A stretch of 37,389 nucleotides of DNA from Fimbriimonadaceae bacterium (GTDB taxonomy: Bacteria; Armatimonadota; Fimbriimonadia; Fimbriimonadales; Fimbriimonadaceae). Shown in pieces: positions 1-37,389 of the stretch. Numbering within the stretch: position 1 is the stretch's first letter; each line of letters starts with the position of its first letter. The position numbers and the translations under genes were made by a program. Location: assembly GCA_025455775.1 (NCBI GenBank), contig JALOLT010000014.1:1-37389 (forward strand), read 5' to 3'. The notes under the pieces were generated by a model. The model was not told the origin of the DNA and made no database searches. It worked only from the letters and a program-made list of their open reading frames with translations.

Positions 1-55
1 ACAGGTGAAACTCTAGCCACCTGCTCAGGATTAACGCTTTCTGTTAACCTGGGAA

Positions 56-126
56 GCTGCCCCGCCGAGGCGCAGCCCCGGAGCGTAAGCGAAGGGGAGG
101 GCGTGGCCTCGGGGAGGCGGGGCAGC
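56..126. repeat. GC-rich palindromic intergenic repeat, copy 1
   Basis: One copy of a roughly 70-bp GC-rich element that recurs near 7139-7208 and as a tandem array near 37045-37273. The ends form a perfect 11-bp inverted repeat (56-66 with 116-126). A second 5-bp pairing (67-71 with 106-110) sits inside it, separated by a 5-nt bulge, so a long hairpin is predicted. The core carries the shared motif GGGGAGGGCGTGGCCTCGGG. The long open frames through it are by-products of its composition. Confidence 0.9.
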
Positions 127-177
127 CCAGAAACCAACACCCAGAGCCCAACGCCACCGGCTCCGGTAAGCTCTTTC

Positions 178-924
178 GTGGAACTCGTGATCATCGGTGT
201 CTTGTCGTTGCTTGCTGCCGGGCCCACCTTCTATTCCGGGCTCGGTCTCGGCACGATTCTCACACCAGTCTTTGCCCTTTTCCTTCCAGTTCCCCTCGCC
301 ATCGCTGTGACCGCCATCGTTCATCTCGCGTCCAACGTCGTTAAGTTCTTCTTGACTCTCAAAGACGCTGACTGGAAGATCGCCGCCAAGTTCGGCATCC
401 CTGGCGCAGCGGCTGCCCTCTTGGGGGCTTGGTTGCTCGTTTCCTTCGGATCCCTCCCAGCCTTACTTCACTACAACCTAGGCGGGAGCGAAATCGAGGT
501 CACCCCAACCAAAGCGGTCATCGGACTCATCATTGTCGCTTTTGCCGCCCTCGAACTCAGCCCCCAATTCAAAAAGCTTGAGATCGAGGAAAAATGGCTC
601 CCGCTCGGGGGAGCAATCTCCGGATTCTTTGGGGGTCTTTCGGGACACCAGGGAGCTCTCCGCTCAGCCTTCCTGATTCGTGCCGGCATGGAAAAAGAAG
701 CCTTCATTGCAACGGGAATCGTGGCAGCTGTCATTGTCGACGTTTCCCGACTCGGTACTTACGGTCCAGGAGTCATTTTCAAATAAATCTCCACTAGCCA
801 ACAAGCACTTTGGCAAGTAGGAGTCGCGATCCTCTGCGCCTTCTTCGGCTCAGCCCTCGCGAAACGTTATCTGAAAAAGGTCAGCATCGAAGCTGTCCGG
901 ATGATAGTAGGGAGTTCAATTTAA
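178..924 (+). pseudogene. TauE/SafE-type permease, broken by an in-frame TAA
   Basis: Remnant of a membrane permease of the sulfite exporter TauE/SafE family. The frame from GTG 178 gives hydrophobic segments typical of the family, including an early G-L-G-L-G-T-I-L-T-P stretch and a later G-F-F-G-G-L-S-G-H-Q-G motif. A TAA at 784-786 stops it after about 202 codons. The same frame then continues without interruption to 922-924 and encodes a further membrane segment plus the usual A-K-R-Y-L-K-K-V-S-I-E-A-V-R tail. The final transmembrane helix expected after that tail is missing. The start is uncertain: upstream codons run into the GC-rich repeat and no good ribosome-binding site is visible. 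A nonsense mutation with C-terminal loss is the simplest reading. A sequencing error at 784-786 is possible but would not explain the missing end. Confidence 0.75.
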
Positions 925-1147
925 AAAGGCTCTCCAAAATTCAAACAAAGCAATTGCGGGAGTCGTCCCTGATGGTTAACGAGAGTCACTCTTCGCTGGT
1001 GCGAAGCCAAACTAGCCACCAGATCCAAAGGCTCCAACCCCAGCCCAGGGCAGAAAAAACCTGCTTGAGACGGCTGAGGCTAAAACGTTCACCCCAGAAG
1101 CCAAGTATCCTTAAGCAGAGAAACAAAACAACTCCGCAAGAACAAGG

Positions 1148-2941
1148 ATGAGCGCGTCGCCCCCTAACACCCTGGGTAAGTACCAAATCATCCGCGAGAT
1201 CGCCCGTTCAAATGACATCGTTTACGAGGCATACGATCCCGTGATGCACCGCCGTGTCGCAGTCAAAGAGCTGGCAGTGCCAGGAGGAGCGACCCAGGCC
1301 CAACGAGAGGATCGCCTCAAGAGGTTCCTGAGGGAAGCAAGAGCGGCAGGTTCGCTCGTCCACCCCAACATCGTCACGGTATATGAAGTCGGGGACCAGG
1401 GCGATCGGAACTACATCGCCATGGAGTTCCTAGACGGAGGAACCCTGCGCCAAGAAATGGAGCGAGAAGGCTTCCTCTCTCCTCTGCGAAGTGTCGAAGT
1501 CGGAATTGAAGTCTTAGCTGGCCTCGCCTTTGCCCACCGAAACGGGGTCGTCCACCGGGATATCAAGCCGGAAAATATCCAGATCCTCGAAAACAACCAA
1601 ATTAAACTCACCGACTTCGGCATTGCCCGCCTCACCTTCGAACCAAACCTCACGATGGACGGCCAGGTGTTCGGCACCCCCAGCTACATGTCGCCGGAAC
1701 AAATCAACGGCAAAGAAATTGACGCCCGCAGCGATATCTTCAGCGTGGGAGTGATCCTGTACGAAATGGTGAGTGGGCAGAAGCCCTTCCCTGGCGACAG
1801 TGTCGTCACAATCACCTACGCCATCATGAATAAGGAGCCGAGCCAGCCTGGCCAATGTCCCTATCCCTTGTGGCAGGTGATCCAAAAGGCTCTGAACAAA
1901 AGCCCGACTCTGCGGTTCAACGACGCTGACCAGATGATCCGCGAGTTGGAGCTCCTCAAGGTCGGGATGCAAAGCGGCGACCCCCTCATGGCGACCGGTG
2001 GCTTTGCCTCTTCCCAGATTGCTGGAATGTCTCCGCCAATGGCTCAGGGATCTGTGATTCCGGCTGGGCCTGTGAATCCTTACTCGCCGCCGGTGCAGGC
2101 TCCACCGCCGATGGGGTCTCCTTATTTGCCGACGACAACCGGCTATGCTCCGCCTTCTGCCTCCCCTTATGGGTCAGGGTTTGTCGCGACTCAGCAACCT
2201 TATGGCCAGACTCAGCCAGGCATCTACCAGCAACCCTACCAGCCCACCCAACCTTATCAGCCGGGTCAGGTTTATTCGACTCCCTACGGAGCTCAAAACC
2301 CGCTCGTTCCTGGACAAACCGCACCCATCTACATCCCACCTCCCAGACGGCGAGTCTCGGTCTCGCCCGAGACAAAACTGTTCTTCTGGCGGCTCGTCGT
2401 GGCCATCTTGGGGCTTGGCCTCGTCATCGGAGCAATTCTCTGGGTCATCAACGTCCTGGGAACGACCCCGATTCCCAGCAGCCAAACCCCCGCGACACCA
2501 GAAAGCGAAGCTCCTGTTCGCCTCCCGCAGGGGGGAATCGGGGATCAGTCGTCGCGATCCCGGTCTGACTCACCATCCTCGCCCCCAGAGTCGCCTCGAG
2601 AGATTGTTCCTGACCAGTTGTCTGATCAGCAGGTCGCGAGAAGGTCTGCCTCTGCGACGATGCTCGTCATCACCGGAATGACAGAACCTGCTCCGTCTCG
2701 CCGACGCGACTCTTGGGATCAGGCGACCCAGACTTACGCAGAACTCATGACAGAACGCCCTGACCTCGCCCCCCGCATCGAACAAGAAGCATTCGAGTCC
2801 TTCCTCGCTGCCGCCGACGCCTTGGCCAGCCAGTCGCGACTCGCCGAACGCGAGGCCCTTCTCAGGGCAGAAGCCTTTACCGGACAAGACCCATCTAAAA
2901 TTAACCTGATCCGAAGCCGCCTCGGGGAGATCATCCAATAG
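1148..2941 (+). CDS. Membrane-anchored Ser/Thr protein kinase with degenerate glycine loop
   Basis: Hanks-type Ser/Thr kinase of 597 aa. The kinase domain spans about residues 11-275: the VAVK lysine is K40, the alpha-C glutamate probably E63, the catalytic H-R-D is 136-138 and D-F-G is 156-158, followed by G-T-P-S-Y-M-S-P-E. The ATP loop, normally G-x-G-x-x-G, reads A-R-S-N-D-I here. A Pro/Gln/Tyr-rich linker (about 285-410) leads to one transmembrane helix (about 415-440). A Ser/Pro-rich and helical C-terminal part would lie outside the membrane, so the protein probably senses an external or envelope signal. AAGG lies directly against the ATG, too close for a normal ribosome-binding site. 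The last 11 bp overlap the convergent dehydrogenase gene. The family call is firm and the ligand is unknown. Confidence 0.93.
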   Translation: MSASPPNTLGKYQIIREIARSNDIVYEAYDPVMHRRVAVKELAVPGGATQAQREDRLKRFLREARAAGSLVHPNIVTVYEVGDQGDRNYIAMEFLDGGTLRQEMEREGFLSPLRSVEVGIEVLAGLAFAHRNGVVHRDIKPENIQILENNQIKLTDFGIARLTFEPNLTMDGQVFGTPSYMSPEQINGKEIDARSDIFSVGVILYEMVSGQKPFPGDSVVTITYAIMNKEPSQPGQCPYPLWQVIQKALNKSPTLRFNDADQMIRELELLKVGMQSGDPLMATGGFASSQIAGMSPPMAQGSVIPAGPVNPYSPPVQAPPPMGSPYLPTTTGYAPPSASPYGSGFVATQQPYGQTQPGIYQQPYQPTQPYQPGQVYSTPYGAQNPLVPGQTAPIYIPPPRRRVSVSPETKLFFWRLVVAILGLGLVIGAILWVINVLGTTPIPSSQTPATPESEAPVRLPQGGIGDQSSRSRSDSPSSPPESPREIVPDQLSDQQVARRSASATMLVITGMTEPAPSRRRDSWDQATQTYAELMTERPDLAPRIEQEAFESFLAAADALASQSRLAEREALLRAEAFTGQDPSKINLIRSRLGEIIQ

Positions 2942-3710
2942 AGTTGGTAATCCCACCATCCACCAAAAGATTCACTCCTGTGATGTAACTTGCCTTTTGG
3001 GAAGCCAGAAAGGTGACGGCGGACGCGATTTCATGAGGTGCAGCCAAACGTTTCATCGGCACTTCCTGGGCCTGTTTTTCCAATGCTTCTTCGGGACTAA
3101 TGCCATCGCGTGAAGCCCGAATCTCTGCCAGGTGTCTCTGGCGATCCGTTAAGGTATGACCGGGAAGAACTCCATTAACCGTAATCCCGAAGGGGGCAAA
3201 CTCAGTCGCCTGGAGCCTGGTGAGGGACATCAGACCAGATCGCAGGGTGGTCGAGATCGGGAGCAGTTGGTTCGGGTGCTTGGCGACGACGCTCGTAAGG
3301 TGGATAATTCTTCCCCACTCTCCGCGAATCATTCCCGGCGCAGCGAGCCTGACCAACCGGACGACGTTCATCAAGGTGGAATCAACTCCTGACTGCCATT
3401 GCTGATCAGTCATTTCCGAGAAGTTGCCAGCCGGGGGGCCACCAGTATTTGTCACCAAGATATCTGGTTGGCCGAATCGCTCGAGGGTCTTAGCGAACCA
3501 GGCCTCGAGACTGTCTTTGTTGCTCACGTCACAGACAAATGCCTTTGCCTCCCCCTCAATCCGCTCTAGGGCCGGGAGGAAGAGTTCAGAATTTCGACCG
3601 CAGATACTGACGCAGCACCCAGCCCTTGCAAGTTCCTGAGCACAAGCAAGCCCGATGCCCTTTGTCGCAGCCGCCACCATTGCCACTTTTCCCCCCAAAC
3701 CAAGGTCCAT
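2931..3710 (-). CDS. Short-chain dehydrogenase/reductase-fold protein lacking the catalytic Tyr and Lys
   Basis: Rossmann-fold short-chain dehydrogenase of 259 aa, FabG-like. The nucleotide-binding motif is A-A-T-K-G-I-G (14-20), N-T-G-G is at 88-91, and the C-terminus has the usual G-V-N-L-L-V-D-G-G. The catalytic serine is S140. The Tyr expected 13 residues later is Ser153 and the Lys four further is Arg157, so the Y-x-x-x-K motif reads S-T-T-L-R. A subgroup of FabG-like proteins is known to have this replacement. Whether they reduce carbonyls is unclear, so 'oxidoreductase' is a fold-based label. The ATG is supported by a TAAGAT box exactly 6 nt upstream, suggesting a leaderless transcript. 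The stop overlaps the end of the convergent kinase gene. Confidence 0.88.
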   Translation of the reverse strand: MDLGLGGKVAMVAAATKGIGLACAQELARAGCCVSICGRNSELFLPALERIEGEAKAFVCDVSNKDSLEAWFAKTLERFGQPDILVTNTGGPPAGNFSEMTDQQWQSGVDSTLMNVVRLVRLAAPGMIRGEWGRIIHLTSVVAKHPNQLLPISTTLRSGLMSLTRLQATEFAPFGITVNGVLPGHTLTDRQRHLAEIRASRDGISPEEALEKQAQEVPMKRLAAPHEIASAVTFLASQKASYITGVNLLVDGGITNSIG

Positions 3711-3716
3711 AAGCTC

Positions 3717-3722
3717 ATCTTA
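3717..3722 (-). promoter_or_regulatory. Leaderless -10 box for the SDR gene
   Basis: TAAGAT, separated by 6 nt from the ATG of the dehydrogenase gene. At this spacing transcription would begin at or next to the start codon. No Shine-Dalgarno sequence is present. It belongs to a pattern shared by about ten genes in this window. Confidence 0.5.
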
Positions 3723-3732
3723 GCACCCTGAG

Positions 3733-3738
3733 TACAAT
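3733..3738 (+). promoter_or_regulatory. Probable -10 box for tRNA-Ser
   Basis: TACAAT 11 nt before the first base of the tRNA, a normal distance for a start just upstream of the mature 5' end. No convincing -35 hexamer is visible. The site lies back to back with the dehydrogenase promoter. Confidence 0.4.
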
Positions 3739-3749
3739 AGAGACCCTCT

Positions 3750-3833
3750 GGAGAGATGGCAGAGTGGTCGATTGCGACGGTCTTGAAAACCGTTGGGCGG
3801 AAACGTCCCGTGGGTTCGAATCCCACTCTCTCC
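3750..3833 (+). tRNA. tRNA-Ser (anticodon UGA)
   Basis: Complete cloverleaf with a long variable arm, as expected for class II serine tRNA. The acceptor stem is GGAGAGA (3750-3756) with TCTCTCC (3827-3833). The anticodon stem is ACGGT/ACCGT around the loop CTTGAAA, giving anticodon TGA, which reads UCN serine codons. The T arm is GTGGG-TTCGAAT-CCCAC. CCA is not encoded and must be added after transcription. The base after the acceptor stem is T, whereas bacterial serine tRNAs usually have G at this discriminator position. Confidence 0.96.
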
Positions 3834-3849
3834 TTTTCCTTCTCTTTGT

Positions 3850-5538
3850 TCAGCTTGCGTCGATTGTGACCCTCACAATTCCCGCTCGGTCGTGACGCAC
3901 TGTGATCTCGTAGGTTCCTCCCTTTTTCACGACCCATTCGCAAACCAGCCGGTCATCGGTCGAGTCAAGCCAGTAGCCGAAGCCTCCGACCGGCACCCCA
4001 TTCCACCCTTTGAGTTGGCCATGGGTCTCGCGAAGTTTGCCGGAAACCAACCAATCGGGAGCATCCTGACCCAAGGATGGTGCGGTGACGCCCCTCAGGG
4101 AAATCTCGCTGACCACCCCCCGCGCTAGCCCCTTCGATCTAGCTCTCTCTGAGACTTGGGTGGGAAGGTAACCACTGTTCTCGACGATGACCTTGATCTT
4201 CATCACGTCGCCGAGATCTTCTTGCTTGACCTCCCGCAGTCTCAGACAGGGTGTGGCCCCTGCTAGCCAAATCGCCCAGTCGGCAAGTGGCGTCACTTCC
4301 TGATGCAAGAAGGCCGGGGGAGGGTTGCGGAAGGCGAAAATACTATTCCACCCCCCGATTTCAACCCTACCCAACTGGGGATGATCAAAGGGTTGCCAGT
4401 CGTGGTAGCCCTTCCCTTCCAGGGCCTCGTCACTCCACTTCAAGAGTTTCAGATCGTCGCTGTGAGGGTGGCTCCGAAACCAATCAATGTATTTATAGTC
4501 TGTGATCCCTGCCTGGCGCTGAGGAGACCAAATTTCGACCGTCCAGGCAAAACATCCGAGGTGGTCATACACCCAGTCATCAAAGACGCCAGTGATCATC
4601 TCCTTTGGGTGGTACTTAAAATCATGAAAAACAGAAATCTGGGGGTAGCCGCTCATTGCTGTCCCTTTTTTACCAAAGACATCGTAAGTCCAAAGATCTT
4701 CCGGCGCCATTTCGTCATCACTGTGTCGTCCCGGCGGGCGAAGGATCACTCCACTAAAGGTGTGGTAAGTGACTGCCCCGCAGATGTTCTTTCTCTCGGT
4801 GATGGCTTGGACCGCTGCCCGAATCTCTGGCTCGCTGGTTGGGTATTCGCCTGCCCCATATTGCTCACTCTCTGGTCGCCACCCACTGGGGAAATTTCGA
4901 TTGAGATCTAGCCCCTCTTTCGTTCGCCGCCGGCGAATCAGGTCGCCGTCAAAGTTGTGGAGGAGTCCCTCCGGCAAGACGCGGTAGAAAGGTCCCTCCT
5001 CATCGCCAGGCTGCCGTAGTGTGAGGAGACGCGGCTCCTCGGGACTGATTTTCCACGGACCATTGGGATCCTCGATCCTCATAGAGAGGATCATCCCATC
5101 GCCATTGACATCTTGCTGTTCCAGCCCGTAAGGATCTTCTTCGTCGTAGGGGTAGGGACGGGTGGAGCTGCGGATGATCTTCGGGATATCTGCCAGGGCC
5201 CACTCTGCCCCGTCGGGATTGAGGCGAGGCACCAGGTAAAAGGCGCGGGTTTGAAGAACAGCTGGTTGCTGGCTAACAAGCTGATCCAGGATCTTGAGGA
5301 CGGCAGTGGAAGCACTGACTTCGCTGGCGTGGATGTTGCCATCGCACCAAAAGGCCGGTTTGTCACTGTCTGGGCCTGTTGTGAAGTCCGTAACGGTTGC
5401 CATCCAGATCTCCCTTCCTTCATAGCTTTGGCCGATCGAAGTGACTTTCACCAGACTCGGATACTCTTCTGCATAAGCCTTCAATAGGCTGGTCAAGTCT
5501 TCGTAACGGTAGTAGCGATCAAAGGAGATCTCCGGCAT
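3850..5538 (-). CDS. M14-family zinc carboxypeptidase
   Basis: Zinc peptidase of the carboxypeptidase A (M14) family, 562 aa from the chosen start. The zinc ligands are visible as H-A-S-E (HxxE) followed by the downstream His of Y-H-T-F-S-G. The substrate-binding N-R-N-F sits between them, and the catalytic Glu lies in W-T-V-E-I-W-S-P. A C-terminal beta-rich domain of about 150 residues follows the catalytic domain. The open frame extends upstream to 5697, but those codons lie antisense over the cyclophilin gene. ATG 5538 is preferred because a TAATCT box lies 7 nt before it and the protein then begins directly with the substrate domain. No signal peptide is seen from this start, so the location is uncertain. 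It may remove C-terminal residues from peptides; the exact substrate is unknown. Confidence 0.9.
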   Translation of the reverse strand: MPEISFDRYYRYEDLTSLLKAYAEEYPSLVKVTSIGQSYEGREIWMATVTDFTTGPDSDKPAFWCDGNIHASEVSASTAVLKILDQLVSQQPAVLQTRAFYLVPRLNPDGAEWALADIPKIIRSSTRPYPYDEEDPYGLEQQDVNGDGMILSMRIEDPNGPWKISPEEPRLLTLRQPGDEEGPFYRVLPEGLLHNFDGDLIRRRRTKEGLDLNRNFPSGWRPESEQYGAGEYPTSEPEIRAAVQAITERKNICGAVTYHTFSGVILRPPGRHSDDEMAPEDLWTYDVFGKKGTAMSGYPQISVFHDFKYHPKEMITGVFDDWVYDHLGCFAWTVEIWSPQRQAGITDYKYIDWFRSHPHSDDLKLLKWSDEALEGKGYHDWQPFDHPQLGRVEIGGWNSIFAFRNPPPAFLHQEVTPLADWAIWLAGATPCLRLREVKQEDLGDVMKIKVIVENSGYLPTQVSERARSKGLARGVVSEISLRGVTAPSLGQDAPDWLVSGKLRETHGQLKGWNGVPVGGFGYWLDSTDDRLVCEWVVKKGGTYEITVRHDRAGIVRVTIDAS

Positions 5539-5545
5539 AGGTGCA

Positions 5546-5551
5546 AGATTA
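5546..5551 (-). promoter_or_regulatory. Leaderless -10 box for the carboxypeptidase gene
   Basis: TAATCT followed by 7 nt and the ATG at 5538. It decides between this start and longer upstream options that would overlap the divergent cyclophilin gene. No ribosome-binding site is present. Confidence 0.45.
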
Positions 5552-5575
5552 CTAGGTTCCGCTGAAGATTTTTGC

Positions 5576-5581
5576 CATAAT
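5576..5581 (+). promoter_or_regulatory. Leaderless -10 box for the first cyclophilin gene
   Basis: CATAAT, one base from the sigma-70 consensus TATAAT, followed by exactly 6 nt and the ATG at 5588. Transcription would start at the A of the start codon. It lies back to back with the carboxypeptidase promoter, so a 25-30 bp region would drive both genes. Confidence 0.5.
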
Positions 5582-5587
5582 GTAGCC

Positions 5588-6340
5588 ATGAGAATGCATT
5601 GGGCCCTTCCCTCTCTCCTCCTCCTTTCGCTCGTGATCACCGGTTGTGCCGAGCAGCCAGAGAAGGCGGCTGAGCCGACCTCCCCTGCTGCTTCCACCCC
5701 AACCAGTAGTCAAACTGCCGAAGCAGGAAAACCAGCCAGCCCAGCCCCGACCGACTCCGCTTCTGCTGCGAGCCCGGCGGCTGTCGATCCAAATAGTCTG
5801 CCAAAGAATCCCGCGGATGGTGATGAAGTGGCAGTGATCGAAACGGGAAAGGGTCGCATCATCGTCATGTTCTATCCCCAAGTCGCTCCGAACCACGTGG
5901 CGAACTTTAAAGAACTCGCGAACAAGAAGTTCTATGATGGGACTCGCTTCCACCGCTGCATTCCTGGATTCATGATCCAGGGCGGAGACCCCAAGTCGAA
6001 GTCAATGGACATGGCAGGAGAGTGGGGGACAGGAGGCAACATGGTGGATGGCAAGGAGAAACAAGTAATGGCAGAGTTCTCTGGCCTAAAGCACACCAGA
6101 GGCGTCCTGAGCATGGCCCGCTCGATGGATCCCAACTCGGCTTCCTCCCAATTCTTCTTGATGCACCAAGACAGTGCTCAGCTTGACGGCAAGTACAGTG
6201 CCTTTGGCCGCATTGTCTCTGGTCAAGAGGTTGTTGATGAAATCGTCAAGACTGGTGACCCGAACAACAACGGCGCGGTTCAACCCAACGAGGCAGTTCT
6301 GGTGAAAACGATCCGAATCGCGACCTGGCCCGTCAAGTAA
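5588..6340 (+). CDS. Lipoprotein cyclophilin-type peptidyl-prolyl isomerase
   Basis: Peptidyl-prolyl cis-trans isomerase of the cyclophilin family, 250 aa, which speeds proline isomerisation during folding of exported proteins. A short signal peptide ends in the lipobox V-I-T-G-C, with C20 as the lipidated residue. About 55 residues of Ala/Pro/Ser-rich tether follow, then the cyclophilin domain from about residue 80. Family motifs are F-H-R-C-I-P-G-F-M-I-Q-G-G-D-P, M-A-R-S, N-S-A-S-S-Q-F-F and Y-S-A-F-G-R-I-V. The protein should be anchored in the membrane facing outward. The next gene is a paralogue starting 8 nt after this stop, so the two probably form one transcript. Confidence 0.93.
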   Translation: MRMHWALPSLLLLSLVITGCAEQPEKAAEPTSPAASTPTSSQTAEAGKPASPAPTDSASAASPAAVDPNSLPKNPADGDEVAVIETGKGRIIVMFYPQVAPNHVANFKELANKKFYDGTRFHRCIPGFMIQGGDPKSKSMDMAGEWGTGGNMVDGKEKQVMAEFSGLKHTRGVLSMARSMDPNSASSQFFLMHQDSAQLDGKYSAFGRIVSGQEVVDEIVKTGDPNNNGAVQPNEAVLVKTIRIATWPVK

Positions 6341-6348
6341 GAAGAACC

Positions 6349-7011
6349 ATGAAGTTTTGTCTTCCCTGCTTGGCAATCGCTGGCCTTGCTCTCCTTTCGT
6401 CCCTTGGCGTTCTGGCCCAGAACCAAGCGACAACCCCACCTCGGAGCGTGGTTGACGTAAGCAGTCGTCAGCCGGAAAAGGGTGAAGAAGTGGCAGTCTT
6501 CAACACCAGCCGTGGCCAGATTGTCTTAATGTTCTTCCCCGAGTTTGCTCCGAACCACGTGGCTAACTTCAAGTCGCTGGTTCAGAAGGGTTTTTACGAT
6601 AAGACCAAGTTCCACCGGTGCATCCCTGGATTCATGATCCAGGGCGGGGATCCTAACACCAAGTCACTGGATGCCCCAGGCCAGTGGGGGATGGGCGGAA
6701 ATCGCGACGAAAAAGGAGAAAGTGTGAACCTAAAGGCTGAGTTCAATCCCATCACCCACAAGCGAGGGGTTCTGAGCATGGCCCGCGCCAGCGATCCGAA
6801 CTCCGCTTCCTCGCAGTTCTTCATCATGCACGGAGATTCTTCCCGCCTCGATTGGAACTACTCTGCCTTTGGCAAGGTCGTGAGCGGAATGGACATCGTG
6901 GATCGGATCGTGACCACAGGATCGACGGATCGCTCCCAAAATGGCAAGGTCGAGCCGCGCGTCGCGGTCGAAATCATCTCCGCCCGCATCTCGAAGTGGC
7001 CTGACCTTTAA
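6349..7011 (+). CDS. Secreted cyclophilin-type peptidyl-prolyl isomerase
   Basis: Second cyclophilin of the tandem pair, 220 aa. It has a signal peptide (M-K-F-C-L-P-C-L start, hydrophobic core, likely cleavage after V-L-A-Q) and no lipobox at the cleavage site, so it is probably free in the periplasm or secreted. The domain keeps F-H-R-C-I-P-G-F-M-I-Q-G-G-D-P, M-A-R-A, N-S-A-S-S-Q-F-F and Y-S-A-F-G-K-V-V. It is clearly homologous to the preceding lipoprotein over the whole domain, so the pair arose by duplication followed by a change of anchoring. It starts 8 nt after the upstream stop and is likely translated from the same mRNA. Confidence 0.93.
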   Translation: MKFCLPCLAIAGLALLSSLGVLAQNQATTPPRSVVDVSSRQPEKGEEVAVFNTSRGQIVLMFFPEFAPNHVANFKSLVQKGFYDKTKFHRCIPGFMIQGGDPNTKSLDAPGQWGMGGNRDEKGESVNLKAEFNPITHKRGVLSMARASDPNSASSQFFIMHGDSSRLDWNYSAFGKVVSGMDIVDRIVTTGSTDRSQNGKVEPRVAVEIISARISKWPDL

Positions 7012-7138
7012 GGTGACCTTTGAACTCAGCCTGAGAGTGACTCTAGCCGAAGCACTTGTCTCACAAAGGATAGGCTTCCAAGCATGCGGTTGGACCGCGT
7101 CCTGGTGACCTCGCTCCCCAGTCCCCACTTCTAATTCA

Positions 7139-7208
7139 CCTGCCCTGCCGAGGCGCAGCCCCGAAGCGAAGCGGAGGGGAGGGCGTGGCCTCGGGGAGGC
7201 GGGGCAGG
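7139..7208. repeat. GC-rich palindromic intergenic repeat, copy 2
   Basis: Second copy of the element seen at 56-126. The ends pair as CCTGCCCTGCC (7139-7149) with GGCGGGGCAGG (7198-7208), 10 of 11 Watson-Crick plus one G-T pair. The core GGGGAGGGCGTGGCCTCGGG is identical to the other copies. Confidence 0.9.
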
Positions 7209-7378
7209 CAGTCCACGAGAGAAGAGATTTAGTCACTTTTGAAACAGCACCGCCTCGGCCGCAACTACTCACTTTTGGTCGTGGATCCAAGGCTTCTCCG
7301 AAAACCCCTCCTGTGGCGACCTTGCCTGCCCTCTCCCTTCCAAGCCCATAGGCTTCCTAAGTATTCAGGTTGTTATAA

Positions 7379-7419
7379 ATCAAATTATATCACTTACTAT
7401 GATCCTGATATAAATTGAT
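7379..7419. promoter_or_regulatory. AT-rich 14-bp inverted repeat upstream of the beta-helix gene
   Basis: Two 14-bp arms (7379-7392 and 7406-7419) are inverted repeats with one mismatch, separated by 13 bp that include TATGAT. A TTGACA hexamer overlaps the right edge (7419-7424), though no good -10 follows it at 17 bp. The arrangement looks like a dimeric regulator site overlapping a promoter. The regulator is unknown. Confidence 0.45.
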
Positions 7420-7503
7420 TGACATGTCCTGCCTGAGTGTCGCAAAGTACAAGTACAGGGTAGGGAACAGGCAGACAAGAGAACCCACGGAGGCTTCACT
7501 TTC

Positions 7504-10032
7504 ATGCAAAAATCAGACAAACTGACCCGACTAGGGATGCTTTTCGCGCTCGCGACTCTGGCCACCTTTGCCCAAGCCGCAACCTACTATCTCTCCCCCA
7601 CGGGAAGCGACACGACCGGTAACGGTTCTAGCTCGAATCCCTGGAGATCACTCGCTCCTGTCGCAACCAATGTGCCAGCCCGTCAAGGACACATCGTCCA
7701 TCTCCGGCCGGGCACATATTTCCAAAACACCCCAATTTGGCTCCCAATCGGGATCACTTTGCAGGGGGAAAGCACGGTTGCCGAGCCCAACAAGACAATC
7801 ATTTATTGCCGAGTACCAGAAGGAACTGGCCCAGGATCGACGATCAGCTGGTCAACCGGAAACAAGGAGGTTTATCCAACGATCGTTCAAAATCTGACAT
7901 TTGATGGAGACAACTTCACTGGCTTCGGCGGACTTGACTTTAGACGACACAACAACGTAACGGTACAAGATAACTTCTTCCGAAACTTTGCCGGGGAACC
8001 CTTAAGCATAAAGATCGAAGAAAGCTCTCGAAGACCTTTATTTGACGACGAATGGATCACCAATTCAAAGATCCTTCGAAACGACTTTCGCAACAACAAG
8101 GCTCGTGCCCTATGGGGTAACGCCATGCGAAACTTCGAAATCGCTTACAACACAATCTATAACCCCGATAAGGCAGGTGCGTCGTTCACGAATCCAACGT
8201 ACCTCGGTGACGGGATTCAGATTTACTCGAGTGAAGGCGGACGCATCCACCACAACACCATCACAGTTCCCGACTACATTCCCGAGGAGACCAGATGGAA
8301 GCAGCAGAGCTCCGCTCCCACCATCACCATTCTCCACGGCGGAAGAGGTTTGGAGGTCGATAACAACGTTTTGAATCAGTGGACCTCATTTGTTCAAGAG
8401 GACGGCAATCTCGACGTCCTTAACTTGGACTTCCACCACAATACGATGACTCAGATTGCTGACGTGCCAGGCCAAGCAGTCGAGATCATGTGGCATAACA
8501 CCCTCATCCGCGACAACGTCTTTACCAACTTCGCCTATAACGTTTTAACGGACAATGGCGAAGACACTTATGGCGTTCTGAAAAACATTCAAGTTTTTCG
8601 AAACGTAATCCGCAGAACTTCCCCCATGACCGTCTGGGAAACTGCCGGCGTTGTATTCCGCAACTTCAAGCAATCAGACCTTGAAAACTTTTATGTTTAC
8701 AATAACGTTTTCGATGGCCTGTACTACGCTCTTCTCGTTGACGGCGGCGGCCCAATCAAGAGCGCCTATGTAAAGAACAACGTGATGCTGAACTGTGGCT
8801 ATGTCGTTTGCTGGGCTTGGCCGCAAAAGACAAACATTCAGACGCTGGAGATTGCTAATAACGCATGGCACTACACGATTGGGTTTGAGCGAAACCCTCG
8901 CGCTTCCGTCGTGACATTTAACTCCAACTACCCGGGAACCGGCTCGTCCTTATCCAGTGCAGCAGCTCTGGGACTCCTCCTGAGTGGAAACGTGCCGTCT
9001 CCCTACTACACTCCATCCTCCGCGACCTCCTTTGTTGTAAACAAGGGGACAGCAACGATCTCTCCGAGCTTCTCTCTGACTGGATTCCAAGGCACGGCTC
9101 CAGACCTCGGAATCTTTGAATACGTCGGCGGCGGAAGCGGATCAGGTACGGGGCTGCGGGGTAGCTACTTCGCAGGCATGAACCTCAGCGGTTCACCAGT
9201 TCTGACCAGAACCGACTCGACGGTTAACTTTAGCTGGGGATCTAGCTCCTATACATCCGGCGGATCGACAGACAACTTCTCCGTTCGGTGGGAAGGCGAG
9301 GTTCAAGCCACCACGACTGGCTCCTACACCTTCTCTACACTCACCGACGATGGAGTGCGTCTCTGGGTCAATGGCACCCTCGTGATCGATAATTGGACGA
9401 ACCATGGCGACACCTGGGACACCTCACCGATCATCTCCCTGACGGCAGGCCAGAAGGTCTCGATTAAGATGGAGTTCTTCGAAAACGGCGGGGGAGCGAC
9501 GGCTCAACTCCATTGGACAACTCCTGGCAATGCCAGACAGGTCATTCCCATGTCTCAGCTCTACCCAGCGACAGGAAGTTCGTCTGGCTCGTCTGGAACA
9601 GGAACAGGTCTGAAAGCGTCGTTCTACTCCGGCATGAGTCTCAGTGGTTCACCGCTCCTGACGAGAACTGACTCAACCGTGAACTTTAGCTGGGGGAACG
9701 GCTCCTACACCTCCGGGGGACCGACAAATAACTTCTCGGCCAAATGGGAAGGCGAAGTACAGGCCACAGCTGCTGGTAACTACACCTTCTCAACCCTCAG
9801 TGACGACGGAGTCCGGCTCTATGTGAACGGGAACCTCGTGATCAACAACTGGACAAACCATGGCGATACCTGGGACACCTCAGCGGCTGTGAACCTCACG
9901 GCAGGCCAAAAGGTAACCATTCGAATGGAATACTTCGAAAACGGCGGGGGAGCAACCGCCCAGCTCCACTGGACACCTCCCGGAGGAACGAGACAGGTCA
10001 TCCCAACGGCCCAGCTCTATCCTGCACCATAG
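7504..10032 (+). CDS. Secreted right-handed beta-helix protein with two PA14 domains
   Basis: Exported protein of 842 aa. A signal peptide (residues 1 to about 25, ending near F-A-Q-A-A) is followed by Y-Y-L-S-P-T-G-S-D-T, the usual opening of secreted parallel beta-helix proteins. A long run of N/V/F-rich rungs (about 40-540) gives a pectate-lyase-like or NosD-like right-handed beta-helix. A Gly/Ser linker leads to PA14 domain 1 (about 550-695) and, after another Gly/Ser linker, PA14 domain 2 (about 702-842). The two PA14 copies are nearly parallel in sequence, including D-D-G-V-R-L, N-W-T-N-H-G-D-T-W-D-T and F-E-N-G-G-G-A-T-A-Q-L-H-W, so they are a recent internal duplication. PA14 domains commonly bind carbohydrate. 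The helix may be a polysaccharide lyase or a non-catalytic binder; no catalytic residues could be assigned. GGAGG lies 9 nt before the ATG. Confidence 0.88.
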   Translation: MQKSDKLTRLGMLFALATLATFAQAATYYLSPTGSDTTGNGSSSNPWRSLAPVATNVPARQGHIVHLRPGTYFQNTPIWLPIGITLQGESTVAEPNKTIIYCRVPEGTGPGSTISWSTGNKEVYPTIVQNLTFDGDNFTGFGGLDFRRHNNVTVQDNFFRNFAGEPLSIKIEESSRRPLFDDEWITNSKILRNDFRNNKARALWGNAMRNFEIAYNTIYNPDKAGASFTNPTYLGDGIQIYSSEGGRIHHNTITVPDYIPEETRWKQQSSAPTITILHGGRGLEVDNNVLNQWTSFVQEDGNLDVLNLDFHHNTMTQIADVPGQAVEIMWHNTLIRDNVFTNFAYNVLTDNGEDTYGVLKNIQVFRNVIRRTSPMTVWETAGVVFRNFKQSDLENFYVYNNVFDGLYYALLVDGGGPIKSAYVKNNVMLNCGYVVCWAWPQKTNIQTLEIANNAWHYTIGFERNPRASVVTFNSNYPGTGSSLSSAAALGLLLSGNVPSPYYTPSSATSFVVNKGTATISPSFSLTGFQGTAPDLGIFEYVGGGSGSGTGLRGSYFAGMNLSGSPVLTRTDSTVNFSWGSSSYTSGGSTDNFSVRWEGEVQATTTGSYTFSTLTDDGVRLWVNGTLVIDNWTNHGDTWDTSPIISLTAGQKVSIKMEFFENGGGATAQLHWTTPGNARQVIPMSQLYPATGSSSGSSGTGTGLKASFYSGMSLSGSPLLTRTDSTVNFSWGNGSYTSGGPTNNFSAKWEGEVQATAAGNYTFSTLSDDGVRLYVNGNLVINNWTNHGDTWDTSAAVNLTAGQKVTIRMEYFENGGGATAQLHWTPPGGTRQVIPTAQLYPAP

Positions 10033-10040
10033 GTCTGCCC

Positions 10041-10058
10041 AAAAACTGACCTTGTCAG
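10041..10058 (-). terminator. Short terminator for the dnaG-sigma-selenoprotein transcript
   Basis: On the minus strand CTGAC-AAG-GTCAG is followed by TTTTT, a small stem with a T-run. It lies about 60 nt past the stop of the peroxiredoxin-like gene and overlaps the plus-strand terminator, so the pair would act in both directions. The stem has only 5 bp, hence modest confidence. Confidence 0.4.
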
Positions 10059-10098
10059 CCACTCCCCTCCACAATCCGGACGGGGGGTGGCTCTTTTA
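10057..10098 (+). terminator. Rho-independent terminator of the beta-helix gene
   Basis: AGCCACTCCCC (10057-10067) pairs with GGGGGGTGGCT (10082-10092) over 11 positions with one T-G pair. An inner TCC/GGA pairing extends the hairpin, and the stem is followed by CTTTTA. It begins 25 nt after the stop codon. Confidence 0.8.
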
Positions 10099-10121
10099 TT
10101 GGGGCCCAGATTTCCGTCACC

Positions 10122-10634
10122 CTAGCTCGGAAGCACTCCCAGGGCCAACCCGATATCATGCGCAGTGGGATTGTCGGAGGCATTTGTGTTGCGGTGCTCC
10201 CAGATGACAGTTCCGCACCGGTCCAGGACGAACGATCCCCCCATCTGCCAGGGATCCCCGACTGGGGCTCCCACCGAATGACCCTTCTTAGCTGCTTCGG
10301 CTCCTCGCCTCCAACTCTCCCAGCCGAACATTTGCTTTACGGAGCCCCTGCCAAGGCCAAACTGAAGGTACAGCTCCTTATCCGGGTCGCAGATAAATCG
10401 GTGAGGGCTCCTCAGTTTCTTTCGGAAAGCCTCGGCTTGGCCTTCATTGGCCATAACCACAAAGGCAACGTTCCAATGATCATGTTCACGCAGCTCCGCC
10501 ACGTGTTCTCGACAGAAAATTCACCCAAAATGGCGCAGGAAAATCAAGGCTAAAGGTTCTTCGTCAAAGAGAAAAGCGAAGGGAACTTCCTCCCCCTCAC
10601 TGAGTCTGACAAACTGCTCGCCCGATACTACCAC
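10122..10634 (-). CDS. Peroxiredoxin-like (AhpC-TSA_2 / PRXL2 type) protein, probable selenoprotein with UxxC
   Basis: Thioredoxin-fold peroxiredoxin-like protein of 170 aa when UGA at 10523-10521 (codon 38) is read through. The frame upstream and downstream is homologous without a gap: F-L-R-H-F-G-[UGA]-I-F-C-R-E-H-V-A-E-L-R matches the family motif F-G-C-x-x-C-R-E-H, with UGA exactly where the first cysteine of CxxC belongs. Read as selenocysteine this gives U38-I-F-C41. Downstream, D-P-D-K-E-L-Y and G-L-G-R-G-S are further family landmarks. A hairpin fitting a bacterial SECIS begins 16 nt after the UGA. The GTG start at 10634 lies 10 nt after the sigma-factor stop, so the gene is probably co-transcribed with dnaG and the sigma gene. 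Stopping at UGA would leave a useless 37-aa peptide, and starting at the internal GTG 10502 would omit the active site. A nonsense mutation or sequencing error cannot be excluded, because one base change separates TGC/TGT from TGA. Selenocysteine genes are not in this window. Confidence 0.78.
10487..10505 (-). promoter_or_regulatory. Candidate bacterial SECIS hairpin
   Basis: Nucleotides 16-34 after the UGA fold into an 8-bp stem with a GGA triloop: C-G, A-U, C-G, G-C, U-G, G-U, G-C, C-G. The loop begins 24 nt after the UGA and starts with GG. Established features of bacterial SECIS elements are a small apical loop, a guanosine in the first two loop positions and a spacing of roughly 16-37 nt; all three are met. 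The hairpin lies inside the coding sequence, as bacterial SECIS elements do. Confidence 0.6.
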
Positions 10635-10644
10635 GTCTCTTTTT

Positions 10645-11562
10645 TTACTCCAGAGTAATGCGAATCTGCGCGGCAATCTCTGGGATTCGGAGCTTTTTCA
10701 GACTTCGTTTTTCAATTTGTCGCACCCGTTCACGTGTCATTTCGAACTCCGTCGCGACATCTTCTAGTGTTCTGGGACGACCGTCCTCAAATCCGAAGCG
10801 TCTCAGTAAGACTTCTTTTTCCCTCTCGTCCAAAGTTTCAAGAGCCTCCCAGAGTTTCTCTCGTTGGATGTTCCTCATCGCAGCCTCGGTCGCAAGGTGG
10901 CTCTCCGGATCTCTGAGGAAATCGACGAGCGTCAAATCGTCCGCTTCTCCGACCGGTGCCTCTAAGCTCAAGGCATCGGGAAGGGCCTCGAACAAAGCCT
11001 TGAGCCGACCGACCGAGAGGCCAGTCGCTTTCGCTAGCTCCTGTTGCTCTGGTTCACGCCCCAGCTCTTGGTGGAGTCTCGCCTGGATCCTCATAATGCG
11101 CCCGATTGATTCGGCAATGTGAACGGGAACCCGGATTGTTCGCCCCTGGTCACTCAGGGCTCTGGTGATGGACTGCCGAATCCACCAAGTCGCGTAGGTG
11201 CTGAATCGGTACCCCTTTCGATAGTCAAACTTCTTGGCCGCCTTCATGAGGCCAATGTTGCCTTCTTGGATCAGATCTTGGAGCGCAACACCCCGGTTAG
11301 CGTACTTCTTAGCCACAGAAACAACGAGGCGCAAATTTGCTTCAACCAGCAGATTCCGGCACTCTTCGGAACCCTGTTCGGCCTGCTTGGCCAGTTCCAA
11401 CTCCTGCTGAGCGGTGAGAAGAGGAATTCTCCCGATCCGTTGGAGCCACAGCTTTATTGAATCGTCGACCGAGTCGCGCCTGGAGTCTTCGTGGCCATTT
11501 TTCTCAGCTGATGACGCATCCGAATTCAAAGACTTTTCATTCAAGTAACCATTTTCAATCAC
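10645..11562 (-). CDS. rpoD: RNA polymerase sigma-70 family factor (RpoD/SigA type)
   Basis: Primary-type sigma factor of 305 aa that directs RNA polymerase to promoters. Region 1.2 begins at D-D-S-I-K-L-W-L. Region 2 contains L-I-Q-E-G-N-I-G-L-M-K-A and the promoter-melting and -10-binding Y-A-T-W-W-I-R-Q-S-I. Region 3 follows V-P-V-H-I-A-E, and region 4 ends with the -35 helix-turn-helix T-R-E-R-V-R-Q-I-E. It lacks the long acidic N-terminal region 1.1 seen in E. coli, as in many short SigA proteins. It starts with GTG. Its place directly after dnaG is the classical primase-sigma arrangement and supports the housekeeping sigma, although a group 2 sigma cannot be ruled out. The next gene starts 10 nt after its stop. 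Confidence 0.92.
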   Translation of the reverse strand: MIENGYLNEKSLNSDASSAEKNGHEDSRRDSVDDSIKLWLQRIGRIPLLTAQQELELAKQAEQGSEECRNLLVEANLRLVVSVAKKYANRGVALQDLIQEGNIGLMKAAKKFDYRKGYRFSTYATWWIRQSITRALSDQGRTIRVPVHIAESIGRIMRIQARLHQELGREPEQQELAKATGLSVGRLKALFEALPDALSLEAPVGEADDLTLVDFLRDPESHLATEAAMRNIQREKLWEALETLDEREKEVLLRRFGFEDGRPRTLEDVATEFEMTRERVRQIEKRSLKKLRIPEIAAQIRITLE

Positions 11563-11625
11563 AGAAGTTCAACCCACTTAGCTTACTACGCGGGAGGATA
11601 CTCTAAGTTTCAGTAATTCGAAACC

Positions 11626-13356
11626 CTAATCTTCCGGATTCCCACCTTTTTGTTGGCGAAGCTTTTCACTGAGCTGCCTGAGCAGTTCGTCATCAGTCGC
11701 GGCTCGGTCACCAAGAGCTTTGAGCTCTCGCTCGCTCGCGAGTCGCTGCAGTCTCTTGAGGGCGTCCTCGACCGCAGCAAGTGGCAATGGCTCTTCTTCT
11801 TCCCACAGCAAGAGTTCCAAGACTTCCCTGCCCCTTCCCTGAGGCAGTTGATCCAGAAGCTCTGCAGGTCCTTGGGTTGTTCCCGTTGCAGAGAGGGATT
11901 CGATGACCGCAATAGCGTCTGAACTGTAAAAAAGTTTGGCCTGACCCAGGGCGTCAAGAGCGACTTTCTTGGTCGTTGGTGAGTTCATGGCTCTGATAAG
12001 AACCCGCTCAGGTCCGGACATGTCGTAGGCACGCTTGCCGGATGGCACAACGGAAGTTTGGCTTGATGATCTGAGAGCCTTATCGCCCCCGGTCATGGCC
12101 TGGCGCACCATCCGACCAAGGGCCCGTTTCGCAGCTGCGACATCTCTGACCCCTGGGTAGTCAGCCGCGACTTCATGGAGGAATCTCTCCCGCTCCAGGT
12201 CGTTTCTAGCAAGGGTGAGGGCCTGAACGACTTCGTCCCAATAGGCTTGGTCACGCCGATCCGGATACTTTGCTTGAAGCGACCTGAGGATGAATTCGAC
12301 CGGCGTTTGAGTTTGCTCGATGGCTCTTTGGACTGCGAGGGGCCCCTGAGTGCGAAGCAAAGTGTCTGGATCGTCTCCTGGCGGCATCAGGGCAATTCGG
12401 ACTCGCAGTCCCGCTTCTTGGCACAGTCGACTCGCTTTCTCCGCTGCTTTTTGACCTGCCGCATCGGAATCATAGAGTATGACGACCTCTTGGCACCACC
12501 TTGAGAGGAGCTTCACATGGTCTTCGGCGAGGCTTGTTCCTAAAGTCGCTACCGCAGAAGTGACTCCTGCTCGATGGCATGCGATGACATCGAGGTACCC
12601 CTCAACCAGGACCGCCGTGCCAGATTTCGAGATGGACTCCTTCGCCTTGTGCATCCCGTATAAGACCTTGCTCTTTGAATAGAGAGGTGTATCGGACGAG
12701 TTAATGTACTTCGGGATGCCTGCCCCAATGATCCGTCCCCCGAAGGCGACCAGCCCCCCCCTCTCATCGTGGATGGGGAAGATGAGGCGGTCGCGGAATC
12801 GGCCAAAGAATCCACCTCCCTGATCTTGGTCAACAAGGAACAGGTCTCGACATTCTTGGAGAGAGTGGCCTGCCTTTTTCAGGATATGGGCCAGAGCATC
12901 CCCCACTCCCGGGCCATAGCCGAGTTGCCAGGCTGCGATGACTTCTGAAGTGATGTTCCGGGACTCGCAATAGATTTTAGCTGCTGGCTCCGCCTCGAGG
13001 GATCTTTGGAAAAAGACCAGGGCTTCGCTCATCGCTGACTCAAAGGCTTCCCTCCGGCTTGGCCCCTTGTTCTCTTTGCTGAGGGTGACGCCTGCTCTTG
13101 CGGCTAAGAGGGTCAGGGCTTCAGCGAATTCAACTTTCTGAGTTTCCATGACCCAGTTAAAGATGTCACCGGTTGCACCACAGCTCCAGCACCGGTACCT
13201 TCCCATTTGGTCATTAACATTAAAGGAAGGGTTTTTGTCGTCGTGAAACGGACATAAACCCTTCCAATCTCGCCCAGCTTTCTTGAGCGGAACTCTTTCT
13301 GCTACCAGGTCGCGGATGCTAATCCGCCGCTTAATTTCGGCAATCTCATCCGACAC
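11626..13356 (-). CDS. dnaG: DNA primase
   Basis: DNA primase of 576 aa, which makes RNA primers at the replication fork. The N-terminal CHC2 zinc finger is C35-x-x-H38 with C56-x-x-C59. The central catalytic core has the TOPRIM motif V-L-V-E-G-Y-L-D-V and the metal-binding D-S-D-A-A-G. The C-terminal part is the less conserved helicase-interaction region. Length and domain order are normal. The start is GTG 13356: a TAAACT box lies exactly 6 nt upstream and no ribosome-binding site is visible, which suggests a leaderless start inside the end of the preceding gene. The sigma gene follows after 63 nt. Confidence 0.96.
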   Translation of the reverse strand: MSDEIAEIKRRISIRDLVAERVPLKKAGRDWKGLCPFHDDKNPSFNVNDQMGRYRCWSCGATGDIFNWVMETQKVEFAEALTLLAARAGVTLSKENKGPSRREAFESAMSEALVFFQRSLEAEPAAKIYCESRNITSEVIAAWQLGYGPGVGDALAHILKKAGHSLQECRDLFLVDQDQGGGFFGRFRDRLIFPIHDERGGLVAFGGRIIGAGIPKYINSSDTPLYSKSKVLYGMHKAKESISKSGTAVLVEGYLDVIACHRAGVTSAVATLGTSLAEDHVKLLSRWCQEVVILYDSDAAGQKAAEKASRLCQEAGLRVRIALMPPGDDPDTLLRTQGPLAVQRAIEQTQTPVEFILRSLQAKYPDRRDQAYWDEVVQALTLARNDLERERFLHEVAADYPGVRDVAAAKRALGRMVRQAMTGGDKALRSSSQTSVVPSGKRAYDMSGPERVLIRAMNSPTTKKVALDALGQAKLFYSSDAIAVIESLSATGTTQGPAELLDQLPQGRGREVLELLLWEEEEPLPLAAVEDALKRLQRLASERELKALGDRAATDDELLRQLSEKLRQQKGGNPED

Positions 13357-13362
13357 TGTTGT

Positions 13363-13368
13363 AGTTTA
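13363..13368 (-). promoter_or_regulatory. Leaderless -10 box for dnaG
   Basis: TAAACT with 6 nt to the GTG start of dnaG. Its first three bases are also the TAA stop codon of the upstream gene. It would give dnaG its own transcript starting at the G of GTG, in addition to any read-through from upstream. Confidence 0.5.
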
Positions 13369-14226
13369 CTGCTTACCAGCAGCGACTACAACACCAGTGA
13401 CTTGGTGCGGTTTGTTGGCTTGGAGTCGGCTCATTCGGAAGGCGACTCTGTCGCGCACGAGGAATCGAACGACGATGTTATCGCCGGTGATTTCGTAGGC
13501 GTCAGGTGCTCCGTATTGCCGAATGAGAGTCCCGAAGGTCGTTCCAAGGGTGACTCCGCGCCGCGTTCTGACGGCACTATTCCTCATGCCGATCGCTTCG
13601 ATTTGGATAACTCGGTTAAATTTATCCATGACAAAGGCATAGCGAGTGCCGGGTCGTCGGTAGACCCAACGGGTGAAGATGACTCGTCCGGAAGAGCCAG
13701 AGACTGTTCCATCTGCTCCGCCAGGTCGTCCACCAGGGCCACCAGGTCTGCCTGGGCCGCTCGGCATACCCCCTGGAGGGCCACCTCGTGTGGGAGGAGC
13801 TCCTCGACCTCTGGCGTCACCTTCGTCTTCCGGGAAGGCTTGTCGCCACATAGAGCTTGGCTCTGAGAACGGATCACCGATCAGGTCAGAAGCAGCTGTT
13901 CCAGCTCCCGATGGGGTTATGTTCTCCATGGCAGTTGGCTGTCCGCCGCCACCGCCGGCACCAGGGCCGCCTCTTCCGCCGCCAGGGCCAGAGGGAGCTC
14001 CGCCAGGGGCGGCACCGCCGGCTCCTGTGGAAAGGCCTTGGATATCATCGGGGTTACCGAACCGAGCAATGACTCTGGTACCTGGGTCGTAGAGCGCAAT
14101 GCCAACAAGGCTATTCTCGGCCGAGCCACGACGGGGCTGGGGAGCCGAGGGGTTTTGGGCAATCGCCGAAACGCCGACCATCGACGCAACGGATACAACT
14201 GCAAGAGCTAAGATTGACTTCTTCAA
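13366..14226 (-). CDS. Secreted Gly/Pro-rich protein of unknown function
   Basis: Unrecognised exported protein of 286 aa. A signal peptide (K-K-S-I-L-A-L-A-V-V start, cleavage near A-I-A-Q) is followed by a short folded segment with Y-D-P-G-T-R-V-I-A-R-F-G-N-P-D. Two low-complexity Gly/Pro/Ala stretches (about residues 70-100 and 140-175) flank a short ordered block. A C-terminal folded domain of about 110 residues contains a second G-T-x-F-G-x-x-I-R-Q-Y-G-A-P-D segment that resembles the first, so both halves may hold the same small 'RFG-x-PD' module. The start is TTG at 14226 with GAGGG 7 nt before it. It lies directly upstream of dnaG; a functional link is not evident. Confidence 0.8.
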   Translation of the reverse strand: MKKSILALAVVSVASMVGVSAIAQNPSAPQPRRGSAENSLVGIALYDPGTRVIARFGNPDDIQGLSTGAGGAAPGGAPSGPGGGRGGPGAGGGGGQPTAMENITPSGAGTAASDLIGDPFSEPSSMWRQAFPEDEGDARGRGAPPTRGGPPGGMPSGPGRPGGPGGRPGGADGTVSGSSGRVIFTRWVYRRPGTRYAFVMDKFNRVIQIEAIGMRNSAVRTRRGVTLGTTFGTLIRQYGAPDAYEITGDNIVVRFLVRDRVAFRMSRLQANKPHQVTGVVVAAGKQ

Positions 14227-14329
14227 ACCTGTTCCCTCGCGAAAAGAGTTCGCTGTAAGTCTGGACGCAAGCTCACCAAAAAAAGGTTACAGAACCATCC
14301 CTCCGGGCCTAAAGCCAGTGCAGGGTATA

Positions 14330-14362
14330 CCTACGCTAGATAGCGCGCCTAAGCGGCGTAGG
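14330..14362. promoter_or_regulatory. 7-bp inverted repeat upstream of thioredoxin
   Basis: CCTACGC (14330-14336) and GCGTAGG (14356-14362) form an inverted repeat 10 nt before the thioredoxin ATG. TATACC overlaps its left edge (14326-14331) and could be a -10 element. It may be an operator or a leader hairpin. Confidence 0.3.
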
Positions 14363-14372
14363 AAACCGAACC

Positions 14373-14696
14373 ATGCCAGCAAAAAATGTGACTTCTGAAT
14401 CGCAATTTGAATCAGAGATTCTCGGGAGCTCTCTCCCTGTCCTCGTCGATTTCTGGGCTCAGTGGTGCCCCCCTTGCCGGGCCATCGCTCCCAGCATTAG
14501 CGAATTGGCTGAGGAATACGCCGGAAAGGCAGAGGTCTACAAGCTGGATGTGGATCAATTGGGGGACCTTGCAACCAAGTACAGCGTGATGAGCATTCCA
14601 ACCCTTCTCGTGTTCAAAAACGGTGAACTCGTCGAAAGAAGTGTCGGAGGCATGGAAAAGGCACGAATCGCTGCCCTCCTTGATCCCCACGTCTAA
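14373..14696 (+). CDS. trxA: Thioredoxin with a C-P-P-C active site
   Basis: Thioredoxin of 107 aa, a cytoplasmic disulfide reductase that recycles peroxiredoxins and other thiol enzymes. The active site W31-C32-P-P-C35 differs from the usual W-C-G-P-C by a proline in place of glycine, which would be expected to alter redox potential. The cis-proline motif S-I-P-T-L is present, and length and fold are normal. It is transcribed divergently from the Gly/Pro-rich protein gene and is followed by its own strong terminator, so it is probably monocistronic. Confidence 0.95.
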   Translation: MPAKNVTSESQFESEILGSSLPVLVDFWAQWCPPCRAIAPSISELAEEYAGKAEVYKLDVDQLGDLATKYSVMSIPTLLVFKNGELVERSVGGMEKARIAALLDPHV

Positions 14697-14710
14697 GCCT
14701 AGCCCCCTCG

Positions 14711-14757
14711 AACAAGAACCTTCCTCCGCAACTTCGCGAAGGAGGGTTCTTGTTTTT
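14711..14757 (+). terminator. Rho-independent terminator of trxA
   Basis: AACAAGAACCTTCCT (14711-14725) pairs with the 15 nt ending at 14754 (one T-G pair), with an inner CGC/GCG stem around AACTTC. A T-run follows at 14753-14757. It starts 14 nt after the thioredoxin stop. Confidence 0.9.
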
Positions 14758-14783
14758 CAAAACCACCTACAGCCGAGACAATC

Positions 14784-14861
14784 ATTCGTAAAATATATCA
14801 GTTTCACGAATAAACTGTTGCCCCGTTGAAGTTCTGCAGAATTTTGTCCAAAATACAGAAC
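14784..14861. promoter_or_regulatory. Cluster of dyads before the trans-sulfuration gene
   Basis: Three inverted repeats lie between the trxA terminator and the next ATG: ATTCGT/ACGAAT (14784-14789 and 14806-14811), CAGTTT/AAACTG (14799-14804 and 14812-14817), and a composite GTTCTG-ATTTTG / CAAAAT-CAGAAC (14831-14861) that ends 4 nt before the start codon. The region is AT-rich. They look like operator sites controlling the PLP enzyme gene. Confidence 0.45.
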
Positions 14862-14865
14862 GGTC

Positions 14866-16158
14866 ATGTCGCGCCAAGAGCCTTACCGAGATCGATCTGT
14901 CCTCATCCACGGAAAATTCAACTCTGCAAAGTGGGATTTTCAGGATCACATCACACCCCCCATCACTACAGCCGTTGCTTTTCGGCTGAGAAGTGCAGAA
15001 CGGGGAGCGGCTGGCTTTCAACAATTTGCCCACCCCGACATCGATCGAGCCTCTGCCGAGCCGATCTACATCTACGAAAGGCTCGATGAACCTTGCCAAG
15101 GCCTTCTGGAAGAAACGCTCGCCTTTGCCGAAAAGGGAGAGTGCGCGGTTGCATTTGCAACTGGCATGGCGGCAGTCAGTGCCGCCATTGGCATCCACAT
15201 CGAGGCAGGTGATCACGTCATTTTTCACCCCGCCATCTATGGCTGCACCTACAGCCACATCACCCACTGGCTCAAGAAATTCGGTATCAGCTATTCATCA
15301 GTCGACTTAAGAAATCTGGAAAACCTCACTGCAGCGCTGAAACCAGAAACCAAAGTCGTTTACTTCGAGACTCCCTGCAACCCAACGATGGATCTGATCG
15401 ACCTGGAAGCAATCAGGGCCGCAGTCGCAGCTGCCAATGAAGGCAGAACAAGCGATCGCAAAATCGTGACGATTCTCGACAACACTTTCAGTTCTCCCTA
15501 TGGTCAAAGGCCCCTGGAATTCGGCATCGACTACGTGGTGCACAGCCTCACCAAGCACATCGGAGGCTTTGGCGCAACCATGGGGGGTGTGGTTGTCGGG
15601 CCACGATACACGGAAACCGCTCTCCTGCTCTACCGAAAAGATTTCGGCGGTGCCTTGTCTCCTGACGCTGCCTGGCACATCCTGACCTACGGTATCCCAA
15701 CTCTGGCCCTTCGCCTCGAAAAACAACAAGAGAACGCCATGAGAGTGGCAGAATTCCTCGAGCTCCACGCCAAGGTCGCACGAGTTCACTACCCTGGCCT
15801 AGACTCATTCCCCCAAAAGAACCTCGCCCAGAAACAGATGAGAGACATCGACGGTGACTTCGCCCCTGGGGCGATGATTTACTTTGAGCTCAAGGGATCC
15901 CCGGAAAAGGCCTATGAACGAGCAACTAAGGCTATCAATCATCTGGCCAACAATGCTCTCTCCATCACTCTCGCTGTTTCTCTAGGGCAGATTCGCACTC
16001 TGATTGAGCACCCAGCTAGCATGACCCATTCAACGATCCCTCCGGCGGAGCAGTTGGCAGCAGGTATCGCACCAGGGGGGCTCCGATTGAGCCTCGGGCT
16101 GGAAGATGTGCGGGATATCCTGCGAGACCTGGAACGCGCCCTCGACTCTCTCGCGTAA
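14866..16158 (+). CDS. Cys/Met metabolism PLP-dependent enzyme (trans-sulfuration family)
   Basis: PLP enzyme of 430 aa in the cystathionine gamma-synthase / methionine gamma-lyase / O-acetylhomoserine sulfhydrylase family. The PLP lysine is K230 in V-V-H-S-L-T-K-H. The upstream A-F-A-T-G-M-A-A, F-E-T-P-C-N-P-T and L-D-N-T-F-S-S-P are family signatures, and the C-terminal R-L-S-L-G-L-E-D is the usual substrate-carboxylate region. The sequence does not decide between a lyase and a synthase. There is no sulfur-pathway operon beside it. The cluster of inverted repeats just before its ATG indicates tight regulation. Confidence 0.92.
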   Translation: MSRQEPYRDRSVLIHGKFNSAKWDFQDHITPPITTAVAFRLRSAERGAAGFQQFAHPDIDRASAEPIYIYERLDEPCQGLLEETLAFAEKGECAVAFATGMAAVSAAIGIHIEAGDHVIFHPAIYGCTYSHITHWLKKFGISYSSVDLRNLENLTAALKPETKVVYFETPCNPTMDLIDLEAIRAAVAAANEGRTSDRKIVTILDNTFSSPYGQRPLEFGIDYVVHSLTKHIGGFGATMGGVVVGPRYTETALLLYRKDFGGALSPDAAWHILTYGIPTLALRLEKQQENAMRVAEFLELHAKVARVHYPGLDSFPQKNLAQKQMRDIDGDFAPGAMIYFELKGSPEKAYERATKAINHLANNALSITLAVSLGQIRTLIEHPASMTHSTIPPAEQLAAGIAPGGLRLSLGLEDVRDILRDLERALDSLA

Positions 16159-16294
16159 TATCTACCGGAAGTTTTAAGGACTTATCCTACGAGAGGGAAC
16201 ATTGGCACGACATGTGTCGTCAATTCCCTTCGGCTCACTGTCTATCTTTACTCTTTAGATCCAACATTGGGTGGTTACGGAATTTTTTGGTCTC

Positions 16295-16804
16295 ATGCCA
16301 TTTCGTCTTCAGCAGGCTACGATCGAGCAACGGGGGATACTCGAAAATCTCCTCCAGCTTTACCTGCATGAAATGAGTCGCTATAGTGAAGCATCTATCG
16401 GCGAAGATGGCCGATTCAACTACCCTTTCTTAGATCTCTACTGGGAAGAGGCAGGGCGCTATCCGTATCTTCTCTACGTTCGGGGCGGCTTGGCAGGCTT
16501 TGTCTTGGTTCGGCAACTTGCTCATCGCCGTGAACAGGCGTGTCACGAAATCGCTGAATTCTTTATCCTAGAAACCCATCGGGAACTGGGCCTCGGGGAA
16601 GAGGCGGCTCGCATGGTTTTCGACTCATTCCCCGGCGTCTGGCACGTCGGAGCCCTGCGCCACAACAAGGCAGGAATCCAATTTTGGAAGAAAGTTATCT
16701 TTCGCTACGGGCTAAAGGAAGTAACCGAGGCGACCTCCCACTGTGGCACACGCATCTTTTTTGAGTTCGAAACGTCGCACAACTCCCTCGCTGGGCAAGC
16801 GTAG
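16295..16804 (+). CDS. GNAT-family acetyltransferase
   Basis: GCN5-related N-acetyltransferase of 169 aa. N-terminal L-E-N-L-L-Q-L-Y-L-H-E-M-S resembles a GNAT subgroup opening. The core strand-turn E-I-A-E-F-F-I-L followed by H-R-E-L-G-L-G-E-E-A-A matches the acetyl-CoA pyrophosphate loop (R/Q-x-x-G-x-G/A). The C-terminal N-K-A-G-I-Q-F-W-K-K is the usual motif B region. ATG 16295 is preferred because family members begin close to this point; an upstream GTG at 16271 would add 8 residues. The acetylated substrate is unknown. It stands alone between the PLP enzyme and an unknown gene. Confidence 0.8.
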   Translation: MPFRLQQATIEQRGILENLLQLYLHEMSRYSEASIGEDGRFNYPFLDLYWEEAGRYPYLLYVRGGLAGFVLVRQLAHRREQACHEIAEFFILETHRELGLGEEAARMVFDSFPGVWHVGALRHNKAGIQFWKKVIFRYGLKEVTEATSHCGTRIFFEFETSHNSLAGQA

Positions 16805-16906
16805 TCACTGGGAGCCCCCTGAAGGAGTCCCAAAGCGATCCCCAGGCGCAGTCCGGCAAATCTGCGAAAATGGAGGGTCGCGAGTGATAGCAGCGAGGAA
16901 CCCCCT

Positions 16907-18727
16907 TTGGCCAATATGACCCCCACAAAACGAGAAGATCAAAGCGCTAGAAAGTTTGCCGATCGGTTGATTTTAGAAAAGCTCACTGAGCTGTATGAAG
17001 TTGTGAAGCCGAGCGAAATCGCAGATTTACTTCAATCAAAGGGAATTGGCTTGTCGGCCGTGCGATCCCTCTTGGCATCAAACCCAGAAGTTTTTGCCTA
17101 CGCCGAAAGACGCTGGGTTCCTGCCAGCCGGCTCGAAGGATTAGGGCGTCCCCTCTCAGACGCTGCCTATATCGTTGTCTCCCGATACGGGGCCCCCATG
17201 GCGATCGACCTCCTCGCCCAGGAACTCAGCCGCTCGAGAGGCAGAGAGCCGGAACAGATCGAAGCAGCCCTCATCCGACTCGCCGAACTAGACCCCCGAT
17301 TCTTCATCACTCTCAGCGAAGAGATCGGAATTGATCAATTTGTCTTCGTGGCTCGCGACGAAGATATAGATCGGGCGATGAAACTCAACGGAGTGACAGA
17401 AGAGGACACGAAACCTGTCCAAGACCAGCTAAAAGCAATTGATTGGCTGGACACTGACTCGGTCATTCATGCCTTGGAACAAAGCGTCCCAGTCTCGGTC
17501 AAGGCCCTCGGTGCCGTGGCTTGGACCGCCCTCTCCCCCCAAGATACGAGCGCTCAGCGCCTCTATGACTGGAAGAAGTTTAATGGCGAACTCCTCGCCA
17601 TCCCTGGATTTATCTTTTCTCCCGATGGCAAGCTCCACAGCGAAACAGAAGCGAGCAAGTGGATCTCGGGTGCCGTTCGTTTGGCCGATAAGCTGGCTCC
17701 GACAGTAGAAATCGAGGATGCAGCGCCACTCGAACTGAAGACCGAGGATATCGAAGCGGCAGTCGCCAGGGTTCTTCGCGGCGAAGACACAACAACCGCC
17801 ATCTCCATCCTAGAAAACCAGTTCGAAATCACCCCTTCCGTTAAGACATTCCCAGATGACCTCCACAATGTGATGACTGCCCTCAAAAACGACGAGCGAG
17901 TTTGGTGGGTCGGGGGAGACCGCTTTAAGAAGGCAGGCGAAGCCCCAGATCTGGTGCAATCAATGCCAGAGCTTTTCGACTATCAGCCAACATCCCACCT
18001 TCAGGAAGATGGAGATCCCGTTGACGCTGAACTCAACGACGAGGGCCTCAGCAGCTCACTTCGAAAACTCATCGTGCACCCCCTGGCAACCGACGTGAAC
18101 GACGAGGAAATCCTCCCTTCACCCAAGAACATGCCGGAAAGTCTGCGACTCGTGCTCAAGCCAATCCACCGCGAACTGGGAACCTTCCCCCTGTGCCAGT
18201 TCCCGACAGGATGGTTCGAGCCGACACCCCAAATTCAAGAGCTCATCTTCATCAATCCAGACGGAGACGAACTCCAGGTTTGGCTCAACCACGAGGCGAG
18301 ACTCCTTTTCAACCTGTTCGATTGGTGGCTTGACCAACAAGTCGAGTCTGGAGCAGTCTTCAGCCTCACGAAAACAAACAAGCCAAACGTCTTTGAGTTC
18401 GCCTGGCTTGACCAAACGGATCCAGTCGTCTACATCTCGTCGCAACGCATGGAAGAACTGCGGGAAATCGCCAGCCGATCCGAAGATCTCAGCACCTTCG
18501 ATATCCTGCGCGACGTAATGAGCCACTGGCCAAAAGGAGCAGACTTCCTGACGATCCTCTGGGAAGTGAACGTCGTTCGCAGAACCAGCAGAAGGCTTCT
18601 CGCATCGCTTCTCAGCAGCTACGTCTGCTTCTATCAGCGATCAGGTTCACCCGTTTGGCACTACGACTCAAAGAAGGTCGAGCAAGGCTTCGACAAGGCT
18701 AAAAAGAAGTTCATCCGCAAGGACTAA
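16907..18727 (+). CDS. Conserved-looking 606-aa protein of unknown function
   Basis: I do not recognise a family. The protein is soluble, acidic and without a signal peptide or transmembrane segment. The N-terminal part (about 15-80) has a helix-turn-helix-like pattern (L-T-E-L-Y-E-V-V-K-P-S-E-I-A-D-L-L, then an A-Y-A-E-R-R-W-V-P wing), and a similar pattern recurs at about 85-145. A central helical region and a long C-terminal domain with W-F-E-P-T-P and aromatic-rich stretches follow, ending in a lysine-rich tail. The start is TTG 16907, supported by GAGGA 7 nt upstream; ATG 16916 would be too far from that site. It could be a regulator or nucleic-acid-associated protein, but this rests only on the winged-helix impression. 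Confidence 0.75.
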   Translation: MANMTPTKREDQSARKFADRLILEKLTELYEVVKPSEIADLLQSKGIGLSAVRSLLASNPEVFAYAERRWVPASRLEGLGRPLSDAAYIVVSRYGAPMAIDLLAQELSRSRGREPEQIEAALIRLAELDPRFFITLSEEIGIDQFVFVARDEDIDRAMKLNGVTEEDTKPVQDQLKAIDWLDTDSVIHALEQSVPVSVKALGAVAWTALSPQDTSAQRLYDWKKFNGELLAIPGFIFSPDGKLHSETEASKWISGAVRLADKLAPTVEIEDAAPLELKTEDIEAAVARVLRGEDTTTAISILENQFEITPSVKTFPDDLHNVMTALKNDERVWWVGGDRFKKAGEAPDLVQSMPELFDYQPTSHLQEDGDPVDAELNDEGLSSSLRKLIVHPLATDVNDEEILPSPKNMPESLRLVLKPIHRELGTFPLCQFPTGWFEPTPQIQELIFINPDGDELQVWLNHEARLLFNLFDWWLDQQVESGAVFSLTKTNKPNVFEFAWLDQTDPVVYISSQRMEELREIASRSEDLSTFDILRDVMSHWPKGADFLTILWEVNVVRRTSRRLLASLLSSYVCFYQRSGSPVWHYDSKKVEQGFDKAKKKFIRKD

Positions 18728-18732
18728 CGACC

Positions 18733-18769
18733 ACAGAGGGTTGATATTCTGGTCACCCTCTGTTATCAT
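18733..18769 (+). promoter_or_regulatory. rpsT promoter overlapped by a 9-bp inverted repeat
   Basis: A near-consensus promoter is present: TTGATA (18741-18746), a 17-bp spacer, and TATCAT (18764-18769). Start of transcription is expected near 18776, leaving a short leader with AAGGA before the ribosomal protein ATG. ACAGAGGGT (18733-18741) and ACCCTCTGT (18755-18763) are perfect inverted repeats that overlap the -35 box and abut the -10 box. They begin 6 nt after the upstream stop codon. Confidence 0.7.
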
Positions 18770-18801
18770 ATCAAGGCCTCTTTAAGGAACCACGAAACGA
18801 A

Positions 18802-19071
18802 ATGGCAAATCTGAAATCGTCCAAGAAAGACGTTCGACGCATCGAAAAGAAAACCGCTACCAACAAGGCGACCAAAACAGCCTTGAAGACATTCATCAAG
18901 AAAGCAAGAGTCTCGACTGCGAAAGGGGCGGACGAAGCAACGACCCAAGAGAGCATCAGGCTGGCCTGCAAGGCTCTTGACAAAGCGGCTCAAAAGGGCG
19001 TCATCCACAAGAACCAAGCTGCGCGCCGAAAGAGTCGACTCGTCCTTGCCGTTGCCAAAGCAAGTGAATAA
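18802..19071 (+). CDS. rpsT: 30S ribosomal protein S20
   Basis: Small basic ribosomal protein of 89 aa that binds 16S rRNA in the small subunit. M-A-N-L-K-S-S-K-K-D-V-R-R opens the protein, and K-A-A-Q-K-G-V-I-H-K-N-Q-A-A-R-R-K-S-R-L closes it, both diagnostic of S20. Length is normal. It is monocistronic: it has its own promoter and a strong terminator downstream. The AAGGA site lies about 13 nt before the ATG, rather far. Confidence 0.96.
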   Translation: MANLKSSKKDVRRIEKKTATNKATKTALKTFIKKARVSTAKGADEATTQESIRLACKALDKAAQKGVIHKNQAARRKSRLVLAVAKASE

Positions 19072-19156
19072 AGACTTTTAGGTCTTCTCGTTTCTGGTAC
19101 CGGTTTCCTTGTCTTATCTTCCTCCCTTCTGAGACAACACCTTCTAGGAAGCCAAC

Positions 19157-19192
19157 CTGATCCTGTTCTTCATGACAGGATCAGATTTTTTT
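19157..19192 (+). terminator. Rho-independent terminator of rpsT
   Basis: CTGATCCTGT (19157-19166) and ACAGGATCAG (19175-19184) form a perfect 10-bp stem with an 8-nt loop, followed by ATTTTTTT. It is canonical and lies 86 nt after the rpsT stop codon. Confidence 0.93.
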
Positions 19193-19200
19193 GTTATAGT
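19172..19200 (+). promoter_or_regulatory. Promoter of the OrfA-like gene, inside the rpsT terminator
   Basis: ATGACA (19172-19177), a 17-bp spacer and TATAGT (19195-19200) form a good sigma-70-type promoter. Its -35 box lies in the loop and right arm of the rpsT terminator. The start would be near 19207, giving a short leader with GGGAAAAG before the ATG at 19222. Confidence 0.5.
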
Positions 19201-19221
19201 GATGTTGTCATTGGGAAAAGA

Positions 19222-19614
19222 ATGGCAAGAACACACTCAAGAGAATTCAAGCTCCTCGTTTGTCAAAGAATCGAAAAGGGAGAGACAAGTATTTCGCAGG
19301 TCTGCCGCGAACACAACCTCAGCATGGGAATGGTGGATCGATGGCTTCAGCAGTTCCGAATCAAGAGAGAGGAGTCATTTGATGGGACCCCTTGGCGCAG
19401 TGAAAACCACGTCGATGACTTCAAAGTCATCGAGTTGGAGAACTTGCTGCAACAGTTGCTCAAGGAAAGAAACTCACTCAAGCGAAAGTTGGAGAAAGAA
19501 AACAGGGCCCTGCAACGTCAAGTGGAGAAACTCACCGATAAAGTCGCTGCTTTTGAAGAAAAGTACGGTAAAGCGAATAGGAAAAGGCAGAACTCGACTG
19601 AAGATAAGACTTGA
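19222..19614 (+). CDS. Orphan IS3-type OrfA-like helix-turn-helix protein
   Basis: Protein of 130 aa resembling the first open frame of IS3-family elements. R-E-F-K-L-L-V-C-Q-R-I is followed by a helix-turn-helix with S-Q-V-C-R-E-H-N-L-S, then W-L-Q-Q-F. The second half (about 75-120) is a heptad coiled coil rich in Leu, Lys and Glu, as in the OrfA leucine zipper. No OrfB with the catalytic DDE residues follows, and no terminal inverted repeats or target duplications were found. It therefore looks like a stand-alone DNA-binding protein derived from, or a remnant of, a transposon. It has its own promoter and a good ribosome-binding site, so it may be expressed. It converges on araA. Confidence 0.8.
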   Translation: MARTHSREFKLLVCQRIEKGETSISQVCREHNLSMGMVDRWLQQFRIKREESFDGTPWRSENHVDDFKVIELENLLQQLLKERNSLKRKLEKENRALQRQVEKLTDKVAAFEEKYGKANRKRQNSTEDKT

Positions 19615-19694
19615 CCGCGAGACAAAACTCAAAGGACACGAAACACCTTTTTGGCAGAGGTAACGAAGAGTCTAGATCACAGCCCTTAAGAGTC

Positions 19695-21149
19695 TTAAAG
19701 GCGACGTTGAAACGATTTTCTTGTAGTTTCTTCATCAATAACCAGACAATCACACCCACACATCATCGCAAAGTCCTCTACCATCTCGACCGAGACATTG
19801 TAACTGTAAGCTGTGTGGTGGGCTCCGCCCCCTAGAATCCAGCAGGCGAGACCGTCGGCAAAGTTGGGCTTGACCTCCCAAAGGGCGCGGGCAACCGGCA
19901 AGTGAGGCATTGGGGGAGGCGCAATGGCGGTGACCGAATTCACCATGAAGCGAAAGCGATCCCCTAAGTCGATCAAGGTCGTGTTGGTGGCTGGGCCAGG
20001 CCGGGCCTCAAATACAAGGCGAATAGGGTCTGCTTTTCCACCGATGCCCAGAGGATGGATCTCGAGCTTCGGCTTCCCCATCGCGATGGTCGGACAAATC
20101 TCTAACATGTGAGCCCCGAGTACACACTCCTCGCCCTCCACCATGTGGTAGGTGTAGTCCTCCATGAAGCTTGTACCAGGTATCAAGCCTGACTCCATTT
20201 GCTTGAAGGCGCGGAGAAGGGCTGCGGTTTTCCAGTCGCCTTCCGCTCCGAATCCATATCCCTTCGCCATCAGGCGCTGGGCAGCAAAACCAGGTAACTG
20301 ATCCAATCCGTGCAGGTCTTCGAACGTCGTTGTGAAACCTTTGTATCCTCGCGCGTCGAGGAAACCCTGAATTGCGATTTCCTGCCTCGCCCCGTCCTCC
20401 AAAGAACTTCTCCTGGCTCCGCCTATCTGAAGCTCGGGAACGAGATCATAGAGGTCGCCATACTCCTCCAACTTTGCCGCGACCTCAGTTGGCGAAACTG
20501 CTGCCATCTCTGAAACAAGGTCTCCCACACCAAATCCATCAACTGTAAAGCCCAATTGGATCTCGGCAGATACCTTATCTCCGTCGGTAACACTCACCAT
20601 CCTCATGTTGTCTCCAAACCGAGCGAACTTGGCACCCTGCCAATCATTCCAAGCCAGAGCCACCCTGCCCCAACTCCCGATTGCTTCTTGAACCTTGGAT
20701 TGGCCCCAGTGGCCGACGACAACCTTGCGCTTCAAACCGATCCGCGTGTGAAGGTGCCCTGCTTCCCGATCCCCGTGGGCCGCCTGGTTTAGATTCATAA
20801 AGTCCATGTCGATCGTGGCGAAGGGGAGACTTTCGTTAAATTGCGTATGGAGGTGGAGGGCTGGCTTATGGAGCTGACTCAGGCCCCCGATCCACATCTT
20901 GGCAGGAGAAAAAGTGTGCATCCAAAAGATAAGACCGGTGCAATTCGGATCTCCATTGGCATCCAGAACGAGCTTTCGAACGGAGTCAGCATCGGTGATG
21001 ACTGGCTTGAAAACCACCTCCATCGGGATCGAGTTGGAGGCAGAAAGGGCTGCCGCAATCTGCTGAGAATCCTCTGCCACTTGGGCCAAGACCGCTGGGC
21101 CATAAAGATGCTGGCTCCCTGTAACGAACCACACTGCTGGTTGACTCAT
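19695..21149 (-). CDS. araA: L-arabinose isomerase
   Basis: L-arabinose isomerase of 484 aa, which converts L-arabinose to L-ribulose in the cytoplasm. [11 protein letters not shown] and [11 protein letters not shown] are near-invariant in AraA, as are H-T-Q-F-N and [14 protein letters not shown]. The metal-binding glutamates and histidines lie in E-D-Y-T-Y-H and in the C-terminal [10 protein letters not shown]. The length is close to the usual 490-500 aa and the gene looks intact. GGAGAAAG lies 5-12 nt before the ATG. No araB or araD is adjacent; the related arabinofuranosidase gene is about 13.5 kb away. Confidence 0.96.
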
Positions 21150-21511
21150 TCTTACTTTCTCCGAGGGATCGCTCGACCCTCATAACCGATCCAAGTTTAG
21201 CGAATGAGGCGAAACTTACGCCTTGTTGGGAGTTCTGGTACCAGTCCTGTCACCTCATATTGAGAGCATCAGCGAGACCTGCCTGGGTTTTCAAGAGCCA
21301 CACTGTGCAAATTGCAGGCTGGGTGCAAGCCCCATCAAGTATCTCCAGATTTTCCTCTCTGTCGAGCCTCGCTTCAAAACCCCCTTGCCCTACAGATTGC
21401 GGCAAAGATCAGACAGACCAGCCTGGAGCAGGTTGCCCAGCGCACAAAAAAATCTACAGGTTGGCTCAGACTTGTCAAGGAATCAGGCAGTCTTGAGTAC
21501 TCTTCACGCCC
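21150..21511. other. Divergent intergenic region between araA and the repeat-protein gene
   Basis: A 362-bp gap. Near araA it holds its ribosome-binding site and an inverted repeat AAGTTT/AAACTT (21193-21198 and 21212-21217) that could be an operator. Near the other gene it holds the TACTCT box. A TTG-started frame of 67 codons (21312-21515) overlaps the next ATG by the sequence ATGA, but it resembles nothing I know and is probably not a gene. Confidence 0.6.
21498..21503 (+). promoter_or_regulatory. Leaderless -10 box for the D-repeat protein gene
   Basis: TACTCT followed by 8 nt and the ATG at 21512. No ribosome-binding site is present. Confidence 0.4.
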
Positions 21512-23539
21512 ATGACATCCACTCTCCTTGCTGTGACGGTTTTGACTTTTGGCCAAGCGATTGATGGGTGGTTGGCAAAAGCGATAGAACAGCGGGCTTC
21601 CCTGCGTCTTCCCGAAACGATCTTCCAAAGAGTACTGAGCGAGACCGGCCATTCCCAAGCACCACTCGGCTACACAGAGAGTCAGATGGCTGGATTCCCC
21701 CAGAATCCTTACCTGCTCAGGCTTGTCACAAACGCTTTTCGCGACGTAAGAATGGTTCCCGAATACTCTGGCCTTCTCACCGACAACCTGCTCCAAGCTG
21801 GCGGTCGCGTCGATTCCCTCGCCTACTTGGCCTGGAGTCAGGTGGATGTCCGAGCCGGTCGGGAGTGGCCCTATCCCAGCTCCGCTGATCCCTGGCTCGC
21901 TAGTTGGATTCCTGCCAAGGCCACCCAAGCGGAAGCCTTTCGGCTCGCTTGGACTAGATTAAGGGCAAAGGGGGAACCTCCGAAGCTGGATAAGAAGCTC
22001 GAACGGCTCCTACTGCGAATTCTGATCGCAGCCGACAGCAGCAACCTCTATCTGCAACAGGCGATTCCGACCGAGTTCAAGGGGGGCTCAGCCGTTGATT
22101 TCTGGCGTCTGGCCAGTGCCCCTTATCTGGGTGAGGCAAACGACGACAACATTTTGGTGAAGGATCGGCGCAGCTATGACCTGCAGCGTCGGTTTGATCC
22201 TGCTCTTTCTGGATTTGGTTCGGCCCTCTTTCTGAGGGGGATTCAGGCCGCCCTGACAGAATTCAAAGCCGACCGTCAGGGGTTGAAACCTCTCGCCAAG
22301 ACGGTCAGCTTTCAGACAAGTTTGGGGCTGGTCGTCATCGGAGGCATTGGGAACGAAACCCACACCCGCGACGCTTTTCTGGTGATTGAGACCGGCGGAG
22401 ACGACCAGTACCGGGGCAGAGTGGCGACTCCGGCGAACCCCCGCCAACCGATTTCACTCATCCTCGACCTCGCTGGCAAGGATCGCTACGGTACCCAGGA
22501 GGATCAAGCAACTGTCGCAATGGGTCTTGGGGGGGTCGGGATCCTGATTGATCAGGGCGGAAACGACGTCTATCAAGCAGGCGACGGTGGTATTGGAGCA
22601 GGACTGTTTGGGATTGGTCTGTTACTGGATGAATCAGGTGACGATCAGTATCTGCTCAAGAAGACATTCGGGATTGGAGCAGCCTACTTCGGTGTTGGGC
22701 TTGTAGCAGACCTGACAGGCAACGATGTCTACCGGAGTCTGGCTCTTTCCATGGGCTTTGGTGGCACCTTTGGATTCGGAGCCTTGATTGAACTTGAGGG
22801 CGATGATGACTACAAGACGGCAGACGAAGGAAATCCATCCATCGCTTGGGGTGGCAAGACTGTCTCGCTGAGCTTGGGTTGTGGCTATGGGAGGAGAGCT
22901 GACTACGGCGACGGACAATCTCAAGCTGGCGGGATCGGGATTGTGATCGATGGTAGGGGCGACGATCAATACCACTCTTCGATCTTTTCCATGGGGAGCG
23001 GCTATTGGTGGGGATTCGGAATCATGGAGGATCGAGCCGGGGACGACACCTACCGTTGCACCCATTATTCTCTGGGGTCTGGTGCCCACTTCGCTCTCGG
23101 GAGTTTCGTGGATCTTGCTGGAAATGACAGCTATAACGACCGACCAGACGCAGTGGAGCGATGGGGCGCACTCGGACGAGATGGAGCAATCGCCGTTTGT
23201 ATCGACGCGGCGGGAGATGATGTCTGGGGAAACCTGACCGGCGGACACGCAGATCTAAACTCAATCGCCCTTTTCTGGGATCAAAAAGGGAACGATCTCT
23301 ACAAGCGGATGCAACCTTTTGATCCTGCTTCCTTTGGGAACCGCCCCTTTGGGAGTTGTGTCCCCTATGGTTCATTTCGCAACTTCCGGGATCGCATGAA
23401 GTCGGTCGGGGTTTTCCTCGACACTCAAGGGATAGATGTCTATCCACCTGGGATGACAGCCGCCGAGAATTCCAGTTGGAAGATCAACTCTGGCCCCAAT
23501 GAGTTCGGCTTCGGCTGGGATCTTGAAGCCAATCGCTAG
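21512..23539 (+). CDS. Exported protein with twelve D-x-x-G-[ND]-D-x-Y repeats
   Basis: Protein of 675 aa with no family that I recognise. A weak signal-like hydrophobic N-terminus (residues 1-15) is followed by a helical domain of about 250 residues. From about residue 293 to 645 the motif D-x-x-G-[ND]-D-x-Y recurs twelve times, for example E-T-G-G-D-D-Q-Y, D-Q-G-G-N-D-V-Y, D-L-T-G-N-D-V-Y, D-R-A-G-D-D-T-Y and D-T-Q-G-I-D-V-Y. Most copies are 26-30 residues apart and separated by G-rich beta-like stretches such as G-I-G-A-G-L-F-G-I-G-L-L. This suggests a beta-solenoid with an acidic, possibly Ca-binding, turn in each rung. It resembles RTX nonapeptide repeats in having Gly/Asp turns but differs in period and in the fixed Tyr. 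It may act at the cell surface; the role is unknown. Confidence 0.8.
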   Translation: MTSTLLAVTVLTFGQAIDGWLAKAIEQRASLRLPETIFQRVLSETGHSQAPLGYTESQMAGFPQNPYLLRLVTNAFRDVRMVPEYSGLLTDNLLQAGGRVDSLAYLAWSQVDVRAGREWPYPSSADPWLASWIPAKATQAEAFRLAWTRLRAKGEPPKLDKKLERLLLRILIAADSSNLYLQQAIPTEFKGGSAVDFWRLASAPYLGEANDDNILVKDRRSYDLQRRFDPALSGFGSALFLRGIQAALTEFKADRQGLKPLAKTVSFQTSLGLVVIGGIGNETHTRDAFLVIETGGDDQYRGRVATPANPRQPISLILDLAGKDRYGTQEDQATVAMGLGGVGILIDQGGNDVYQAGDGGIGAGLFGIGLLLDESGDDQYLLKKTFGIGAAYFGVGLVADLTGNDVYRSLALSMGFGGTFGFGALIELEGDDDYKTADEGNPSIAWGGKTVSLSLGCGYGRRADYGDGQSQAGGIGIVIDGRGDDQYHSSIFSMGSGYWWGFGIMEDRAGDDTYRCTHYSLGSGAHFALGSFVDLAGNDSYNDRPDAVERWGALGRDGAIAVCIDAAGDDVWGNLTGGHADLNSIALFWDQKGNDLYKRMQPFDPASFGNRPFGSCVPYGSFRNFRDRMKSVGVFLDTQGIDVYPPGMTAAENSSWKINSGPNEFGFGWDLEANR

Positions 23540-23674
23540 AGCTTTGCCCTTCGAGCTCTTTTCTGCAACTCCCCTATTGGGGAAAAACTGCCTTCGCACA
23601 CCCCAGGGCAGGCTCTGACGCAACCGAACCAGACGGCGGCCGACCCAGGTCACGGCAGAATCTCAGGACTCTGC

Positions 23675-25336
23675 TTACCCCCGAACATATTGACCGACTG
23701 TCTGGCACGAGGCCAGACTTGGATCTTCGAAGACCCTTAAGGCCCGAGCCAGGGCTTCGGCCGTATCGATGCTCGTGACACAGGCCACCCCAGTTTCAAT
23801 GCAGGCTCGGCGAATTCTGGCTGCGTCCGATCCACTCTTCTGGCCTGGCCCGGGAGTATTGATCATCAGACTCACCTCCCCCGCAAAGAGCCGTTCCAGA
23901 AGGTTCGGGGAGCCTTCGGAGATCTTCCTCAGACGCTCACAAGGGATTCCCGCTTTGTCCAAGGCAGAATGAGTCCCTCCCGTTGCGCCAAGGGTGTAGC
24001 CGCGCAAATGGAGCTCGTGGCCAATCTTTACTGCCATCGCCTTGTCCTCGTCGGTTACGGTCAAGATGACCTGACCCTGAGGCTTAAAGGTAATGCCAGA
24101 CGCTACAAGGGCCTTATAGAGAGCTGCCTCAAAGCTGCGATCCAACCCCAAAACCTCGCCAGTCGACTTCATTTCTGGTCCAAGCGACGGTTCGACCTTG
24201 CTCAGCTTTTGAAAGCTAAAGACTGGGGCCTTGACTGCATAGAGCTTCGCTGGCGCCAAGGGAGACTCAAAGCGATTCTCGGCTGGCACTGGCTGAATCG
24301 AGCCAGAAGCCCGTGGCGGACAGTCCTGGGGTCCATCCCATTCGCCAATTCCCAACTCCCACAAACCAGATGTGTATCCCAAGTCGAAGAGCTTCTGGCC
24401 CATCATGCAGCGAGTGGCGAGCTGAACCATCGGAATCCCAGTCACTTTGCTCAGGTAAGGCACTGTGCGACTGGCCCTTGGGTTCACCTCCAAAACGTAG
24501 GCGACTTCGTCCACCACCACGAATTGGATATTCATCATGCCCTTGACCCCCAGCTCTTTGGCGATGAGACGAGCAGAGCGGACGATCTGGGCTTGAACTT
24601 CTTCCGAAAGCGTGACAGGAGGATAAACCGCCATCGAATCGCCACTGTGAACCCCGGCCCGTTCGATGTGCTCCATGATGCCTGGGATCAAAGTGTCTGC
24701 CCCATCGCTGATCACATCCACTTCTGCCTCCCTTCCTAAAAAGTATTTGTCGACCAGAACCGGCTGACCAGGGTTTGCGTCCTCAGCCTCTTGGTAAAAA
24801 CCCTCTAGTTGGGAGCGGTCATACATAATATCCATCGCTCTGCCGCCGAGGACAAAGCTGGGGCGCACCAAGACAGGGTAGCCGATCTCATCTGCCACCT
24901 CAATCGCCTCCGACAGACTAAGCACGGCCCGCCCAGGTGGCTTGGGAATCTCCAGTTTGGCCAGGAGCCTTTCGAAAAGGTCACGATCCTCAGCAGTTGC
25001 AATCGCCTGTGGCGGAGTCCCTAAAACAGCGACTCCCGCATCTTGGAGCCTCTGCGCCAAGTTGATAGCTGTTTGACCTCCAAATTGAACCACCACCCCC
25101 ACTGGCTTTTCGTGAGCAACGACGTCCAAAACGTCTTCGAGGGTCACTGGTTCAAAGTAAAGGCCATCTCCAGTATCGAAGTCGGTGCTGACCGTCTCGG
25201 GATTGTTGTTAATGATGACCGCGCGATAGCCCAATCCTTCGAGAGCCCAAACGGAATGAACGCAAGAATAGTCAAATTCGATGCCTTGACCAATGCGAAT
25301 CGGGCCGGATCCGAGGACAAGAACGGTGGACTTCAT
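23675..25336 (-). CDS. carB: Carbamoyl-phosphate synthase large subunit, C-terminal half
   Basis: Protein of 553 aa equivalent to about residues 553-1073 of the usual single-chain CarB. It begins with [17 protein letters not shown], the start of the second ATP-grasp module, which phosphorylates carbamate. The E-V-N-P-R-A-S-R-T motif and the C-terminal MGS-like allosteric domain (N-T-P-G-P-G-Q-K-S) are present. The first ATP-grasp module is not upstream: the divergent lysA gene begins 62 nt away. The N-terminal half must be encoded elsewhere or missing. Split CarB is known in some archaea and Aquifex. About 40 extra Gly/Pro/Glu-rich residues, including [11 protein letters not shown], lie between the ATP-grasp and MGS domains. 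The product feeds pyrimidine and arginine synthesis. Confidence 0.92.
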
Positions 25337-25385
25337 GAGGTGATTGGGTTTTACCCCTTCCCGACCTATCCAGACCCCCCAAAGA

Positions 25386-25391
25386 TATACT
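25386..25391 (+). promoter_or_regulatory. Leaderless -10 box for lysA
   Basis: TATACT, a close match to the sigma-70 -10 consensus, followed by 7 nt and the ATG at 25399. Transcription would start within a base or two of the start codon. No ribosome-binding site is present. Confidence 0.55.
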
Positions 25392-25398
25392 CCGACCC

Positions 25399-26715
25399 AT
25401 GCCAGCCGACCAGCTGACCGAGACCCGCTTCATTCTTGCGGATCACCTCGTCCGCGAACTCACCTCCGAATTCGGATCTCCCCTCTACGTGGTTGATGAA
25501 GCCCACATGAGGGCAAAGATCTCCCGCTATCGTGCCGCATTCTCGGCTGTTTGGCCAGATTCCGAACTCACCTTCGCTACCAAGGCCAATTCCACACTGG
25601 CTCTCATTCGAATTGCTGCTCAAGAGGGCTGCCTGATTGACGTGGCGAGTGAAGGCGAGTTCCGCGCTGCTCTTCTGGCTGGAGTTCCGGCAAATCGCTG
25701 CCACCTTCACGGGAACAACAAAACTGAACAGGAAATTGCCTTTGCCGTGCAACAGGGGATCAACCAAATCGTGGTTGACAATTTCGAGGAGATCGAGACG
25801 ATTTACCGTAAATCTTCCGGTAAAACTTGCCCAGATCTGGTTATTCGCCTTGCTCCGGGGGTCGATCCCAAAACCAACGCTAAGATATCAACCGGGCAAG
25901 CCGACACAAAGTTTGGATTCAATATCGCCGACGGATCTGGCGAAAAGGCCCTCCTCTTGGCCCTCTCCCACAATTTGCCAGTCGTTGGCTTCCACTGTCA
26001 TGTCGGAAGTCAGCTTCTCGACCCAACCGCCCAGATCAATGGGGGAGAAGCTCTCGCCCTCTTCGCTGCCGAGATGAAGCAAAAGCACGGGTTTATCACG
26101 CAAGTGCTCAACGTTGGTGGAGGCTTAGGAATCCACTACCACGGCGAGTCTCGCCCGATATCGGTTGAAGAATACTGCCGAAACCTAGTCGAACCAATCG
26201 CCAGAATTCTCAGAGCCAAGGATCTCAACCCCAAGTTGGTTCAAGAGCCAGGACGCTCTCTGGTCGGGGAATCAGGCGTCACTCTCTATCGCGTCGGCGT
26301 TGTGAAGACGGTTCCCTCCCCCGCTAAAGGGCAGCGGACTTACCTCGCGGTTGACGGAGGACTGAGTGACAATCCCCGCCCTGCCCTCTACGGCAGCCTC
26401 TACACAGTCCTTCACACCCCTGGCCAGCCACGGGAACTGGTTCAGGAATCCACCCAGGAATACACTGTAAGCGGCAAACACTGCGAGACCGACAAACTCT
26501 TCGAAGATGTGATGCTCCCACCCGATGTCAAATCGGGAGACTATTTGCAAGTCCTTTGCACAGGAGCCTATAACAGTTCGATGGCGAGTAACTATAATCG
26601 CTACCAGCGGCCAGCAACGATCCTCATTCGCCAGAATGGGTCTTATTCGCTCGTTCAACGAAACGACACGTACGAGGAAATGTTCGCCAGAGAAAGTGTG
26701 CCGAGTGACCTCTAA
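25399..26715 (+). CDS. lysA: Diaminopimelate decarboxylase
   Basis: Diaminopimelate decarboxylase of 438 aa, a PLP enzyme catalysing the last step of lysine synthesis. The PLP lysine is K62 in [21 protein letters not shown] and G-G-G-L-G-I line the cofactor pocket. E-P-G-R-S-L-V and the C-terminal C-T-G-A-Y (normally C-x-x-C/G-D/A-x at the dimer active site) complete the family pattern. Length is normal. It is divergent from carB and heads a run of three same-strand genes: the M50 protease starts 46 nt downstream and trpS follows. Confidence 0.95.
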
Positions 26716-26761
26716 GGAAAGCGATTCCCTGCCAGGCGAGAGACGAAAGGAAAAGGTTTGA

Positions 26762-27403
26762 ATGGAATTTAACCCAACAACGATTGTGGCAATGCTGCTG
26801 GTGATCTTCCTCGCCATCGGCATCCACGAATACTGCCATGCCAAATTCGCCGATATGGCAGGGGATCCAACACCTGGCATGTATGGGCGGGTCACTCTCA
26901 ACCTTTTCAATCACTTCGACCCTTTGGGAAGCATCTTCATCCTTATCACAGTCTTTACCGGCTTCGGCTTTGGCTGGGGTCGCCCAGTGCCGATGGATCC
27001 GAGCAAAATGAGGAATCCAAAGTTAGACCATTTTGTTGCGGTTGCGGCTGGGCCACTCTCGAACCTCTTGCAAGCTGCCATCTTTGCCACCCTCCTCCGA
27101 GGGCTTGGTACGATTGGTGTCCTTTCAGGGGATAGTTTTCTCGCGGTCTTCTTTCTCTATGGGGTTCTTATTAACCTGGGTCTCTTTGTCTTTAATCTCA
27201 TCCCCATCGGCCCCCTCGACGGAATGTGGCTCTTTGGAATGGCTCTTCCGGATCCAACTCGTCTCGCCTGGACAAGGTGGAACCTCTCCTTTGGTGCCTT
27301 TTTGTTCATCCCTCTCGTCCTGATCCCGATCGGCGGAAACACCATCTTTGGATGGGTCGTTGGCCCCGCTGTGAGAATTCTTTCCGGCATCCTTCTGGGA
27401 TGA
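26762..27403 (+). CDS. M50-family (site-2 type) membrane metalloprotease
   Basis: Integral membrane zinc protease of 213 aa. H22-E23-Y-C-H26 is the H-E-x-x-H zinc site inside the first hydrophobic helix, and N-L-I-P-I-G-P-L-D-G (145-154) supplies the third ligand (D153) in the second conserved helix. Four to five transmembrane segments are predicted. There is no PDZ or CBS domain, so it belongs to the minimal Rv-type M50 proteins that cleave within the membrane; the substrate is unknown. A purine-rich AAGGAAAAGG lies 5 nt before the ATG. It sits between lysA and trpS with short gaps and is likely co-transcribed. Confidence 0.9.
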   Translation: MEFNPTTIVAMLLVIFLAIGIHEYCHAKFADMAGDPTPGMYGRVTLNLFNHFDPLGSIFILITVFTGFGFGWGRPVPMDPSKMRNPKLDHFVAVAAGPLSNLLQAAIFATLLRGLGTIGVLSGDSFLAVFFLYGVLINLGLFVFNLIPIGPLDGMWLFGMALPDPTRLAWTRWNLSFGAFLFIPLVLIPIGGNTIFGWVVGPAVRILSGILLG

Positions 27404-27454
27404 TAGATCGTCCAACGATTCGAGCGAGCTGGGGGACGAGGGAACCAAAATCTG

Positions 27455-28450
27455 ATGTCATCAAACAAGCGCATCCTGAGCGGAATGAGGAGCACGAGTC
27501 CCAAGCTCCACATTGGCAACTACGAAGGGGCGCTGCATAACTGGGTGGATCTGCAGAACGACGGATTCGACCTGTTTTGCATGGTGGCGGATCTCCACGC
27601 CCTCACGACGATGTTCGACGACCCCAAGGCGGTGAGCATCAATGCCAGAGAAGTTGCTAAAGACTACGTTGCAGCTGGGATCGACCCAAACCGGAGCGTC
27701 ATTTTCATTCAAAGCCACGTGAAGGAGCACTCCGAACTGCACCTTTTGCTCAGTATGATGACCCCACTCGGTTGGCTAGAACGGGTTCCGACTTATAAGG
27801 AAAAGCAACAGGATTTAGGGGGAGCGGAACGGGAACCCTATGGTCTTCTCGGATACCCAGTGCTCCAAACCGCCGATATCTTGCTCTATCGCCCTCATGG
27901 GGTTCCAGTGGGGCGTGATCAAGCTGCTCACCTCGAGATCGGCAACGATATTGGCCGCAGATTTAACAAACTCACGGGAAGCGAGGTCTTCAGCGAATAC
28001 AAGTACATGATTAGTGAGGACGAGCTTCGCGCCAAGCTCCCTGGCCTGGATATGAGAAAGATGAGCAAATCGTATGGCAACTGCATCTATCTGAGCGACA
28101 CGCCAGAAGACACTGCCAAGCAAATCCAGTCAGCCTTTACCACTCCCACCAAAATGCGAAAGAGTGATCCTGGGATCCCGGAAGGCTGCGCCGTTTGCCA
28201 GTACCTCCGGATCTACTCACCCAACTGGGAACAACAATGGGCCGAAGACGTGGCAGGGGAACGAGGCTGCAGCCAGAACAAGAAGGAACTCACGGAGATT
28301 TTGAACGAGTACCTCCGCCCCATGCGCGAACGCAGAGCAGCACTTTCCGATTCAGACGTCGAAGACATCCTGCGAGATGGGGCAAAACGAGCCCAGGTGG
28401 TAGCAGGTGAAACAATGGACGCAGTACGGTCAGCCATGGGCCTTTTCTGA
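27455..28450 (+). CDS. trpS: Tryptophanyl-tRNA synthetase
   Basis: Class I aminoacyl-tRNA synthetase of 331 aa that charges tRNA-Trp. The HIGH-equivalent is L-H-I-G-N-Y and the KMSKS loop is K-M-S-K-S-Y-G-N. R-I-L-S-G-M-R at the N-terminus, and Q-T-A-D-I-L-L-Y with V-P-V-G-R-D-Q, are typical of bacterial TrpRS. Length is normal. The usual P-T-G-x-L-H-I-G-N reads S-T-S-P-K-L-H-I-G-N here, a small change before the HIGH motif. It is the third gene of the lysA run and starts 51 nt after the M50 stop. Confidence 0.96.
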   Translation: MSSNKRILSGMRSTSPKLHIGNYEGALHNWVDLQNDGFDLFCMVADLHALTTMFDDPKAVSINAREVAKDYVAAGIDPNRSVIFIQSHVKEHSELHLLLSMMTPLGWLERVPTYKEKQQDLGGAEREPYGLLGYPVLQTADILLYRPHGVPVGRDQAAHLEIGNDIGRRFNKLTGSEVFSEYKYMISEDELRAKLPGLDMRKMSKSYGNCIYLSDTPEDTAKQIQSAFTTPTKMRKSDPGIPEGCAVCQYLRIYSPNWEQQWAEDVAGERGCSQNKKELTEILNEYLRPMRERRAALSDSDVEDILRDGAKRAQVVAGETMDAVRSAMGLF

Positions 28451-28559
28451 TCTCTCCTCTGCCTTCGCTCCAAGAGTTCCAAGTATTCTCGTGCCTTTCT
28501 CCGCGAACCTTGTTCTATGATCTGTGGCACGATTCATGTTGGTAACCTTGCCAACGATC

Positions 28560-29444
28560 ATGAGTCGCACTGACCACCAAGACATTCGAATCGGCACCCT
28601 CGCCAATCTGGACAAAGCCGAAACTTACCTGCCCCAAATTCTCCCCCATGGATTCGAGAGTTTCGAGCTGACAACATGGGCCAGACTCCCAGACCTAGAT
28701 CTCGCTGAACTTGGAAAGAAAGTTCAAGACATCTGCGGAGACGACGCCATCATTAGCAGCGTCGGCTGCTACGGCAACCCTCTGCAAGAAGAGGAAACGG
28801 CCAAGGCCATCGAAACCCTGATCAAGAACGCCAAGCACTTTGGATGCAACATCGTGTGCGGATTTGCCGGAGCTCAAGAGGATCGATCTGTGGAAGAAAA
28901 CATGCCCAAGTTTAAGGAAGTCTGGGGCCATCTTGCCAAAGTCGCGGAAGGAGAAGGAGTCAAATTTGCCTTCGAAAACTGCGATATGGGTGGCACCTGG
29001 GAATCACCTAAGTGGAACATTGCCCACAACCCCCGCGGATGGGAAATGATGTTCAATGAGGTCATCAGCGACGCGATCGGTCTGGAATGGGAGCCCTGCC
29101 ACCAAATGTACAGTCTCGCTGATCCCATTCCGCAGCTTCGAAAGTGGGTTGGCAAGATCTACCATGTTCACGGCAAAGACGCGACGATCAATCACGACAT
29201 TCTGGAAACCTATGGCTTCCGCGCAGGAATGCCAATCGTCCAGCACAGAACCCCAGGATTTGGCGACAGCGACTGGACAGACATCATCACCATCTTGAGG
29301 GGAGCCGGATGGCGCGGAGCCATCGATATCGAAGGTTGGCATGACCCTGTCTACCGAGATGATCTGGAGATGACTGGTCAGGTTTATGGTCTCGAATATC
29401 TGAAAGCCTGCCGCGGCGGAGCCTTCATTCCAAACCCTGTCTAA
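28560..29444 (+). CDS. Sugar phosphate isomerase/epimerase (xylose-isomerase-like TIM barrel)
   Basis: TIM-barrel protein of 294 aa of the AP-endonuclease-2 / xylose isomerase-like family. It opens with I-R-I-G-T-L-A-N and L-P-H-G-F-E-S-F-E-L. The barrel metal-site residues are suggested by F-E-N-C-D-M-G-G, W-E-P-C-H-Q, Y-H-V-H-G-K-D and D-I-E-G-W-H-D-P. Such proteins isomerise or epimerise sugars or sugar phosphates using a divalent metal; the substrate is not evident. The ATG at 28560 is chosen from expected homology. Upstream GTG 28524 and ATG 28536 are also in frame, and TATGAT at 28516-28521 could be their -10 box. The following CBM9-like protein may share a role in carbohydrate metabolism. 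Confidence 0.82.
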   Translation: MSRTDHQDIRIGTLANLDKAETYLPQILPHGFESFELTTWARLPDLDLAELGKKVQDICGDDAIISSVGCYGNPLQEEETAKAIETLIKNAKHFGCNIVCGFAGAQEDRSVEENMPKFKEVWGHLAKVAEGEGVKFAFENCDMGGTWESPKWNIAHNPRGWEMMFNEVISDAIGLEWEPCHQMYSLADPIPQLRKWVGKIYHVHGKDATINHDILETYGFRAGMPIVQHRTPGFGDSDWTDIITILRGAGWRGAIDIEGWHDPVYRDDLEMTGQVYGLEYLKACRGGAFIPNPV

Positions 29445-29580
29445 AAATCTTTTCTCAGCAGCGAGAATTATTCTGGATCGCTCCTCCATAATGTCTGGTA
29501 CCACCAGCTGTTTTGGAGGGGCACTTTCGTTGTCTGAGTGCTGATTTTTCTATTTGCCTTTTTAATTGGAGGTACTTCTC

Positions 29581-30285
29581 TTGGCCAACTCTCACTACCT
29601 TTGTCAGTTCGTTAACCGGAATCTTCGCCTTGATGGCGCGATGGGTGACCCAGCTTGGCAAACTGCCGAATGGACCGCACCCTTCGTCGACATCTTGGGG
29701 CCACAGGCTTCTGAGCCACGGTTCAAAACCAGGGCAAAAATGCTCTGGAGTCCCGAGTTTTTATATGTTGGAGCTTGGCTGGAGGAACCCAATGTATGGG
29801 CGACAATCACCGAACAACAGTCCGTTATTTTTCAAGACAACGACTTTGAAGTCTTCATCGACCCAGACGGAGATGGCGAAAAGTACTTCGAGTTTGAGAT
29901 TAACGCTCTCAATACGAAGTGGGATCTTTTCCTGCCAGTCCGGTACTCGAAGGGAGGCTCCCCAGATGGAAAGTGGCGGAGTAACGCCCTCTCTGCCGTA
30001 TCTGTGCATGGCACTTTGAACAACCCGAACGACCAAGATGAAGGCTGGTCAGTGGAGATCGCCTTTCCCTGGTCCAGTTTTGTCGAGGGGGGTAGCCGAA
30101 TCCCGCCTGAGACTGGCGATGCCTGGCGTCTGAATTTTAGCCGGGTCGAGTGGCAAACAGAAGTTGTGAGTGGCACCACCCGCAAGTTGCCCAATACTCC
30201 CGAGGATAATTGGGTTTGGAGCCCCCAAGGGGTGATCGATATGCACCAACCAGAACAGTGGGGATTTGTACACTTTCAGCGATAA
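29581..30285 (+). CDS. CBM9-like carbohydrate-binding domain protein
   Basis: Protein of 234 aa made essentially of one carbohydrate-binding module family 9-like domain. L-D-G-A-M-G-D-P-A-W-Q-T-A near the start, F-L-Y-V-G-A-W-L-E-E-P in the middle and D-N-D-F-E-V-F-I-D-P-D-G-D are typical. V-E-I-A-F-P-W-S-S-F and W-R-L-N-F-S-R-V-E-W toward the end complete the pattern. There is no signal peptide, so it may be cytoplasmic or use an unusual route. Start: TTG 29581, because GGAGG lies exactly 8 nt before it; the TTG at 29566 overlaps that GGAGG and cannot use it. A CBM9-only protein without catalytic domain probably binds glycan ends or helps a neighbouring enzyme. Confidence 0.85.
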   Translation: MANSHYLCQFVNRNLRLDGAMGDPAWQTAEWTAPFVDILGPQASEPRFKTRAKMLWSPEFLYVGAWLEEPNVWATITEQQSVIFQDNDFEVFIDPDGDGEKYFEFEINALNTKWDLFLPVRYSKGGSPDGKWRSNALSAVSVHGTLNNPNDQDEGWSVEIAFPWSSFVEGGSRIPPETGDAWRLNFSRVEWQTEVVSGTTRKLPNTPEDNWVWSPQGVIDMHQPEQWGFVHFQR

Positions 30286-30298
30286 GTTACGTTAGAAC

Positions 30299-31978
30299 TT
30301 ATCGGATATTAAAGTACTTTGCTTCCGGGTGGTGGACGATGATTGCGCTGGTTGATTGCTCTGGATTCAGCATGAACTCCTCTGTGAGTTCGATCCCGAT
30401 GTCTTGGGGTTGCAACAGCTCCAACAACTGCACCTGATCTTCGAGATTCGGACAAGCAGGGTAGCCAAAACTGTACCGAGCCCCGTGGTACTTTGTGCTA
30501 AACAAGAGACGGATTTCTTCTGGCTCGTCTGCCGCAAAGCCCATCTCACTCCTCATTTGTTTATGCCAGTATTCCGCGAGTGCTTCCGCCGTCTCAACTC
30601 CCATCCCATGAACGTAAAGATAGTCTTGGAAGTCGCCCTTTGCGAAGAGGCTTCGTTCATATTCGCTAACCTCATGGCCGACAGTAACGATGGAGAATCC
30701 GACAACATCCTTGATGCCTGATTCGGTTGACTTAAAGAAATCACTCAAACAAAGACGACGGTTATCGGACTGGCGTGGGAAGTTAAACCGACACCTCTCT
30801 GTCTTTTGATCCTCATGGTAAATGATGAGGTCATTCCCTTCGCTCTGGCACCAAAAGTAGCCCCACTTAACTTGAGGCTTGAGCGTTCTGGCCAACTCAC
30901 GACACTTCTGTTCAAAAATTGGGCGCACGTTATCTTCCAGCCACTGAGCAAACTCAGGATTGGACATGTCGTCCGGCTTTTTGTACTGCCATTGTCCTCG
31001 CCAAAGAGCCACAGGGTTCACGTAGCGGTAGAGCTCGAAAATGTCAAACTTCGACATCTTCTTTGCGCCATAGAAGGGGAGTTCTGGCACAGGGATCTCT
31101 GTTGAAACGTCGCTCTTTGTGCCATCAAAGACGTAAAGCTCTGGGTTAGTGTCGGGAAGTCTATGGCTCGAAATCCTGGTTCCAGAGGGGCTTGCCTCTG
31201 GTTCTGCAATGGGAATTTGATCTTTGATCGCAGTCGAGAGTTCCTCCATCAGACTGAGTCCCTCGAACGCGTCTTTAGCGTAATAGACGTTCCCCTTGTA
31301 GATTGCTCTGAGATCTTCTTCCACGTAACCTCTCGTCAGAGCAGCTCCACCCAAGATAACTGGGTAGTGCTGGAGGCCACGCTCATTGAGTTCGATCAAG
31401 TTGTCCCTCATGATGAGCGTAGATTTAACCAAAAGGCCACTCAATCCGATCACTTGGCACTTCCCAGCTTGGGCTTGCTCTATGATGTTATTGATTGGTT
31501 GTTTGATCCCAATGTTTACAACTCGGTAGCCGTTATTACTCAGAATGATATCGACAAGGTTCTTGCCGATATCGTGGACGTCACCAGCAACTGTTGCCAA
31601 AAGAATGGATCCCTTTTCTGAACCCTCGACCTTCTCCATGTGGGGTTCTAAAAGGCGAACACTTGCCTTCATAACCTCCGCGCTTTGGAGCACAAAGGGG
31701 AGTTGCATCTTCCCAGCGCCAAAAAGTTCACCTACTGTCTTCATCCCATCAAGAAGAATCTCGTTAATGATCTCAAGCGGCGGGTATTGCGCGAGGGCGT
31801 CGTTGATATGAGATTCTAGGTTCTTTTTGATCCCGTTTACGATGTGCTTTTTCAAGCAGTCTTCGACTGTGAGACCAGCGAAAGGATCGACTGACGTGTC
31901 GGCAGCCTTCACGTTTTCGAAAAGGGACATAAACTCTACGAGTGGATCGTAGCTACACGTCAATTCTGATTCAGACAT
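30299..31978 (-). CDS. metH: Methionine synthase, C-terminal half (cobalamin and activation domains)
   Basis: Protein of 559 aa covering only the second half of B12-dependent methionine synthase. The helical cap domain ends in L-P-F-V-L-Q-S-A-E-V-M. The cobalamin-binding Rossmann domain carries D133-V-H135-D-I-G138, the D-x-H-x-x-G motif whose His binds cobalt, and later G-G-A-A-L-T-R. The S-adenosylmethionine reactivation domain follows from about residue 300, with Y-S-F-G-Y-P-A-C-P near residue 505. The homocysteine and methyltetrahydrofolate domains that make up the first half of a usual 1200-residue MetH are absent; the peroxiredoxin gene lies directly upstream (23 nt). They must be encoded elsewhere for a working enzyme. 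The reactivation domain indicates repair of oxidised cobalamin, which fits the neighbouring peroxiredoxin. Confidence 0.92.
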   Translation of the reverse strand: MSESELTCSYDPLVEFMSLFENVKAADTSVDPFAGLTVEDCLKKHIVNGIKKNLESHINDALAQYPPLEIINEILLDGMKTVGELFGAGKMQLPFVLQSAEVMKASVRLLEPHMEKVEGSEKGSILLATVAGDVHDIGKNLVDIILSNNGYRVVNIGIKQPINNIIEQAQAGKCQVIGLSGLLVKSTLIMRDNLIELNERGLQHYPVILGGAALTRGYVEEDLRAIYKGNVYYAKDAFEGLSLMEELSTAIKDQIPIAEPEASPSGTRISSHRLPDTNPELYVFDGTKSDVSTEIPVPELPFYGAKKMSKFDIFELYRYVNPVALWRGQWQYKKPDDMSNPEFAQWLEDNVRPIFEQKCRELARTLKPQVKWGYFWCQSEGNDLIIYHEDQKTERCRFNFPRQSDNRRLCLSDFFKSTESGIKDVVGFSIVTVGHEVSEYERSLFAKGDFQDYLYVHGMGVETAEALAEYWHKQMRSEMGFAADEPEEIRLLFSTKYHGARYSFGYPACPNLEDQVQLLELLQPQDIGIELTEEFMLNPEQSTSAIIVHHPEAKYFNIR

Positions 31979-32001
31979 AGGTGAACTTCTCGCGCCAGAC
32001 T

Positions 32002-32481
32002 TTAGGCAAGGTTTTTCAAGGTATCGAGAATTGCTTGAGCGTTTGGCTTTTCGAGAGGTGTCGGAGTTTCTTCAGAATATCTGACTATGCCTTCCTTGTC
32101 GATGACGAAAGCAGCGCGCTTGCTTCCGGGGCCAAGGCCTACGAGGTCAGGCAAAACCACGTCGTAGGCAGCGATGGTCGTCTTCTGATAGTCACTGGCG
32201 AGAGTCAACTTGATACTGTTCTGCTTAGCCCAGGCTTCCTGGGCAAAAGGAGAATCTGCGCTGATCGCGATAACGTGAGCATCCAGCCCGTCAAAGTCCG
32301 AAAGGCCACTGGTCATGTCACAAAGCTGATCTGTGCAGACCCCGGTGAAGGCAGCGGGAAAGAACAAGACAACCGTGTTTTTCTTACTAAAATTGTCGCT
32401 CAGCTTGACATCCACGAGTCCGTCGTCGTTCTTGCTGCGGAGGGAGAAATCTGGGGCTTGGGTTCCAACTGCAATAGCCAT
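32002..32481 (-). CDS. Peroxiredoxin (AhpE-like)
   Basis: Thiol peroxidase of 159 aa that reduces hydrogen peroxide and organic peroxides. The catalytic motif is P-A-A-F-T-G-V-C, with C49 as the peroxidatic cysteine. A second cysteine (C54, in D-Q-L-C) lies five residues later and could form an intramolecular disulfide. F-S-L-R-S at the start and R-A-A-F-V-I-D later are typical. It is followed after 23 nt by the metH half-gene on the same strand and probably shares its transcript. A TAATCT box 8 nt before the ATG suggests a leaderless start. Confidence 0.92.
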   Translation of the reverse strand: MAIAVGTQAPDFSLRSKNDDGLVDVKLSDNFSKKNTVVLFFPAAFTGVCTDQLCDMTSGLSDFDGLDAHVIAISADSPFAQEAWAKQNSIKLTLASDYQKTTIAAYDVVLPDLVGLGPGSKRAAFVIDKEGIVRYSEETPTPLEKPNAQAILDTLKNLA

Positions 32482-32489
32482 AACAACTC

Positions 32490-32495
32490 AGATTA
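32490..32495 (-). promoter_or_regulatory. Leaderless -10 box for the peroxiredoxin gene
   Basis: TAATCT with 8 nt to the ATG at 32481; a CATAAT hexamer overlaps it. No ribosome-binding site is present. Confidence 0.45.
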
Positions 32496-32547
32496 TGGGC
32501 GAGTGAAGAGACACATCACAGGACAAGACCCCTGCCTGCAGACCTCC

Positions 32548-34548
32548 TCACTTCAGTGAAGGATTCGGAATCTGTACCAATATCGTAAAGTTTCCTGAAC
32601 CACTCCAATTGGGGTTTTCCGATTCGGGCCGGGGGATCGACATTGTGTATGTCGTGAACCAGTTGTCCTTGGTTACTGTGAATGGCCCTTCGAACCGATT
32701 CCCCAAGTCTCGACTTTCTGCCCCTTTGTTTCGGTTTGCACCCCACCTGTTCCAACTAGCCTCCCTAGTTCCTTTAGACCTCTTGGTATCTGCCCCGACA
32801 CTGTTACGATTGTTGATCGTAACATCAAAGGCGATTCCTAGGTTAACTTCCATGCGCTGGGTTCTTCGATCAATAATGATACTATAGGAACTTCTTTTGG
32901 TTTTGGAAGGTAATCCTTTCTCAGTAAAGGAGCGACTGACCGGCGTGACCTGCTCGCACCCACCTGTCTGACCAAAGCTTGAGAAACTCTCAATCGAACT
33001 TCCGCGGACTACTTCCTTACCATTTCGAATTTCGATAGGTGGATTGGGGTCGGCATCTTTGTTCATGTCTGCGATTTGCTTGAGCATGTCAGCCCTCATA
33101 CTCGCGGGAACATCTTTCAAACTCTCTCGCATCACCCGGTTCATTTCTTCATAGGTCACTAAGGGATCATTCACTTTTGCAGCCTGGTCAGAAAGCACAA
33201 ATATCCCACTAAAGTTCCAAGATTGGTTCATGCCTTTTCTGGGAATCAAGTGTTCCGCCATGTTAAAGGAAATCGTTACTACGTTTCCGCCCTCAATGAC
33301 ATCTGTGAAGATTTGGGACGTTTCCCTGGATTTTGTCCACCTCATTCCCTTCGGAGCCCTTCCCCAAATCGGCCCACCTTCACTCGCCATGATCGCAACA
33401 CTTGGTACATTTTCGCTTGCCACTCCCACAAGAAAGTGGGCATCGTAACTCTGGCGATAGGGTTTAGGAGTGGCAAGATTTCTCGCCTGAGGACTCCCTT
33501 CAGCGATGAAGGTTCCCCTTCCTCCTTGAATCGTGGTTATCGCTTTAGGGCTAGCAATCCGAACCGCCTCGTTCGTACTGCTTATTCTCCAAAAGACATC
33601 GAAAGCAGACACTGGCCGCGTCTCGCTGATCTTGAGAGTTTGAACTCCTTTGTACTTCAAGAAAGTCTGCAAGGCTTTTGAGATTTCTGCTGTGTAATTC
33701 ACTTGGAGATCAAACTCTTGCCTCCCGCCAGGGGTAGTTGTGGAGGTTCGTCTCATCTGGGGGCCAATCTTCGCAAATTCAAGACTTATCGCCACATTGC
33801 AAGCGAGCACGGCGGGAGTATCTTCGATTTGTTTAACTGCCTCTTTCACTTGATCAGGCCTTGTCGGCTGAGCAGGAATCGGGTCAGGCACAGAAACTGA
33901 CTCTAAGAGCTTGAGCCCTCCGTACTCCTGACTCAAGCCTGGCAGCAGACTCGCCGAAAAAAGGCTCCCTGAGGACTGGCGATTCAGGGTCGCCACCAAC
34001 TCCGACCCGACCACTTTCATCCAGACAAGGGCTGCAGCGGGAGTGATCATGTGGGGCTCATCTCCTTGCTCAGGCGACCCGTCCATGAAGTTACTCTCGA
34101 CCCCTTCATTCAGGTAGCCCATCCCCCAAACAAGATCAGAGGCAGCGCGGTTGAGTCCAGCATTCAGGTACCAAACGTTCATGATGTCACCGAGTCGACT
34201 CTTCATCCCAATGATCTCGACCGCTGGCTGATACAGAGCGACCAAGTCATCGTAGCGAATGAGGTCTCCCTGCTTATGCATCAGGGCGAAAGCTTCGATC
34301 TCGGCTTGACTGACTTGGATGCGATGGGCGTTATCCTCTTGGGACTTCTGAATGACCTTTCCCTCTGCATCTGTGATGTCGAAACCCAAGTAGAGCATGA
34401 CATTCGATAAGTTCACCGCTGGATCCTTATCGGTATTCAAAAAGGAGACGACCTGCTCCCATGGCATCGGCTCTGAACGCTGGGCTGGGGAGATGCCAAT
34501 CAGAGCGAGAAGCGTAAGGATAACCGCAATTAACCTCAACGAAACCAT
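32548..34548 (-). CDS. Large exported protein of unknown function
   Basis: Unrecognised protein of 666 aa. A clear signal peptide (L-R-L-I-A-V-I-L-T-L-L-A-L-I, cleavage near S-P-A-Q) indicates export. The N-terminal half is helical and includes a W-Y-L-N-A-G-L-N-R-A-A-S segment. The C-terminal part is rich in Asn, Ser and Arg with beta-strand-like stretches, and the last residues are F-T-I-L-V-Q-I-P-N-P-S-L-K. No transmembrane segment follows the signal peptide, and no catalytic motif could be named. The ATG has a TAGCAT box exactly 6 nt upstream. It is divergent from the GH51 gene, but nothing ties it to arabinose use. Confidence 0.8.
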   Translation of the reverse strand: MVSLRLIAVILTLLALIGISPAQRSEPMPWEQVVSFLNTDKDPAVNLSNVMLYLGFDITDAEGKVIQKSQEDNAHRIQVSQAEIEAFALMHKQGDLIRYDDLVALYQPAVEIIGMKSRLGDIMNVWYLNAGLNRAASDLVWGMGYLNEGVESNFMDGSPEQGDEPHMITPAAALVWMKVVGSELVATLNRQSSGSLFSASLLPGLSQEYGGLKLLESVSVPDPIPAQPTRPDQVKEAVKQIEDTPAVLACNVAISLEFAKIGPQMRRTSTTTPGGRQEFDLQVNYTAEISKALQTFLKYKGVQTLKISETRPVSAFDVFWRISSTNEAVRIASPKAITTIQGGRGTFIAEGSPQARNLATPKPYRQSYDAHFLVGVASENVPSVAIMASEGGPIWGRAPKGMRWTKSRETSQIFTDVIEGGNVVTISFNMAEHLIPRKGMNQSWNFSGIFVLSDQAAKVNDPLVTYEEMNRVMRESLKDVPASMRADMLKQIADMNKDADPNPPIEIRNGKEVVRGSSIESFSSFGQTGGCEQVTPVSRSFTEKGLPSKTKRSSYSIIIDRRTQRMEVNLGIAFDVTINNRNSVGADTKRSKGTREASWNRWGANRNKGAESRDLGNRFEGPFTVTKDNWFTTYTMSIPRPESENPNWSGSGNFTILVQIPNPSLK

Positions 34549-34554
34549 GCAATT

Positions 34555-34560
34555 ATGCTA
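34555..34560 (-). promoter_or_regulatory. Leaderless -10 box for the unknown exported protein
   Basis: TAGCAT followed by exactly 6 nt and the ATG at 34548. No ribosome-binding site is present. Confidence 0.45.
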
Positions 34561-34671
34561 GCACAAACTTTCTTCACATGGGGCTCAAGCGATGCTCAAT
34601 ACAAGTCTGGAGTACCAGCCATCAGCCCAAAAAATGGGGTGAAGGGGATACATTCGGGTAGCGATTGCCGG

Positions 34672-34677
34672 TAACTT
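34672..34677 (+). promoter_or_regulatory. Possible leaderless -10 box for the GH51 gene
   Basis: TAACTT followed by 9 nt and the ATG at 34687, giving a leader of at most a few bases. No ribosome-binding site is present. Confidence 0.35.
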
Positions 34678-34686
34678 CACAAACAT

Positions 34687-36159
34687 ATGAACTCTTCCAC
34701 TGAAATCCATCTCAACCTCCGCCGCCACAACGAAAACGTGGATGAGCGGATTTACGGCGGCTTTCTGGAGCATCTCGGCCGAGCTGTTTATGAGGGTGCC
34801 TACCAACCTAGCCACCCAACCGCAGATGAAAATGGCTTTCGGCGCGACGTCATCGAAGCCCTACGCCCCATCGGGTTTTCGATCATGCGCTATCCGGGGG
34901 GCAACTTCGTGAGTGCCTACGATTGGAAGGATGGAATTGGCCCCAAGGAGAGTCGGCCAAGGCGACTGGACTTTGCGTGGCGCTCAATCGAGACAAACCA
35001 GTTCGGGACGGACGAGTTCATGGCGTGGTGCCGTGAGATAGGGACGGAACCAATGCTCGCCGTGAACCTTGGCACAGGTCAGCCGAGGGGTGCAGCCGAA
35101 CTGCTTGAATATTGCAACCTCCCCCGTGGAACCAGTTGGGCTGATTTGCGGGCTCAAGACGAGCCCTATGGAGTCAAGCTCTGGTGCCTTGGCAACGAGA
35201 TGGATGGGCCCTGGCAAGCAGGCCAAAGACCAGCCAAGGACTACGCCAGCAGTGCCCTGCAAGCAAGTCGCCTCATGAAAGGGCTTGACCCAACCATCGA
35301 GACGATCGTGTGTGGTTCGAGCGGCAGGGGAATGCCAGACTATATGGACTGGGATCTGCAGGTTCTGGATACCTGCTTTAGTTCAGTCGACTATATCAGT
35401 GCCCATCGCTACACCCAAAAAGGCAAGATGTCCACCTGGGACTACTTAGCAGAAGGCCTCGAGATCGATCGAATTATTCAGGACTATCGCAGCCTTATTG
35501 GATATGTCCGGGCTAAGTACAAGTCCGATAAGCAGATCCATTTGAGTTTCGACGAGTGGAATGTCTGGTACCGGGAGATGAGCGGCGATGGCGATTGGAA
35601 GGAAGCTCCACATCTCTTGGAAGAGGTCTACAACTGGGAGGACGCCCTGATTGCTGCTCAATATCTTTCGAGCTTTGTGCGCAATTCGGATGTTGTGAAG
35701 GTGGCATGTCTGGCCCAAGCCGTGAACGTCATTGCTCCCGTCTTGACACGCGAAGAGGGTGTCTTAACCCAGTCTATTGCTCACCCTCTCTCCCTCTTCC
35801 GGGGTTACGGGGTTGGGACATCGCTTCAGGCTGTCACCCTGCAAGACTCTTCGCCTGGTCGAGGCTTTGCCTCTGTTCCCCACGTTGATGTCTGCGCAGT
35901 TGCTGCTTCTGGTCAAGTCAATGTCTTTCTCACCCACCGTTCCGACCATGGGTCCACAAAGACAGTGATTGATCTTCGACCCTGTACGATCTCGGGAGCG
36001 AAGGGAATCTGCGTGGCTGAGGCAGCGGACACAGCCAACACTTGGGAAACTCCCAATGCCATCTCTCAACGAGAATTGGCGGTTCAAGTCCTGGATAGCC
36101 ACAAGGTCGAATTGACACTTCCCCCTCTCGCCTTTGCCGTCGTTCAATTGGCGATTTGA
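34687..36159 (+). CDS. Alpha-L-arabinofuranosidase, GH51
   Basis: Intracellular-type alpha-L-arabinofuranosidase of glycoside hydrolase family 51, 490 aa. It releases arabinose from arabinan, arabinoxylan or arabino-oligosaccharides. The acid/base is E171 in W-C-L-G-N-E and the nucleophile is E290 in S-F-D-E-W-N-V-W-Y; both are the family's diagnostic motifs. I-Y-G-G-F-L-E-H-L-G-R at the N-terminus and R-Y-P-G-G-N-F are also typical. The length is normal and there is no signal peptide, so it should act on imported oligosaccharides. With araA it suggests arabinose use, though no transporter or other arabinan gene is beside it. Confidence 0.95.
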   Translation: MNSSTEIHLNLRRHNENVDERIYGGFLEHLGRAVYEGAYQPSHPTADENGFRRDVIEALRPIGFSIMRYPGGNFVSAYDWKDGIGPKESRPRRLDFAWRSIETNQFGTDEFMAWCREIGTEPMLAVNLGTGQPRGAAELLEYCNLPRGTSWADLRAQDEPYGVKLWCLGNEMDGPWQAGQRPAKDYASSALQASRLMKGLDPTIETIVCGSSGRGMPDYMDWDLQVLDTCFSSVDYISAHRYTQKGKMSTWDYLAEGLEIDRIIQDYRSLIGYVRAKYKSDKQIHLSFDEWNVWYREMSGDGDWKEAPHLLEEVYNWEDALIAAQYLSSFVRNSDVVKVACLAQAVNVIAPVLTREEGVLTQSIAHPLSLFRGYGVGTSLQAVTLQDSSPGRGFASVPHVDVCAVAASGQVNVFLTHRSDHGSTKTVIDLRPCTISGAKGICVAEAADTANTWETPNAISQRELAVQVLDSHKVELTLPPLAFAVVQLAI

Positions 36160-36165
36160 GTTTTC

Positions 36166-36197
36166 TTGACAATTCGGGAGCAAAAATGCGGTAGCGT
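36166..36197 (+). promoter_or_regulatory. Probable promoter of the AIM24 gene
   Basis: A perfect TTGACA at 36166-36171, just after the GH51 stop, with TAGCGT at 36192-36197 (20 bp away) or CGGTAG at 17 bp as the -10. Either would start transcription within a few bases of the ATG at 36207. The -10 assignment is uncertain. Confidence 0.4.
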
Positions 36198-36206
36198 TGC
36201 AATGCT

Positions 36207-36878
36207 ATGGCACTTTATCAGATCTGCAGCAAAGAAGGAGTCAACTACGTCGAGATCGCTTTGAACAATGAAACGGTTCGTGCGGAGAGCGGAGCGATGC
36301 GCTACATGCTCGGCAATATTACGATGGAAAGCAAGGCCCCAAGCCTCGGCGGATTTTTCAAAGCGGCTGTGACCGGTGAGTCGATCTTTCGCCCCACATA
36401 TACTGGAACTGGGAAACTGGTTCTGGAACCGACGATCTACAACTTCTTCGAGCTCAACCTTCAAGGCGAAGAACTTGTTCTTGATCAAGGGGCTTACTGG
36501 TGCAGTGACGCCTCGATCGACGTTTCGGCGCGAGCCAACAAGCTTGCCGCTGGCGTCCTGAGTGGCGAAGGAATGTTTCAAACAGTCGTACGAGGTGTCG
36601 GTAAGGTCATCCTGATGGTTCCGGGCCCGGTGGAAATCATCGACTTGGCAAATCAGAAGCTCGTCGTGGACGGCACCTTCGCCGTTGCCCGATCAGCATC
36701 TCTGAACTTCCGGGTCGAAAAATCTACTAAGTCAATCCTTGGAGGCGTTACCGGCGGCGAAGGTCTAGTCAACGTTTTCGAGGGTTCCGGACGAGTCTGG
36801 CTCTGCCCTGTTCCCAACGTCTACGTCATGCTCCAAAACATGATCGGCGCCTTGGCGATGAGCCGAACGACTGGCTAA
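36207..36878 (+). CDS. AIM24 family protein
   Basis: Protein of 223 aa in the AIM24 family (DUF124, TIGR00266-like), a beta-barrel fold resembling that of tubby-like proteins. E-S-G-A-M-R-Y-M, G-E-S-I-F, G-T-G-K-L-V-L-E-P and G-E-G-L-V-N-V-F-E-G-S-G-R-V-W are the usual landmarks. Bacterial members have no agreed function. The protein has no signal peptide. It stands alone between the GH51 gene and the repeat array. Confidence 0.9.
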   Translation: MALYQICSKEGVNYVEIALNNETVRAESGAMRYMLGNITMESKAPSLGGFFKAAVTGESIFRPTYTGTGKLVLEPTIYNFFELNLQGEELVLDQGAYWCSDASIDVSARANKLAAGVLSGEGMFQTVVRGVGKVILMVPGPVEIIDLANQKLVVDGTFAVARSASLNFRVEKSTKSILGGVTGGEGLVNVFEGSGRVWLCPVPNVYVMLQNMIGALAMSRTTG

Positions 36879-37389
36879 CTCCCAGTCTCTGGTTCGCGCT
36901 GCTTCTTGGAGGCCAGGGGCTGTCTCGCCGGTTCCTCCTTCCCTCGGGGCTGACTCAAGAGTGTTGGGCTCCCAGGACGTAGTCAAATCGCGTCTTGGGA
37001 CCCTTGGGGCCAGATACAGTTTTGGCTACACTCTCAAACTCACGTGCCCTGCCGAGGCGCAGCCCCGAAGCGCGAGCGGAGGGGAGGGCGTGGCCTCGGG
37101 GAGGCGGGGCAGGCAGCCCCGAAGCGCAAGCGGAGGGGAGGGCGTGGCCTCGGGGAGGCGGGGCAGGCAGCCCCGAAGCGCGAGCGGAGGGGAGGGTGTG
37201 GCCTCGGGGAGCCGGGGCAGGCAGCCCCGAAGCGAAGCGGAGGGGAGGGCGTGGCCTCGGGGAGGCGGGGCAGGAAGCCCACGAGGGGCTACCTCTATTG
37301 AGATAGTCTCAAGATTCTAGCTCTGTTCGTCACGCTCCCTGAGGCCAGCCGTTTTTCAAAGCAACCCCTCGACTCAGAAATGCCCTTCT
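36879..37389. other. Non-coding right end with repeat array
   Basis: No convincing gene. It holds a 10-bp inverted repeat with one G-T pair (36970-36979 and 36991-37000) that could stop transcription of the AIM24 gene although no T-run follows, and then the GC-rich tandem array (37045-37273). The long open frames over the array, in several frames on both strands, result from a 54-bp (18-codon) period without stops. Confidence 0.8.
37045..37273. repeat. GC-rich repeat, tandem array of four units
   Basis: Four head-to-tail units: 37059-37112 (54 bp), 37113-37166 (54), 37167-37220 (54) and 37221-37273 (53). They are preceded by the same leader TGCCCTGCCGAGGC that opens the single copy at 7139. 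Each unit carries the motif GGGGAGGG-CG-TGGCCTCGGG with scattered single-base changes (for example GTG for CGTG and GCC for GGC in unit 3). The variable spot is the AAGCG-C/A-GAGC or AAGCGAAGC loop. The element is the same as the single copies at 56-126 and 7139-7208. Confidence 0.93.

Follow-up and report, generated by a model that had tools for sequence, protein, structure and literature searches.

An in-frame UGA at a redox-active position

Within the window, the 37,389-nt stretch of the genome of a Fimbriimonadaceae bacterium that was analyzed here, a reading frame on the minus strand is interrupted by a single TGA triplet, which raises the question of whether this triplet is a true stop, an error or a codon for selenocysteine (Sec). 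The frame, a selL-like gene (10122..10634), extends from a GTG start at 10634 to a TAG stop at 10122 and comprises 170 codons, giving a protein of 170 aa if UGA is read through; its only in-frame stop is the TGA at codon 38 (10521..10523, minus strand). A re-reading of the minus strand reproduced exactly the frame and the one UGA described in an earlier sequence-only reading. In the surrounding sequence, FLRHFG-U-IFCREHVAEL, the UGA is aligned with the first Cys of the FGCxxCRE motif, and the corresponding residue would be a Sec at the first position of UxxC, with Cys41 (10512..10514, minus strand) as the putative resolving residue; the latter position is less conserved than position 38. The codon usage values before and after the UGA (0.14 and 0.12) match those of 15 long ORFs of the window (0.12–0.23). 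No strong Shine-Dalgarno sequence at good spacing was seen by eye before the GTG start.

We consider it about 95% probable that this gene encodes a SelL-related (peroxiredoxin-like 2/AhpC-TSA_2) selenoprotein, in which UGA-38 would be translated as Sec by SelB and tRNA-Sec. This selenoprotein reading of the in-frame UGA, reached by computation, is well supported by the comparisons described below.

Sec and Cys forms of the family in Armatimonadota

A survey of 291 Armatimonadota genomes yielded 72 strong matches to the family, 17 of which contain an internal stop. Each of these 17 has one such stop, always TGA and never TAA or TAG, and in every one of them (all were read) it is located at the codon equivalent to codon 38 of selL, which extends the occurrence of this TGA to 16 further Armatimonadota genomes. 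The equivalent codon is also TGA in two MAGs from other phyla, one of Anaerolineales (L021) and one of Planctomycetota (L022). Comparison with Cys-38 proteins revealed orthologs with TGC at this position (TGT in one), in agreement with the earlier proposal that the UGA replaces the redox-active Cys of a UxxC motif.

An error of sequencing or of assembly, or a pseudogene in which a nonsense mutation has recently converted TGC or TGT into TGA, would need only one base difference; the genome is a draft of 170 contigs (2.99 Mb, 98% complete), and the nearest homologs of the selL protein include Cys forms (e.g., L040 and L031). However, a base error is implausible because TGA is found at the same codon in the 16 other genomes of the phylum, besides those of the two other phyla. 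The lack of TAA and TAG among the 72 strong matches, the coding signature that remains intact past the UGA and the presence of the Sec machinery in the genome likewise argue against an error or a pseudogene, and we regard this explanation as very improbable.

In a tree of 33 sequences, the Sec and Cys states are interspersed, with 10 changes, at least six of which are forced by well-supported branches, and the Sec and Cys labels show no greater clustering than do shuffled labels. Sec and Cys have been swapped repeatedly at one position among these related bacteria, with 6–10 changes that may have run in either direction. Exchange between Sec and Cys is known in other Prx-like families (PMC1794560). 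The second redox position also varies: position 41 is Ala in L037 (UxxA) and in L020 of Chthonomonas sp. (CxxA), and the protein of L036, from a genome of the same bacterial family (G013), is the same as that of L020, a match from which the lineage was placed in Armatimonadota. Therefore, part of the family, namely the UxxA and CxxA members, may act as single-residue enzymes, as far as the sequences indicate.

Sec machinery of the source genome

The genes on which the proposal of a selenoprotein depends are all present in the source genome: selA (473 bits), selB (346 bits) and selD (348 bits), each scoring over its curated cut-off, as well as tRNA-Sec (selC) with the anticodon TCA. Among the genomes tested, tRNA-Sec (scored as present at ≥60 bits) occurs in 11 of 11 genomes of the Sec type and in 15 of 27 of the Cys type (p = 0.006 by Fisher's test, in which each genome counts as an independent case although their independence is incomplete). 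The association between the Sec type and tRNA-Sec gave p = 0.012 within the family alone. A search for further selenoproteins in the source genome returned 12 AhpC-TSA matches and three formate dehydrogenase matches (below the cut-off), none of which has an internal TGA. No convincing further UGA-interrupted frame was found by eye in the window or in approximately 75 kb located mostly around the sel genes.

These data also bear on the view that the UGA is a true stop, followed by a restart at GTG 10502 that would produce a protein of 126 aa lacking the active site. Conventional ORF calling at this locus indeed returns the ORF of 10122-10502 alone, the truncated 126-aa product that the sequence-only reading had anticipated from an annotation that stops at UGA, and UGA is a normal stop in the source genome, because approximately 6 of 23 long ORFs of the window end with it. 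On the contrary, such a protein would lack the redox motif as well as the initial strands of the fold, and TGA replaces exactly the nucleophilic Cys in many genomes, which, among those tested, are only ones that possess tRNA-Sec. A stop with restart is thus also very unlikely. The idea that the source organism reads UGA as a standard amino acid (Trp or Gly), which the existence of an in-frame UGA might suggest, is contradicted because UGA serves as a stop codon in this genome, and it also conflicts with the Cys that is aligned in the orthologs and with the lack of other convincing interrupted frames in the window or around the sel genes, so that it can be dismissed almost entirely.

Family assignment and predicted structure

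The read-through protein scores 144.5 bits against NCBIfam NF040769 (SelL-related redox protein; cut-off 120) and 57.2 bits against Pfam AhpC-TSA_2 (PF13911; gathering threshold 27), and its earlier placement as an AhpC-TSA_2/PRXL2-like protein with UxxC was right. SelL is a Prx-like selenoprotein family that has been reported from prokaryotes and eukaryotes (PMC2398784) and for which two Sec residues have been described (PMC3473315). The Armatimonadota protein resembles this family in its full-length profile match over the cut-off, its Prx-like fold and a putative Sec at the first redox position, but it has one UGA (UxxC), with Cys41 at the second redox position, and is therefore not a SelL in the strict (animal) sense of a protein with two Sec residues. 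An AhpC/TSA family selenoprotein of pfam13911 with a UxxS motif has also been catalogued already (PMC9312934; PMC13188914); it shares with the Armatimonadota protein the Pfam family and the kind of redox position that holds Sec, whereas the motif of the latter is UxxC. A text search of a literature library for Armatimonadota selenoproteins found no report. Thus, of the "probable new selenoprotein" put forward by the sequence-only reading, the selenoprotein part stands, but the gene represents a new Armatimonadota member of NF040769 rather than a new family, because the SelL-related family, including forms with Sec, was known before.

An AlphaFold model of the protein, in which Cys replaces Sec, has a pLDDT of 93 and a thioredoxin/peroxiredoxin fold. 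Residue 38 is predicted to lie between a strand (28–32) and a helix (39–49), so that the first helix to follow the central strand would carry the redox residue at its N-end, as in thioredoxin-fold oxidoreductases. The best structural match of the model is human prostamide/PGF synthase (PGFS, PRXL2B; PDB 9usa and 9us9), with a Z of 19.3 and an rmsd of 2.0 over 154 residues at 22% identity. The same enzyme is the sole relative found by a sequence search against solved structures, with a weak E of 0.02 and an alignment without gaps as far as the motif. U38 and C41 are aligned with C44 and C47 (CxxC) of human PGFS, which therefore has Cys where the bacterial protein would have Sec; in addition, the prostanoid substrate of the human enzyme is not expected in the source bacterium. 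The overall fold is common to the PrxQ/BCP and AhpE peroxiredoxins as well (Z of approximately 17); however, identity to these is 12–18%, and the motif of canonical peroxiredoxins is TxxC or TxxU, as opposed to FGUxxC in the selL protein.

A putative SECIS hairpin downstream of the UGA

According to the published model of the bacterial SECIS element, a stem of 4–16 bp carries a loop of 3–9 nt with a G in its first two positions, located 16–37 nt from the UGA (PMC13188914). A putative hairpin at 10487..10505 (minus strand) conforms to this model, with an 8-bp stem, the apical loop GGA (10497-10495) and a spacing of 23 nt between the UGA and the loop. Its energy is −10.1 kcal/mol, with a z of −3.1 against dinucleotide shuffles for a 27-nt stretch selected so as to contain the hairpin; the z is −1.4 when the 41 nt that follow the UGA are taken instead. 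In several Sec relatives, the equivalent place is occupied by a GCGC-AGUU-GCGC-like hairpin. No model-conforming hairpin is present in the Sec relatives L021 and L022.

When synonymous codons were shuffled under the constraints of the model, excess stability was found for the Sec members combined (p = 7e-4) as opposed to the Cys members (p = 0.20), and the window copy alone gave a non-significant p = 0.14. When Sec and Cys members were compared simply by the minimum energy of the sequence that follows the UGA, the outcome was not decisive (p = 0.06), and counts of the best contiguous stem did not separate the two (means of 5.1 and 4.9, respectively). The SECIS assignment is thus good at the level of the family and plausible for the window copy, because the group is significant and the copy by itself is not.

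Gene neighborhood and a possible reaction cycle

The site of the gene behind a sigma factor, as described in the sequence-only reading, was found again: a gene for an RpoD/SigA-type sigma factor (10645..11562, minus strand) lies directly upstream of selL at a distance of 10 nt and is itself preceded by the dnaG primase gene (11626..13356, minus strand), giving the order dnaG-rpoD-selL. The three genes are probably co-transcribed. A 286-aa ORF (13366-14226, minus strand) that precedes dnaG, and seems to belong to the same row of genes, has no Pfam or NCBIfam match. An upstream sigma gene of the RpoD type on the same strand is also found at 10 other selL loci of both the Sec and the Cys type (L028, L031, L033, L034, L040, L044, L046, L048, L050 and L053); hence, selL-like genes follow such a gene in at least 11 genomes, including that of the window. 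This recurrent site, together with the interspersed Sec and Cys states, was less expected.

Most probably, UGA-38 is decoded as Sec by SelB and tRNA-Sec, which would be guided by the putative SECIS hairpin just downstream within the coding sequence. In the predicted model, the first active-site helix would have Sec38 at its N-end, with Cys41 a turn further along. On the basis of the fold and of prostamide/PGF synthase chemistry, the Sec38 selenolate would most likely attack a peroxide or a similar oxidized substrate; the resulting selenenic acid would be resolved by Cys41 to form a selenenylsulfide, which in turn would be reduced by thioredoxin. One gene past dnaG, and divergent from it, is a thioredoxin gene (14373-14696, plus strand; PF00085, 102 bits), the product of which is a possible reductant of the selenoprotein. 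The window also contains a second peroxiredoxin gene without an in-frame UGA (32002-32481, minus strand; PF00578, 107.6 bits).

It is also tempting, if rather doubtful, to speculate that this redox enzyme, with its unusually frequent switching between Sec and Cys within one bacterial family, is tied to the housekeeping-type sigma factor as a possible redox partner of transcription, and is perhaps among the very few proteins that keep the Sec machinery alive in the genome.

Implications for Sec use in Armatimonadota

Standard annotation would leave a SelL-related enzyme without its active site in no fewer than 17 Armatimonadota genomes. Judged from the genes, Sec decoding would now be documented for Armatimonadota, a poorly studied phylum. 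Sec forms and closely related Cys forms are distributed over genomes that possess or lack the Sec machinery, and together they amount to a natural experiment on the causes and the frequency of Sec gain or loss.
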